Positions 1-64,000 of a stretch of DNA of 64,000 nt are shown piece after piece. The DNA is taken from contig JADDQF010000130.1 in NCBI GenBank assembly GCA_016781505.1, positions 53,637-117,636 on the forward strand, written 5' to 3'. Each line of letters starts with the position of its first letter. The stretch's first letter is position 1. The notes under the pieces were generated by a model. The model had not been told where the DNA came from. It saw nothing but the letters and a program-made list of their open reading frames with translations, and did not search any database. The position numbers were made by a program, and so were the translations under genes. The DNA is from a bacterium. Its GTDB lineage: Bacteria > Chloroflexota > Chloroflexia > Chloroflexales > Kallotenuaceae.

Positions 1-1
1 C

Positions 2-358
2 ACCGACTCGGCGGTGCGCCTGACCTACAAGCCGGGCACGCCGGAACAAATCGTGGTTACTTGCCAAAATGAGCGCTCCCAGCTGCAAAACAAAGAAAAT
101 GCGATGAAGGTGCTTAAAGCCCGCTTGTTGGAGCGCGAGCTCCAGCATCAGCGCGAAGAGCGGCGAAAGCTGCGCGGCGAGTACCGTGAGGCGGCCTGGG
201 GCAACCAGATCCGGTCGTATGTGCTGCACCCGTATAACATGGTCAAGGACCATCGCACGAGTGCCGAAACCAGCAATACCCAGGCGGTGCTGGACGGCGA
301 TATCGACCTGTTTGTGGAAGCGTATCTGCGGCAGGATAGCGCGCCGGATGCGGTGTAG
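2..358 (+). CDS. prfB: Peptide chain release factor 2, C-terminal part (5' end outside window)
   Basis: Frame open from base 2; [42 protein letters not shown]...[21 protein letters not shown] is typical of the RF2 C-terminus. Confidence 0.93.
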
Positions 359-418
359 GAGAAAATAGTGAGCGCCCAGCACTGAGAGCTGAGTCACAGC
401 TGGTTCTGTTGCCGGTTC

Positions 419-1303
419 GTGGCGCCTGTATGTATGAAGTACTTAGCACCCAGCATCCGCGTCCTCCGCGAGTACCTGCTGATCACCATCGGCGTCATTT
501 GTATTGCCATCGAAGTTGATCTGTTTCTGGTACCGAATGATGTGATCACCGGTGGGCTTACCGGTGTAGCCATCATCCTCAACGATCTTATCGGCACACC
601 GATTGGTTTGGTCGTGCTGCTGCTCAACGTACCGCTGCTGATCGCCGGGTTTCGGTACCTGGGCAGCTTTGTGTTTGGTGTGCGCACAATCTACGCCACA
701 GTCGTGCTGTCGTTCGCGATCGATCTGCTCAATCCGTATATCGGTTTGTACGTCCAGGCTCCCCGCGACCCATTGCTGTACACCCTGTATGGCGGAATTT
801 TGGACGATGTTGGTACCGGTCTGGTGTTTCGGTCACGCGGCACAAGCGGTGGCGTGGATATTGTAGCCCGCTTTCTGCAACGGTGGCGCGGCATTGCGCT
901 GGGTCGCTCATTGGTGGTGATGAATGGCATCGTCTTCACCGCCGCGGCCTATCTGTTTTCGCTGGACAAGCTGTTGTATGCCCTGATCGCAGCCTTTATC
1001 GCCGGGCGCATGGTCGATCTGGTGTTGGAAGGCGCGTCCTATGTGCGGCAGGCGATCATTATATCCGCCCGTCCCGAGCAAATCCAATCGTCGATTTTGC
1101 ATTCGTTGGGCCGCGGTGTCACCATTCTGGAAGGCAAGGGTGGCTTCACAACCGACCAGCGGACGGTGTTGCTTTCGGTGGTGGCCCAATCCGAGGTCAG
1201 TCTGCTCAAAGCGATCGTCCGTGAATGTGATCCGCAGGCCTTTGTCGTATTCAGCAATGTCAACGAAGTGCTCGGCGAAGGGTTCAAGCCGGCGTTTGAG
1301 TAA
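419..1303 (+). CDS. YitT family membrane protein (DUF161/DUF2179-like)
   Basis: Multi-TM N-terminus with VPNDVITGGLTGVAIIL; C-terminal soluble domain; GTG start or ATG at 434. Confidence 0.85.
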   Translation: MAPVCMKYLAPSIRVLREYLLITIGVICIAIEVDLFLVPNDVITGGLTGVAIILNDLIGTPIGLVVLLLNVPLLIAGFRYLGSFVFGVRTIYATVVLSFAIDLLNPYIGLYVQAPRDPLLYTLYGGILDDVGTGLVFRSRGTSGGVDIVARFLQRWRGIALGRSLVVMNGIVFTAAAYLFSLDKLLYALIAAFIAGRMVDLVLEGASYVRQAIIISARPEQIQSSILHSLGRGVTILEGKGGFTTDQRTVLLSVVAQSEVSLLKAIVRECDPQAFVVFSNVNEVLGEGFKPAFE

Positions 1304-1361
1304 GATCGCCGCAGCCACAACTCAGCCAAGCTCAGCGCCTTTGGCTGCACAAGGAGCAAAG

Positions 1362-1853
1362 ATGGAGATCAAATGGACGCCGTGGCGTGGCGAGTATATC
1401 AAGAGCAGTGACGCTGTCGAAGCAGGCTGTGTTTTATGTCATGTGCACCAAGCCAATAACGACCGCGAAAAGCTTGTGTTGTACCGGGGCGCGCATGTGT
1501 TTGTGATGATGAATTTATATCCCTACAATCCGGGCCACCTGATGGTGGTGCCATACGAGCACACGGCTGATTTCGCGCAGCTTGCCCCACCAGCAGCCGG
1601 GGAACTAATGGCGCTGGGGCAGCGCTGCACGGCCGTACTGCAGGCCGAGCTGAGCCCACATGGTTTTAATCTAGGCATGAATTTGGGACGAGTAAGCGGC
1701 GCTGGTGTCGATCAGCATCTGCATCTGCATGTTGTGCCGCGCTGGAATGGCGACACGAATTTTATGCCACTGATCGGCGGCGTTAAGCTCATCCCCGAGG
1801 CGATCGACGATACCTACGCCGCGCTCCGCCCACATTTCGATAGGTCTACCTGA
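1362..1853 (+). CDS. HIT family protein (histidine triad hydrolase/phosphorylase)
   Basis: C-terminal part of ORF 1041..1853; HLHLHVVPRW histidine triad; AAGGAG upstream of ATG 1362. Confidence 0.9.
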   Translation: MEIKWTPWRGEYIKSSDAVEAGCVLCHVHQANNDREKLVLYRGAHVFVMMNLYPYNPGHLMVVPYEHTADFAQLAPPAAGELMALGQRCTAVLQAELSPHGFNLGMNLGRVSGAGVDQHLHLHVVPRWNGDTNFMPLIGGVKLIPEAIDDTYAALRPHFDRST

Positions 1854-1880
1854 AGCTAGCGCCACCACAGCTTAAACCAC

Positions 1881-1911
1881 AACGTCGCCAGGCGCTGGCC
1901 TGACGGCGTTG
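1881..1911. terminator. Putative bidirectional terminator hairpin between convergent genes
   Basis: AACGTCGCCAGG-cgctgg-CCTGACGGCGTT, imperfect 12-bp stem. Confidence 0.45.
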
Positions 1912-1925
1912 CAGATCCAGAAAGT

Positions 1926-2291
1926 TTAGTCGGTCACATACATGTCAACGAGCGAAACAAGCTCGTCGACGTTGAACGGCTTTTGAATAATAACCGCGCC
2001 TTCGCCTTCCAGTTCGGACATCCATGCTTTACGGCCCAGGGCGGTCATCACAATGATCGGAATGTTGTCGTAGCGCAGCCGCTCCTGTATCGTCCGAAAG
2101 AACTCCACGCCATCCATTTGAGGCATCATCACGTCGGAGATAATCACATCCGGCTGTACGGCATCGAGCCGTTCCAGAGCCTCTGCGCCGTTGGAGGCCA
2201 ACTCAATATTGTAGCCAGCCTGCTTGAGGGCGATCTCCAAGACCATTTGCAAGCTTTCGTCGTCGTCGATCACGAGTACCGTTTTGGACAT
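1926..2291 (-). CDS. Single-domain response regulator (REC)
   Basis: VLVIDDDESLQMVLEIALKQAGY...PDVIISDVMMPQMDG...MTALGRKAWM...KPFN. Confidence 0.93.
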   Translation of the reverse strand: MSKTVLVIDDDESLQMVLEIALKQAGYNIELASNGAEALERLDAVQPDVIISDVMMPQMDGVEFFRTIQERLRYDNIPIIVMTALGRKAWMSELEGEGAVIIQKPFNVDELVSLVDMYVTD

Positions 2292-2336
2292 CCAGCACCT
2301 CTTGCACCACGGAGGACGGGTTCACGACGGATGCTA

Positions 2337-2538
2337 TTATAGCAGACAATAGACGAGGCAATGACAACGACCAGCCTGATCACTATATGCGCGGCGCTGT
2401 CCGGCGTCATCCCGTACCTCCACGCGCAGCAACTCCGGCGCAGCGTGTAGCCCAGCGCCTGTGTTGAGTCGCATGTACCACGCGCCGGCAACAGCCCGTC
2501 GGCCGCAGCGTCGGGATACCAAACCTCCCAGGTTTCCA
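2337..2538 (-). pseudogene. Possible frameshifted remnant of a small protein
   Basis: METWEVWYPDAAADGLLPARG in one frame and GLHAAPELLRVEVRDDAGQRRA in another, adjacent on the minus strand. Confidence 0.3.
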
Positions 2539-2712
2539 TAGCGCACCTTCTGCCGAGCAAGGCAGCAACAGCTGCGCAGCCAGAAACATATCAACCCCTA
2601 GACAAACCGCATCGCCGTCAGTATCATACTGCTTCGACGCGGAAAGAACACGCGGCTTGCCCCCACGCTCAGCAACCCAGGCGGCGAAACGTAGGGACGG
2701 AGGGATTGGCAG

Positions 2713-3894
2713 ATGCAGTGCTCGCAGTGTGGAGCAACCGTGGTCGCCACGGCCCAGTTTTGCCCGGTGTGCGGCTTGAAACTGCGAACCAACGCTGGGG
2801 TCGGAATTCCAGCCGCTTCCAACGACCCCCAAGCCCGAGGTGGTAGCTGGGCCGGGCACAACAGTTCAACGGTTATGCTGGAGCGTACCGCGAGCCCAAC
2901 CAGCGGCATTGACCCAGCGCGATCGCCCGGCCAGGTGGCCAGCTTTGTCGCGGGCATGAGCAAGTCGGTGATCGTTTCCCACTGGCAGCGCTGGTGGTGG
3001 AAGATCCTGATCATCGGCGTTGCGCTGTATATGGCCGTTAACAATGTCAGCTACTCCACGTCCAACGTCTTCCTGCTGCCCCAGCTCTTTATGATTGGCA
3101 CGTTTCTGGTGCCAATCGTGTACACCGCGTACCTGTACGAGGACGGCACGCTGTACGACGTGCCGCTCAGCAATATTGCGCTGGTTTTCTTTTTCGGCGG
3201 GGTGATTGGCTGTCTGGCAGCTGCTCTGCTTGAAGCGCGGCTGATTCATAGTGACAGCAGGGGGTTGTTCGGCTCGTTGACGTTGATCAACGCGTTTATC
3301 GTCGGCGTGAGCGAGGAGCTAGCCAAGCTGATTGTGGTGCTGCCTTTTTTGTTTGTTGCGCGGCGTCAATTCCCAACGGTGATGCATGGGATTGTGCTGG
3401 GCGCGGCGGCAGGGATGGGCTTCGCGGCGTTTGAAAGCATGGGCTATGCTTTTTTGGCGCTCGTTTCAACTCAGGGAGATATGAACCAGAGCATTGCCGC
3501 GATGCATGAAACAATTCGGCTGCGGGCGCTGCTGGCGCCGTTGGGGCATGGCACCTGGACCGCGATCATCGCGGCGGCAATGTGGCGCGATCTGGGTGCA
3601 GGCCGGGGGGCATTGACGCTCAATACGCTGTTTGCATTTGTGATGGCGGTATCGTTGCACGCGGCATGGGATTATGTCCCGCCGCTCAGACTACCGGGGA
3701 TCGATCTGCCGCTGACGCTGCTGATACTTGGCCTGATTGGCCTACTGATTCTGCGCTTCTTTTTGGTTGTAGCCAAGGGCGGACGGGAAGGCCCGTACCG
3801 GGAACAAAATCTGGCGCGGGCAATGCAGCTGTACTTTGGCGGTCTGCGCGACGAGGTCCGGGGCAAAGTTCGGCAGCCTACACGAACGAAGTAA
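2713..3894 (+). CDS. PrsW-type intramembrane protease with N-terminal zinc ribbon
   Basis: CSQCGATVVATAQFCPVCG zinc ribbon; multi-TM with EELAK and HGTWTAI/HAAWD motifs. Confidence 0.8.
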   Translation: MQCSQCGATVVATAQFCPVCGLKLRTNAGVGIPAASNDPQARGGSWAGHNSSTVMLERTASPTSGIDPARSPGQVASFVAGMSKSVIVSHWQRWWWKILIIGVALYMAVNNVSYSTSNVFLLPQLFMIGTFLVPIVYTAYLYEDGTLYDVPLSNIALVFFFGGVIGCLAAALLEARLIHSDSRGLFGSLTLINAFIVGVSEELAKLIVVLPFLFVARRQFPTVMHGIVLGAAAGMGFAAFESMGYAFLALVSTQGDMNQSIAAMHETIRLRALLAPLGHGTWTAIIAAAMWRDLGAGRGALTLNTLFAFVMAVSLHAAWDYVPPLRLPGIDLPLTLLILGLIGLLILRFFLVVAKGGREGPYREQNLARAMQLYFGGLRDEVRGKVRQPTRTK

Positions 3895-4004
3895 ACCAGC
3901 GGCTGGGGATGGGGCACGGGACGGGCAACCACTGTTGACCCAGCCAAGCAGACCAGCCGTGGCAAGCGGCAGGTAGCTGAGCAATCACAGGCACGGCAGG
4001 AGGC

Positions 4005-6002
4005 TTAATCGGACGGACGAACAGCCTCTGTGTGCTTGTCGAGCTCAATCACGGTCGCGCCGCCGGGGACGAGCTGGCCCGCGCTGAAGTGCACTGCTGT
4101 GACCACACCGGCGTAGGGCGCCACAATCGTATGCTCCATTTTCATCGCCTCCATCACCAGCAACGGCTGATTAGCGACTACCGCAGACCCAGCCTGCACC
4201 AACACCTTGACGATGGTACCGGGCATTGGGGCTTGCAGATTTGACTGGCCACCGACCACTTGCCCACCACCTACCGCATCAATGCTTAGGGGCTGCGTGC
4301 GTTGGAGCCGGTAGCTATGGCCGTTCCTGGCAACCATTATGCTGTCGGCGCCGCGGACCACGGACAGCCGGACGTGTGTATCGTCTACCCCCAGCGTCAG
4401 ATTCTGATCGCGCCATGCCACTACCCGCACGTCGGCGGCATGCTCACCAACAGCCAGTTGCCACATCTGCGCGCCGCGTTCCGCTGCCTCCACCACGTAC
4501 TCCGTTTCGCCAACCTGGTAGCGCAGGAGCTGCTTTGCCCCACGCGCCCGCCAAAGGTGTGCCCAAGGATCGGCATGGGCTGCGGGTGCCAGGAGGTCGC
4601 TGAGCGCTGCCCCGTACAACACCAGAGAGGGCACTTCAGCCGGCGCTTGTAAGGCCTCGGCCACAGCATAGGTCTGCAGAAAATCGGTGGTTGTATCGCC
4701 GGCACTGAAGGCCGGATGGGTCATGATCGCCTGAAGCAGCGGCAGATTGGTGGTAACGCCCAGCACGGCGTAGTCGGCCAAGGCGCGCTGTAAACGTCCA
4801 ATGGCAGCTTGCCGCGTTGGAGCCGTGACGATCAGCTTGGCCAGCAGCGGATCGTAGTTCACGCCGACATCATCGCCGCTGGCTACGCCGACATCATTGC
4901 GCACGCCCGGTCCTTCGGGCGGAGTGAACAGGGCAACCTGACCGATCGACGGCAACATGGTTACCGGATCTTCGGCATACACCCGCACCTCGATCGCATG
5001 GCCGCGCAGCGTCACGTCGGCCTGTGCGAACGGAAGCGGTTGACCGGCAGCAACGGCCAGCTGCAGCTGAACCAGATCAATCCCCGTAACACCCTCGGTG
5101 ACAGGATGCTCAACCTGCAGCCGGGTGTTCATCTCCAGGAAATAAAATTGACCAGCAGCGTCCAGCATGAACTCAACGGTGCCCGCATTGTGGTAGCCGA
5201 CTGCCCGCGCCACCCGCACTGCGGCTTGGCCCATCCGAGCCCGCAGCTCCGGCGTAAGGGCGACAGAAGGACTTTCCTCGACGATCTTTTGATGCCGGCG
5301 CTGGATGGAGCACTCGCGCTCGCCGAGGTAGACGACGTTGCCGTGCGCGTCGGCCATGATCTGGATTTCGACGTGCCGTGGCCGGACGATCAGCTTTTCA
5401 AGCAGCACCGCGTCATCGCCGAACGCGGTCAGTGCTTCGCGCTGCGCGCCTTCCAGCGCCGCCCCAAACTCCGCAGCCGCGTTGACCACCCGCATACCTT
5501 TGCCGCCGCCGCCCGCGCTGGCTTTGATCAGCAGCGGATAGCCGATGCGCTCCGCCTCCACAGCAAGCGTTGCTGCATCCTGATCGGCGCCGTCATAGCC
5601 AGGCACCACCGGCACATCCTGAGCAACCGCCAAACGTTTGGACGCGATTTTTGAGCCCATCAGCTCGATAGCTTCCGCCGGCGGACCGACAAACACAATG
5701 CCGGCTTCGGCGCAGGCGCGGGCGAAATGCGCGCGCTCGGATAAAAAGCCGTAGCCGGGATGGATCGCTTCGGCGTCACACATACGCGCAACCTCGACAA
5801 TGGTGTCGGCACGCAGATAGCTGTTGGTGGCGGAAGCGGGCCCGATCGCGTAGGCTTCGTCGGCCAGCCGCACATGCAAAGCTTCACGATCCGCCTCGGA
5901 ATACACGGCCACAGCGCGGATGCCGAGCTCCCGGCAGGCCCGAATAATGCGGACGGCAATCTCGCCCCGATTAGCGATCACTACTTTGTTGAAAATAGGC
6001 AT
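4005..6002 (-). CDS. Acyl-CoA (methylcrotonyl-CoA) carboxylase biotin-carboxylase/BCCP subunit
   Basis: FNKVVIANRGEIAVRIIRACRELGI; biotin carboxylase motifs; C-terminal VMEAMKMEHTI biotinylation site; next to other leucine-degradation genes. Confidence 0.92.
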   Translation of the reverse strand: MPIFNKVVIANRGEIAVRIIRACRELGIRAVAVYSEADREALHVRLADEAYAIGPASATNSYLRADTIVEVARMCDAEAIHPGYGFLSERAHFARACAEAGIVFVGPPAEAIELMGSKIASKRLAVAQDVPVVPGYDGADQDAATLAVEAERIGYPLLIKASAGGGGKGMRVVNAAAEFGAALEGAQREALTAFGDDAVLLEKLIVRPRHVEIQIMADAHGNVVYLGERECSIQRRHQKIVEESPSVALTPELRARMGQAAVRVARAVGYHNAGTVEFMLDAAGQFYFLEMNTRLQVEHPVTEGVTGIDLVQLQLAVAAGQPLPFAQADVTLRGHAIEVRVYAEDPVTMLPSIGQVALFTPPEGPGVRNDVGVASGDDVGVNYDPLLAKLIVTAPTRQAAIGRLQRALADYAVLGVTTNLPLLQAIMTHPAFSAGDTTTDFLQTYAVAEALQAPAEVPSLVLYGAALSDLLAPAAHADPWAHLWRARGAKQLLRYQVGETEYVVEAAERGAQMWQLAVGEHAADVRVVAWRDQNLTLGVDDTHVRLSVVRGADSIMVARNGHSYRLQRTQPLSIDAVGGGQVVGGQSNLQAPMPGTIVKVLVQAGSAVVANQPLLVMEAMKMEHTIVAPYAGVVTAVHFSAGQLVPGGATVIELDKHTEAVRPSD

Positions 6003-6025
6003 GATGCTTCCAAAACCCGCTGCGG

Positions 6026-6814
6026 TTACTCCCGGTTTGTCACTGCCCAGCTCGGCCTGCGCTTCTCCAAAAAGGCCCGCAGCCCTTCCTGCCCTTCGGC
6101 GCTGGTACGGGCATCCGCAATCGCCGCGACGGTGTATCCTTGTACCTCCGCCGGTGGCAGCGTGGCCACAGCTTGGACCAGCTCCTTGGCCTGGGCGATT
6201 GACGCGGGACCGCTGGTCAACAGATCGTCGATCACCAGGCGAACCACACCGTCCAGCTTAGCTTCCGGCACAACGTCATGGACCAGGCCGATACGTTGGG
6301 CGTGCGCAGCATCAAAACGGCGACCCGACACAAACAAAGCACGGGCATGGCTGACCCCGATTTTGGGCACGACGTAGCGCGCAATCACCGCGGGCACCAG
6401 GCCCAGCTTGACCTCGCTAAAGCCAAACTTGGCTCCCTCGACGGCGACCACAATGTCGCAGCATGCCGCCAAGCCAACGCCGCCGCCAACCGCCGCGCCG
6501 TTGATCCGGCCAACGACCGGCTGCGGCAGGGTGTTGAGCGCCTCGTACATCGCGGCCAGTCGCTCAGCATCGGCGATATTTTCCGCGTGCGTCAGGTTAA
6601 GGGTATCGCGCATCCAACCGAGATCGGCGCCAGCACAGAATGAAGGACCGGCGCCGGTCAGCACGACCACCCGTACGGCGGGATCGTGGGCTAGCTCCGC
6701 GAAAGCAGTACTCAGCTCGACAATCATCTCGGCACTGAACGCATTGTGCAGCTGCGGCCGGTTCAACGTTACGGTAACGACCGGGCCATGCTGTGTGAGC
6801 TGTACAAAATCCAT
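6026..6814 (-). CDS. Enoyl-CoA hydratase/isomerase family (likely methylglutaconyl-CoA hydratase)
   Basis: Crotonase-fold motifs; position in liu-like cluster. Confidence 0.88.
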   Translation of the reverse strand: MDFVQLTQHGPVVTVTLNRPQLHNAFSAEMIVELSTAFAELAHDPAVRVVVLTGAGPSFCAGADLGWMRDTLNLTHAENIADAERLAAMYEALNTLPQPVVGRINGAAVGGGVGLAACCDIVVAVEGAKFGFSEVKLGLVPAVIARYVVPKIGVSHARALFVSGRRFDAAHAQRIGLVHDVVPEAKLDGVVRLVIDDLLTSGPASIAQAKELVQAVATLPPAEVQGYTVAAIADARTSAEGQEGLRAFLEKRRPSWAVTNRE

Positions 6815-6895
6815 ACAATTAGTGCAAACCAGGGCTTGGAGCGCAGTGAGGGGCGCATGCCTGCCTATCCTTCCTGGTGGATGCTCCTTAGTCGA

Positions 6896-8500
6896 TCACA
6901 TCCGAAAGACGCCAAACTGTGTTGGCGGTAGCGGTGCGTTGGCGCTCATAGAGAGGCCCAGGGCCAGCGCCATGCGGGTATCGACCGGATCCAGAATGCC
7001 GTCGTCCCACAGGCGGGCGGTGGAATAATACGGATTGCCTTCGGCCTCGTATTTGTCGAGAATGGGCTGCATAAATTGCTGCTGCTCGTCGAGCGTCATA
7101 TCCCTGCCGCGGGCTTGCAGCCCATCGCGGCGAACTGTTAGCAGCACATTGGCCGCCTGCGTACCGCCCATGACCGAGATCCGGCTGTTCGGCCACATCC
7201 ACAGGAGGCGCGGACTGTAGGCACGTCCGGCCATGCCGTAGTTGCCCGCGCCGAACGATCCGCCGATCACCACCGTAAACTTAGGCACCTGCGCATTCGA
7301 CACCGCCATAACCAGCTTGGCGCCATCCTTGGCAATGCCGCCGTTCTCGTACTGCCTGCCGACCATGAAGCCTGTGATGTTTTGCAAAAACAGCAGCGGA
7401 ATCCCACGACTGGCACACAGCTCAATAAAATGCGCTCCTTTGAGCGCGCTTTCTGAGAAAAGGATACCGTTGTTTGCCAGAATGCCGATGGGCATGCCCA
7501 GAATATGCGCAAAGCCGCAAACCAAGGTCGTGCCATAACGGGCTTTGAACTCATCCAGCCGCGAGCCATCGACCATGCGCGCAATCACCTCGCGCACATC
7601 GAACTGTTTGCGCGGATCGGCCGGCAAGATGCCGTAAAGCTCGTGGGGATCGTAGCGCGGCTCTTCGGGCGCGGCCAGAACATAGGGCTGCGACTTGCAG
7701 CGGTTAAGGTTGGCCACGATTTGGCGCACATAGGCCAGCGCCTGCTGGTCGTTCTCAGCAAAGTAGTCGGCGACGCCGGATAATCGGGTATGCACGTCCG
7801 CGCCGCCCAAATCCTCGGCGCTTACCTCCTCGCCGGTCGCGGCCTTGACGAGCGGAGGGCCGCCGAGAAAGATGGTGCCGGTGTCGTTCACGATCACCAC
7901 CTCGTCGCTCATGGCCGGCACGTACGCGCCGCCAGCGGTACACGAGCCCATTACGGCAGCGATCTGCGGAATGCCCTGTGCCGACATCTGGGCCTGGTTA
8001 TAGAAGATCCGCCCGAAGTGATCGCGATCCGGAAAGACCTCGGCCTGCATCGGCAGAAACGCGCCTCCGCTATCGACCAGATAAACACAGGGCAGGTGGT
8101 TCTGCTCCGCAATTTCCTGTGCCCGCAGATGCTTTTTGACCGTTAGCGGGTAGTATGTACCCCCCTTTACCGTCGCATCGTTGGCCACAATCACCACTTC
8201 CTGGCCGGCTACCCGGCCGATGCCGGTCACGATCCCAGCGGCAGGCACATCATCTTCATACACGTGGTAGGCAGCCAGGGGCGACAATTCCAGAAAGGCG
8301 GTATCGGGATCGATCAGCCGCTCGATCCGTTGGCGGACAAAGAGCTTACCACGCGCCTCATGCTTGGCGCGAGCATCGGCGTTACCGCCCACGTGCGCCT
8401 CGCGCACACGGTCGCGCAGCTCCGCTGCTAACGCCTGGTTATGCTGCGTGTTCTCCTTAAACTCCGCGCTCCGGGTATCGACGTGGGATTGAATGATCAT
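6896..8500 (-). CDS. Acyl-CoA carboxylase carboxyltransferase (methylcrotonyl-CoA carboxylase beta)
   Basis: Carboxyltransferase domain; [17 protein letters not shown]-like region; start [11 protein letters not shown]. Confidence 0.92.
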
Positions 8501-8599
8501 GTGTATCCTGGCAGGGGTTGGTAAGTTTAAGACGCGAAGGGACAACCCTTAAGCGCTTGTTCGGTAACAAAGTGCGGTGATGCAAGGCTGCCGAGCGCA

Positions 8600-9571
8600 T
8601 CAGCCGCGGGCCAGCTCGGCAATGCGGGGTTCGCCCTGTGACCCGAGGTGACCACAAATACCTGCCTTGACGGTCTGGCCCGGCACTGCGTGGCCCAGCA
8701 GGCGTTCAAGATTGCGAGCACAAGCCAGGACGCGCGGCAGCACAATGCCGCTAGCGATTCCCATCTCGTGCAGCATATGGGCCAAGTCCTCGGTGCACAC
8801 ATTGCCGGGCGCACCGGGGGCGAATGGGCAGCCGCCGATACCACCCACGCTGGCGTCAAAGCGATCAACGCCTACCTGTAGGGCAGCCAGCACATTGGCT
8901 AGGCCGGCACCACGGGCGCTGTGCGGATGGAAGCGTACGGGTACCTGCGGAAAGCGCTCGGCAAAGGCGAGACAAACTTCCTGCACCAGTCGCGGATGCG
9001 CCATGCCGGTAGTATCGCCCAGCGTGATCTGCTGCGCTCCCATCGCAACAAGCCGCTCGGCAATCTGGAGCACTCGTTCGATCGGCACGTCGCCCTCGAA
9101 CGGGCAGCCAAAGACGACCGACAAGACGGCATCAAAGAGTTTGCCGGCGTGCCGCACCAGCGCGGCGATCTCGGCTGCCTGGCTCAGCGAGTCGGCGATG
9201 CTCATATGGACATTGCTCTGGTTATGGCTTTCGGAGGTGCTCAGGAAAACCTGAATGGCATCCGCGCCCGCCGCCACAGCCCGCTCCGCCCCTTTGCGGT
9301 TGGGCGCGATGGCGCTGTACACAATGTTGGGATGGCGCTCAATCCGGGCAAAGACTTCGGCGGTATCGGCCATCTGCGGCACGGCCTGCGGATGAACAAA
9401 CGAGCCGACCTCGATATGCTCCAGCCCGGAGTCGGATAAACAATTGATCAGCGCGATCTTTTGCGCCGTCGAAAGGATGACATCCTCATTTTGCAAGCCG
9501 TCGCGTGGCCCGACCTCACGGATCGAAACACGGGCCGGCAAGGTCGCCAGGGGAATGTGTGCTTCTCGCAT
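8600..9571 (-). CDS. Hydroxymethylglutaryl-CoA lyase
   Basis: VSIREVGPRDGLQNE; GGCPFAPGAPGNVCTEDL. Confidence 0.93.
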   Translation of the reverse strand: MREAHIPLATLPARVSIREVGPRDGLQNEDVILSTAQKIALINCLSDSGLEHIEVGSFVHPQAVPQMADTAEVFARIERHPNIVYSAIAPNRKGAERAVAAGADAIQVFLSTSESHNQSNVHMSIADSLSQAAEIAALVRHAGKLFDAVLSVVFGCPFEGDVPIERVLQIAERLVAMGAQQITLGDTTGMAHPRLVQEVCLAFAERFPQVPVRFHPHSARGAGLANVLAALQVGVDRFDASVGGIGGCPFAPGAPGNVCTEDLAHMLHEMGIASGIVLPRVLACARNLERLLGHAVPGQTVKAGICGHLGSQGEPRIAELARG

Positions 9572-9790
9572 CTTCGCGATTCCTTGCTAGCTGTGGGGCC
9601 AACTCCATTGTTGGCGCTGCCCATAGCGCTATGCTAGCACAGCCCATGGCATTTGTCACACCTGTAGCTAGAGTACTAGCACGAACTGAGGCCACTAGCT
9701 GTGGTGGCCGCACCTCGACTTCCATTCGTTGACCGGCTGTGCCGCTTGGTATGCGTTGCCATCAGACCAGTCAACCCAGGTGCCACTATC

Positions 9791-11476
9791 CTAGACGACC
9801 GTTACTTCGCGATACACGCCGAACACCTCGCGCAGCACATCACAAATCTCGCCCAGTGTAGCGTAGGCGCGCACCGCATCAAGCACCGGATACATCAGAT
9901 TGGTGTCGCCCGCGGCTGCCGCCCGCAGCGCTTGCAGCGTCGCCTCAACCTGCGCCTGGTCGCGCTCCTGACGAATGCGGTTTAGCCGGGCCAGGTGTTT
10001 TGTCTCGCCTTGCGGGTCCATCTCCAGGAGCGGAATCTCCAACGGCTCGTGCACGTTGTACTTGTTAACGCCAACGATGCCGCGCTGCCCATCGTCCACT
10101 TCGCGCTGGAAGCGGTAGGAAGCGTCCGCAATCTCACGCTGGATCCAGCCTTTTTCCAGCGCCGCCTCCATGCCGCCCTGCTCCGCGATGCGCTGGAAAT
10201 AATCCAAGCACTGTCGCTCCATCTCGTTGGTCAGCGCCTCGACAAAATAGGAGCCGCCTAGCGGATCCACGGTGTTGGTCACACCGCTCTCCTCGGCAAT
10301 GATCTGCTGCGTGCGCAGGGCGATAGTTACGGCTTTCTCACTCGGCAGCGCCAGCGCTTCGTCCATGCCGTCGGTGTGCAGCGACTGCGTACCGCCGAGC
10401 ACGCCCGCTAGGGCCTGGATCGCCACCCGCACAATGTTGAGCTCGGGCTGCTGCGCCGTGAGCGAGACACCCGCCGTCTGGGTATGAAAGCGCAGCCACA
10501 ACGAGCGCGGATTCTGGGCGTCAAAGACGTCCCGCATTTGACGCGCCCAGATGCGTCGTGCCGCGCGATACTTGGCGATCTCTTCAAAAAAATCGTTGTG
10601 GGCGTTGAAGAAGAACGAGATCCGCGGGGCGAAGTCGTCAATGTCAAGGCCGCGCTTGAGCGCCGCCTTGACATAGGCCAGACCATCGCCCAGGGTAAAC
10701 GCCAGCTCCTGCGCGGCGGTCGCACCAGCCTCTCGAATATGATAGCCCGACACCGAGACCGGATTCCACTTCGGCATATGCTTGGCCGCGAACTCGATCG
10801 TGTCGACCACCATCCGCATGGAGGGCTCGATGGGATAGATATATTCGTTTTGCGCGGCGTACTCTTTCAGGATGTCGTTTTGGAGCGTGCCGCCCAGCTT
10901 TTCCAGCCCAATGCCGCGCTTTTCGGCCGCAGCAATATACATCGCCCAGATCACGATCGCGGGCGAGTTGATCGTCATCGAGGTGGTAACTTTGTCGACG
11001 GGAATGCCATCGAACAACACTTCCATGTCGGCCAGCGACGAGATAGCCACGCCGCACTTGCCGAACTCGCCTTCGACCAGGGGATGATCGGTATCACGAC
11101 CATAGAGCGTAGGCATGTCAAAGGCAACCGACAGGCCGGTCTGGCCCTGGCTCAGCAGATACTTGAAGCGGGCATTGGTCTCTTCGGCCGTGCCAAAGCC
11201 CGCGAACATGCGCATCGTCCACAGCTTGCCGCGGTAACCGGTCGGGTGAATGCCGCGGGTAAACGGAAACTGGCCGGGAAACCCGATATCGTTGATGGGA
11301 TCGGTGTCGGCAATATCGAGCGGAGTGTACAGGCGCTGAATAGGCTCGCCGGAGATGGTGCTGAAGCCGGCGTTGCGCTCCTGTTCCGGCGCCTTTTCAA
11401 GCGTGGGAAAGAGGGTTTGCTGTTCCCAGCGCTGATGCGCGACCTGGAACTCGGCGCGCTGATTGGTATCGAACAT
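9791..11476 (-). CDS. Methylmalonyl-CoA mutase-type (acyl-CoA mutase) large subunit without B12-binding domain
   Basis: [50 protein letters not shown]; start [10 protein letters not shown] inside the longer ORF. Confidence 0.9.
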
Positions 11477-11814
11477 CGTTGTTCTCCTCACACAAACGCC
11501 ACAAGAATTTATACACAGCGAGCTGAAGCTCACGACACGTACACGCAGAAAGGTAGATGTAGTATAGCATGGCGCGCAGCACAGCAAGGCCCAGGCATGT
11601 TTGCCTCGGTGGCAAGGGAGCGACACGAACGCTCGTGATTGTTGGCCGAGCTGCACCATCTGCGCACTTTTGACAGGAGCGCTGCATTCTGAGAGGATTG
11701 CACGAACACGGTCATGCTCATTCGCCGTTGTACAACCGTACCAGCTTGGGTGATGGGAGCACCCAAGAAGTAACGCGTATGGCACGTGCTAGTTTGATAA
11801 GAGCAGCTTAAACC

Positions 11815-12414
11815 ATGACAAGTACCTCGATCCTCGGTGCCATTGGAACTGTGATCGGGTTGATCCGTGCGGTGCCCCAGCTCGTGCGGCTGCTGCGCAC
11901 ACGGCACGCCCACGGCGTGTCCGTCGATACCGCCGCCACCAGCTCGATCGTCAGTTTTGGGTGGGCAACGTACGGCGTGTTGACCACCCAACCGTACGTT
12001 AGTTTTGCCACTGGTTCATCGGGTGTTATCTTCGCCATGATTACCGCGCTGGCGTTGCGGTTTGGGCGGCGCGTCAGGGAATTCAGGATTGCCCCGCTAT
12101 GGCTGGCTGTGTTGCTTCTCGTCGGAATCAGCGCGGGAGAAACCGGGCTGGGCGTGGCGCTGCCGATCAGCGTGCTGGCCGCAAATATCCCCCAGCTGTG
12201 GGTTGCCTATAAAGAAGGCAATTTGGCAGACTTGTCATTGGGCACGTGGCTGCTTTCTATGAGCGACGGCCTGGTCTGGGGCGTGTATGCGCTGATCCAA
12301 CAGGACCTGAAGATCATGGTCTTTGGCGGGTTTCAGCTGACCACAAGCGGGCTAATTGTGGCGTTGAAGCTGGCGCATATGGCCAAACAATCAAAGCATG
12401 GTGTTGGCGTGTAA
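11815..12414 (+). CDS. PQ-loop repeat (SWEET-like) membrane protein
   Basis: Two PQ-loop units: AVPQLVRLLRTRHAHGVS and NIPQLWVAYKEGNLADLSLGTWLL. Confidence 0.75.
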   Translation: MTSTSILGAIGTVIGLIRAVPQLVRLLRTRHAHGVSVDTAATSSIVSFGWATYGVLTTQPYVSFATGSSGVIFAMITALALRFGRRVREFRIAPLWLAVLLLVGISAGETGLGVALPISVLAANIPQLWVAYKEGNLADLSLGTWLLSMSDGLVWGVYALIQQDLKIMVFGGFQLTTSGLIVALKLAHMAKQSKHGVGV

Positions 12415-12464
12415 GGTTAACGGCCGAAATGACCAGCGCAGCTACGGGGAGCTACGCCATGCAA

Positions 12465-12497
12465 TGCACAGGAGCCCGCTCAGTGAGCTCCTGTGCA
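12465..12497. terminator. Bidirectional terminator hairpin between convergent genes
   Basis: TGCACAGGAGC...GCTCCTGTGCA, 11-bp perfect stem, 11-nt loop. Confidence 0.6.
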
Positions 12498-12517
12498 ACA
12501 TCGATATGCGCTGTGGT

Positions 12518-13108
12518 TTAGTCGGAGGTTGTGCGCTGGGGTGGCCAGCTCAACACCAGTGGGCCACCAATGCCACCCATGATCGCGCCCCAGATCGCGC
12601 CCTGCAGATAGTTGCCGGTCATCGACGCCAACAGCAGGCACAAGATAATCCCGAAGACGGCGCCGATCAAAATCCGCCGCAGGAGCACACCACGCGGCGC
12701 GGGATCATCCTGCACCGGAGCACTCACCTTGGGCGCGGCCGCTGGCTTGGGCGGGGCAGCTTTCGGCGCAGCTGGAGCAGGCGCAGCTGCCGCTGCACGG
12801 GCCGGCGGTTGGGTTGCAGCCGCATCCGGCGCAGTTGTTACCACGGGTGCGTCGCCCCCGGCCGCTTTCTTGGCAGCGTTTGCCGCTCGGATCGCCTCCA
12901 GCTTCGCCTTTTTGTCGTCCGACATGTTCGCGCCCGAAGCTGCTGGCGCCGATGTGGGGGCAGCAGCCGGCGCCTGAGTGGTTGCTGCGGCTACGGGAGC
13001 AGCTGGAGCGGCCGCGGGAGCCGCAGTGCCTTCAGCCTCTTTCTTAGCCCGGTTTGCAGCACGGATCGCTTCGAGCCGTGCCTTTTTGTCGTCTGCTGTG
13101 TCTGCCAT
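12518..13108 (-). CDS. Membrane-anchored repeat protein with two DDKKAxLEAIRAANxAKK units and Ala/Pro linkers
   Basis: TADDKKARLEAIRAANRAKKEAEG and MSDDKKAKLEAIRAANAAKKAAGG; hydrophobic C-terminus. Confidence 0.7.
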   Translation of the reverse strand: MADTADDKKARLEAIRAANRAKKEAEGTAAPAAAPAAPVAAATTQAPAAAPTSAPAASGANMSDDKKAKLEAIRAANAAKKAAGGDAPVVTTAPDAAATQPPARAAAAAPAPAAPKAAPPKPAAAPKVSAPVQDDPAPRGVLLRRILIGAVFGIILCLLLASMTGNYLQGAIWGAIMGGIGGPLVLSWPPQRTTSD

Positions 13109-13224
13109 ATGCATTCCTTGAATCGGATGAACTGCTTTGCACCACAAAATCGGCTACACCGAGCCACAATTAAGTATTCAGTATATAGCGATTTTGCTTT
13201 TGTGCAACCAGCACAGGACGGAGC

Positions 13225-13337
13225 ATAGGCATCAGGCATCAGGTGCGAAGCGTATTGCTCCTCAGTTCACCACAGCACTGCCGCACATCACTCCCACTGA
13301 TACCTGTTGCCTGTAGCCTGTAGCCTGTAGCCTATCT
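13225..13337. repeat. Degenerate heptanucleotide repeat tracts (CCTGWWG-type) in inverted arrangement
   Basis: GCATCAG x2 near 13227-13243; CCTGTTG-CCTGTAG-CCTGTAG-CCTGTAG-CCTATCT at 13303-13337. Confidence 0.75.
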
Positions 13338-14493
13338 ACAACTGTGCCGCGAAGCTGCCGAGCACATGGCGGGCGATCACCATCCGCTGGATCTCGCTCG
13401 TGCCCTCGCCAATCGTCAACAGGCGGGTGTCACGATACAGACGCTCAACCGGATACTCGGACGAGTAGCCATTGCCGCCCAGCACCTGGATCGCATCCCG
13501 GCAGATCTTCTCGGAGGCTTCGGTGGCGTACAGCTTCGCCACGGCCGCCGCATGGGAAAAAGGCTGGCCCTGGTCTTTGAGCCAGGCCACCTTGTACACC
13601 AGCAGCCGGGCTGCTTCCAAGCCCACGACCATGTCCGCGATCATGTTGGAGACCGACTGATACGCGCCGATCGGCTTGCCAAAGGTTTCGCGCTGCTGGG
13701 CATACTTAACGGCCGTCTCGTACGCGGTTTGGGCCAGACCAATGGCCATCGCGCCGATGGTGATGCGACCGCCGTCCAGCACCTGGAGAAAATGCGAGTA
13801 GCCGCGACCACGCTGCCCCAGCAGGTTTTCCTTCGGCACGCGCACATCATTCAAAAACACAGCGGTGCTCATCGAGCCGCGCAGGCCCATCTTGTGCTCG
13901 TGCTTGCCGAAGCTCAGGCCAGGCGTGCCGCGCGGCACAATAATCATCGAGATGCCTTTGCGGCCCTGCTCCTTGTCGGTAAGCGCTGCCACAATGATAT
14001 GCCCGGCGATCGGCGCATTAGTGATCCACAGCTTCTCGCCGTTGATCACCCACTCGTCGCCTTCCAAACGTGCCGTGGTCCGAGTTGCACCGGCATCCGA
14101 GCCCGCCTGTGGCTCCGTCAAGCCAAAGGCGGCCATGTACTCGCCTTGTGCCGCTGGCGTTAAGAACCGCCGCTTCTGCTCCTCGGTGCCGAACAGATGC
14201 AGCGGCGTCGAGCCGAGACCGATATGGGCCAGATAGGCCAGGGCTGTAGAACCGTCGCCGCGAGCAATTTCCTCCGTCGCCAAGGCGACGCTTAGCGCGT
14301 CGGCCTCAGCGCCGCCATATTCTTCCGGAAAGGGCAAGCCCAGCAAGCCGAGCTCGGCCATGTGGCGGAAAATAGCGTGGGGGAACTCGCCCGTCGCGTC
14401 GATGTGCGCGGACCTGGGCGCGATCTCCTTTTGGGCAAAGTCACGCACGGTCTGCTGGATAAACTGTTGTTCTTCGGTCAGCTCGAAATTCAC
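13336..14493 (-). CDS. Acyl-CoA dehydrogenase
   Basis: FGLTEPQAGSDAGATRTTA; GGNGYSSEYPVERLYRDTRLLTIGEGTSEIQ. Confidence 0.95.
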   Translation of the reverse strand: MNFELTEEQQFIQQTVRDFAQKEIAPRSAHIDATGEFPHAIFRHMAELGLLGLPFPEEYGGAEADALSVALATEEIARGDGSTALAYLAHIGLGSTPLHLFGTEEQKRRFLTPAAQGEYMAAFGLTEPQAGSDAGATRTTARLEGDEWVINGEKLWITNAPIAGHIIVAALTDKEQGRKGISMIIVPRGTPGLSFGKHEHKMGLRGSMSTAVFLNDVRVPKENLLGQRGRGYSHFLQVLDGGRITIGAMAIGLAQTAYETAVKYAQQRETFGKPIGAYQSVSNMIADMVVGLEAARLLVYKVAWLKDQGQPFSHAAAVAKLYATEASEKICRDAIQVLGGNGYSSEYPVERLYRDTRLLTIGEGTSEIQRMVIARHVLGSFAAQL

Positions 14494-14761
14494 AGCATTC
14501 CTCCTCGTTGAGGATGATCAACATATCAGCGTTCAAACGTTCGGCTACAGGTACGCCGGGGCCAGAAGCCTACCTTGGGACACAGCATTCGTCACACATT
14601 AAGTGTACTCCGGCTACGGTCCCCCTGCAACTTGGCGCAATGGGCCAACGCAGGGACCCTGGTTCCCCCACCTGAGCCGAAGGCACGAAAAATGACAGGA
14701 ATGAGCACGGACTTTGCCCGTTCTGGACGGGTACGTGTGCAGGGAGATGAAGGAGGATGCC

Positions 14762-14998
14762 ATGAGCGAGAAGACTGTAGTGGTGTACACTCAGCCCGGC
14801 TGAGCGCCATGTCACCAGGAGATAGAGTTTCTATCTCGGCACGGAGTTGTGTTTACCAACAAGAACATTCGGGAAGATCCAGTGGCGCTGCAGGAAGTGA
14901 TTGCAACCGGCAGTACCTCAACCCCAACCACGATCATCGACGGCCAGCTGATCATCGGCTTTGACCAACGTCGGCTCAAGGAATTGCTGAACCTGTAA
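14762..14998 (+). CDS. Glutaredoxin/NrdH-like protein with in-frame TGA at the first active-site Cys; candidate selenoprotein
   Basis: AGGAGG-N4-ATG; MSEKTVVVYTQPG[TGA 14801-14803]APCHQEIEFLSRHGVVFTNKNIREDPVALQEVIATGSTSTPTTIIDGQLIIGFDQRRLKELLNL-TAA; UxxC motif, cis-Pro TSTPT; absent from the ORF track. Confidence 0.8.
14804..14839 (+). promoter_or_regulatory. Candidate bacterial SECIS element just downstream of the in-frame TGA
   Basis: GAGATAG(14819-14825)-AGTTT-CTATCTC(14831-14837), perfect 7-bp stem; loop begins 22 nt after the TGA; G at second loop position. Confidence 0.65.
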
Positions 14999-15233
14999 GG
15001 TAGGTTTTGCCCGATGCCCTCCCAGCCGATCATCCGGTTGGGAGGGTCGGCCTCGCTTGTCGCACAGCGTAGCGCGATGTTACAACCAGATAGCCGTCCT
15101 CAAACTCCACCAGAACACTGTTCATGCGTCCACGGGCGAGTACCCGGCAGCGTTGATCTTTGCGGTCGGCGAGCCGTGAGCGCCAATACCAGATGCAATC
15201 AAAGCTCATCGGACGTTACTACCTCTCGTTGCG

Positions 15234-16829
15234 TTAAAACAGATCGTCCACGTCCTCCAAGACCTTGGCATAGTCCTTTTTGGCGGCAGTTTTAGGTGCA
15301 ACTGCGGCATAAAAGGTCTCGTCGTAGGGCCGCGTGCGGATCACCACCGGCATCGGCACGGCATGGCCCAAGATCATGGCTTGCTGGCGGGTATCCAGGC
15401 TAGCCAGCACTGCCCGCAGCTTAGCCGCACCGCCCACGCCGGTAAAAACGGCCTCGATGTCGCGCTCGTCGTTCAGGAGCGCGGTAATGCGCGAGCCGAG
15501 CTGCGACATCACCTCGTTATCGATCGCACTCGGCCGCTGATCGACGATCAGCAGGGTCACGCTGTATTTACGAAGCTCACGCGCGATGGTGCCGAAGATT
15601 GTTTGACGCGCCGCCTGTGGATTCAGAAACTTATGCGCTTCCTCGACGGTGATCACCAGCGGACGCGGCCGGTCGCCTTCACGCTTCGACTGGAGATACG
15701 TTTCGGTCTGCTCAACCCAGCGCTGGTGAATCCGTCGTGTGATGATATTGGCTACCAGCATGTACGCCAGCGAGGAGTTGTGCTGCCCAAACTCAAGGAC
15801 CACATGCTTGCCGGCGGCCAGGGCGTCGATGATCCCATCGACCGATTTAACGGGCGCACGCGGCCGCACAAAATCCAGTCGCGCCACCTTTTCCAGCTTG
15901 CGCTTCAACGCGGCCAACGAGCCGCCATGCGCGCCGCTTTTTTGCGCGAATTCGTCTAACTCTTCGCTGCTCATGGCGCGCAAGCGCTCAAGCCATTTGT
16001 CTTTGAAATGATCCACCAGCAGATACGACGTTTCGGCCGCGGTGGAGGTAAGGTTCAGCTCGTCTTGCAGCAGGACCACATCCTCGACGTCGATCTGATC
16101 CAGGCCAATCACCACCTCGCTGTCGATGGTGACACCCCGCTGCCGTGACGATTTGGGATCGAGCGAGTACACCAGCACTTGATGGCCGAAGAGCTGCCGG
16201 AGCCCTTTGACAAAGATGCCTTCTTCCGAGCGCGCGTCCCAGCCGTACTCGGAGTGCATGTCAAAGATCAGGGTGCTGGCCGCGTTGCGTGTGATCACGC
16301 CACACAGCAGCAGCCGCGTCAAAAACGACTTGCCGGTGCCCGACTTGCCGAAGACCCCGTTTGAGCGCTCCACAAAGCGGCCCAGATCCAAACAGACCGG
16401 AATATCCATGTCGAGCGGCATGCCCATCTGGAACTTCGTGCCGCCTTCGGCGCCAAAGACCTGCGCGAAGCTCCGGTCGTCGGCGGTATAGACGGGCGCG
16501 AAATGCCGTGGCACTGTGCGCACTGGCCGCAAGCCTTCCAGGGCGTCGACCATCAGCATCGGAGTGATGTTGAAGGTGCCATAGGTGGCTGTGCCACGTA
16601 GCACGCGCTGCAAAAAATCGTCGTCGTCCGGCGGGGGATCGGCGAGCACATCCCGATTCGCGGCGTCAAGCTTAACGTCGCCGATCATGGAGAAGAACTG
16701 ATGCTGCTCGCCCTGGACCACCACGAACTGGCCGACTCGCAGCTCTTCAATCGAGCTGGCGGGATCGAGCCGAACGGTCAATCCTTCGGTGAGCGAGCCA
16801 GCGACAACCGTGCCAAGTTTATCTTTCAT
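15234..16829 (-). CDS. HerA-like ATPase/translocase (DUF87 type)
   Basis: N-terminal barrel-like region; GKSGTGKSFLTRLLL Walker A; VITVEEAHKFL Walker B-like. Confidence 0.85.
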   Translation of the reverse strand: MKDKLGTVVAGSLTEGLTVRLDPASSIEELRVGQFVVVQGEQHQFFSMIGDVKLDAANRDVLADPPPDDDDFLQRVLRGTATYGTFNITPMLMVDALEGLRPVRTVPRHFAPVYTADDRSFAQVFGAEGGTKFQMGMPLDMDIPVCLDLGRFVERSNGVFGKSGTGKSFLTRLLLCGVITRNAASTLIFDMHSEYGWDARSEEGIFVKGLRQLFGHQVLVYSLDPKSSRQRGVTIDSEVVIGLDQIDVEDVVLLQDELNLTSTAAETSYLLVDHFKDKWLERLRAMSSEELDEFAQKSGAHGGSLAALKRKLEKVARLDFVRPRAPVKSVDGIIDALAAGKHVVLEFGQHNSSLAYMLVANIITRRIHQRWVEQTETYLQSKREGDRPRPLVITVEEAHKFLNPQAARQTIFGTIARELRKYSVTLLIVDQRPSAIDNEVMSQLGSRITALLNDERDIEAVFTGVGGAAKLRAVLASLDTRQQAMILGHAVPMPVVIRTRPYDETFYAAVAPKTAAKKDYAKVLEDVDDLF

Positions 16830-16849
16830 AAGCTGCGTGTATCAGGCAA

Positions 16850-16873
16850 TAGGCTTCAGGCGGCAAGACCTGA
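16850..16873. repeat. Further degenerate heptanucleotide tract (opposite orientation)
   Basis: CAGGCAATAGGCTTCAGGCGG; reverse complement CCGCCTGAAGCCTATTGCCTG, same CCTRWWG register as 13303-13337. Confidence 0.5.
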
Positions 16874-17061
16874 AACGAGCATGTTGAGTGCTGTGAAACT
16901 CAGCACATTGTACACGAGCCAGGCAACGCCAACATGTCCATTTTGGGCAATTCGAGGGTGCGCTTGATCGAACATGTGGTCGCCCAGGTTTGACATAAGC
17001 CATGGTTTGCGCTACCATCCTGGCTCATTAGTTTCAAAAAACCGACACGGAGCCGCATCCT

Positions 17062-17961
17062 ATGCGCGACCAGCTTGACCAGTTTCTGGCACATCTTGCT
17101 AGCGAACGCAGGCTTTCCACCAACACGACTTCAGCGTATCGCACCGACCTTGAGCAGTTCAGCGAGTTTGTTCAAGAGCGTGGCCACGGTGACTGGCACA
17201 ACCTCAGCCGCGATGATGTGCTGGCGTTTTTGCTTTTTTTGAAGGAACGAAGATACGCAACCTCGACGCTTGCTCGCCGCACGGCAGCCGTTAAGTCGTT
17301 CTGTGATTTTCTGGTTCGGGGCAATGTCATCGGCGCCGATCCAACCGCCGAGATGGACTCGCCGCGGGTTGACCGGACGCCCCCAGTGGCGATCTCGGTG
17401 GTCCAGGTGGATGAACTGCTTGAGCTGCCGCTGCGTTCGTCTGGCCCTGAAGCGTTGCGTGACAAAGCGATGCTGGAGCTGCTGTATGCCACGGGTATGC
17501 GCGTGTCTGAGCTGGTGGCGCTGGATCAGCACGACATCAACCTTGAAGCCGAGTGTGTGCGCTGCAATGGACGCAACAAGGAGCGTCAGCTGCCGATCAG
17601 CGCGTCGACCGTTACCGCCGTCGAAGAATACCTTGACATCGCTCGGCCGCAGCTGGCGCGTGGCAGCCGCCAGGTCGATAGTGCCTTGTTCCTCAACCAT
17701 CGCGGCAAGCGGCTGACCCGGCAAGGTTTTTGGCTGATCTTGAAGCGCTACGCCAGCCAGCTTGGCGTACATGAGCTGACACCGCATACGCTGCGCCACT
17801 CGTTTGCCACGCATATGCTGGCCAACGGCGCGGATCTGCGCTCGGTGCAGCAGCTGCTTGGTCATGCGTCGATCTCGACGACCCAGATTTACCAGCAGAT
17901 GGGGCAGAACGAGGACAAGAGCGCCAAGCGCCAAAAAGTGCTCGCGGAGATCGAAAGCTAG
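17062..17961 (+). CDS. xerD: Tyrosine recombinase XerC/XerD-like
   Basis: SAM-like N-domain; ATGMRVSELVAL; HTLRHSFATHMLANGADLRSVQQLLGHASISTTQIYQ. Confidence 0.85.
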   Translation: MRDQLDQFLAHLASERRLSTNTTSAYRTDLEQFSEFVQERGHGDWHNLSRDDVLAFLLFLKERRYATSTLARRTAAVKSFCDFLVRGNVIGADPTAEMDSPRVDRTPPVAISVVQVDELLELPLRSSGPEALRDKAMLELLYATGMRVSELVALDQHDINLEAECVRCNGRNKERQLPISASTVTAVEEYLDIARPQLARGSRQVDSALFLNHRGKRLTRQGFWLILKRYASQLGVHELTPHTLRHSFATHMLANGADLRSVQQLLGHASISTTQIYQQMGQNEDKSAKRQKVLAEIES

Positions 17962-17989
17962 GAGCATGTTGTTCTAAGCGGCGGACAAC

Positions 17990-18300
17990 AGTCTTGATCC
18001 GACGCATGGCCTATGCTATCCTTGGATCCGGCGACGAAACAGAGGAGTACTTGTTCGCGTGTTTCCAGAGAGCCGGCGGGTGGTGCAAGCCGGCAACACA
18101 ACGACGAGGAATGGCGCTGTGGAGCCGAATTGTTTGTTTGAGCGGCGTTTGGCGCGGGAACTAGGCCTAGCTGAACGCAACTGGGGTGGAACCGCGGTGA
18201 ATCGGGGCGGCAGCAAGCGCTAAAGCCGCACCCTGCATCGTCCCCAGGTGGCACGTACCGGCGTACGACGATACGCCCTTACCGCCGCCTGGGGACCTTT
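17990..18300 (+). promoter_or_regulatory. T-box leader (glycine-specific) upstream of glyS
   Basis: AGAGAGCCGGCGGGTGGTGCAAGCCGGC Stem I distal signature; specifier-like GAATGGC (GGC at 18113-18115); T-box CTGGGGTGGAACCGCGGT; terminator GTCCCCAGGTGGC...GCCGCCTGGGGAC. Confidence 0.92.
18240..18296 (+). terminator. Terminator stem of the T-box leader
   Basis: 13-bp stem; its 5' arm CCCCAG can alternatively pair with CTGGGG of the T-box. Confidence 0.75.
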
Positions 18301-18332
18301 GATTCTCCAGGGGCAATCCAAAGGAGGCTGCA

Positions 18333-19949
<1,617 letters not shown>

Positions 19950-20064
19950 CGTCACATCTGCCGCGATCTCATACGCTTGCGGGCAAACCTCGGCCCAGGG
20001 CAGATCTACGGGTCTGCCCCTGGCCGGCACTAGGTTGTCCAACACTCTAAAGTGTAGCCGGAAC

Positions 20065-20823
20065 ATGAGAACATTCACCATTACCAGCCACGTTGCCGAT
20101 CAGGTTGCGGCGCTGGAAGCCAGCAGCGTCCGGCGGCGGGTGTTGTTGAAGCCGCTCAGCTGGGGGCTGTTCACGCTCATGGTTTTGGGTGTCGGACTGC
20201 TTGTGTTTATGGGACGAACGCAGATGGCCCTGGCAGTTGGCGGCGGAGGGCTGATCGCGCTGGTGCTGCTGGGGGTGGTGGCAGTGGCCGGCCCAAAAGA
20301 GCGCGATATTGCGATCAAGCGGGCCGGCGCGGCGGGCGAAGCCGTCCTACCTCAGCTGCTTCGCGCACTGCCCGACACGTATACCTTGCTCAACGGCGTA
20401 CCTGTGCCGGGCGCACGAGCCGACATCGACCATGTCCTCGTCGGGCCGCGCGGCATCTGGGCGATCGAGGCCAAGCATCATGTAGGCATGGTGCAATGTG
20501 TCGGCGATGCCTGGGGTTATGCGCGATTGGGCGCGGGCGGGATACCGCGATCGGGGCATATCGGTAATCCATCGCAGCAGGCGCGCCGCGCTGCAGAGGC
20601 ACTCCAACGCTTTCTGGCGCAACGCCGCCTCCCGCAGCACGTACAGCCGCTGGTCGTCTTCACTCACCCCAAGGTAGAGCTGACACTTGAAGCACCAACG
20701 GTGCCGATCATCCGGGCAGACGAAGTCCTTGCATTTCTGGCCCGCTCACCGGATCGTCTGGCGCCAGCGACCGTCGATCACCTTGTGGATACGCTTCGCA
20801 AGCTACGACCGCTTGCGTCATAA
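20065..20823 (+). CDS. NERD-domain membrane protein
   Basis: Two TM helices; NGVPVPGARADIDHVLVGPRGIWAIEAKHHVG. Confidence 0.8.
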   Translation: MRTFTITSHVADQVAALEASSVRRRVLLKPLSWGLFTLMVLGVGLLVFMGRTQMALAVGGGGLIALVLLGVVAVAGPKERDIAIKRAGAAGEAVLPQLLRALPDTYTLLNGVPVPGARADIDHVLVGPRGIWAIEAKHHVGMVQCVGDAWGYARLGAGGIPRSGHIGNPSQQARRAAEALQRFLAQRRLPQHVQPLVVFTHPKVELTLEAPTVPIIRADEVLAFLARSPDRLAPATVDHLVDTLRKLRPLAS

Positions 20824-20891
20824 TCGCAAGCGGTCGTCTGATGTATCGATTGATGTTCCTGTGACAGGTCTATCCGTCGCGTCGTCGCGCT

Positions 20892-21104
20892 TTAAGCCGC
20901 ACGATTGGGACTACGACGCAGGCGCAGGTTGCCGAAGGTCTTGAGGGAGCGCCAAAGGCTAACCAAAGTTGAATGCAAGCCTGCAAGCTGCGGAACAGCT
21001 GAATCCTGGCCGACTTGTTTCGCTCGACGCATCTGCTCGGCTTCCTTGAGCAGCATAGCCTGACGAGAGGCTGCCAGCAGTTCAAGGTCGTAGATATGTT
21101 GCAC
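20892..21104 (-). CDS. Small hypothetical protein
   Basis: 70 aa ORF, no competing gene; amphipathic; weak evidence. Confidence 0.4.
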   Translation of the reverse strand: MQHIYDLELLAASRQAMLLKEAEQMRRAKQVGQDSAVPQLAGLHSTLVSLWRSLKTFGNLRLRRSPNRAA

Positions 21105-21251
21105 TGTGCCACCTCCCGCCTAATCTATAACCTCACTATCTATAGCTGCGTAACCCACCAGGTAAAGGGAGTTACGTTGTAGCCATACGATACAGGCAGG
21201 CGCGACTTTTCGGCACAGTCTCAGGGCTAAACATTACCTCCGCACAAGGAC

Positions 21252-21283
21252 ACATCCACCACTGCGGCTAAAGTCCAGTGGTG
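21252..21283 (-). terminator. Putative terminator hairpin downstream of MoxR gene
   Basis: TCCACCACTG...CAGTGGTGGA, 10-bp stem. Confidence 0.45.
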
Positions 21284-21331
21284 GACTGCCAACATACAGG
21301 CACGGCGCAACGCTGGGGCAGCTCTCGGCCG

Positions 21332-22327
21332 CTACTCAACCGGAACCGGCACGCGCTCCACGATGTGCTGCACAATCGTGGCGGTCGAGCGGCTGCGTAG
21401 GCGGGCTTCCGGCTGGAGCACCAGGCGATGCGCCAGGGCCGGCACTGCCAGGCGCTTCACATCGTCAGGCAGCACAAATGGACGGCCATTCAGTGCGGCG
21501 TAGGCTTGGCTGGCGCGGTACAACGCGAGCGAGCCACGGGGACTAGCGCCCAGCTCCAAATCGTCCGAGGTGCGCGTGGCACGCACCAATGCAACCAGAT
21601 ATTGTCGCACCACGTCGCTGACAGCGACATGGGCAACTGCTCTTTGCAGGGCATGAAGCTCGTCTGCCCGCACGATGGGCTGCATCTCAGCCAGCGGATC
21701 GGCGTTCCCATGGCGCAGCAAGATGCTGTCTTCTTCTTCCGCCGTCGGATAGCCAAGACTTAGCTTGAGCAGAAAGCGGTCGAGCTGCGCCTCGGGCAGC
21801 GGAAATGTACCTTCCAGCTCGATTGGGTTTTGTGTCGCCAGCACCAGGAATGGCCGCGGCAGCGGGCGCGTCTCGCCATCCAGCGTCACGGTGCGCTCCT
21901 GCATCGCCTCCAGCAGCGCCGACTGAGTGCGCGGCGTCGCACGATTGATTTCGTCGGCAAGCACAATCTGCGCGAAGATCGGACCAGGTCGAAACACAAA
22001 GTCGGCCAGCTTCTGATTGAAATACGACAAGCCCGTAACATCAGTGGGCAGCACATCCGGTGTGAACTGCATGCGCCGAAACTCGCAGTCAAGCGTACGC
22101 GCGAGGGCCCGCGCCAGCGTTGTCTTGCCCGTACCCGGGACATCTTCCAGCAACACATGACCTTCGCACAGCAAGGCGACCAGCAGCAACTCCACGATCT
22201 CCGTCTTGCCAACGACAACGCGACCGATCTGCGCCTGAATATCGGCGCCAAACTGCTGTACCGCCTGAATCGCTGTTTTGGTTGATGCTGCCTGCACTGC
22301 GGGCTCCTTTGCAACTGCCATTCTCAC
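21332..22327 (-). CDS. MoxR-family AAA ATPase
   Basis: EDVPGTGKTTLARALA; LADEINRATPRTQSALLEAMQE; ATQNPIELEGTFPLPEAQLDRF. Confidence 0.95.
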   Translation of the reverse strand: MRMAVAKEPAVQAASTKTAIQAVQQFGADIQAQIGRVVVGKTEIVELLLVALLCEGHVLLEDVPGTGKTTLARALARTLDCEFRRMQFTPDVLPTDVTGLSYFNQKLADFVFRPGPIFAQIVLADEINRATPRTQSALLEAMQERTVTLDGETRPLPRPFLVLATQNPIELEGTFPLPEAQLDRFLLKLSLGYPTAEEEDSILLRHGNADPLAEMQPIVRADELHALQRAVAHVAVSDVVRQYLVALVRATRTSDDLELGASPRGSLALYRASQAYAALNGRPFVLPDDVKRLAVPALAHRLVLQPEARLRSRSTATIVQHIVERVPVPVE

Positions 22328-22468
22328 CGCAGTTTAACACACTTGGTTCACCAGGCCGCATCGTGGCACTGATTATGCTTACTGGCGGCTTGGCATCGCC
22401 TCAAGGTAACCTCTGGATACTGCTATAATATGCATAGATTTTTTAACTTGATGTAAGCACCGAATGTT

Positions 22469-23875
22469 ATGAGGAGCGAACAACCCATGATGGATATGTC
22501 GATGGGGATGCAGATGACGCCGCAGATGCAGATGAAAGCATCCCCGGCGCTTATCGCGTTGAACAATATGCTGATCCTCTCGACGCTGGAACTACAGCAG
22601 ATGATCCAGCAGGAGCTGGAAGATAACCCGGCGCTTGAGGTGACCGAGCCGCAAGAAGAGCTCTGCCAGCGCTGTGGTCGCCCATACAGCGGCACCACCT
22701 GTATGCATTGTTTGCAAGAAGACATGCGGACGATCGAGGCCGACCGCGACGATTATACCGGGCCGCTGGAGGATGACGAGTTCGATCCGTTAATGTTGGT
22801 AGCAGCGCCACCGTCGCTTGGCGAATCCCTGCTGCGCGACTTACGCGCCAGTTTGGCACAGGAAGATCATTTCATTGGCGAGTATCTGATTGGCAGCTTG
22901 AACGACCAGGGCTATCTGGAAGGCACGTTGGAGGACGTGGCAGCCACGTTGGGCATCGACCTTGAGCGTGCTGAGCGAGTGCTCCGCAAGCTGCAAGATG
23001 TTGGCCCCGTCGGCGTCGGCGCCCGCAACGTACCTGAATGTTTGCTGCTGCAGCTGCGCCGCCTCAGCCAGGAAGGTGTAACGCAACCGCACGTCGAGCA
23101 GATCATCCGCAACCATTGGCTTGATCTGGGCGAGCATCGGTATGGCGCAATTGCTCAAGCTCTTGGCATCACCTACGACGAGGTCGTGGCTGCTCGTGAT
23201 TTTATCCGCCAGTATCTGCGGCCATATCCGCTGGAGCGGGGCAATATCGACGGCACCGTCAGCCCGACCCAGACCGCCTATCTTACGCCCGATGTTATTA
23301 TCCGTGAGGAGGAAGGCCGCCTGGTAGCGGAGGTCGTCGAAAGCCAGCGCTACTTTTTGCGCCTCAACCCGCTGTACCAGGAGCTGGCGCGCCAGGCTAT
23401 GCGCGGCAACGAGGCGGGCGTGTCGATGGAAGAAAAGGACCACCTGACGCAGTTTGTGGGCCGCGCCCAGCTCTTTCTGACTAACCTGCGCCAGCGCCGC
23501 GAAACGATCCGCCGCATCGCGACCTACCTGATCGAGCGTCAGGAGCCATTTTTGCGACACGGTGTGCGCCATCTGGAACCGTTAACGCGGGCCGAAGTTG
23601 CCGGGGCGATTGGCGTGCACGAGTCGACAGTTAGCCGCGCGACCGCCAACAAGCACGTTCAGATTCCATCGCACGAAGTGATTCCGTTCAGCCACTTTTT
23701 CACGGCCTCGCTGAGCATCAAGGACGTGCTGCTGGAGCTGGTGACCAAAGAAGCGCGGCCGTTGACCGACCAGGAGTTGGTTGAGATGCTGCGGGAGCGG
23801 GGCTTTGACGTTGCGCGCCGGACGGTGGCCAAGTATCGCAACCAGCTTAAGATCCTGCCCTCCACACTCCGCTAA
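22469..23875 (+). CDS. rpoN: RNA polymerase sigma-54 factor
   Basis: Region I MQMKASPALIALNNMLILSTLELQQMIQQELEDNPALE; core and HTH; RpoN-box-like ARRTVAKYRNQLKI. Confidence 0.95.
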   Translation: MRSEQPMMDMSMGMQMTPQMQMKASPALIALNNMLILSTLELQQMIQQELEDNPALEVTEPQEELCQRCGRPYSGTTCMHCLQEDMRTIEADRDDYTGPLEDDEFDPLMLVAAPPSLGESLLRDLRASLAQEDHFIGEYLIGSLNDQGYLEGTLEDVAATLGIDLERAERVLRKLQDVGPVGVGARNVPECLLLQLRRLSQEGVTQPHVEQIIRNHWLDLGEHRYGAIAQALGITYDEVVAARDFIRQYLRPYPLERGNIDGTVSPTQTAYLTPDVIIREEEGRLVAEVVESQRYFLRLNPLYQELARQAMRGNEAGVSMEEKDHLTQFVGRAQLFLTNLRQRRETIRRIATYLIERQEPFLRHGVRHLEPLTRAEVAGAIGVHESTVSRATANKHVQIPSHEVIPFSHFFTASLSIKDVLLELVTKEARPLTDQELVEMLRERGFDVARRTVAKYRNQLKILPSTLR

Positions 23876-23883
23876 CCATTTCA

Positions 23884-23931
23884 GCACAACGCCAAGGTTG
23901 CTAAAGCAGATGCTTTTGGCTCCTTGGCGTT
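23884..23931 (+). terminator. Putative terminator of rpoN
   Basis: AACGCCAAGG...CCTTGGCGTT with inner AAAGCA/TGCTTT pairing. Confidence 0.6.
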
Positions 23932-23986
23932 ATGATTCATAGCTTTGTTGGGCAGCAGGAAGCCTGGCATAGGTTTTGGTATAGCA

Positions 23987-24289
23987 ATGATCAAAAGCAA
24001 CATTGGAGCAGTGCTGTTTGGCCTGCTGGAAGGCCTGCTGTTGTTGCGCCTGGTAGCCTTGCTCTTTGCCGGGCGGCCGGACAATCCATGGCTGGCACTC
24101 GTCCTGGCATTGACGGCACCACTCACTGTTCCGTTTCGTGTCCTTGACCAATGGGCTGGACAACCACGTTTCGGTGCGCGGCTCGAGCTGGCTACCCTGG
24201 CTGCTATGCTGCTGCTCGGACTCGGCGCGGCAGGATGGCTATGGTATCGCCAGCGGCGAGCAGTCACGCAGCAGGATGCCGGGGGATAA
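23987..24289 (+). CDS. Small membrane protein (YggT-like)
   Basis: Two to three predicted TM segments; ATG 23987. Confidence 0.55.
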   Translation: MIKSNIGAVLFGLLEGLLLLRLVALLFAGRPDNPWLALVLALTAPLTVPFRVLDQWAGQPRFGARLELATLAAMLLLGLGAAGWLWYRQRRAVTQQDAGG

Positions 24290-24340
24290 GACTGGCAGGG
24301 ATCTGCCGTCAGATCATGAAGCACAACTGGGCGGTCCAGC

Positions 24341-24784
24341 ATGGATGACTCGCTACGCACATTTGGTTTCGTGCTCCTGAGCCTGTTGTTGATCGGCGTT
24401 GTGCTCGGCGCGATCATGCTGGCCATCGTTTGGCGGAGCCTGCGGCGCATCAAGCTGCCGCCGAACGCCGACTTTTTCACCACGGTGCGCGCTGTACCGC
24501 TTGGGCTGGTAGTCGGCCTGGATCTGCTTGATCTCGGGCTTGATATGTTCGCAGCGCCGCTTGTGTGGATCGTGTTGAACCGCTTCAAGCTCCAGGCGCT
24601 CCGGAATGTCGCCGCGTTTGAAGCGATCGTGCCTTTTACCCAGCCAGTACCAACCCTGACGATTGCCTGGTTTGCGGCACGGCTGCTCAACCTGGGCGAT
24701 CCGCCGCGCGCTCACGATTCAACGATCCTGGACACTGATGAAAATGGGCCGAGCGAATTCGCTCCGCGCACAGGGAGGCGCTAA
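24341..24784 (+). CDS. Hypothetical membrane protein
   Basis: Multi-TM ORF, tightly spaced with next gene. Confidence 0.65.
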   Translation: MDDSLRTFGFVLLSLLLIGVVLGAIMLAIVWRSLRRIKLPPNADFFTTVRAVPLGLVVGLDLLDLGLDMFAAPLVWIVLNRFKLQALRNVAAFEAIVPFTQPVPTLTIAWFAARLLNLGDPPRAHDSTILDTDENGPSEFAPRTGRR

Positions 24785-25095
24785 TGGGCTTAATTGAACT
24801 TTTGATTTTGCTGGTGATTGCCGGCATTTGTGGCGTAATCGCGGAGTTTATTGTTGGCTTTAGCCCTGGCGGCTTCGTTGTGTCGATCGTTGTCGGCGTG
24901 ATCGGCGCTTATCTAGGCAGCTATTTGGCTAATCAGCTCGGCTTGCCCCAGTACTTACCGGTATCGCTGCTCTTGCCGACCACAGCCTACAACTTCTCGA
25001 TGCTCTGGGCGGTCATCGGTTCAATTCTGCTGGTTGCTTTGATCAAAGCTCTACGCAGCGGTGGTCGTGGACGCCGCCGTGGCCGGCTGTTATAG
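24784..25095 (+). CDS. GlsB/YeaQ/YmgE-like small membrane protein
   Basis: Gly-rich TM protein, GVIAEFIVGFSPGGFVVSIVVGVIGAYLGSYLA. Confidence 0.65.
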   Translation: MGLIELLILLVIAGICGVIAEFIVGFSPGGFVVSIVVGVIGAYLGSYLANQLGLPQYLPVSLLLPTTAYNFSMLWAVIGSILLVALIKALRSGGRGRRRGRLL

Positions 25096-25097
25096 CT

Positions 25098-25997
25098 ATG
25101 CAGGCATGGGCGATCATCAACCCGCAGGCCGGCACTGCAACTGATGTCCAAACTGTGATCGACGGCCTGGGCCGCTTGGGGATCACCACTGTTAAAACCA
25201 CCTCGTCGCCGGGCGACGCAAAGCGTCTGGCCCACGAAGCAGTTGCCGATGGATGCGAGCTGGTCGTGGCAGCGGGCGGTGATGGCACGATCAATGAGGT
25301 GGTCAATGGCCTGGCGACTGATTTTGCGCAAGCCCGCCTCGGCATTATTCCGCTGGGTACCGGCAACGACTTTGTGCGCTCGGTCAACATTCCCACCGAG
25401 CGCAACGCGGCGCTGAAGGTGCTGGATGAGGCCCGCGCAATGGCGATCGACGTTGTGTCTGTGACCAGCGATGAAAGGCGCTATTTCATCAACGTTTCGG
25501 CTGGCGGATTCAGTGGGCTGGTCGACGAGAAGCTCACAGCTGAAATGAAGCGTGCCTGGGGCCCGCTCGCGTATCTGCGCTCGGCGGCCATGGCCTTGCC
25601 GGATCTCACCGATTATCACACTTATCTTACCTTTGACGACGAGGAGCAGCAGGAAGTCAAAACGTATAACATTGTGGTCGCCAATGCCCGATTTGTCGCC
25701 GGTGGCATTCCAATTGCCCCGCAAGCCGAGCTGGACGACGGGCTGTTCGACGTGATGATTGTGCCCGCGGCGTCGTTATCACAGCTAGCGCTGGTGGCGC
25801 CAAAAATTATGCTCGGCCAGCATGTCGACGACGAGCGGCTCTTGTTTCGCCGCGCGCGGAAGTTGCGCGTCGACTCGCAGCCAAAGATGTGGTTCAACGC
25901 GGATGGCGAGCTGGTCGGCAACGAGCCCTCGACCTTTGAGCTGTTGCCGCGGGCGCTGAACGTTATCGTCGGCCCGGAGAAACCGGCCGAGGCTTAG
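25098..25997 (+). CDS. Diacylglycerol/lipid kinase family protein (YegS-like)
   Basis: INPQAGTATD; AAGGDGTINEVVNGL; GTGNDFVRS. Confidence 0.93.
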   Translation: MQAWAIINPQAGTATDVQTVIDGLGRLGITTVKTTSSPGDAKRLAHEAVADGCELVVAAGGDGTINEVVNGLATDFAQARLGIIPLGTGNDFVRSVNIPTERNAALKVLDEARAMAIDVVSVTSDERRYFINVSAGGFSGLVDEKLTAEMKRAWGPLAYLRSAAMALPDLTDYHTYLTFDDEEQQEVKTYNIVVANARFVAGGIPIAPQAELDDGLFDVMIVPAASLSQLALVAPKIMLGQHVDDERLLFRRARKLRVDSQPKMWFNADGELVGNEPSTFELLPRALNVIVGPEKPAEA

Positions 25998-26071
25998 CCC
26001 AAGGAGTGTGGGCATGGCCTGATACGCTTGCGGCCGGACGTTTGTTGATGATGCAGGCTTATGGAGGTTTT

Positions 26072-26758
26072 ATGACAGACCGTGAGGGTCCAATTCCAGC
26101 CGGACATACACCACAACACAATGTATCGATGGAGCCACGTCCCGATCCAACTCCCGATCAGGATCAGGGTGACAGCACCGAATTTCTGGAGCAGTTGGCG
26201 GGAACGCACGCGGATGCGACAGGATACTTCGACGACGAGGATGTCGAGCAGACGCAGGATATCACCATGACCGACGTCTACCAGGGCGAAACAGACGTCA
26301 ATCAAGAGCGGCGCGAGTCCAGCGAGTCACTTTCGCTGCTCGAATCCCTTGAGCTGCGTGAGGGCGAGACCGATGACGCAATGGTTGCGGTCGAGGAAGG
26401 CCTCACGTATGTCCCGCCGATCGACCCGCCGATCGAGATCGACCCCGACCATCCCGAGAGCATTCAAGTAGCTGCGGGCACGGCTTTGGACGCTGACCAG
26501 GAGGACGACACCTACGGCGGCTTCGATTCCGGCCGCACCGCCGAAGACGACATGGTTGCACGAGTACGACGGGCATTGCTCAATGACAGCACGACCACGC
26601 ATCTCGCTGACCGGCTGCAGATCGTCACGGTTCACGGCACCATTACCCTACGCGGCATGGTCGACGACCTGGACGACACGGACAACATCGTCGCAGTTGT
26701 GAGCGACATACCCGGCGTTGAGGCGGTGCGCGACGAGACAACCGTACGCGGATTGTAA
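26072..26758 (+). CDS. Acidic protein with C-terminal BON domain
   Basis: VARVRRALLNDSTTTHLADRLQIVTVHGTITLRGMVDDLDDTDNIVAVVSDIPGVEAVRDE. Confidence 0.8.
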   Translation: MTDREGPIPAGHTPQHNVSMEPRPDPTPDQDQGDSTEFLEQLAGTHADATGYFDDEDVEQTQDITMTDVYQGETDVNQERRESSESLSLLESLELREGETDDAMVAVEEGLTYVPPIDPPIEIDPDHPESIQVAAGTALDADQEDDTYGGFDSGRTAEDDMVARVRRALLNDSTTTHLADRLQIVTVHGTITLRGMVDDLDDTDNIVAVVSDIPGVEAVRDETTVRGL

Positions 26759-26836
26759 CCGAGCGCAGCATCGTTAAAACAAAAAACCGTCAGGTCGCCA
26801 TCGGCCCGGCGGTTCTTTGTGTTTGGGAGCTTGCGC

Positions 26837-27241
26837 TTATTGGCGCCGCGTCTGCCACCAGCGCATGGCGCTGACCAGCAGCGCACCAACAAAGACGGCG
26901 CCAAAAAACGGTCCGATGTGGGTAAAGAACAAGAATTTATGAACGGGATTGACGCGTCCCGGCGAGAAGAACCAGCCCAGCACCAGCGTTTCCACCACCA
27001 GCACCGCCGTGCGCGCCAAAGGCCAGCGGTTCAGCACGGGAGCTAACAACCATTCATCGGCCAGGCCTAACGCGACAAAAAAGAGAATATTGGTCGCGAT
27101 CCGTAGCTGCAGCGGATTGATTGTGCGCAGCGGCGTCGAAAGGATGATCAGCGCGCCGACAATAACCGCCATCAAAGCAAGACGCCCAAAAATAGTCGAC
27201 AGCCGCGAAGACTGCCGCAAAGTTGTACTTGTTGTAGCCAT
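26837..27241 (-). CDS. Hypothetical membrane protein
   Basis: Multi-TM ORF, no competing frame. Confidence 0.6.
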   Translation of the reverse strand: MATTSTTLRQSSRLSTIFGRLALMAVIVGALIILSTPLRTINPLQLRIATNILFFVALGLADEWLLAPVLNRWPLARTAVLVVETLVLGWFFSPGRVNPVHKFLFFTHIGPFFGAVFVGALLVSAMRWWQTRRQ

Positions 27242-27280
27242 ACAATCATGATACCACGAGCGCCGCCTGCACTTCGGGCG

Positions 27281-29194
27281 CTAGAACCGCTGTCTCACCC
27301 CCCAGGCGATTGCGCCAAGCCCGACTGTCAGCCACAGGCCGCCGAGCAATACTTGCAGCTCCGTTGAAAGGGGGCTATGGGCTAAATACCACCACCAGAA
27401 ATCCCAATGTCCCAGGCGGTGATCGCTGGTCCAACGCCGCAGCGAAGACTGACCTGCCGGCATGGGTGGGATGGGCACAAGCTCGCCCTGAACCACAAGC
27501 GCCCGGCCCGCGGCGTCACCGGACACATGCCGCAGCAAGACACCCAGCCGCCCGTCGCGCTGAATGCCAACCGCGCTGGGCTCCCACGCTGTTGCGCCAA
27601 GCCGTACGGTATTGCTCTTGGACGGAACCAGCAGATGGTACGACCGCGGCGGACATGGCTGATGGCTTACTACCAGCGGCTGCTGACCAACTTCAAGCGT
27701 AACTTGCGCGGGCCCCGGTTGTACCGCACAACTATCTAACGCCAGTGTTACCGCCGCAACAAACGATTGGGCACGCACCGCAATTGTGGCTGCGGGCAGG
27801 GTCCAGCGGGGAACTTGCGCCGGACGACCCTCGCTGTAGTCAAAGCCGTCGCGCAGCACAACGCTGTTGGGCGCAACATGCAGGTTGTACAGTGTGCGGA
27901 GCTGGCGCGTCGCAAAGCGCAAATGCCCCACAATCGCCGAGTCGGCGATGCGGTAATAGCTCGTCTCGGCCGAACGCGTTGCGCTGAAAAATGCGTTCAT
28001 GTTGATCGTCAGTCCAGCAACCTGCACCGGCACAGTCAACAGCACCACCGCGAGCAGGAGACTTGTGCGCCCAGGCGTGCGCCAGCCACGCAGCGTTTCC
28101 AAAAAGGCGGCAAGTGGCAGCACCATAAACGGCAGCACCGTGTTCAAAAAACGCGGTCCCCACGCGCCCGCGCCATCCCACGCCACCCACTTGGCGTAGA
28201 GCAGCAGATGCGACAGCGCCATCAACAGGCACAGCAGCGCTACGTGGGGGTCACGCGACCGGAATAGCCATAGTCCGGCCGGCAGCAGCAGCAATGGGGG
28301 AGCGTACCAGATAATGCCGCGACCGCTGCTCCACAGTTGCCCGTTGAAGCCCTCCCAAAAGGGCGCGTTAAAATCGCTCCACACGCTGCTGCCATACCCG
28401 GTTTGCAGCACGCTGCCGAAGAGCACAAACTGGTACAGCGCAAGCAGGCCAAGCCCTAGGCCCGCTCCAGCGCTCCATACACTCGCTTTGACGATGCCGC
28501 GCCGCCAGCTCCATGCGGGCGTGCCAAACGCGGCTAGCGTTGCATACAGCGCCAGCACCGGCAGCGCCACCCCCGTCTGAACTTTGACGCTGGGCGCCAA
28601 GCCCGCCAGCAGTCCCGATATTGCTACCAGCCACAGCTGTGGCGCGGACGCAGCGAGCGCGTGACGCAGACGCAGCAGGATCACAAAGGACGCAAACAGC
28701 AGCAGTGCCGTCAGCGGCTCCGCAAAGAATGTTTTGCTGTGCGGCCATGCCATGGTGCCCAGTCCATACAGCAGTGCAGTGGCCAGGCCGACCCGGTGGC
28801 GATAGCCGAGCATACACACTGCTTGGTACAGGAGCGCCGCGACGGCCGCCGTGATCAGCGGGTTGAACCAACCGACGACGGCTCGCGTCAAAAATGCATA
28901 TGTTTGGGTCGGGAACATGCGGGCGAGCGCACGACCAAGGCCATACAATGGCAGCGCAGCGATCGATTGGCCTGGCCCGTACTGGCTATACTGCGCTGGC
29001 TCAGCCGCGCTGCCGGCATTCAGGGCAAAGCCACCGTGCAGCACCAAGTTTTCCGTGACCTCGAACATCAGCTCTTCGTCAATCGCGTAGTTGTGGCCAC
29101 TGCTGGTGAGCAAATAAATCCCGAACAAGCACGCAAAGAGCGCCTGGGCGGCACGCTGAGGTGCTGAACGACTGAACCGTGGCAATTGCCTCAT
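27281..29194 (-). CDS. Glycosyltransferase family 39-like membrane protein
   Basis: TM-rich 637 aa; YAIDEELMFEVTENLVLHGGF near N-terminus. Confidence 0.7.
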   Translation of the reverse strand: MRQLPRFSRSAPQRAAQALFACLFGIYLLTSSGHNYAIDEELMFEVTENLVLHGGFALNAGSAAEPAQYSQYGPGQSIAALPLYGLGRALARMFPTQTYAFLTRAVVGWFNPLITAAVAALLYQAVCMLGYRHRVGLATALLYGLGTMAWPHSKTFFAEPLTALLLFASFVILLRLRHALAASAPQLWLVAISGLLAGLAPSVKVQTGVALPVLALYATLAAFGTPAWSWRRGIVKASVWSAGAGLGLGLLALYQFVLFGSVLQTGYGSSVWSDFNAPFWEGFNGQLWSSGRGIIWYAPPLLLLPAGLWLFRSRDPHVALLCLLMALSHLLLYAKWVAWDGAGAWGPRFLNTVLPFMVLPLAAFLETLRGWRTPGRTSLLLAVVLLTVPVQVAGLTINMNAFFSATRSAETSYYRIADSAIVGHLRFATRQLRTLYNLHVAPNSVVLRDGFDYSEGRPAQVPRWTLPAATIAVRAQSFVAAVTLALDSCAVQPGPAQVTLEVGQQPLVVSHQPCPPRSYHLLVPSKSNTVRLGATAWEPSAVGIQRDGRLGVLLRHVSGDAAGRALVVQGELVPIPPMPAGQSSLRRWTSDHRLGHWDFWWWYLAHSPLSTELQVLLGGLWLTVGLGAIAWGVRQRF

Positions 29195-29411
29195 TGGATG
29201 CTCAAATCTCGATATCTTCGCATACTCGCACTATTGTACCTAATAACCCTCAGGCGTTGGCACTGCAAGGACGAGCATTGCTCCATACGTCTCTGCTCAT
29301 TGTTAGCATCACTGACGAACGGCATCAGCTTGCCCAGTGCAAAAAAACAACGGGCGCTGCTCATGTTGCAGCGCCCAAGGGCAACAGCCTGCCGGCAGCC
29401 AGAGCTCCGTA

Positions 29412-30755
29412 TCATGGATAGATGCGGTACAGCTGGCGCGGGAAGGGAATTGTCTCGCGAATATGGCGAGTGCCTGCAATCCAGGCGGTACAGCGCTCAA
29501 TGCCCATGCCAAAGCCCGAATGCGGTACCGTGCCGTAGCGCCGGAGGTCGAGATACCACTGGTAATGCTCCGGATTAAGGCCATGCTCCCGAATCCGGCG
29601 CTCAAGCAGGTCGGCGTCGTGGATGCGCTGCGACCCGCCGATGATCTCGCCGTAGCCTTCGGGCGCCAGCAAATCAGCACAATGCACGACTTCGGGTCGT
29701 CCAGCGACCGGCTGCATATAAAAGGCTTTGACCTCGGTTGGGTAGTTGACGACAAAGACGGGCCGGTCGAATTGGGCCGCCAAAAACGTCTCGTGGGGCG
29801 AGCCAAAGTCTTCGCCCCAGGTGATCGGCGGTACGGGCTGATCTTCGGGCGGCACCGTCACTCCATCACGTGCGGCGTTGTTGATCATTTCGACCGCTTG
29901 ATCGTAGCTGATGCGCGGAAACGGCGGCTTGATCTGCTCCAACGTTGAGGTATCGCGCTCCAGAGTCGCCAAGTCGGCGCCACGGCGTTCCAGCACCCGC
30001 TGCACAATCGCCGACACAAAATGTTCTTGCAGCACCATGTTGTCTTCCTGGTCTGCAAACGCTACTTCCGGCTCGATCATCCAAAACTCGGTCAGATGGC
30101 GCCGCGTCTTGGAGCGCTCAGCGCGAAAGGTTGGGCCGAAGCAGTACACCTTGCCAAAGCTCAACATCCCCGACTCAACGTAGAGCTGACCCGTCTGGGC
30201 CAGGTAGGCCGGCCCCAGATCAAAATACTCGGTCGCAAAAAGATTGGTCGTGCCTTCGGCGGCAACCGGAGTGAGAATGGGCGTATCATAGCGGACGAAA
30301 TCATTGCGGTTGAGATAGTCTTGCGCCGCGGCGATAACCTCGTGGCGGATACGCAGCAACGCGTGCTGCTTCGCCGAGCGGACCCACAGATGTCGATGGG
30401 CCATCAAAAACTCGGTACCATGCTCCTTGGGGGTGATCGGGTATTCATGCGCCAGCGACTCGACCCGCAGATCCTTGACGTCCAGCTCGAAGCCACCGGG
30501 CGCGCGCTCATCTGCCCGCACAGTACCTGTCAGATACACCGAAGACTCTTGGGTGAGTGATTTAGCCGCAGCAAAAGCTTCGTCACTCACATTTTTCTTG
30601 AAAACAACGGCCTGGATCGCACCGGTGCCGTCGCGAAGTTGGATAAAAACTAGCTTGCCTTTTTCGGTCTTGTTATACACCCAACCGGCCAGTGTCACCT
30701 GCTGACCTTCATGCTCGGCTATCTGGGCAATATATGATGTTGGCAGCAAAGACAT
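29412..30755 (-). CDS. asnS: Asparaginyl-tRNA synthetase
   Basis: OB-fold; class II motifs [21 protein letters not shown] and [13 protein letters not shown]. Confidence 0.95.
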
Positions 30756-31080
30756 GTATACTCCTTGTCAAGACAACGGACATTGGACCGGCAGTTGATG
30801 GGCGCACGAGGCGACCCGCCGCAATGCTTATTTGCGGATCATTATACGCGAGGTCGGGGCAACCACAATCTCGGCGTTAGCTCAGCATATGCAAGGGCTG
30901 CACTAAAGCGCTCCACTCGGCAATGCCATCGTCCGGCAAACGGACCACGGGTTTGCAAAGGGAGCAGCACAGCGGCGCCGGGGCTGGGGCGCGATCAAGA
31001 GCTGGATCGCAACGTGCCGCCGGCAGCAAAACGAGCGACGCTTCTCTGCGCCCTCCCAAGCAGCACACGCAGGCACGTCG

Positions 31081-31761
31081 TCACAGTCGTTCAAACACAG
31101 CAAGGTAGGCTGGATGGGGCTTCAACCAGTGCCACAGCGCCGCCGGCCAAAACGGACAGTAGCTGGCTTCCAGCGTCCGAAAGCCTGCCTGCTCAAACAG
31201 CTGATTGAACGCCTCGCCGGATGGCCGGTACACATGGGTCGGGTCGCTTTCATAGGTTCGGGCATAAATCCAGCCGCTCAGCTGGCTGCTGATCGTGGGC
31301 AGGTGCGCGACCACAATACCGCCTGGACGAATGGCGGCGGCGATCGCGTCAGCCGCCGTTGCCGGAGCTGGCAGATGCTCCAGCACATTCACCGCAATCA
31401 GCGCATCGAACTGGCCGCTAAAAGGAATACCCTGCTGAATATCCGCCGCCACAATCGCGGCGTGCGGGAGCCGACGTTGCGCCACGGCGGCGGCATGGGC
31501 GGAGATGTCGGTACCGTGCAGCTGCCATTGAGCCGGGACTGCCCGGGAAAAGCTGCTCAGCAGGTAGCCGAAGCCGCAGCCAATCTCCAACAGCCGGCCT
31601 CCGCTGGCATACTTCGCCACCAGCCGGCGGATAAGCCAATCTCGCCCGCGATCGATCAGCGTTTGTTGAGGAGCCTCGCCATATAGCGTAACAAAATAGT
31701 TGTCGCCGTAATCCGCAAATGTGGGCGGCTTACGCTCCCTAGGCTGTGCTTGGTGGGTCAT
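31081..31761 (-). CDS. Class I SAM-dependent methyltransferase
   Basis: LLEIGCGFGYLLSSF; NVLEHLPAP; start MTHQAQPRER. Confidence 0.85.
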   Translation of the reverse strand: MTHQAQPRERKPPTFADYGDNYFVTLYGEAPQQTLIDRGRDWLIRRLVAKYASGGRLLEIGCGFGYLLSSFSRAVPAQWQLHGTDISAHAAAVAQRRLPHAAIVAADIQQGIPFSGQFDALIAVNVLEHLPAPATAADAIAAAIRPGGIVVAHLPTISSQLSGWIYARTYESDPTHVYRPSGEAFNQLFEQAGFRTLEASYCPFWPAALWHWLKPHPAYLAVFERL

Positions 31762-32087
31762 GCACGGCAGTATGCCATAGGTTGGTTCAAAGGACAACGA
31801 AGACCACCTTTTGTTGGAAGCTCTCCGAGACCGAGGGTGAGAGGTGCTAGCACGCCACCACTATGGCGACTGGATATTGATGCGAATGTGAGAAACAGGG
31901 CAACGTGTCTTGATCAGGCTTCTCGACACTTAATCATACACTTTGCGGTATAGTAGACTAATCAGGAGTGTACGTTCGCGGTAATGCATGCCTTTGACGT
32001 CATAACATATCCTATTACAGTCCAGACAACGACGTATGACAGTCCGCGATCAAGGTTTTGTACAGCGAGTCAAACACGTGAGGGATA

Positions 32088-33422
32088 ATGACAGAACATT
32101 ACCCGCCGCCAAATGATGCTAGTGAATTTGCGGGAATGCTTCGATGCTCTGTGGCTGAGGCGGCGCGATTGCTTGGTGTAAGCGAAACAACCGTTAGGGA
32201 GCGTATCGAAGGGGGTATGTTGCCCGCCGACTACGATGGCGCACGTTGGACTGTGTTCCTGCCGCGCGTCCTGCTTCAAAACGAGATAGAGGCTACCAAG
32301 AGTAACTCTAACCTATCAGCAGCGGATAGGACGGCCGAACCAGCTCATGAAGTGGAGGCAACGCCTGAGGCGTTAACCGTCGATCAGGAAGCCTCCCCAG
32401 CGGCTGCGGATATATCTCGCCCTGGAAACACTGCATCAATGATACCCTCCGCAACGAACGTCCAGACCGATAAAGACAACAAGCGTTTGCCACGGGAAGG
32501 AAGGTCAGACGCACGCTTGCGTATGGTAGGCATACTGATGCTATGGCTTGTCACAGGCATGACCGGGGGTTATGTAACAGCTACACTATTTGGAACCTCG
32601 GGTGACACGGCAAGTCTGCCCCCACCCAATCCAACGCTCAGCAATCCAGAGCTTTCATCATTGCAACAGCCGAACGAGACGCTCATAAGCGAGCGGGAAA
32701 CACCTACCCCAACTCGCCGCACCAGCATTCTGGGCGCTAGTGACGGTACACCTGCAGCGTCACCAACACAGGTCGAGGTCACACCAGACACCACACCATC
32801 ACCAATCCCCCCCTCAGCACTGCCGCTCGCGTCGACCACCGCCGTACAGGACCAACCTCCAGACGCAACCACAGCACCAGACCGCTTTGTTGAGGCTACC
32901 TTCAACTCTGATACTGGCGAATGGATTGTGGAGCGGACGCCAACCTGGAGTGCGAAATACGTAGATGGAAAGTATCGGCTTATGCTCGACGGGCAGCCCA
33001 GCATTGGCTTCTCTTCAGCTATCGATACTGATAGCTATGACGTGAGTGCTGATGTTGCGGTAAGCAAAGGGGCCGCCGGCATCACTTTCCTGGGAGTCGA
33101 GCCCGCTAGCTTCTTCCGCTTCCTGATTCGCCCTGATGGGACGTACACTGTCCAGATGTACGATCAAGCAACTGGCACCCACACGGATGTGATTGAGTGG
33201 ACAGCGACAGCAGCTCTGACGGTAGGCGATGGCGTTTCCAACCACCTCCAGGTGACGCGACGTGGGGCAACGGTGCAACTCTTAGCGAATGGTCAACTGC
33301 TGACAGACTTTTCAATACCACCAGGAAACGTGAGGAGTCACTATGGCGTGGTGCTTGCCGCACAGGATGGGCAGGGAGAGGCCAGCTTCGACAATCTCAT
33401 TGGCGAGCGCTTCGCGAGGTAA
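32088..33422 (+). CDS. Membrane-tethered excisionase/MerR-type HTH protein with extracytoplasmic LamG/DUF1080-like domain
   Basis: CSVAEAARLLGVSETTVRERIEGGMLP HTH; TM GILMLWLVTGMTGGYVTATLF; Pro/Thr/Ser-rich linker; beta-rich C-terminal domain. Confidence 0.7.
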   Translation: MTEHYPPPNDASEFAGMLRCSVAEAARLLGVSETTVRERIEGGMLPADYDGARWTVFLPRVLLQNEIEATKSNSNLSAADRTAEPAHEVEATPEALTVDQEASPAAADISRPGNTASMIPSATNVQTDKDNKRLPREGRSDARLRMVGILMLWLVTGMTGGYVTATLFGTSGDTASLPPPNPTLSNPELSSLQQPNETLISERETPTPTRRTSILGASDGTPAASPTQVEVTPDTTPSPIPPSALPLASTTAVQDQPPDATTAPDRFVEATFNSDTGEWIVERTPTWSAKYVDGKYRLMLDGQPSIGFSSAIDTDSYDVSADVAVSKGAAGITFLGVEPASFFRFLIRPDGTYTVQMYDQATGTHTDVIEWTATAALTVGDGVSNHLQVTRRGATVQLLANGQLLTDFSIPPGNVRSHYGVVLAAQDGQGEASFDNLIGERFAR

Positions 33423-33451
33423 CGATCCACCGCATACTACAAGGAGGACGT

Positions 33452-34264
33452 ATGGGACGGCGACAGTTGTGGATACGAGGTTATGTACTTCTCGTGCTTG
33501 GAGTATTGGCGAGTTTCGGGAATGTTCAAGCGCAGTCCAATACAGCACGGGTCCGCATTATTCATGCGTCGCAGGACATGCCGCCAGTTGACATCCTGCT
33601 CGATGGTCAGCGGGTTTTGGCCAATGTGCCTTTCCCATCCATAAGTGATTACCTCGACGTCCCAGCAGGTCAGCGCCAAGTCGCCGTGGTTCCTGCCGGC
33701 CAGGATGCATCCGCCGCGCTCCTAACCTCGGCAGCAACCTTCGAAGCCGGCAAGGCGTATAGCGTGGCCGCAGTTGGGCAGAAGAATGTGGCTGTGGAGG
33801 TGTACACGGATGATCTTTCACCACCGCCAGCGGAGAAGGCACATGTCCGGCTCATCCATCTATCACCAGACGCGCCGGGAGCCAATGTCGAGATCGTCAA
33901 TGGCCCTACCTTGGCTACGGACCTAGCGTTCACGGAAGCTACGGCCTATCAAGCTGTTGATGCGGGCACCTACAATTTACGTCTCGTAGCTACAGGCCAG
34001 AATACGGTAATTGTGCAGTTACCCAATACAACCCTCGAAGCGGGAAAAATTTACACAGTTGCGGCAACGGGACGGCTCGCGAATATTCAGGTCGTAACGA
34101 ACGCTGTGACGCCTGTGGCAGCTAATCAAAGCCAGCAACGTCAAGGACAGGCAGCACTCCCGCAGGCGGGTGTTGACACTGAGCATACGTTAATTCTGCT
34201 CCTGGTTGGCCTGCTTGCCATCGTTTGTGGGCAAGTGCTTCGCCGACAGGCACGAGTTTGTTAA
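33452..34264 (+). CDS. Secreted DUF4397-type repeat protein with LPxxG-like C-terminal anchor
   Basis: Signal peptide; ARVRIIHASQDMPPVDILLDGQ and AHVRLIHLSPDAPGANVEIVNG; C-terminus LPQAG-TM-RRQARVC. Confidence 0.8.
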   Translation: MGRRQLWIRGYVLLVLGVLASFGNVQAQSNTARVRIIHASQDMPPVDILLDGQRVLANVPFPSISDYLDVPAGQRQVAVVPAGQDASAALLTSAATFEAGKAYSVAAVGQKNVAVEVYTDDLSPPPAEKAHVRLIHLSPDAPGANVEIVNGPTLATDLAFTEATAYQAVDAGTYNLRLVATGQNTVIVQLPNTTLEAGKIYTVAATGRLANIQVVTNAVTPVAANQSQQRQGQAALPQAGVDTEHTLILLLVGLLAIVCGQVLRRQARVC

Positions 34265-34434
34265 CCATTCGCTCCACCCGCACTGCGTGACGACCGCACC
34301 ATTGAGGTCAGAACAAGGCGCCAGCCATTTGTGCTTTGATTGTTACCTGGCTAGCGACCGCTAATAATACAATCTGCCATGCGAGAAGCGCTGGAGAATC
34401 TGTAACCGTAGCCAAACCCTGATCGCACACAACA

Positions 34435-34464
34435 AACGAGTGGCCTAGGGCCACTCGTTGTTCT
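34435..34464. terminator. Terminator hairpin
   Basis: ACGAGTGGCC-tag-GGCCACTCGT followed by TGTTCT. Confidence 0.7.
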
Positions 34465-34484
34465 CCAGATGGTGAATGCGCTGA

Positions 34485-34898
34485 TTACAGCGTGCGCTGA
34501 CGCAGGCGCAGCAGCTGTCGAGCCTGGCTTACAACATTTCGTCCAGCATTGGCATACGCCCGCGCTACGCCGACCCGGTTGAGCGTCAGCGGCAGCGCCA
34601 GGAAGAGCAGCAAGATCGCCAGCGGCCAGAACAGCAGCTTCAGCACGATCTCGCCGACAAAGTAGCTGACCAACGCTAAGCCAATCAAAGTATTATGCAC
34701 CGCCGAGCCCCATTGCCGCTGCTGCAGCGCACGTGCCAGCTCCGGTAAATTCCCGATCAGCAGCATTACCCCGGCGATAAGCGCGATATATGCCTGGAGG
34801 CCGGCGGTCAAAAACTGATACACGACATAGATCGCAACCAACACGCCGACCAGCGCAAAGATATAGATCCAGTTTTGGTTCCCCAATCGTCGATTCAT
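34485..34898 (-). CDS. Hypothetical membrane protein
   Basis: Multi-TM 137 aa; MNRRLGNQNWIYIFAL. Confidence 0.65.
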   Translation of the reverse strand: MNRRLGNQNWIYIFALVGVLVAIYVVYQFLTAGLQAYIALIAGVMLLIGNLPELARALQQRQWGSAVHNTLIGLALVSYFVGEIVLKLLFWPLAILLLFLALPLTLNRVGVARAYANAGRNVVSQARQLLRLRQRTL

Positions 34899-35021
34899 GG
34901 CAACGTTCCTTTTTCTCGATGTGTTGAGCATTGGACGTGCCACACGCGCCAAAGGTTGCACCACGAAAGAGGGGCTTTTCCGGGCGAACGTACGTCGGTG
35001 GCCCACAAACGTGCACGCAGC

Positions 35022-35309
35022 TTACTCAAAGACCGGCTTGACCTTGAAATACCCACCCTCGTGGGCCGGCGCATTAGCCAGCACATCTTCCAGCGGCAGC
35101 GAAGGCCGAACCTCATCCGGCCGCATCACGTTGACCACATCCGTGACCTGCGCGGTTGGCGGCACATCGGCGACGTCAACTTCTTGCAACACCTGCATGT
35201 AATCCAAAATCGACGATAGCTGCTGCTGCATGCGTTGGAGCTCTTCGTCATCCAACCGCAACCGGGCCAGCAGCGCCACTTTGCGGACGTCTTCCATTGT
35301 CAAAGCCAT
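35022..35309 (-). CDS. gatC: Asp/Glu-tRNA amidotransferase subunit C
   Basis: VRKVALLARLRLDDEELQRMQQQLSSILDYMQVLQEVD...RPDEVRPSLPLEDVLANAP. Confidence 0.93.
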   Translation of the reverse strand: MALTMEDVRKVALLARLRLDDEELQRMQQQLSSILDYMQVLQEVDVADVPPTAQVTDVVNVMRPDEVRPSLPLEDVLANAPAHEGGYFKVKPVFE

Positions 35310-35364
35310 AGTGCCTCCATAAACCGCTGGTGAAGGGCAGATACGCGCACGATAGGTTTCGGTC

Positions 35365-37347
35365 CTACTTAATCAACCGCAATGATTCGACACAGGTACG
35401 AGTTGCTTCGGTACCGTCGCCCACCGCGATCGGGTCGAGCCGGAGCCGCGTGATCCAGCCAGTCCAGCCCGGCACGTCGGCCAACGGAATGACATAGGTC
35501 TGCGGTGTGCCATCAGCGATAAGCTCCCAGCGCACCGAGTGCTCATCCGACATCGCGCCATCAGTGCCGGCAAAAAAGAGCTGCGCTTGCTGATGCGGGG
35601 CGGTGGTGTGCATCCGCACCTCAACCGCGCGAAACCACGATCCATCGATATCTAACCGGGGACTAAGCAGCGCCGGATCAGCTTGTGGATTGAAGCACCA
35701 CTCAGTATCGAAGGTGGGCGCCTGGACGTTGCTTGCTTCCCATCCTAAACGGGACGATTGCCACTGCCACCCAGCGCCACGTGCCAGCTCGGTCGCGTTC
35801 GGGATGCGCCAATAGTACGTAGTGCCGTTGTGGATGACCGCCGGCTGAAGCGCAGCGCGGTAGGTGGACCAGAACGCATCCAGCTCCGGTTGCCGCAGGG
35901 GATAGCGTTGAAAAATATCCAGCGGCAGCTCCAGCGCTTCGCGCCCCACCAGCACCGCCAGCCCGGCATGCAGCGTCGCGTCGATCTCATACTGGAGCCG
36001 GCCGAGCGCAGCCGGAATATCGCCGTTGTTTTCAAACAAGATACCGTTCAGGGTTCGGACATAAGAGCGCTGCTCGTAATACGGCAGATACAACTCCATC
36101 ACGCCGCCCGGCGTGACGATCAGATCGGCAGGACTCGTCTGCTCACGAACCATAACTGCGATCTGACGCTGCAAATCTTGGCTGGCATCGCCCCGGCGCT
36201 CCACCAGAGGAAAGTTATGCCAGGCCAGCGCCAACGGCATGGCCGCCGCTACCACGGGGAGCACGCGTCCAGCCAGCCCAATCCTTAAGGAGGCAACACT
36301 GACGCCGACCAGCAGCCACAGCGGTAGCAGGGCGCCGATCCAGAACTCGATGTTATCGCCTTCCCACCAGGCAAAGAACCCGCCGAATATCGCAATCCAC
36401 AGGGCACAGATCGCAACAACCCGGGGCCACCGCCTGATCGCTTGCGGCAATCCCAGCCCCAGCAGCACAACCACCGCCAGCCAAAAGGGCCAAGCGCCCT
36501 GTGTTGAAATCGAGTTGCCTAAGCCCGCCCCCAGATCGGTCCAGCGGTCACGCACGGCGTTGCCCCACCAGCCCGTCTCCACATAGAACAACATCCAGTC
36601 GCGCAGTTCGCCGAGCGAGCGATAGCCGTTGTAGCCAAAGCCAACCAAGCTATAGCCGAGCGCTACGACGCCACCGGCGGCAACGCCGCTAAGCAGCAGC
36701 TGCTTGATGCGCTGGCGCCACCCCACCGGGCTCAGCGCCACACCAGCGATCACGACCGGCACAAGCAGCCCGTTGGTTTGATGGAACAACGCGGCCATGC
36801 CAACGCACAGTCCCAGCAGCGTGGCGGTCCAGCGGCCAGGGCGCGTTACCAATGTGATTAGCAGCCTGAGCACCAGCAGCAGCCAGACCAGCGCCAGCAG
36901 ATATACTTCGACCTCGACAGAGAAGTACCACAGGCCATAGTTGAAGAGCAGCAAGCCGCCGGCAGCGAGCGCAGCCCATACGTTGCCCGTCAAGCGCAGC
37001 ACAAGGCGGTACAAGCCAAAGCCACCCACAGCACCCGCTACACTGTTGAGCACTTCCAGCGCCAGCTCGGAGCCGGCATCATAGCCGAAGAGCCGCCAGC
37101 TTTGCCAGAAGAGCCAGCCGGTAGGACTGTACAACAGATGATGCGGATGGAAAAAAAAGCCAGCGCGTTGGTCAACATCGCGAATGTACGAGAGCGCATC
37201 AAAGGTATGCACACCCGACAGCGTGCTCAGATACAGGGCCAGCGCGAAGGCAGCCATCAACAGTGGCACGAGCCAGCGCACCACCCAGCGCGGCATCCCG
37301 CGTTGCCGCGCAGGAGCAACAGCAGAATCAATCGTTCGAGTCGTCAT
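35365..37347 (-). CDS. Membrane glycosyltransferase-like protein
   Basis: TM-rich; FFHPHHLLYSPTGWLFW. Confidence 0.65.
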   Translation of the reverse strand: MTTRTIDSAVAPARQRGMPRWVVRWLVPLLMAAFALALYLSTLSGVHTFDALSYIRDVDQRAGFFFHPHHLLYSPTGWLFWQSWRLFGYDAGSELALEVLNSVAGAVGGFGLYRLVLRLTGNVWAALAAGGLLLFNYGLWYFSVEVEVYLLALVWLLLVLRLLITLVTRPGRWTATLLGLCVGMAALFHQTNGLLVPVVIAGVALSPVGWRQRIKQLLLSGVAAGGVVALGYSLVGFGYNGYRSLGELRDWMLFYVETGWWGNAVRDRWTDLGAGLGNSISTQGAWPFWLAVVVLLGLGLPQAIRRWPRVVAICALWIAIFGGFFAWWEGDNIEFWIGALLPLWLLVGVSVASLRIGLAGRVLPVVAAAMPLALAWHNFPLVERRGDASQDLQRQIAVMVREQTSPADLIVTPGGVMELYLPYYEQRSYVRTLNGILFENNGDIPAALGRLQYEIDATLHAGLAVLVGREALELPLDIFQRYPLRQPELDAFWSTYRAALQPAVIHNGTTYYWRIPNATELARGAGWQWQSSRLGWEASNVQAPTFDTEWCFNPQADPALLSPRLDIDGSWFRAVEVRMHTTAPHQQAQLFFAGTDGAMSDEHSVRWELIADGTPQTYVIPLADVPGWTGWITRLRLDPIAVGDGTEATRTCVESLRLIK

Positions 37348-37535
37348 CGGGGCGGAGTATACCAGAAAGCTGGGCAAACAAGCCACGAGATTGGCTCCGT
37401 AAGCGCTGATCGCACGAAATCAGCTCGGCCCGGCGCATGAGCGGATGCAAGCGCCTCACTTCGCCAAAGACTTCGGCCCCGATTGATGATCTCCGTTCTT
37501 TGCGTTACATGCAGGCTTGGTGTATCCTGCCCGTC

Positions 37536-38501
37536 ATGTCGCCCACCACTCAGCTACGAGGCTACGTCCTCGTCCTTGTCGCAGCCTGCTTCTGGGCGAC
37601 CATCGGCCTCTTTTACCGTGCTCTGGTCGACCAATTTCAGCTTACGCGCGGGGTAATCGTCGCGTATCGGGCTGGCATTGCCGCGCTGGTGCTGCTTCTA
37701 TATCTCGCCGTATTCCGGCCACGGCTGCTGATCGTCCACCGGCGTGATTGGCTGTACTTCACCAGCTACGGCTGCATCGGCGTAGCCGCCTTTTTTCTCA
37801 GCTACATCCAAGCAACCACAAGCGGACCACTCGCCGTCGCGGCGGTGTTGCTGTACACCGCCCCAATCTGGATTATGCTGTGGTCGTGGCTCAAGGGCGA
37901 GGCGCCATCCCGTCGTAAGCTGGTCGCGCTCAGCCTGGCGTTCGTGGGCTGTGCGCTTGTAGCCGATATCTTCAATCCGGCGAATGTAGCCGTGAACGGT
38001 CCATCACTCCTGTTTGGCCTACTGTCGGGACTATCCTACGCGGCCTACAGCGTATGGAGTGCGGAAGGTACGCGCCGGGGCTACCACGTGTGGCCGGTCG
38101 TGGCCTACTCGTTGGGCATCGGCGCTGTGGTGCTGTTTGCCGCCCAGCCGCTGCGCGAGTCGTTGCGGCCCTTGCACCTGCCGGGCGCGTGGCCGTATTT
38201 GCTCGGCGTGGCGCTTGGCCCGTCGTTGCTCGCCCAAACCTGCTTTACGCTTGGCTTGGCGCAGGTGCCGACGGCGAACGCCTCGATTGTCGCCACCATC
38301 GAGCCCGTCATTGCCGCGCTCCTGGGCTGGCTCGTGGTCGTACCGCCGGAACCGTTGAGTGGCTGGCAGCTGGCGGGCGGCGGGTGTGTGCTAGCAGCAG
38401 TGGTGGTGCTGACGCGAGCGGGCGTCAACACACCGCCAGATGCGCGGCGCCGTCGTGGACTGTACCAGCGGCCTCGCGTAGCCAACTCGGATGATGTGTA
38501 G
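37536..38501 (+). CDS. EamA family transporter
   Basis: Ten-TM DMT pattern; ANASIVATIEPVIAALLGWL. Confidence 0.85.
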   Translation: MSPTTQLRGYVLVLVAACFWATIGLFYRALVDQFQLTRGVIVAYRAGIAALVLLLYLAVFRPRLLIVHRRDWLYFTSYGCIGVAAFFLSYIQATTSGPLAVAAVLLYTAPIWIMLWSWLKGEAPSRRKLVALSLAFVGCALVADIFNPANVAVNGPSLLFGLLSGLSYAAYSVWSAEGTRRGYHVWPVVAYSLGIGAVVLFAAQPLRESLRPLHLPGAWPYLLGVALGPSLLAQTCFTLGLAQVPTANASIVATIEPVIAALLGWLVVVPPEPLSGWQLAGGGCVLAAVVVLTRAGVNTPPDARRRRGLYQRPRVANSDDV

Positions 38502-38530
38502 CCCTGCCAATGTACCTACAGGTTCCAGCT

Positions 38531-39469
38531 ATGCCTAATCGGACCCTTGTGCCTTATCTCGTTTTGCTTGGCGGTGTGCTGATCGTCTCCATGGCCGCGG
38601 TGCTGATTACGTCCGCGATTGAGCTGGGCGTGCGCCCGATCACCATCGCGGCCGGGCGGCTTGCGTTCGCCACGTTGATCTTGACGCCGATTGCCTGGAG
38701 CAAAGCCGGAGGAGAGCTGCGTCGGTTGGAGCGCCGAGACTGGCTGTGGGGGCTGGGCTCAGGAGTCTTTTTGGCCATCCACTTCGCGGCCTGGATCAGC
38801 TCGTTAGACTACACCTCGGTGGCCTCGTCCACGGCGCTCGTGGCCACGAACCCGATCTTTGTAGCGCTGGCGTCCTCCCTGATTTTCCGGGAGCGGCTGG
38901 GCCTTGCGGTATGGCTCGGGGTGCTGCTGACTGTGCTTGGCTCGGCACTGATCGGCTTGAGCGACCGCGACGGTACTGGCGGCACCCATCCACTGCTGGG
39001 CGATGCCCTGGCCCTGCTGGGCGCGGTCTGTGGCTCGGGCTATTTCCTGGTCGGCCGCAGCCTGCGCACCCGCCTTACGATCTTGCCCTATATCTGGGTT
39101 GTGTACAGTACGGCCGCGGTTATTTTGTTGGTCTGGATGATGTTGGCCGGCCAGTCGCTGTTTGGCCTCCCGCCCGCCGTGTACCTGGTGCTGCTCGGCC
39201 TGGCAGTCGGACCGCAGCTCCTCGGGCATACCGCGTTCAACTGGGCTATCCGCTATGTGTCGGCGACGCTGGTCACCATGGCGATTCTGGGTGAACCGAT
39301 AGGCTCGGCCTTGCTGGCTTACCTGTTCCTGCGCCAACCTGTCCAACCGCTACAGCTTGTTGGTGGCGCGCTGCTGCTGGGAGGCATTGCCGTGGCTACC
39401 CTTGCCGAACGCCGCGCGCAGCCATCAACGGCGCAGCTGGCCGAGGTGGAAAGCGTGATCGCGCCGTAG
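38531..39469 (+). CDS. EamA family transporter
   Basis: DMT pattern; LVTMAILGEPIGSALLAYLFLRQ. Confidence 0.88.
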   Translation: MPNRTLVPYLVLLGGVLIVSMAAVLITSAIELGVRPITIAAGRLAFATLILTPIAWSKAGGELRRLERRDWLWGLGSGVFLAIHFAAWISSLDYTSVASSTALVATNPIFVALASSLIFRERLGLAVWLGVLLTVLGSALIGLSDRDGTGGTHPLLGDALALLGAVCGSGYFLVGRSLRTRLTILPYIWVVYSTAAVILLVWMMLAGQSLFGLPPAVYLVLLGLAVGPQLLGHTAFNWAIRYVSATLVTMAILGEPIGSALLAYLFLRQPVQPLQLVGGALLLGGIAVATLAERRAQPSTAQLAEVESVIAP

Positions 39470-39497
39470 CGCCGGAGCGTAGCATGAGCAGCTTGTT

Positions 39498-39782
39498 TCA
39501 GGAAAGCCCGATATCAAAGGCGCTGTCAAGCTCACGCCGGGTAAACGCGCGAAAGGCCAGCGTTGTCTCGGTCTCCGTCACACCCTCGGTCATGGCGATC
39601 TGATCGGGCACAACTTCGGCCAGTTGCTCGTAGGCCGGCAGGTGCAGAATCGCGATCAGATCATGCACCCCCGTGACGCTGTACACTTCCGCCACATGCT
39701 CAAGCTCCGCAATGCGCTGAGCCACCTCTGATGCCCGGCGGCCCTCAGTCTTGATCATCACAAACGCAGTAACTCTTGCCAT
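39498..39782 (-). CDS. Lrp/AsnC ligand-binding (RAM) domain protein
   Basis: MARVTAFVMIKTEGRRASEVAQRIAELEHVAEVYSVTGVHDLIAILH; no HTH. Confidence 0.85.
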   Translation of the reverse strand: MARVTAFVMIKTEGRRASEVAQRIAELEHVAEVYSVTGVHDLIAILHLPAYEQLAEVVPDQIAMTEGVTETETTLAFRAFTRRELDSAFDIGLS

Positions 39783-40125
39783 GAAATTCTCCATTAATGA
39801 CGCAGTTTGCTGCTCGGACGGGATCCTTCAGCACAGAACTATTACGGGCACCTGCACTGGTGCCATGTCGCATCGTTGCACCGCAAGGTAGCGGCAGCCG
39901 GAGCAACTCGTTACATATCTCATGTCAAGCAGCAAGCTCAGCAACGCATTCATCCGCTGCCGCCAATTCTAACGCATGATCGGCGGGATGCGACTGCATC
40001 TGCTGGTTCAGCGTGCCGCGAAGTCTTGTTTCGAGCAATCAAATGCCATGTATAATGGATCTGCGAAACCGATCAAGAACAAGCTTGGCTGCCCTTGGCA
40101 GCTGCGCACAACGTGGTGATCCCCG

Positions 40126-40971
40126 ATGCAGCCTGAACAAAAGGTGGTCGAGATTGCTGGCGTGCCGACCCGGTATCAGATCGCTGGTTCAGGAGCGTTT
40201 TTGCTGTTGCTGCACGGGCTGGGCGACAATCTCGCTGATTGGCAGTGGGTGCTGCCACATTTAGCCGACCGGTACCGTGTTTGCGCCCTGGATTTGCCGG
40301 GCTTCAGCGGGCTTTGTGGCCAGCTTCCAAGCTATGCGCTGGACTTTTTCACCCAATATGTCCTCGCCTTTCTCACGGAGCTAGAGGTTGATCAGGCTGG
40401 GCTGATCGGCAACTCACTCGGCGGGCTGATCGCGCTGCAGCTTGCCTTGGTTGCCCCATCCCGCGTGGGCGCACTCGTGCTTGCCGACAGCGCGGGCCTT
40501 GGGCGGGCAATTCACCCGACGCTACGGGCGTTAACCACACCTGGCTACGGCGATTTGGCGACAGCCTGGGCTAGCACTGCTCCGGGCGCTGCCCAACGCG
40601 CGACCTTTCGAAGGTCGCTGCTGTTCGCACAGCCCGCCCGCGCACCCAAGGACTGGTTTGTTGAACAATATCGACTGGCGCAACGTCCATACGTCATGTC
40701 CAATGCCCTACGTACGTTACGGGCCCATGTTTCAGCACGAGGACAGCGCTCGGTGCTGCTCGATCAGCTGCCCAAGGTGGCGCCGCCGACCCTGATCGTT
40801 TGGGGCGAGCAGGATAGCGTCGTACCCCCTAGCCAGGCACAGCAGGCGCTCCAGCTGCTACCCAAAGGTGATCTTGTGCTCGTGCCCGCTTGCGGTCATC
40901 TGCCACACGTCGAGCAACCGGAGCGCTTTGTGGCGGCAGTGCGGCAATTTGTGCGAAAATCGTTTGCCTGA
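40126..40971 (+). CDS. Alpha/beta hydrolase
   Basis: LLLHGLGDN; GLIGNSLGGLIALQ; CGHLPHVEQPERF. Confidence 0.92.
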   Translation: MQPEQKVVEIAGVPTRYQIAGSGAFLLLLHGLGDNLADWQWVLPHLADRYRVCALDLPGFSGLCGQLPSYALDFFTQYVLAFLTELEVDQAGLIGNSLGGLIALQLALVAPSRVGALVLADSAGLGRAIHPTLRALTTPGYGDLATAWASTAPGAAQRATFRRSLLFAQPARAPKDWFVEQYRLAQRPYVMSNALRTLRAHVSARGQRSVLLDQLPKVAPPTLIVWGEQDSVVPPSQAQQALQLLPKGDLVLVPACGHLPHVEQPERFVAAVRQFVRKSFA

Positions 40972-41161
40972 TCACATCGTCCAGCTCGTCGGTGTGAAGT
41001 ACACCAACCCAAAAAGCCTGCCGTGGGTTTGCGGAGCAGGCCGCAGCTAGCGGAACTGGCTGAAAATCGGTCTCGGCATACTGGACTTGACGTACTGGTA
41101 CACCCGCCACTAGCAAGCGATCCGTTGACCAGCGTTCCATTCCGACCATACGTGTACAGCC

Positions 41162-42259
41162 GTGGAATTACAACAGCTTAAGCAGCATCACTCATTAATT
41201 CTGAACTCCGTCGGCGAAGGTATCTTTGGGCTGAATGCTCAAGGAGTTATTACCTTTGCGAATCCGGCTGCCACTACCATACTCGGATATGGCGAGGGCG
41301 AGCTGATTGGCCAGCTGCAACACCCGCTCATCCACCATACACGGGCGAATGGCACACCCTACCCGCTGGACCTATGCCCGATTGCCGCCTCCATGCGGGA
41401 TGGCATAACCCGCTCTTCGGAGACTGATGTATTCTGGACAAAGCAGGGTACCAGCATTCCGGTGGCCTACACCAGCACGCCGTTGCGCGAACACGATGTG
41501 ATAGTGGGTGCGGTGATTGCCTTTCAAGATATTACCGAGCGGAAGCGGATCGAAGCGCGGCAAACAACGCAGTTTGCGGTCACACGCGTCATGGCCGAAG
41601 CTGAAAGCATCCGAGATGCCGTACCCGGCCTGCTGCAAGCGATCTGTGTGGGCATGGATTGGGACCTAGGCGAGCTGTGGTATGTGGATCGCGACGCCCA
41701 GGTGTTGCGGCGACTGGGTGGGTGGTATGCGCTCACGGTACATGCGGTCGATTTCGAAATCGGCAGCCGCCACATGACCTTCGCCAAAGAACAGGGATTG
41801 CCCGGCCAAGTCTGGGCCAGTGGCCAAGCGTCGTGGATCACCAACGTCATCACCGAGTCCGGTTTTATGCGGGCGGAGCTTGCGGCCGACCACGGGTTGT
41901 ACACCGCCTTTGCTGTGCCCATCCGCAACGGCCGCGAAGTGATCGGCGTGCTCGTATGTTTCAGCCGAGCCATGCGGCGGCGCAACGACGACCTGCTGCA
42001 GCTCATGGCCGATATTAGCAGCCAGATTGGCCAATATATCGAGCGCCGGCAAGCCGAGGCGGCGGTTGAGCGCTCGGCAACTCGGCTTGCAACCTTGCAC
42101 CAGATCGATGGCGCGATTCTGGCGGCTGAGTCGCCGCGTGAGATTGCGCTGGCCGCGTTGCGCCATTTGTGGCAGTTCGTCCCGTATCACCAGGCGAGTG
42201 TCGCGATGCGCAATGGTGCTGCGGATACCAGCGTGTGCTCGCCACCATCGACCGCATGA
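41162..42259 (+). CDS. PAS-GAF sensory protein, N-terminal part of a split kinase
   Basis: PAS (ILNSVGEGIFGLNAQGVITFANPAA), GAF, then start of a second GAF that ends early. Confidence 0.8.
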   Translation: MELQQLKQHHSLILNSVGEGIFGLNAQGVITFANPAATTILGYGEGELIGQLQHPLIHHTRANGTPYPLDLCPIAASMRDGITRSSETDVFWTKQGTSIPVAYTSTPLREHDVIVGAVIAFQDITERKRIEARQTTQFAVTRVMAEAESIRDAVPGLLQAICVGMDWDLGELWYVDRDAQVLRRLGGWYALTVHAVDFEIGSRHMTFAKEQGLPGQVWASGQASWITNVITESGFMRAELAADHGLYTAFAVPIRNGREVIGVLVCFSRAMRRRNDDLLQLMADISSQIGQYIERRQAEAAVERSATRLATLHQIDGAILAAESPREIALAALRHLWQFVPYHQASVAMRNGAADTSVCSPPSTA

Positions 42260-43221
42260 GCTTGACGCAGCCTGCCGCGCTGGAACAAATGCCCTTCAGC
42301 CAGCTTACCACCGATCAGCCCAATAATGCGCCTAGCACGTTTACCCTCCAAGTCCCGTTGATTGCTCACGAGAGCGAGATCGGCGAGCTCAACATCGTGG
42401 GCGCGGCTGGCCACTCCTTTAACGACGAGCAGCGGGCGGTGCTGCGCGAAGTCGCGGCGCAGCTGGCAGTTGCACTGCAGCAAGCGCGGCTGTTTGAACA
42501 GGTACGGACCGGCAATGAGCGGCTGCACACGCTATCCGCCCATTTGTTAGAGGTGCAAGAACAGGAACGGCGGCATATCGCGCGCGAGCTGCACGATGAA
42601 ATCGGCCAGGCGCTCACCGCGGCGCAGCTCAATCTGCAGGATTTAACCGAGGTGACCAAGCTTGAAGCGCTGCCGGCGCGGGTGGAAGACACCCTGGTGC
42701 TGATCGAGACCGTGCTGGGGCAGGTCCGCAGCTTGTCGCTTGATCTACGGCCGTCGATGTTGGACGACCTTGGCCTTGGCGCAGCTTTACGCTGGTATGT
42801 GAAACGCCAGGCTGAGCGTGCTAAACTGATGGCGGAGATTAATGCCGATGCGATTGAGCCACGTCCTCCCACCACTATCGAAACCGCTTGTTACCGGATC
42901 GCGCAAGAAGCGGTCACAAATATCGTTCGCTATGCCCGCGCAACCGAAGTGTGCGTCGATCTGTACGTGCGCAGCGGCGTTTTGCATCTGGTTGTGCGCG
43001 ACAATGGCGTTGGCTTTGATGTTGACGCAGCCCAGGCGCGCGCCTCACAAGGTGGCAGTGTCGGCATCTTAGGCATGCAGGAGCGGGCGCAGCTGGCCGG
43101 GGGCTGGTGGAGTGTTGCGTCCACGCCCGGGCAAGGCACCACCATTCGAGCATTCTTCCCGTTGCATCCAGCAGAAAGGAGCGACGCCAATGACGTCGAT
43201 TCGCACCATTTTGGCGGATGA
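42256..43221 (+). CDS. GAF-histidine kinase (NarL/DesK-type), C-terminal part of a split kinase
   Basis: RRHIARELHDEIGQALTAAQ; HATPase VRDNGVGFD; ATGA overlap with preceding ORF. Confidence 0.85.
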   Translation: MSLTQPAALEQMPFSQLTTDQPNNAPSTFTLQVPLIAHESEIGELNIVGAAGHSFNDEQRAVLREVAAQLAVALQQARLFEQVRTGNERLHTLSAHLLEVQEQERRHIARELHDEIGQALTAAQLNLQDLTEVTKLEALPARVEDTLVLIETVLGQVRSLSLDLRPSMLDDLGLGAALRWYVKRQAERAKLMAEINADAIEPRPPTTIETACYRIAQEAVTNIVRYARATEVCVDLYVRSGVLHLVVRDNGVGFDVDAAQARASQGGSVGILGMQERAQLAGGWWSVASTPGQGTTIRAFFPLHPAERSDANDVDSHHFGG

Positions 43222-43864
43222 TCACGAGCTCGTGCGGGCCGGTATTCGTGCGCTGCTCCAAAACATCGCGGGGGTTGATGTCGTAGGCGAGGCCAGCAAC
43301 GGCGAAGAAGCCCTGCGACTGGTTGCGGCGCTCCAACCAGATGTGGCACTCCTTGACATTGCTATGCCAGGCTTGAATGGGCTGGAAACGGCAGCCAGAA
43401 TCACTGCACAGTTTCCCAATGTCCGAATCATTATGTTGTCGATGTACGCCGACGAAGAATATGTGCTGCAAGCGTTACGGGCGGGTGCGTCAGGCTACCT
43501 GCTGAAAGGTGCCCGCCGTCCCGAGCTGGAGCTGGCCGTTTCCGCCGTGGTTCATGGCGAAACCTACCTCAGTCCGGCCGCGTCCAAGCATGTGGTCGGC
43601 GACTTTGTGCAGCGTGCCACCGGAGGTACCGAAACCAAAGAGAGCGAGCAGCGCCAGGCTGAGCGCCTGACGCCGCGTCAGCGTGAGATCTTGCAGCTGA
43701 TCGCCCAAGGCCAGACGACCAAGGAGATGGCGCGCACGCTCAACCTCAGCGTCAAAACCGTCGAGATGCATCGCTCGCAGTTGATGGATCGGCTGGGAAT
43801 TCATGATGTCGCCGGCCTGGTCCGCTATGCCATTCGCACGGGCATGATCTCGCCCAGCGAGTAG
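43190..43864 (+). CDS. NarL/LuxR-family response regulator
   Basis: REC plus LTPRQREILQLIAQGQTTKEMARTLNLSVKTVEMHRSQLMDRLGI. Confidence 0.95.
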   Translation: MTSIRTILADDHELVRAGIRALLQNIAGVDVVGEASNGEEALRLVAALQPDVALLDIAMPGLNGLETAARITAQFPNVRIIMLSMYADEEYVLQALRAGASGYLLKGARRPELELAVSAVVHGETYLSPAASKHVVGDFVQRATGGTETKESEQRQAERLTPRQREILQLIAQGQTTKEMARTLNLSVKTVEMHRSQLMDRLGIHDVAGLVRYAIRTGMISPSE

Positions 43865-43936
43865 TGCTTCCCCAGGCACCCGGTATGCCTGGCAGCCCAC
43901 GCATCGCCGCAGCTCACCGCATATGCCTGTAGCTCC

Positions 43937-44004
43937 CCTAGGTTTTCCCTGTACCCACCCCAGGGCTATCCCCAATTGTTGGCCCGCCGCCCAACCAGTA
44001 CTAT
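43937..44004 (+). promoter_or_regulatory. Copy A of a 38-bp conserved element plus -10-like TACTAT
   Basis: CCTAGGTTTTCCCTGTACCCACCCCAGGGCTATCCCCA-N24-TACTAT; 32/38 identical to 53731-53768 with identical spacing. Confidence 0.7.
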
Positions 44005-44075
44005 AACGCCATGCCAACGTTGCAGATGTACTAATCGGCACAAGCACCTTGCAACACCCAGCGCGCAGGAGCACG

Positions 44076-44507
44076 ATGCACAGCTCACACCACCCTGTCC
44101 GCATCCTCCTCGTCGACGACAGCGTCACGTTCCTCGACTCGGTCACGCGCTTTCTGGCGGTTGAGCCATGGCTCGCCATCGCCGGGCGAGCACATTCGGG
44201 ACCCGCAGCCCTTGACCAGGTGCTGCTGACGGAGCCTGATCTCGTACTGATGGACATTGCGATGCCAGGCATGAATGGACTGGAGGCAACCCGACAGATC
44301 AAGGCGCAGTCCAACGCGCCATTCGTTCTGATCCTGACCATGGCCGACGATCCGGAGTACCAGGTTGTTGCCGCACAGGTTGGCGCCGATGGCTTTCTGC
44401 CAAAGGTGCAGTGTCGCAGGCTATTGTTACCCCTGATTCGCTCATTATTTCCTTCGTTCACTCAAGATGGCGGCGGGGCTGACAAAGCGGTGGATTTTAC
44501 GTTGTAG
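44076..44507 (+). CDS. Single-domain response regulator (REC)
   Basis: RILLVDDSVTFLDSVTRFLAV...PDLVLMDIAMPGMNGLEATRQIK. Confidence 0.9.
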   Translation: MHSSHHPVRILLVDDSVTFLDSVTRFLAVEPWLAIAGRAHSGPAALDQVLLTEPDLVLMDIAMPGMNGLEATRQIKAQSNAPFVLILTMADDPEYQVVAAQVGADGFLPKVQCRRLLLPLIRSLFPSFTQDGGGADKAVDFTL

Positions 44508-44618
44508 GCAGGCAGTGCTTTGGCTCCACACGGGTGGAGCGGGGCTAGCTGAGCAATATCCGTGGTTGGAATGGCGGAAGCCACGGCGGTAAATTGGTTG
44601 AAATTTGGTAAATAGTTG

Positions 44619-44634
44619 TGGCACGGGCTCTGCT
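44619..44634 (+). promoter_or_regulatory. Candidate sigma-54 promoter (-24/-12)
   Basis: TGGCACG-GGCT-CTGCT against consensus TGGCACG-N4-TTGCW; upstream of MFS/acs. Confidence 0.45.
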
Positions 44635-44761
44635 GACTCGAAGGGATCACGGCTTATGCCTGCGTTCCTCTCCGCCGGAGTAAGCAGAAAGGAGCCAACT
44701 CCCTTTCAAGCCCACACAATCGTTCGCTCGCGCTTGTATGTCTCATTGAGGAGGAACCGGT

Positions 44762-46204
44762 ATGGCGAAGGAATACCGCACGCAAGGGCCACACGCTGGA
44801 AGCATGACCATGGCGTCAGCATCGACCGAAGGGGCTCAGGTTGAATCGGGAGACAACATTTGGAAAGTTATTTCCGCGTCCGCTGCCGGCACCATGATCG
44901 AATGGTATGATTTCTACCTCTTTGGAAGCCTCAGCGCCGTCTTAGCGCCGCAGTTCTTTCCGAAGACCAACCCCACCGCTGCCTTCCTCTACACGCTTGG
45001 AACCTTTGGCGCAGGCTTTGCCGCCCGACCATTCGGTGCATTAGTCTTCGGCAGAATTGGAGACCTGGTTGGTCGTAAGTACGCCTTTTTGGTGACCTTG
45101 GTCTTAATGGGTGGAGCGACAACACTTATTGGTTTGCTGCCTGGATATGCTGCAATTGGCATCGCCGCTCCGATCATTCTGCTGCTCATCCGGCTCTTGC
45201 AGGGGCTTGCCCTCGGCGGTGAGTACGGCGGCGCGGCCGTGTATGTGGCGGAGCACTCACCTGATAACAGGCGAGGCTTCTACACGAGCTTTATCCAAAC
45301 CACTGCCACGCTTGGTCTGTTCGTCTCGCTTGCCGTGATTCTCGCCGTCCGCGGCACGATGAGTCCGGAAGCGTTTGCTTCCTGGGGCTGGCGCATCCCG
45401 TTCCTGCTGTCAATCGTGCTTGTCGTGATCTCCGTGTACATCCGGACTAAAATGAGCGAGTCGCCGCTCTTCAAGAAGATGAAGGCCGAGGGGAAGACCT
45501 CCAAGGCTCCGCTCAAGGACTCTTTCGGCAACCGACGGAACTGGGCAGTTATCCTCACGGTGCTCTTCGGCGCAGCGGCTGGACAGGCGGTGATCTGGTA
45601 CGTCGGCCAGTTTTATGCCCTGTTCTTCCTCCAAAACGTGCTCAAGGTCGAGTTTAGCATGGCCAGCACGATTGTCGCTATCGCGCTGCTGCTGGGCCTA
45701 CCCTGGTTCGTCTTCTTCGGCTGGTTATCCGACCGAATCGGGCGCAAAAAGGTCATGTTGGCGGGCAACTTGCTTGGCGCTTTGGCCGTTTATCCGACTT
45801 ACCAGGCCATTGCGGCGGCGGCAGGCCCGATCGATCCGGCCACCAAGCTTGCGACCAATGCGAATCCCGTCCTGCTGACCTTCCTGGTTTGGACCCTCTT
45901 GATCTGGGTTGGCATGGTGTATGGTCCAATTGCGGCCTTTCTGGTAGAAGCCTTCCCGGCGAAAATTCGTTACACCTCGGTCTCCTTGCCGTACCACGTC
46001 GCCAACGGCTACTTCGGCGGTTTCCTGCCGCTGATCGCCGCCTCGGTAACGGCCGCCACCGGCAATATCTTTACTGGGCTGTGGTACCCGATCATCGTTG
46101 CGCTCGCGACATTCGTCATTGGTCTGTTCACACTCAAAGAGACGTACCAGATCAAATTCTTCACCGATGACGGACAGCCGGCACCAGAAGCACATACGGC
46201 ATAA
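44762..46204 (+). CDS. MFS transporter, metabolite:H+ symporter type
   Basis: MIEWYDFYLFGSLSAVLAPQFFP; FGRIGDLVGRKYAFLVTLVLMG; GLALGGEYGGAAVYVAEHSP. Confidence 0.93.
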   Translation: MAKEYRTQGPHAGSMTMASASTEGAQVESGDNIWKVISASAAGTMIEWYDFYLFGSLSAVLAPQFFPKTNPTAAFLYTLGTFGAGFAARPFGALVFGRIGDLVGRKYAFLVTLVLMGGATTLIGLLPGYAAIGIAAPIILLLIRLLQGLALGGEYGGAAVYVAEHSPDNRRGFYTSFIQTTATLGLFVSLAVILAVRGTMSPEAFASWGWRIPFLLSIVLVVISVYIRTKMSESPLFKKMKAEGKTSKAPLKDSFGNRRNWAVILTVLFGAAAGQAVIWYVGQFYALFFLQNVLKVEFSMASTIVAIALLLGLPWFVFFGWLSDRIGRKKVMLAGNLLGALAVYPTYQAIAAAAGPIDPATKLATNANPVLLTFLVWTLLIWVGMVYGPIAAFLVEAFPAKIRYTSVSLPYHVANGYFGGFLPLIAASVTAATGNIFTGLWYPIIVALATFVIGLFTLKETYQIKFFTDDGQPAPEAHTA

Positions 46205-46256
46205 TACAAGGGAGATAGTTCAGGCCGGTTAGCAGTTTAAAGATTATCTCCCGAGT

Positions 46257-46291
46257 GGGGTAGGTGTTGCCTGACTGGAAGCACCTACCCC
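46257..46291 (+). terminator. Putative hairpin between MFS and acs genes
   Basis: GGGGTAGGTG...CACCTACCCC, 10-bp stem; no T run. Confidence 0.45.
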
Positions 46292-46500
46292 GTCACCGTG
46301 ATCAACCGATTTCCCGGAGTTGGGCACACAACCCCTGACGTTCTTAGCTACACGCCGCAGTTGGTCAGCTATCTTTTGCTCGTATCTGGACCTCGTTGAC
46401 CCTAACGTCATCATTCGCTCGGCAATGTCCAGCTGATCCATCGCAACAGTATGGAACTGGTCGAGCGACACCTGATGGAAGCATGCATAAGGAGGCTGGT

Positions 46501-48492
46501 ATGACCCACAAGGAATCTCCCGTCGAGGAAATCTCTGCAACGGCATCAAAAACCACTGATCAGAATGGTGCCGGGAAGAGCGCACAACAGAAATTCTACT
46601 TGCCTCCCGAAGAGCTGGCACAGAACTCAAACATCATGGCCTACGCTCGTGAAAAAGGCTTTGCCAGCGTGGACGAGCTGTATCAGTGGACCATTCAAAA
46701 CCCCCAACAGTTTTGGGGCGAGATGGCCACGCGCTTTCTTGACTGGTACCAGCCCTGGAACCACGTGCTCGACGAGTCCCAAGCGCCCTTTTATAAATGG
46801 TTCACCCGCGCGACCACCAACATCGTCCATAACGCGATCGAGCGCCACGCGAACGGCGCAAACCGTGACAAAACCGCCCTGATCTGGGAGTCGGAGCAGG
46901 GCGAGGTGCGCCGCTTCACCTATGCCGAGTTTGCCGCCGAGGTCAACCGCTTTGCCAACGTGCTCAAAAGCCAGGGCGTTAAGCGCGGCGACATCGTCAC
47001 GGTGTACCTGTCGCGCGTGCCCGAGCTGCTCTTCGCCATGCACGCGATTGTTAAGCTTGGCGCGCTCCACTCCGTGGTGTATGGCGGCTTTTCGACCGAC
47101 GCGCTCCATTCGCGCATCTTGGATGCCAAATCGCGGGTCGTGATTACCGGCGACGGCGGCTGGATGAACAACAAGATCGTCGAGCTGAAAAAGATCACCG
47201 ACGCGGCCGTGGACGAGGCCGGCGAGGTCGTCGAGCATGTGATCGTGGTCCGTCGCACCGGCCATGATGTGATGATCAAAGAAGGCCGGGATGTCTGGTA
47301 CCACGAGCTCGCGGCCCAGCCGGGCATGGACGAGCCCTGCGCGACCGAGCAGATGGACGCCGAAGATCCGATGTTCCTGCTGTACACCTCGGGCTCGACC
47401 GGCACGCCCAAGGGGTTGGTCCATAGCTGTGGCGGCTATCAGGTTCAGGTAGCGACGACGCTCAGCTTCACCTTTGACATCAAGCCGGATGACGTGTACT
47501 GGTGCACCGCCGATCCAGGCTGGATCACCGGCCATTCCTATATCGTGTATGGTCCGATGATCCTGGGGGCGACGCAGGTGATGTACGAAGGGGCGCCGAC
47601 CTATCCCAATCCCGGCCGCTGGTGGGAGATTGCCCAAAAATACGGCGTGACCATTATTTATACCGCCCCGACTGCTGTTCGCAGCTTGATGCGCTTTGGC
47701 GACGACGTGCCCGCCCAGTACGATTTGAGCAAGCTGCGCCTGCTAGGCTCGGTCGGCGAGCCGATCAACCCCGAGGCTTGGCGCTGGTATCATCGCGTCG
47801 TGGGCCAGAACCGCTGCCCAATCATGGACACGTGGTGGCAGACCGAAACGGGCGCGTTTATGATTACGCCCAATCCCACGACCCCGCTCAAGCCCGGCTC
47901 GGGCACCAAGCCATTCCTTGGCATTGAAGCTGATGTATTGACGGAAGAAGGCCAGCCCGCCCGCCAATCCGACGACGGTCTGCTGGTGATTAAGCGGCCT
48001 TGGCCTTCGATGTTGCGCACGATCCACGGCGATCCCCAGCGCTACGTCGACACGTACTGGTCGCGCTTACCCGGCTTGTACACCGCGGGCGACTCAGCGC
48101 GCCGTGATGAGGACGGCTACTTCTGGGTGATCGGCCGCATCGACGATGTGATCAAGGTGTCGGGTTATCGGCTCGGAACGGCCGAGGTGGAGTCGGCGCT
48201 GGTGTCGCATCCGGCGGTGGCCGAGGCAGCGGCGATCGGCTTGCCCCATGAGCTCAAGGGCAATGCTATCCATACGTTTGTGATTCTGCGCCAAGGCTAC
48301 GAGGCGACCGACGCTCTGGCCGAGGAGCTGCGCAAGCACGTGGGCAAGGAGATGGGACCAATTGCCCGGCCCGAAGCAGTTAATTTCGTGCCGAACTTGC
48401 CCAAGACGCGATCAGGTAAAATCATGCGGCGTGTCCTGAAAGCACGATCGCTTGGCTTGCCCGAAGGTGATTTGAGCACGCTTGAAGGGTAG
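46501..48492 (+). CDS. acs: Acetyl-CoA synthetase (AMP-forming; acetate/propionate)
   Basis: MFLLYTSGSTGTPKGLVHS; WWQTETGAFMITP; KTRSGKIMRRVLK. Confidence 0.94.
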   Translation: MTHKESPVEEISATASKTTDQNGAGKSAQQKFYLPPEELAQNSNIMAYAREKGFASVDELYQWTIQNPQQFWGEMATRFLDWYQPWNHVLDESQAPFYKWFTRATTNIVHNAIERHANGANRDKTALIWESEQGEVRRFTYAEFAAEVNRFANVLKSQGVKRGDIVTVYLSRVPELLFAMHAIVKLGALHSVVYGGFSTDALHSRILDAKSRVVITGDGGWMNNKIVELKKITDAAVDEAGEVVEHVIVVRRTGHDVMIKEGRDVWYHELAAQPGMDEPCATEQMDAEDPMFLLYTSGSTGTPKGLVHSCGGYQVQVATTLSFTFDIKPDDVYWCTADPGWITGHSYIVYGPMILGATQVMYEGAPTYPNPGRWWEIAQKYGVTIIYTAPTAVRSLMRFGDDVPAQYDLSKLRLLGSVGEPINPEAWRWYHRVVGQNRCPIMDTWWQTETGAFMITPNPTTPLKPGSGTKPFLGIEADVLTEEGQPARQSDDGLLVIKRPWPSMLRTIHGDPQRYVDTYWSRLPGLYTAGDSARRDEDGYFWVIGRIDDVIKVSGYRLGTAEVESALVSHPAVAEAAAIGLPHELKGNAIHTFVILRQGYEATDALAEELRKHVGKEMGPIARPEAVNFVPNLPKTRSGKIMRRVLKARSLGLPEGDLSTLEG

Positions 48493-48548
48493 GCCGTCCG
48501 CAAGGAGAGCTATGAGCTTGTGCGCGAGCGTCCGACCGTGATGCCGAG

Positions 48549-48587
48549 TTTCAGCCGCAGCAGTGTCCACGATGCTGCTGCTGCGGC
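48549..48587 (+). terminator. Putative terminator hairpin downstream of acs
   Basis: CAGCCGCAGCAG...CTGCTGCGGCTG, 12-bp stem. Confidence 0.5.
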
Positions 48588-48624
48588 TGGACGCGTTCCA
48601 ACCGTAGCGTGAGGAGAATGGTAC

Positions 48625-48837
48625 ATGAGTAGCGAGCACGAAGAGCACAAGGCGACCGGCGACGAGCAGCCCGGAACCACCCCGATGAATCCCGGCGATG
48701 AGGTGCCAGCCGGAGCCCCCAACTCGGGCGAAAACATCTGCCCCGAGTGCGGCGGGAACGGCAAGGTGAATGGCCAAGCCTGCGCCAATTGCGGCGGAAC
48801 CGGATTTGTTACCGAAGCGGTCAGTGGCGGCGCTTAG
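48625..48837 (+). CDS. Small protein with one DnaJ-type CxxCxGxG zinc-finger pair
   Basis: ENICPECGGNGKVNGQACANCGGTGFVT; immediately upstream of thiolase. Confidence 0.75.
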   Translation: MSSEHEEHKATGDEQPGTTPMNPGDEVPAGAPNSGENICPECGGNGKVNGQACANCGGTGFVTEAVSGGA

Positions 48838-48856
48838 GCAGAAAGGGAGAACAGCG

Positions 48857-50044
48857 ATGAGTAATGGGCGTGAAGTCGTTGTGTTGAGCGGCGTGCGCAC
48901 GGCAATCGGTAAATACGGCGGCAGCTTGAAAGATAAACCACCTACCGAGCTTGCAGCGGCAGTCGTGCGTGAGGCGGTGAGCCGTGCCGGGGTCGATCCG
49001 CAAGCTGTCGGGCACTGTGTCTTTGGCAACGTGATCCATACCAGCATCCACGACATGTATCTAGCACGCGTTGCCGCAATTAAAGGCGGGCTGCCGGTCG
49101 AGACGCCGGCCTTTACGCTCAACCGCCTGTGCGGGAGCGGCCTCCAAGCAATCGTGTCGGCGGCCCAAACGATCCTGCAAGGTGACACCGACGTCGCTAT
49201 CGGCGGTGGCGCCGAGGTGATGAGCCGTGGCCAGTATAGCCTGCCGGGTATGCGCTGGGGCCAGCGCATGAACGACGGGGCGGTGGTCGATATGATGGTG
49301 GGCGCGCTCACCGATCCCTTCGATGATTGCCATATGGGCATTACCGCCGAAAATGTCGCCGCCAAGTGGAACATTTCCCGCGAAGATCAGGATCGGTTAG
49401 CCGTCGAGAGTCAGCACCGGGCGGCCAAGGCCATCGAGCAGGGCTACTTCAAGGAGCAGATTCTGCCGATCGAGCTCAAAGCCAAGACGGGCACGACGCA
49501 GTTCGACACGGACGAGTTCGTGCGCAAGGATGCCAGTCTGGAGGCTATGGCCAAGCTTAAGCCGGTCTTTGACCGCAACGGCAGCGTGACCGCGGGCAAT
49601 GCGGCCGGCATCAACGATGCAGCCGCGGCCGTGGTGTTGATGGAGCGCCGAGCGGCCGAAGAGCAGGGCCTCCAACCTATGGGTCGGCTTGTATCATATG
49701 CGTTTGCCGGCGTCGAGCCGAAGTATATGGGCGTCGGTCCGGTTCCGGCGGTTCGGGCGGCGCTGGATCGCGCTGGTCTCGGCGTAGGCGACATGGACGT
49801 GATCGAGCTCAATGAGGCCTTTGCCGCGCAGGCGTTGGCGGTGATGCGCGATCTGGAACTGCCGCCAGAAAAAACCAATCCGGTTGGCAGTGGTATCTCG
49901 CTGGGCCATCCCATCGGTGCGACGGGATGTATCTTGACGGTGAAAGCGCTCTTCGAATTGCAGCGCACCGGCGGGCGTTTCGCGCTGGTGACCATGTGCA
50001 TCGGCGGCGGGCAGGGCATCGCGGCGGTCTTCGAGCGCATGTAG
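48857..50044 (+). CDS. phaA: Acetyl-CoA C-acetyltransferase (beta-ketothiolase)
   Basis: NRLCGSGLQAIVSAAQ; GHPIGATGCI; MCIGGGQGIA; PHA gene context. Confidence 0.92.
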   Translation: MSNGREVVVLSGVRTAIGKYGGSLKDKPPTELAAAVVREAVSRAGVDPQAVGHCVFGNVIHTSIHDMYLARVAAIKGGLPVETPAFTLNRLCGSGLQAIVSAAQTILQGDTDVAIGGGAEVMSRGQYSLPGMRWGQRMNDGAVVDMMVGALTDPFDDCHMGITAENVAAKWNISREDQDRLAVESQHRAAKAIEQGYFKEQILPIELKAKTGTTQFDTDEFVRKDASLEAMAKLKPVFDRNGSVTAGNAAGINDAAAAVVLMERRAAEEQGLQPMGRLVSYAFAGVEPKYMGVGPVPAVRAALDRAGLGVGDMDVIELNEAFAAQALAVMRDLELPPEKTNPVGSGISLGHPIGATGCILTVKALFELQRTGGRFALVTMCIGGGQGIAAVFERM

Positions 50045-50128
50045 ACCATCGGTGCAACATGTTGCGATACGTGTTGCGCATGATCAGAGCCTGTTTTTGG
50101 TGCAACGCAGCGCATGAGGGAGGAAACG

Positions 50129-50872
50129 ATGGGACGTTTAGACAACAAAATTGCGCTAGTGACTGGAGCTTCGCGTGGGATCGGCCGCGCTATTGCGACG
50201 ATCCTGGCGCGTGAAGGAGCGGCTGTCGCGCTCAACTATCGGAGCGGCGAGGCGGAAGCACGCGCTGTGGCCGATGAAATCGCGACCTTTGGCGGCCAAA
50301 CCATGCTGGCTCAAGGCAACGTCAGCGATAAAACGGAAGCCCGTGAGATGGTCAAGCGCGTCGTCGAGCATTATGGCCGCTTGGATGTGCTGGTCAACAA
50401 TGCCGGCATTACCCGCGACCGCTCCATGCGCAAGCTGACCGACGAGGACTGGCTCGATGTCATCAACACCAATCTGAACAGCGTGTACTACTGCACGTCC
50501 GCGGCGATGGAGGGCATGATCGCCCAAAAATACGGGCGGATCATCAACATCAGCTCGTATGTCGGGCAAGCCGGCAACTTTGGTCAGGCCAATTATGCGG
50601 CCAGCAAAGGCGGCATTATTGCGTTTACCAAGACCGCCGCGATCGAGCTGGCAAAGTACAATATCACCGTCAATGCCCTCGCGCCCGGCTTTACGCTGAC
50701 CGATATGTTGGCGAAGGTGCCGGACAATGTGCAGGACCAGATCAAGGCCAAAATTCCGATGGGCCGCTTTGGGCTGCCGGAAGAGGTTGCCAAAGCGGTC
50801 TTGTTCCTGGCGGCGGACGGCGACTACATTACCGGCCAGCAGATCAACGTCAACGGCGGCGTGTACATGTAG
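50129..50872 (+). CDS. phaB: SDR, acetoacetyl-CoA reductase (3-oxoacyl reductase family)
   Basis: TGASRGIGRAIA; YxxxK motif NYAASKGG; PHA context. Confidence 0.88.
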   Translation: MGRLDNKIALVTGASRGIGRAIATILAREGAAVALNYRSGEAEARAVADEIATFGGQTMLAQGNVSDKTEAREMVKRVVEHYGRLDVLVNNAGITRDRSMRKLTDEDWLDVINTNLNSVYYCTSAAMEGMIAQKYGRIINISSYVGQAGNFGQANYAASKGGIIAFTKTAAIELAKYNITVNALAPGFTLTDMLAKVPDNVQDQIKAKIPMGRFGLPEEVAKAVLFLAADGDYITGQQINVNGGVYM

Positions 50873-50893
50873 GCTGAAGATAGGCCGTTTGCC

Positions 50894-50926
50894 GTGAACT
50901 GGCCTGTAACCGCGCAGTGGTATGTT
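50894..50926 (+). promoter_or_regulatory. PHA element copy 1 (upstream of phaE-like/phaC)
   Basis: GTGAACT-GGCC-TGTAACC-N9-TATGTT. Confidence 0.65.
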
Positions 50927-50982
50927 CACAGCATCACGAGCTGACGGCCCGTCGTCGCTATTCACTCAAAGGAGAGACGCTC

Positions 50983-51462
50983 ATGACTCAACGCCCTGAT
51001 GATGCTAATCCGTTCGATCCATTCGGCACCATGCGCTCCATGCGGGACGCCAACATGGAAGCATGGTCGAAGATGATGCAGCAGTTTGTCAATACCCAGG
51101 AATACTCGCAGGCCACCAGTGCCATGCTGGATGCTTACCACACAACCTCAGCGCCGTTTCGCAAGGCGATCGAGCAAGCGATGACGCAGGTGCTGCAGCA
51201 GTTTAACATGCCTACCCGCATGGATGTAACAAATCTGGCCGACCGGCTCACAAACATCGAGACACGGCTTGACGACCTGGACGCGCAGCTGTCGGCGCTC
51301 CAACGCGGTGGCGGAGCGGCTACCGGCGCGCAGGGCCAGGGGCAAGCCCAGGCGCCGGGCGCTCCTTCAGACGCCGCCGCGTCGATGGACCCGGTCGTGG
51401 AGCAGCTGAGCGAAACAGATAGCGGCCAAGGCGGCAATCCGCAGTCGGAGGAGCGACCGTGA
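50983..51462 (+). CDS. PhaE/PhaR-like PHA synthase partner subunit
   Basis: MPTRMDVTNLADRLTNIETRLDDLDAQLSALQ helical C-terminus; overlaps start of phaC. Confidence 0.7.
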   Translation: MTQRPDDANPFDPFGTMRSMRDANMEAWSKMMQQFVNTQEYSQATSAMLDAYHTTSAPFRKAIEQAMTQVLQQFNMPTRMDVTNLADRLTNIETRLDDLDAQLSALQRGGGAATGAQGQGQAQAPGAPSDAAASMDPVVEQLSETDSGQGGNPQSEERP

Positions 51463-52544
51463 TGAAGCAGCAGGAGATGCCCCGGACACCCGAAGACATG
51501 CGGGCAGAGCTGGAGCGCATCACGCAGCAAACACAAACGCTGAGCCGGGTACTCACAACCCGTTATCCGGTTGGACAAACACCCAAAGAGACGGTTTGGA
51601 CGTTGAACAAGGCCAAGCTGTACCGGTACATACCCCAGGTGCCACCGGAGCAGCGGCATCGCACGCCGCTGCTGCTGGTGTTTGCGATCATGAACAAGCC
51701 CGCGATTCTTGACCTGCGCCCCGGCAATAGCTTTGTGGAGTACATGGTCAAGCAGGGCTACGATGTGTACCTGCTGGATTGGGGCGTTCCCGGTCCCGAA
51801 GACAAGCACATCAAGTTCGACGACTATGCGCTCGAATATCTACCCCGTGCGATTCGTAAGCTCAAGGCAGTGTCGGGGTCCGACGAGTTTTCGATGTTGG
51901 GATGGTGCCTGGGCGCGCTGATCACGACGATCTATGCTGCGCTCCGGCCCAATGACGGGTTGAAAAACCTGCTCCTGCTCACGGCGCCGCTAGACTTCTC
52001 GGACAAAACGGCCGGTGGATTTATCCGTTGGACCAATGATAAAAACTTCGACGTCGATCAAATTCTGGCGACCTATGGCAACATGCCGGGCAAGCTGATC
52101 GACTACGGGGCGAAGGCGCTCAAGCCCGTCGAGAATTATATCGGCACCTATCTCAATCTTTGGGACAACCTCGACAATCCCAAGATCGTCGAGTCGTGGC
52201 ACGCGATGAACACCTGGGTCAACGATCTGATCCCGATGGCGGGCGCTGCATTCCAGCAACTGATCAAAGATTTCTATCGCGGCAACAAATTGGCCGAGGG
52301 CACGCTCACGATCCGGGGCGAGCGCGTAGACTTAGCCAATGTGCGGGCAAACTTGTTGAACCTCATTGCCCTATCGGATCATATCACGCCCACCTGCCAA
52401 TCCGAGACCGTGATGCCCGCCTTTGGCTCGCAGGACAAGACGTTGCTCAAGATTCCAGGTGGACATATCGGGATAATGGCGGGCAGCGGCGCGCTTAAAC
52501 GAACCTGGCCACAGATCGATCAATGGTTGGCGGCGCGGGACTAA
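51462..52544 (+). CDS. phaC: PHA synthase (class III/IV-like), Cys nucleophile
   Basis: VYLLDWGVPGPEDK; lipase-like box FSMLGWCLGALITTIYAAL; GGHIGIMAG. Confidence 0.92.
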   Translation: MKQQEMPRTPEDMRAELERITQQTQTLSRVLTTRYPVGQTPKETVWTLNKAKLYRYIPQVPPEQRHRTPLLLVFAIMNKPAILDLRPGNSFVEYMVKQGYDVYLLDWGVPGPEDKHIKFDDYALEYLPRAIRKLKAVSGSDEFSMLGWCLGALITTIYAALRPNDGLKNLLLLTAPLDFSDKTAGGFIRWTNDKNFDVDQILATYGNMPGKLIDYGAKALKPVENYIGTYLNLWDNLDNPKIVESWHAMNTWVNDLIPMAGAAFQQLIKDFYRGNKLAEGTLTIRGERVDLANVRANLLNLIALSDHITPTCQSETVMPAFGSQDKTLLKIPGGHIGIMAGSGALKRTWPQIDQWLAARD

Positions 52545-52592
52545 GTGCCCAACGGTGCAAGGCTGCTGCGCTCCTCAGGAGGAGGTATTGAT

Positions 52593-53135
52593 ATGATCCG
52601 CCAAACCACGCTTCAACCGCGTACCTCACAGCTCCGAGACGGACGTTCCGTAACGGTCCGTGCGCTAGCCGAGAGCGACCACGAGGCGATGACCCGATTT
52701 GGCTCGGCTCTGCCCGAAGATGACTGGCTGTACTTGGAGCTGGATTTTCATAACCCGAATACCATCACCCGGCTCGTAAATGCGGCCGCGGCCGAGAACT
52801 GGCGGCAGGTCGTCGCCGAGTACGAAGGGGCAATTGTGGGCTACAGCAACGTTCGCCTGCTGCCGGGCTGGAAGAGTCATGTTGCGGACACGCATCTGGT
52901 GATCAGCGAAGGCTGGCGGCGGAGTGGGCTTGGACTTGAGGTGGCCCAGACGATTTTGGAAGCTGCGCGCGACTTGGGCGTCACCAAGGTGATCGCGGAG
53001 ATGCCCGATGAGCAGCGCGCCGGCCGAGCGATCTTCAAGCACCTTGGCTTTCATGTGGAAGGCATCTTAAACAACCACGTGCGCGACCATCATGGTCATT
53101 ACCACGACATGGTGATCATGGGCTACGAGCTGTAA
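52593..53135 (+). CDS. GNAT family N-acetyltransferase
   Basis: WRRSGLGLEVAQTILEAARDLGVTKVIAEMPDEQ; RBS AGGAGG upstream. Confidence 0.88.
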   Translation: MIRQTTLQPRTSQLRDGRSVTVRALAESDHEAMTRFGSALPEDDWLYLELDFHNPNTITRLVNAAAAENWRQVVAEYEGAIVGYSNVRLLPGWKSHVADTHLVISEGWRRSGLGLEVAQTILEAARDLGVTKVIAEMPDEQRAGRAIFKHLGFHVEGILNNHVRDHHGHYHDMVIMGYEL

Positions 53136-53162
53136 CGCCGGTCCATCAATGCAGTGCCGTGT

Positions 53163-53194
53163 GAAACGAGGAGTGAACGTTCACTCCTCGTTTC
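53163..53194. terminator. 32-bp perfect palindrome; terminator or binding site
   Basis: GAAACGAGGAGTGAAC/GTTCACTCCTCGTTTC. Confidence 0.6.
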
Positions 53195-53263
53195 GTTGTC
53201 TCGTTTGTTGGCACCGATGGCTGCGGCTTGGACACCCTAAATTCACGCCCGGCTTGTGAAGTT

Positions 53264-53296
53264 TTGAACTTGGTTGTAACCGGCCTGCGGTACACT
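53264..53296 (+). promoter_or_regulatory. PHA element copy 2 (upstream of phasin-like gene)
   Basis: TTGAACT-TGGT-TGTAACC-N9-TACACT. Confidence 0.7.
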
Positions 53297-53360
53297 CACG
53301 CTATCTTAAAGAGTCGGACAACGCGCCGACACTGAATTGAATCTTTTGGAGGAATGTACC

Positions 53361-53657
53361 ATGAGCGACGCAACGACGACGCAGCAGCAGTATCGCGAAC
53401 AGTTTACGGCGGCCGGCCAGGCTACCCAGGAGGCGTTTCAGGCGGCGAATGAGGTTGCGCTTGCCACGGCGGAGTGGACCCTGCGCACTACGGAACAGGG
53501 CCTACGCTTCAGCCAAGACCTGCGGAACCAGAATGACCGCATCGCCCAGGATGCGTTTGCAACCTATCGCCGCTGCTACGAGGACGGCCTGCGCAACTGG
53601 CAAGGCTACGTCCAGAGTGTCACCGGCATCATGAACCGCTCGCTGGACCGACGGTAA
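53361..53657 (+). CDS. Phasin-like granule-associated protein
   Basis: Short all-helical Gln/Ala-rich protein in the PHA cluster; GGAGG RBS. Confidence 0.6.
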   Translation: MSDATTTQQQYREQFTAAGQATQEAFQAANEVALATAEWTLRTTEQGLRFSQDLRNQNDRIAQDAFATYRRCYEDGLRNWQGYVQSVTGIMNRSLDRR

Positions 53658-53730
53658 TATCCTTCGTGTCGGCGCCGATTGTCGGCTGCACGCTTTGCTT
53701 TGATACGGCCTGTGTTGATCGCCAACGCAT

Positions 53731-53798
53731 CCTAGGATTTCCCTGTAGCCACCCCCAGGATTTCCCCACTGGCGGTAGTGCTCATCAGCACCTACGAT
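53731..53798 (+). promoter_or_regulatory. Copy B of the 38-bp conserved element plus -10-like TACGAT, upstream of adk
   Basis: CCTAGGATTTCCCTGTAGCCACCCCCAGGATTTCCCCA-N24-TACGAT. Confidence 0.7.
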
Positions 53799-53905
53799 AT
53801 ATTGCACAAGGCAAGGCAGAGCGTGCAGCTTAGGAGATAGCCCATCCATCGGCAAGCGCTATCGGCTCGCTTTTCGCCTCATCGATGAGTACAAGGTGCA
53901 TCACG

Positions 53906-54589
53906 ATGAATGTGATTCTGGTTGGCCCTCCCGGAGCAGGCAAAGGCACTCAAGCCGCCGTACTGGAAGAAAAAACAAAGCTTAAGCATGTGGCGAGCGG
54001 CGATCTGTTTCGGCAGCATATGCTCAACGAAACGCCGCTTGGTCTGCAAGCCCGCTCCTTCGTCAGTCGAGGGGAGCTGGTACCGGACGACATCGTGATC
54101 GGCATGATTTTGGACCGGGTTTTTCAGCCCGACTGCAGCCGCGGAGTTATCTTCGACGGCTTTCCTCGCACCCAGGAACAAGCGCAGGCTTTGGCACACG
54201 CGCTGCAGCTTCATCACAAGACGCTTGATGCCGTTGTTTTCTTGAGCGCGCCTCGTGATACGTTGTTGAAGCGCATTGTGGGACGGCAAACATGTCGTAC
54301 CTGTCAAACGCCCTACAATCTGTACTATAACCCGTCGCGCGAAGAAGGCATGTGTGACCTGTGCAACGGCACCCTGTACACCCGTCCCGACGATAATCTC
54401 GAAACGGCGCGCCATCGCCTCGACGTGTATATGGCGCAAACAATGCCGCTGATCGAGCATTACCGCAGCCTCGGCCTGCTGCACGAAGTGGACGGGCTTG
54501 GGGATGTGCACGAGGTAACGGCGCGGGTCGTGCAGCAGCTTGGCCTCGCCTCCACCGAAGCCGAGGAACACTGCCTCACGCAGCCCTAA
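53906..54589 (+). CDS. adk: Adenylate kinase with zinc-binding lid
   Basis: MNVILVGPPGAGKGTQA; FDGFPRTQEQA; CRTCQTPYNLYYNPSREEGMCDLCNG. Confidence 0.95.
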   Translation: MNVILVGPPGAGKGTQAAVLEEKTKLKHVASGDLFRQHMLNETPLGLQARSFVSRGELVPDDIVIGMILDRVFQPDCSRGVIFDGFPRTQEQAQALAHALQLHHKTLDAVVFLSAPRDTLLKRIVGRQTCRTCQTPYNLYYNPSREEGMCDLCNGTLYTRPDDNLETARHRLDVYMAQTMPLIEHYRSLGLLHEVDGLGDVHEVTARVVQQLGLASTEAEEHCLTQP

Positions 54590-54653
54590 CCTATCCTAAC
54601 CCAGCAGTCCGTTACCACTGCCACTGCTTCAGCCGATGCTTCCAGACACCGAT

Positions 54654-57600
54654 TCAAGCTCTTTTTACCGCTTCGTAGGCGAGGGTTGTTCGGGGCAACG
54701 GCGCAACGCCGAGATGGATTTGTAAGTTGCGGACGCAGCGCTCATAGGTTGCGAGCGCTTGCTGTCGATTGCCTTGCAGCGTGTACGCCTCGATCAGGAG
54801 CCGGTAGCCGTCTTCCCACGCTGGATTGCGTGCCACAATCAGCTCGCCAAACTGGATCGCCTCGGTGATGCGCTGCGACCGAATCAGCAGCTCAGCGAGC
54901 AGCGTTACCGCTTCAAGATACACCGGCCGCAGCCGTTCCCGCTCGTTCTGCGACCACTCCTCGTACAAATACTCGCTCAGATATTCACCACCGTACATGC
55001 CGACAGCCAGCATCAGCGTCGCCAGCGCGTGTTGGATGTCATCGTTCGTGCCCTTATCAGCTGCGGCCTGCGCCGCGGCGACACGAGCCTCGAATTCCTC
55101 CACGTCCAGCCACACGCCGTCAAGCCCCACAAAGCGGTAGGTTTCGTCCTGCCGCCGGATGTAGAAGGGCTGGGTGCGGGCTGGCCGCGCCGGCTCAAGC
55201 GCGGTGTTGAGCGCATGGAGTGTCACTTTGAGCTGCCCGACCGCCTCTGCGGGTGTTTCGTCGGGCCAGAGCCACTCACAAATTTGATCGCGCAGCAGCC
55301 AGCGATGCCGATTGGTGATCAGCAGCGCTAACAGCAGCGCGGCCTTTTTGCGCCGCCATTCGCGCGGAGCGATCTCAGCCATGCCCCGCCAAACACGTAA
55401 TGTTCCCAACGTTTGAACACGCAGCGTGGAGCCGGGATGGTAGCTTTCGGTATCATAATCGGTTGCAATGGCGGGAAAGCCATCCGCCAACCAGCGCTGC
55501 GCAGGCACGTGCCAGCGTTGGTCTGCCCGCGCCGTCAACAAGATCGGCACAAGCATCATCCGGTCGCGCGGACCGAGCAGGGTAGCTCCGGTAAGCAAGC
55601 CGGCGTAATCATGCTGCTGGACTAATGCCAATACGGCGTCAATATGGGGTAATGCGTTCGCGCTCTGTTCGCCGCGCTGCCACCAGATGGCTTGCCAAAG
55701 CCGCACCATCGCCTGGCCGTAGGTATCCTTGCAGCGCTCAAACTGGTGTTGTGCTTGTCCGAGCCATCCGGGGGCATCCTGCGCGCCATGCACGACGCTT
55801 ATGGCGCCGAGCGCCGTCCACAGCTGCGCGGCCATCCACATATCACCACTCGGCTCTACGCTCGCCAGGCCCTCGTGGGCTGCCGCTTGCGCCGCCCGCA
55901 GATCGCCGCCGAATCCATGCAACAGCGCGAGCCCGAGGTAGGCCTCAGCCTTGGTCCGCTGCACATTGAACGAGTCCGCCAGCGCGATTGCCTGCAGATA
56001 ATGCTGGTTGGCGGCCAAGGGATCCGCCGTCGGGCCGAGCTGGCAAGCATGACCCATCCGCATCTCGGCAATCGCCTCAAGCAAACCTGAGCCTCGTTGT
56101 CGCGCGGCCGTCAATGCTTGTTGGGCATACTGCGCCGCACCACCGTGGTCGCCTTGCAACGCACAAATGTAGGCGAGCAGCACAGTCGCTTCGCGGTGCG
56201 CTTCAGCCGGCCGCTGGGAGCCGTCGCTCTGATTGTGCCGTAGCTCCTGCCGCAGCATCGCAGCTGCTTCCGAGAGGCGACCGAGGCGCAGCAGCAGGCG
56301 GGGCTGATGTTGTGCAAGCTCAGCGGGCGTTGGTGGCTCAACTTGGTCGGCCAGCTGGTAGAGACGCGCAGCCTGATCTGCCCGCCCGCCGTTGAGCCGA
56401 TTTTCGGCAATCAAGCGGAGCAGGGCAGCGCGTCTTGACGTTTGTGCCCGTGGTATCAGGCGGTATGCTTGGCGGAGCAGATCGTGGGCACGAGCGGGGC
56501 GCACTGTGTCAAGCAACACGCGCGCTTGGCCCGCGAGCGCGCTTGCCTGTCCCAAGCGATTGCCCTGCCGCGTATAGCTGTGCTCAGCGGCCTGGTAGGC
56601 TGCCACGGCAAGCTCGAAGCGATCAAGGAGGCGGGCTGCGTCACCGCGAGCAACAAGCAGCTGGGGGTGCTCGGCAAGCACGGTATCAGGCAGACGGTCG
56701 GTCCAGGCCAGCAGTGTGGTAAAGCGTCCGGTATCCAACCATTGCTCGGCCCAACGCTCTAATTCCGCGGCTACGACGGACAGGTCGCCCGTGGCGCTGA
56801 GGTGCTCCAGGACCAGCTCACCGCTACCTTGTTGGCGATAATAGTCGGCAGCGCGCAGGTGCAGCGCGGCCCAATCCGGCAGTGTAGCCCGGCCTTGCTG
56901 GCGCAGAAAGGCATGAAACAACGGATGGTAGCGGTAGCGGTCAGGGCTGAGCATGGTAAGAAACACGCCGCGCTGGTCGAGCGCCTGCAAGGTGGTGCTT
57001 GAGGAGTCGGAATGGAGCACCCAATCGCATACCTGAGGTTCAAGTTGTGTTAGCACTGCCGAACGTAACAAAAATGATTGCAGCTCCGGCGGCTGATCGG
57101 CAAACACGTCCTGCGCCAAGTATGCGAATACAAGCTCACGGGCAGCTGCTCCTAACACATGCTCGACGGGATTATCCGTACCCGCGTTCACCTCTGCCCC
57201 GAGCCCAGTTCCAGCTGGGCTGTGTAGCTGCTGCGGCATGCCGCCCCCATGCCGCGTGCCTTGCCCGATCAGCTGCAGTGCGATTGGCCAGCCGCCTGTT
57301 TGTTGGTGCAACACAGCTGCTTCTGAGGGCGTCAGCTGCCAGCTGTAGTTTGCGGCGAAGAGCGCCCGCATCTCGTCCGGTGTAAACGCCAGATCCGCTT
57401 CGCGAATTGCCAATAGCTCGCCCCGTGCATGCAGCGTGAGGAGATTATGGAGCTGTGGCCAATGGCGGGTTGCCAGCACCAGATGTAAACGAGGCGGCAG
57501 ATGGTTGATCAGCTGTTCCAGAAGCGCGCGGATGGCCGGCACATCCGCGACCACGTGCAAATCGTCGAGAATCAACAAGGTTTCGTCGTCCAGCGCGTCG

Positions 57601-57974
57601 ACGAGGTCGTTGATCAAGGCGTCGAGGGCCGCTGCCCACCGTGCTGGGCCCGGTTCGTGACTTTCCAGCAGCGCAATTGTATGGGTGCCTACCTCCGGCA
57701 TAACGGTTCGGCAGGCATACACTAAATGCAGCAGAAAGACCAGCGGATCCGCAACGCCTTCGCCTACGCTGAACCACATTGTTGGCCAGCCACCCCGCAC
57801 GGCGAACGATGCCAGCTCACTCGATTTACCGTATCCGGCACTTGCCTGCACAATGCAGATCGTGCGCTCTGCTGCCTCCGCCAAAAGGTCGTCCAAGCGT
57901 GGACGACGCATCCAGCCTCGCGGTAGACGAGGCGGAATGAGGCGGGTACGAACAATCAGCTCAGCGGCGGGCAT
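54654..57974 (-). CDS. Large MalT-like AAA/TPR regulator with C-terminal winged-helix + BTAD (SARP-type) module
   Basis: N-term RTRLIPPRLPRGWMRRPRLDDLL, QASAGYGKSS Walker A, LLILDDLHVV; C-term LGTLRVWRGMAEIAPREWRRKKAALLLALLITNRHRWLLRDQICEWLWPDE and BTAD/TPR. Confidence 0.88.
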   Translation of the reverse strand: MPAAELIVRTRLIPPRLPRGWMRRPRLDDLLAEAAERTICIVQASAGYGKSSELASFAVRGGWPTMWFSVGEGVADPLVFLLHLVYACRTVMPEVGTHTIALLESHEPGPARWAAALDALINDLVDALDDETLLILDDLHVVADVPAIRALLEQLINHLPPRLHLVLATRHWPQLHNLLTLHARGELLAIREADLAFTPDEMRALFAANYSWQLTPSEAAVLHQQTGGWPIALQLIGQGTRHGGGMPQQLHSPAGTGLGAEVNAGTDNPVEHVLGAAARELVFAYLAQDVFADQPPELQSFLLRSAVLTQLEPQVCDWVLHSDSSSTTLQALDQRGVFLTMLSPDRYRYHPLFHAFLRQQGRATLPDWAALHLRAADYYRQQGSGELVLEHLSATGDLSVVAAELERWAEQWLDTGRFTTLLAWTDRLPDTVLAEHPQLLVARGDAARLLDRFELAVAAYQAAEHSYTRQGNRLGQASALAGQARVLLDTVRPARAHDLLRQAYRLIPRAQTSRRAALLRLIAENRLNGGRADQAARLYQLADQVEPPTPAELAQHQPRLLLRLGRLSEAAAMLRQELRHNQSDGSQRPAEAHREATVLLAYICALQGDHGGAAQYAQQALTAARQRGSGLLEAIAEMRMGHACQLGPTADPLAANQHYLQAIALADSFNVQRTKAEAYLGLALLHGFGGDLRAAQAAAHEGLASVEPSGDMWMAAQLWTALGAISVVHGAQDAPGWLGQAQHQFERCKDTYGQAMVRLWQAIWWQRGEQSANALPHIDAVLALVQQHDYAGLLTGATLLGPRDRMMLVPILLTARADQRWHVPAQRWLADGFPAIATDYDTESYHPGSTLRVQTLGTLRVWRGMAEIAPREWRRKKAALLLALLITNRHRWLLRDQICEWLWPDETPAEAVGQLKVTLHALNTALEPARPARTQPFYIRRQDETYRFVGLDGVWLDVEEFEARVAAAQAAADKGTNDDIQHALATLMLAVGMYGGEYLSEYLYEEWSQNERERLRPVYLEAVTLLAELLIRSQRITEAIQFGELIVARNPAWEDGYRLLIEAYTLQGNRQQALATYERCVRNLQIHLGVAPLPRTTLAYEAVKRA

Positions 57975-58118
57975 AGGCAAGCAGCAAGCGCCTTTCACCG
58001 GTAGGCGGGGGCCGGGCGCAGGTAATCCATATTCCAGATGTAGGCCTGTAAACTAGGTTTAACTATACCATAGCTCACCGCACGGCTACTGGTCGGTGTC
58101 CGCGCTGAACTACGGCGT

Positions 58119-58151
58119 GTGAACTGTAGTGTAACCGGGGTGCTGTACCTT
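58119..58151 (+). promoter_or_regulatory. PHA element copy 3 (upstream of SDR/PhaC-like genes)
   Basis: GTGAACT-GTAG-TGTAACC-N9-TACCTT; additional CTGAACT at 58105-58111. Confidence 0.7.
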
Positions 58152-58354
58152 AGGTTTTTAAGTGTGTCGGCCGCAGCAGGGACGCTCTGGAACTGCAAAC
58201 GACGAGCAAGCCAGCGCGGTTCTAAGTGGTTCTTAGGGTGACCGTACGCTTCGCTTGCGTTCTGGCCTGCCGCTGAGGAAGTCATGCGCTGGCGACAAAC
58301 GCCTGCACCGTGTTGCAGCTGCACAATGGACCAATGGAGGGCAAACCGAACACT

Positions 58355-59134
58355 ATGGGCATCGAACTAAACGGGCGGATTGCGGTTATTTCTGGTGGGG
58401 CGAACGGCATTGGCTACGCAACAGCGCGGACGTTTGCTCAAGCTGGGGCAAAGGTCGTCATATGGGACTATGCCGCGGAAGCAGGCGAGGCAGCAGTCAG
58501 CAGCTTGACCGCTGACGGGGGCGAAGCGGTGTTCCACAAAGCTAATGTGGCTTCGCCATCCGATACGGAAGCTGCGGCCGGTGCTACCATCGCGCAGTTT
58601 GGACGCATCGATATCCTGATTAACAACGCCGGGATTTGTCGCGATGCCCAACTGGTGAAAGTCAAAGGTGGCGACGTCGTCGGCAAGCTGAGCGAGGCCG
58701 ATTGGGACGCCGTGATCGCCGTCAACCTCAAGGGTGTATTCAATTGTACCCAGGCGGTGGCGCCGTATATGATCCAGCAGCGCTATGGCCGGATCGTCAA
58801 TGCGGCGTCGGTGGTTGCATTACACGGTAATTTCGGGCAGACGAACTACGTCGCGAGCAAGGCGGGAGTGATCGGCATGACCAAGGTATGGTCACGAGAG
58901 CTGGGCAAGCGTGGCATCACGGTTAATGCCATCGCGCCGGGCTTTATCGCCACCGAGATGACCAAAGGCATGCCCGAACAAGTGCTGGGCGCGATGGTCG
59001 AGCATACGCCGGTTGGTCGGATCGGACAGCCGCAGGATGTGGCCAATGCGTATCTGTTTCTCGCGTCGGACGAGGCAAGCTTCGTTAATGGCGCAGTGCT
59101 AAGCGTCGACGGTGGCCTGGTTTTAGGCACTTAA
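58355..59134 (+). CDS. SDR family oxidoreductase (acetoacetyl-CoA reductase-like)
   Basis: SGGANGIGYATARTFAQAGAKV; NYVASKAGVIGM; in PHA region; upstream ATG at 58334 possible. Confidence 0.87.
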   Translation: MGIELNGRIAVISGGANGIGYATARTFAQAGAKVVIWDYAAEAGEAAVSSLTADGGEAVFHKANVASPSDTEAAAGATIAQFGRIDILINNAGICRDAQLVKVKGGDVVGKLSEADWDAVIAVNLKGVFNCTQAVAPYMIQQRYGRIVNAASVVALHGNFGQTNYVASKAGVIGMTKVWSRELGKRGITVNAIAPGFIATEMTKGMPEQVLGAMVEHTPVGRIGQPQDVANAYLFLASDEASFVNGAVLSVDGGLVLGT

Positions 59135-59302
59135 GCCCGCCGCTATTGCCGATACCGCACACCATGGACGCAAGGGCGTACAAGGTCGATCTACGCCCTT
59201 TGCATATCGGCCTGGGACGAATCCTGGGGTCCAACGCGCCTACCATCGTCCGAACTGCTCACTGCTGCGGCTGCTGAGTGCTGTAGCTGACAAGGAGTTA
59301 CC

Positions 59303-60394
59303 GTGTTTCCACCCTTCTGGGGCTTTCCACCCGTCAACCCGGCAATGTTGCAACAGATGCAGCAGTATGTGGAACAGATGCAAGGCCGCTTCGATGCCTC
59401 GTTTCGGGCGCTGCTTGCGCTCGATCCGCGCGTCGTCGCGCAAACGCCTGCCGACGTCGTCTTCCGCAAAAACAAACTGCGCCTGTTACATTACCGCGCC
59501 GTCGCTCCGCAGGTACAGCCGGTGCCGCTGCTGGTTGTGCCGTCGATTCTGACCCGCTACTATGCGCTGGACTTGATGCCTGGCCAAAGCATGATCGAAT
59601 ATCTGGTTGGACGCGGGATCGATGTGTATCTGCTGGATTGGGGCCCGACCGGCAAAGAGGACCGCTCCACCACCTTCGACCAGTACGTGACCACACGGCT
59701 GGGACAGTTTGTGCAGCAGGTCCGCGAACACGCTGGTGGCCAGCCGATCAGCCTGCTCGGCTATAGCTTGGGCGGAACGTGGGCTGCGATCTACAGCGCG
59801 CTCTTTCCCGAGGATATCCGCAATCTGGTCGCGATTGCCGCGCCGATCAATTTCCACGACGACGGCGTCCTTTCACAATGGGCGCGCAAAGAACGTTTCA
59901 ACGTGGATCTGGTGGTCGACACGATCGGCGCGATGCCCGCGCCCTTGATGCAAGCCAGCTTTCGGATGCTCAAGCCGACGTTAACCATTGCGCAGCAGCT
60001 GGCGTTGGCCGACACATCCGGGGAGCTGGATGTGGTGCAAGATTATTTGGCGATGCAAAGCTGGCTCACCGATACGACGCCTTGGCTGGGTGAAGCGTAT
60101 CGCACCTACATCAAGGAGTGCTACCAGGAAAATCACCTCGTGCAAGGCAAGCTCGTTGTCGCGGGACGGCGGGTGGACCTTCGTTCGATCACCAGTGCAC
60201 TCCTGACCGTAATCGCCGCCAAAGACCAGCTATGCCCGCCCCGTTCGTCAGCTGTTTTGCACGATTTGGCCTCCAGTACGGACAAGCAGCTGCTTGAACT
60301 GCCTGGCGGGCATGTCAGCATGGTATCCGGACGTAAAGCCCTCAACCAGCTCTGGCCGCAGCTGGCGGACTGGCTCATACGCCAGTCGGCCTAG
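59303..60394 (+). CDS. PhaC-family protein with Ser (not Cys) in the nucleophile position
   Basis: VYLLDWGPTGKEDRSTTFDQYV; SLLGYSLGGTWAAIYSALFPEDI; AAKDQLCPP; GGHVSMVSG. Confidence 0.88.
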   Translation: MFPPFWGFPPVNPAMLQQMQQYVEQMQGRFDASFRALLALDPRVVAQTPADVVFRKNKLRLLHYRAVAPQVQPVPLLVVPSILTRYYALDLMPGQSMIEYLVGRGIDVYLLDWGPTGKEDRSTTFDQYVTTRLGQFVQQVREHAGGQPISLLGYSLGGTWAAIYSALFPEDIRNLVAIAAPINFHDDGVLSQWARKERFNVDLVVDTIGAMPAPLMQASFRMLKPTLTIAQQLALADTSGELDVVQDYLAMQSWLTDTTPWLGEAYRTYIKECYQENHLVQGKLVVAGRRVDLRSITSALLTVIAAKDQLCPPRSSAVLHDLASSTDKQLLELPGGHVSMVSGRKALNQLWPQLADWLIRQSA

Positions 60395-60432
60395 CTCAAG
60401 CCTTGCAATCCGGGCCAATGGGTTCGGGTTGC

Positions 60433-61575
60433 TTAGCGCCGGAAGCGGGCCAGCCAATCGCCCTGCGCCGCGCCTACAACTCCGCCGACCAGCCCGGCCA
60501 GTGTCGCGACGAGGATGACCTGGCCGTGCGTAAGCAGATCGAGGGACGCTAGCCCAAAAACCGGCCGCAGCAGCAAAAATTGCAGCGCGAGCAGCCCACC
60601 CCATACGAGACCGGCCACAACGCCGAAGCGCAACGTCGTCCAAGCGCGGCCAGCCTTGGTCAACGCCACGAGCACTGTTGTCGGCAGCACCAGCACCAGC
60701 GTTGTGACCCACAGGCCAAGATCCCAATCAAACAGCGGGACGAAGGGGCGGCGCAGCGTTTGCACGCCCCACGGCAGAACCAGCGCAAAGCCTACTGCAC
60801 TGACCACAAACTCAAGCGCCCGCAGCACAAGCACGAGACCCAATACAGCCAACGGTAGTCGTGCTTGACGACCCGGCCAGCAGCGCGCACTTGCCACGAG
60901 CGTCCAGCCAATGAATAGGCTTGCCCACAATCCCCACCACGGAGCCCATGGCCCGGCGACCGCATACTCAGCTTCCCGTAGCTGCCATGAAAGCTGCAGC
61001 GTGGTTGAGTTCAAAAACGTAATCCAACGAACGACCAGTGCAAACAGCAGCGCAAGTAACCAAAAGACCGCGCGTTGCTGACCAGGACGAGCATGGAGGG
61101 GCCTCTGACGCTCCGCACAAACTGCGATAATCAGACCGCTCAACATCGTGATCGCCCCGGAAAACCCAATCAAGTGCGGCGGGCTCCACACAGTTACGTC
61201 AACGCCGTAAACCCGGTGCCACCAATCGTCGAACGGCGCGGACACCACCATCTGCAGCGCGCCCGCGCCAAGCACAAAGATGCCCAGCGGCGCCCGCAAG
61301 CCCAAGATGGTCGTTACTTCACCGTCAGCCGCACCACGCGCCGTATCGCCAACCACTACCACTGCCGCCGCTAGACCGCTCAGCGCAACGGCACTATACA
61401 TCATGGCGTGTGGCGGAATCCAGAACGTGTCACGGCCGATCACAATATGCCAATAAAGATCCCAGGCATTCCCAATCGCACCTACCAGCGCCAGCAAGCT
61501 CAGCCCTACAAGCAGCGGCCAACCCGCAACGGAACGAGTTAGCGTCACCAGCCGAGCCAGGATCGGTTGTGCCAT
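60433..61575 (-). CDS. Hypothetical multi-TM protein
   Basis: TM-rich 380 aa ORF. Confidence 0.7.
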   Translation of the reverse strand: MAQPILARLVTLTRSVAGWPLLVGLSLLALVGAIGNAWDLYWHIVIGRDTFWIPPHAMMYSAVALSGLAAAVVVVGDTARGAADGEVTTILGLRAPLGIFVLGAGALQMVVSAPFDDWWHRVYGVDVTVWSPPHLIGFSGAITMLSGLIIAVCAERQRPLHARPGQQRAVFWLLALLFALVVRWITFLNSTTLQLSWQLREAEYAVAGPWAPWWGLWASLFIGWTLVASARCWPGRQARLPLAVLGLVLVLRALEFVVSAVGFALVLPWGVQTLRRPFVPLFDWDLGLWVTTLVLVLPTTVLVALTKAGRAWTTLRFGVVAGLVWGGLLALQFLLLRPVFGLASLDLLTHGQVILVATLAGLVGGVVGAAQGDWLARFRR

Positions 61576-61716
61576 ACGCGGATCCTTTTTTGGCTACAAA
61601 CACGTGTCTTCACCACATTTGCCCAGGTGGCGTTCGGTGGTAGGGTAGTCCCTTGTGCACTGCCCTACCACCAAATTGACCACATGAGCAGCCCGTTAAC
61701 TGGATTGGCCGACCCG

Positions 61717-62226
61717 TTACGCTTCGACTGCATAGGACACAGTCATGTCGGGCGTGCGGCGCAACGTTTGGTACACCACACAATACCGCTCCGTCAGCCG
61801 CAGCAGGGTATCCAGCTGCTCCTGCGTAGCCGTGGTATCCAGTCGAAACTGCAGGCGAATGGCTTGAAAGCCGACCGGCACCTCTTTCGCAACTCCAAGG
61901 GTGCCCCGAAAATCCAGATCGCCCTCAGCTCGCACGTGGCCGTCCCGAATCTCCACGCCAATAGCCGTCGCCACGGCACTCAGGGTTACTCCCGCACAGG
62001 CCACCAGGGCTTCAAGGAGCATGTCGCCGGAACAAGCGGCGAGGCCGGTGCCGCCTGTGGCGGGATGCAAGCCCGCTTCGACCAATGCTCGCCCGGTTTC
62101 AACACGGCAGGTAATGCCTTCGCCTAAACGCCCATCCGCCTTCAATGTAATCAGCGCCGCTTCCGGGTTGGTACGGTACGTCTCCTTTAGCGGCGCCTGC
62201 AGCTCACGTAGTTGTGTTTGATCCAT
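61717..62226 (-). CDS. OsmC/Ohr family protein
   Basis: ATGGTGLAACSGDMLLEALVACAGVTLSAVATAIGVEI. Confidence 0.88.
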   Translation of the reverse strand: MDQTQLRELQAPLKETYRTNPEAALITLKADGRLGEGITCRVETGRALVEAGLHPATGGTGLAACSGDMLLEALVACAGVTLSAVATAIGVEIRDGHVRAEGDLDFRGTLGVAKEVPVGFQAIRLQFRLDTTATQEQLDTLLRLTERYCVVYQTLRRTPDMTVSYAVEA

Positions 62227-62340
62227 CCTATTCCTCCCAAACAGTAGGCCTGAAGCGTAGCGGGATTATGTCGCGTGTGCAACACCGAGCGCAATGTATA
62301 AAACTACTCCGCAACACACAGCAAACACCAGTTAAAACAA

Positions 62341-62369
62341 GAAACCCGTGCTGCAACAGCACGGGTTTC
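62341..62369 (-). terminator. Strong intrinsic terminator
   Basis: GAAACCCGTGCTG-ttg-CAGCACGGGTTTC followed on the minus strand by TTGTTTT. Confidence 0.8.
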
Positions 62370-62398
62370 TATCGGTTCAGAAGGACATCGCCTTGAGG

Positions 62399-62443
62399 CT
62401 ACTTGGTAACCTTCGCGGCGATGCCCGAACGCTTGTCACTCAT
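62399..62443 (-). CDS. Candidate 14-aa microprotein or leader peptide (MSDKRSGIAAKVTK)
   Basis: AAGGAGGTGATGCCC-ATG; preceded by TTGACA-N17-TACACT, followed by terminator. Confidence 0.5.
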   Translation of the reverse strand: MSDKRSGIAAKVTK

Positions 62444-62507
62444 GGGCATCACCTCCTTCATCCCTGGTCGGTACGAGTGTCGCTTGGATGGGGCGAGCAC
62501 GGAGGAT

Positions 62508-62536
62508 AGTGTACCTGAGCCCACGGACGTTGTCAA
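62508..62536 (-). promoter_or_regulatory. Sigma-70-type promoter for the microgene/sRNA
   Basis: Minus strand TTGACA-acgtccgtgggctcagg(17)-TACACT. Confidence 0.65.
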
Positions 62537-62685
62537 GCTATTTTGGGCCAAATGGGCAAAGCTGTTCACGCCCAATCTGATGTACCGCAGCGCCTGCTCT
62601 GATGGGCGACAATCCCAGGCCAAGCCCGCACATGCCTGCCAACCGGTGTCAGGGCTGCAACCCATGCGCGAGCCTGCATTACCGC

Positions 62686-64000
62686 CTAATCGGTTGACAC
62701 GGCTTCATCCACCACCGCATTCTCTTCGACCACCCGCTGGTAAAAGTGTGCGCTGTCTTTCAACACCCGCGTCTGGCTTGGATAGTCCACATAGACGATG
62801 CCGAAGCGTTTGCTATAGCCGTGGGCCCACTCAAAGTTGTCCAGCAGCGACCACACAAAGTAGCCCCGCAGCGCGGCACCGGCGTGCAAAGCCTCCCAGG
62901 CCGCCGCAAAGTGCGACCGCAGATAGGCCGTGCGCCGCGGATCATTGACCGTGCCGTCGGCCAACGTATCATCAAAGGCTGCGCCGTTTTCGGTGATGTA
63001 GATCGCTTTGGGCGCATAGTCGGTCTGGACGCGCTTCAACACATCGGTCAGCCCTTCCGGCGCCACCGGCCAGCCCATCGCCGTAATTTCGCGGCCGGCT
63101 GCGATCTCTTCCTCGGGTGAGCGTGTGCCAATGCCTAACGGGTGCTGGCTGAAGGGCACAGCTCGAACGGTTTGCGGGAAGTAATAGTTGATGCCCAAAA
63201 AGTCCGTCGGCGTGGCGATCAAGTCAAGGTCGTTGGCCTCGATCTCCGGCATCAGCGCACCATACAGCTCCACCAGCGCTTGGGGATATCCCTGCCCATA
63301 CAGGGGATCCAGGAACCAGCGATTGAAGGCCATGTCGAGCCGCTCTGCCGCAGCCTGGTCTTCAGCCGAGTCCGAGGCGGGCAGACTGGGCGAAAGGTTG
63401 AGCGTGATCCCCACCTGCGCACCGGCGCGGGCAGAGCGCAGGATCGGCACCGTGCGGCCATGCGACAGCAACAGATGGTGCGCAACCTGCAGCGCAACCC
63501 GCGGATCTTGCACGCCCGGAGCGTGGCGACCCTCGAAGTGGCCGACGAATGCCGCAACCTGCGGCTCGTTATGGGTGATCCAGTGCGTGACCCGATCGCC
63601 CAGCCGGGCTACAACCGCGTCGGCATACTCCACAAACGCATCAACCGTTGCACGATTGGCCCAACCGCCTTTGTCTTGCAAGGCCTGCGGCAGATCCCAG
63701 TGGTACAGGGTTACAAACGGCGTGATGTTGGCTTCGAGTAAGCCATCGACCAGATTATCGTAAAAGTCAAGGCCACGTTCATTTGGCTGCCCAAAGCCCT
63801 GCGGGATGACCCGCGGCCACGAGATTGAGAAGCGGTAGGCTTGCAAGCCAAGTTGCTGCATCAGCTTCACATCATCCTGCCACAGATGATAATGATCGCA
63901 GGCCACATCGCCCGTGTCGCCGTTGTTGGTTTTTCCCGGCGTGTGGCTGAACGTGTCCCAGATCGAGGGGCCGCGGCCATCCTCGTCGACCGCCCCTTCG
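62686..64000 (-). CDS. GH1 beta-glucosidase (5' end outside window)
   Basis: GPSIWDTFSHTPGKTNNGDTGDVACDHYHLWQDD; THNEP; YITENGAAF; WSLLDNFEWAHGYSKRFGIVYVDY; frame open to window end. Confidence 0.95.
   Translation of the reverse strand, partial: EGAVDEDGRGPSIWDTFSHTPGKTNNGDTGDVACDHYHLWQDDVKLMQQLGLQAYRFSISWPRVIPQGFGQPNERGLDFYDNLVDGLLEANITPFVTLYHWDLPQALQDKGGWANRATVDAFVEYADAVVARLGDRVTHWITHNEPQVAAFVGHFEGRHAPGVQDPRVALQVAHHLLLSHGRTVPILRSARAGAQVGITLNLSPSLPASDSAEDQAAAERLDMAFNRWFLDPLYGQGYPQALVELYGALMPEIEANDLDLIATPTDFLGINYYFPQTVRAVPFSQHPLGIGTRSPEEEIAAGREITAMGWPVAPEGLTDVLKRVQTDYAPKAIYITENGAAFDDTLADGTVNDPRRTAYLRSHFAAAWEALHAGAALRGYFVWSLLDNFEWAHGYSKRFGIVYVDYPSQTRVLKDSAHFYQRVVEENAVVDEAVSTD

Follow-up and report, generated by a model that had tools for sequence, protein, structure and literature searches.

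The window, a stretch of 64,000 nucleotides from a 4.18-Mb draft genome assembly, encodes a second PhaC paralogue in which Ser takes the position of the catalytic Cys of PHA synthases. Comparative analysis indicated that this Ser represents a switch inside a second PhaC lineage rather than the mark of an old separate family, because the closest relative of the Ser-containing clade uses Cys. The protein, hereafter PhaC(Ser), may be a granule-associated serine esterase or transesterase that acts on PHA (3-hydroxyacyl) ester chains, a function to which we assign, on sequence grounds, a little less than an even chance.

PhaC(Ser) is a 363-residue class III-type PhaC paralogue encoded at 59303..60394 (+), identified by TIGR01836, PhaC_N, and Abhydrolase_1 matches and by an AlphaFold model. 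The open reading frame, its coordinates, and its motifs, when re-read from the sequence, agreed with the preliminary description. Translation starts at a GTG codon (59303) with an AAGGAG ribosome site immediately 5'. Sequence and alignment placed Ser155 (AGC; 59765..59767, +) of the GYSLGG motif at the position of the catalytic Cys. Asp308 (GAC; 60224..60226, +) in AAKDQL is followed by Gln309, where His is the norm among PhaCs, and His337 (CAT; 60311..60313, +) lies in GGHVS, with Ser at residue 339, a conserved Gly elsewhere. The complete Ser-Asp-His triad previously described on this PhaC scaffold is therefore present as Ser155, Asp308, and His337, and the canonical synthase with GWCLGA (Cys150) was likewise seen at 51459..52544 (+), with 51462 as the alternative start. 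PhaC(Ser) and the canonical PhaC are true homologues, given their identity of 36% over 355 residues (E = 9e-75). The TIGR01836 match of PhaC(Ser) was nearly full length (residues 16-358; 316 bits; E = 2.5e-94) and fell below the cut-off of 365 bits, as did that of the canonical PhaC (342 bits), so that this cut-off was not discriminating; the PhaC_N and Abhydrolase_1 matches exceeded theirs. Solved PhaC crystal structures were the top matches both by sequence and by fold, the latter using the AlphaFold model (pLDDT 72), from which no active-site geometry was read because the lid region (208-233 and 244-260) had pLDDT values <50. With respect to membership of the PhaC class, homology and the catalytic Asp and His were found, and the Cys nucleophile (G-X-C-X-G/A) was not.

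To determine the distribution of the Ser nucleophile, we collected homologues from 84 Chloroflexales genomes and 399 Chloroflexota genomes and aligned 69 distinct sequences. Ser occupied the nucleophile position in five: those of the window (AGC), Kouleothrix aurantiaca (AGC), a Kouleothrix metagenome-assembled genome (MAG; AGC), and genomes G435 (AGT) and G003 (TCA). These five come from draft genomes, and one ends at a contig edge. The nearest relative of all five was the second PhaC of genome G004, which has Cys (TGT) and 57% identity, and the other 63 aligned PhaCs, all but one from Chloroflexota, had Cys without exception. The tree of aligned PhaCs joined these six proteins with support of 100/99 and the five Ser members with 99/94, the Cys member being their sister; after plasmid-borne PhaCs were added, the corresponding values were 100/99 and 98/89. 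A distinct Ser clade in Chloroflexi, which the preliminary description had raised as a point to check, was thereby found, and the sequencing error at the AGC codon that it had named as a refuting case was excluded by the occurrence of Ser in five genomes with codons AGC, AGT, and TCA. The named relatives belong to Kouleothrix (Roseiflexaceae, Chloroflexales). A single-protein search of the genome contig collection gave matches only in Kouleothrix and one Cloacimonadota contig, and a search of viral contigs found no relative.

The AGY and TCA codons beside a TGT sister could reflect a single Cys-to-Ser change with a later codon switch, or two such changes in parallel. Counted in nucleotide steps, two parallel changes require three and a single change with a codon switch four, which slightly favours parallel changes without being decisive. 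PhaC(Ser) is under purifying selection: the three Kouleothrix copies gave dN/dS values of 0.08-0.12 by the NG86 method, at dS values approaching saturation. This selection together with the intact reading frames ruled out a pseudogene. A relaxed or decaying paralogue, in which Ser would be a neutral loss-of-function step, might account for the longer branches of the window and G003 copies, but the intact reading frames of the complete copies, the low dN/dS, the full triad, and the conserved promoter context make it highly improbable.

Next, we focused on substitutions that accompany Ser. Conserved columns were defined as those with the same residue in at least 90% of PhaCs, and 47 such columns were also kept in the Cys sister of G004. 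Exactly four of the 47 were altered throughout the Ser clade: Cys155 to Ser, Asn210 to Ala or Thr, His309 to Gln, Val, Met, or Arg, and Gly339 to Ser or Asp, the last read in the four complete Ser members. Residue 309 comes immediately after the catalytic Asp and residue 339 lies two beyond the catalytic His, so that three of the four altered columns are no more than two residues from the triad (hypergeometric p = 0.013). The G004 protein belongs to the same clade, has the PHA element and the same regulator family described below, and carries a phasin gene directly upstream; it differs from PhaC(Ser) in keeping Cys, Asn, His, and Gly at these positions and in passing the TIGR01836 cut-off (370 bits). 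Compared with class III/IV PhaCs (TIGR01836), PhaC(Ser) shares full-length homology, the PhaC N-terminal region, the nucleophile elbow, the Asp and His positions, and a location in a PHA locus, and differs in having Ser for Cys, in the loss of Asn210, His309, and Gly339, and in the lack of an adjoining PhaE/PhaR gene.

The His at position 309 corresponds to His448 of Chromobacterium PhaC, which follows the catalytic Asp and lies at the dimer interface (PMC5509742). The oligomeric state of PhaC(Ser) may accordingly have changed, as would suit a pseudo-synthase, a weak catalyst that attaches to granules or to the canonical PhaC and regulates the latter. Against this, no complete Ser member has lost a triad residue or the nucleophile elbow, features for which a dead enzyme would have no use, and we consider such a role improbable. 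Since the complete triad is under selection, PhaC(Ser) is probably catalytic.

A survey outside Chloroflexota covered 23 PhaC-family loci of a plasmid collection, three of which had Ser: that of Tsukamurella, with GYSQGG and DQI, and those of Acinetobacter baumannii and Nocardia farcinica, both with GWSLGG and with DII and DVI, respectively. PhaC-like proteins with Ser thus occur also outside the Chloroflexota clade, which ruled out a Ser nucleophile unique to Chloroflexota. They resemble PhaC(Ser) in the Ser nucleophile and in having no His after the catalytic Asp, but constitute a separate deep lineage (99/98, long branches) with at most 29% identity. The Acinetobacter (L116/L121) and Nocardia (L114/L122) copies stand alone, with no evident PHA genes found within approximately 5 kb, whereas the Tsukamurella domain (L105), of the PRK07868/NF005898 type, lies within a protein annotated as AMP-binding. 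PhaC(Ser) itself is standalone, with no AMP-binding fusion, and scored 67 bits against the PRK07868/NF005898 cut-off of 925 bits. The M. tuberculosis protein Rv1683 has lipase activity (PMC10699116, PMC3503283); a link between PRK07868 and Rv1683 was not used as evidence, as PMC10699116 gives the opposite domain order. Overall, His after the catalytic Asp was found in none of the 8 Ser members and in 79 of the 84 Cys members, which is a strong pattern rather than a statistic, because the sequences are related (at least two lineages) and a Fisher test on them yields no clean probability. A natural Ser has also been claimed for the PHA-linked proteins Streptomyces SCO7613 and S. aureofaciens 'PhaC' (PMC8313934). 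GASAG is unlike the PhaC elbow, and the authors of that paper found no Cys/His/Asp triad around the SCO7613 lipase box (PMC8313934). The variants listed in a review of halophile PhaCs all keep Cys (PMC7137286).

We then examined the genomic context of PhaC(Ser). The gene order in the window was acs, phaA, phaB, phaE-like, phaC(Cys), GNAT, phasin, adk, regulator (on the reverse strand), SDR, and phaC(Ser), and orthologous loci of relatives retained much of this order. The PhaE/PhaR-like synthase subunit (50983..51462, +) was recognised by phaR_Bmeg (E = 1.5e-11, below the cut-off) and PHA_synth_III_E (E = 4e-5); its reading frame is open from 50917, with ATG 50983 as the likely start. The phasin-like protein (53361..53657, +) had a Phasin_2 match below the cut-off (E = 0.0027) and was kept in the PHA loci of relatives. 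Directly 5' of PhaC(Ser) is an SDR gene (58310..59134, +; likely start ATG 58355; adh_short_C2, E = 4.8e-68) of the FabG/PhaB-like reductase or 3HB dehydrogenase type, and an SDR 74% identical to it adjoins the regulator in G004. The composition of the transcription unit around the paralogue varied. In the window it was SDR-PhaC(Ser), whereas G435 and the Kouleothrix MAG had phasin-isocitrate lyase-PhaC(Ser), G003 had isocitrate lyase-PhaC(Ser)-hydrolase, and G004 had phasin-PhaC(Cys)-hydrolase. The identity of isocitrate lyase was confirmed in both loci tested (PRK15063, approximately 800 bits; cut-off, 562). No PhaE/PhaR gene was present beside PhaC(Ser), and a separate Cys PhaC occurred in all six genomes (the five with Ser and G004).

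A 28-bp PHA element, TGAACT-N4-TGTAACCG-N6-KGTA, was found upstream of phaE-phaC (50895..50922, +), upstream of the phasin gene (53265..53292, +), and, as an exact match, between the divergent regulator and SDR genes (58120..58147, +). These were exactly the copies present in the 4.18-Mb genome at two mismatches or fewer, all three at the PHA locus; the number expected by chance in the window at three mismatches was 0.04. A relaxed form, TGAAC-N5-TGTAAC-N10-TANNNT, preceded the phasin and SDR genes in G004, the phasin and isocitrate lyase genes in G003, and the phasin genes of G435 and the Kouleothrix MAG. Its spacer to the -10-like box was always 10 at 10 distinct sites, 8 of them exact, compared with 0.05 sites expected per shuffled 64-kb window. 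The direct repeats lie one helical turn apart just upstream of the -10 box, as in a SARP-controlled promoter, since SARP activators bind two repeats so spaced at that position. The candidate activator (54654..57998, -) has a MalT-like ATPase/TPR region (PRK04841 MalT) and a C-terminal BTAD (SARP) domain (E = 1.4e-22), and its orthologues, with 52-54% identity, occur in the PHA loci of G004 and G435. The repeat layout, the location of the BTAD regulator between the phasin and SDR genes, and these orthologues make a SARP-controlled PHA regulon that includes PhaC(Ser) the most likely arrangement. The preliminary description placed the shared element upstream of PhaC(Ser); the element is real, but it lies upstream of SDR, approximately 1.16 kb before the PhaC(Ser) start, and a position directly upstream of PhaC(Ser) was corrected accordingly. 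Because the element precedes SDR, PhaC(Ser) would be under its control only if the two genes are co-transcribed; they are separated by 168 bp, in which no terminator-like site was seen. The relaxed element was common to several Chloroflexales PHA loci (L059, L060, L063, L068, and L069), and in the window the candidate activator is adjacent to it.

The preliminary description suggested a changed reaction (thioesterase, depolymerase, or chain transfer) or a Ser-using synthase; the clade, the triad, and the further active-site changes lend plausibility to a changed reaction. With an oxyester acyl-enzyme, most of the driving force that chain growth draws from a Cys thioester is lost. Oxyesters are good substrates for Ser triads, and transfer from a Ser oxyester to another hydroxyl is near neutral, with hydrolysis favoured. 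This chemistry and the changed neighbourhood of the active site speak more for an enzyme that hydrolyses or transesterifies PHA esters than for a synthase. We propose that the catalytic Cys was replaced by Ser in a second PhaC paralogue already within the Chloroflexales PHA gene set, which may have yielded a competent serine alpha/beta-hydrolase on a PhaC scaffold, co-expressed with the synthase and phasin through the action of a SARP-type activator. The substrate of such an enzyme would be PHA (3-hydroxyacyl) ester chains and its site of action the granule, where Ser155, activated by His337 and Asp308, would attack a chain ester or thioester to form an oxyester acyl-enzyme. Water or another acceptor would resolve this intermediate and release 3-hydroxyacids, oligomers, or shortened chains for mobilisation or chain-length control. 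That the protein is catalytic, which substrate it uses, in which direction it works, and which protein regulates it are inferences from these observations.

Phasin, SDR, and isocitrate lyase were tied to PhaC(Ser) by the element and the transcription units, and isocitrate lyase in the PhaC(Ser) unit fits acetyl units derived from PHA mobilisation or acetate uptake without being decisive. Against action on PHA chains, the Ser set is small (five sequences), and its regulon also expresses synthesis genes, an arrangement just as compatible with a synthase. A Ser-using PHA synthase, polymerising 3-hydroxyacyl-CoA slowly or with other monomers, would retain the PhaC scaffold, the class III profile match, and the PHA regulon, and the title of Amara and Rehm (2003; cited in PMC5509742) indicates that the class II synthase of P. 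aeruginosa with a Cys296-to-Ser mutation makes a new polyester. We consider it rather unlikely, given that three further conserved positions at or near the active site are lost, that a Cys synthase is always present too, and that Ser acyl-enzyme chemistry disfavours elongation. The reductase gene immediately 5', the full Ser triad, and a PhaC-like substrate scaffold would also suit a thioesterase or acyltransferase that tunes PHA flux by freeing 3-hydroxyacids from 3-hydroxyacyl-CoA or passing the acyl group elsewhere, but PhaC(Ser) had no thioesterase family match, and the phasin and isocitrate lyase genes linked to it suggest a part in granule and acetyl-unit metabolism instead, which renders this function quite unlikely.

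PHA depolymerases were also considered. Like PhaZ (PF06850, TIGR01849, 8ynv), PhaC(Ser) is a Ser-type alpha/beta-hydrolase with a Ser-Asp-His triad, a feature that is not specific. Its C-terminal PF06850 match was above the cut-off (31 bits), but it fell far below TIGR01849 (27 bits; cut-off, 300.75), and its structure matches were led by PhaC synthases, with the Bacillus-type PhaZ 8ynv at rank 39. Apart from PhaC(Ser), the window genome had no PF06850, TIGR02240, or PF10503 matches above the cut-off; other depolymerase candidates include ordinary alpha/beta-hydrolases that bear some resemblance to Bacillus PhaZ. Most Chloroflexales genomes encode PhaC, yet a TIGR01849-type depolymerase was found in none of the 84, including members without PhaC(Ser). 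This absence weakened the explanation of PhaC(Ser) by a missing PhaZ and counts against an esterase role, as PHA carriers without PhaC(Ser) must also cope and the gap is not specific.

A literature search, which covered a minority of subscription papers, found no account of a Cys-to-Ser switch that arose within a clade of true PHA-locus PhaCs and was accompanied by correlated active-site changes. The new part is the nested Cys-to-Ser switch within a PHA regulon, natural Ser at the PhaC nucleophile existing in other lineages. It is possible, though doubtful, that a PHA synthase became a PHA-cleaving or chain-transferring serine enzyme by a nucleophile swap and compensating changes within the same regulon, perhaps twice inside one small clade, given the AGY and TCA codons; if so, the clade would be a natural record of the path from polymerase to depolymerase, comparable with its Cys sister. 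The need of PHA synthases for Cys, and the choice between polymerisation and hydrolysis on the PhaC fold, have been addressed mainly by site mutants to date. The close Cys/Ser pair, with four conserved positions switched and the normal synthase kept, renders them directly testable. Residues 210, 309, and 339 are candidates for engineering PhaC chain length or release, and PhaC(Ser) may point to a PHA-releasing enzyme in an order that yielded no TIGR01849-type PhaZ.

Two other genes of the locus were observed. A GNAT acetyltransferase gene lies directly 3' of phaC in Chloroflexales (window, 52545-53135; L062, 3959-4501), and a distant counterpart (31% identity) follows phaC on a Novosphingobium plasmid (L117, 1438-1809); this gene possibly encodes a PHA-linked acetyltransferase. 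An adenylate kinase gene is located within the PHA locus between the phasin and regulator genes (window, 53885-54589) and is kept in G003 (L063, 3385-4080).
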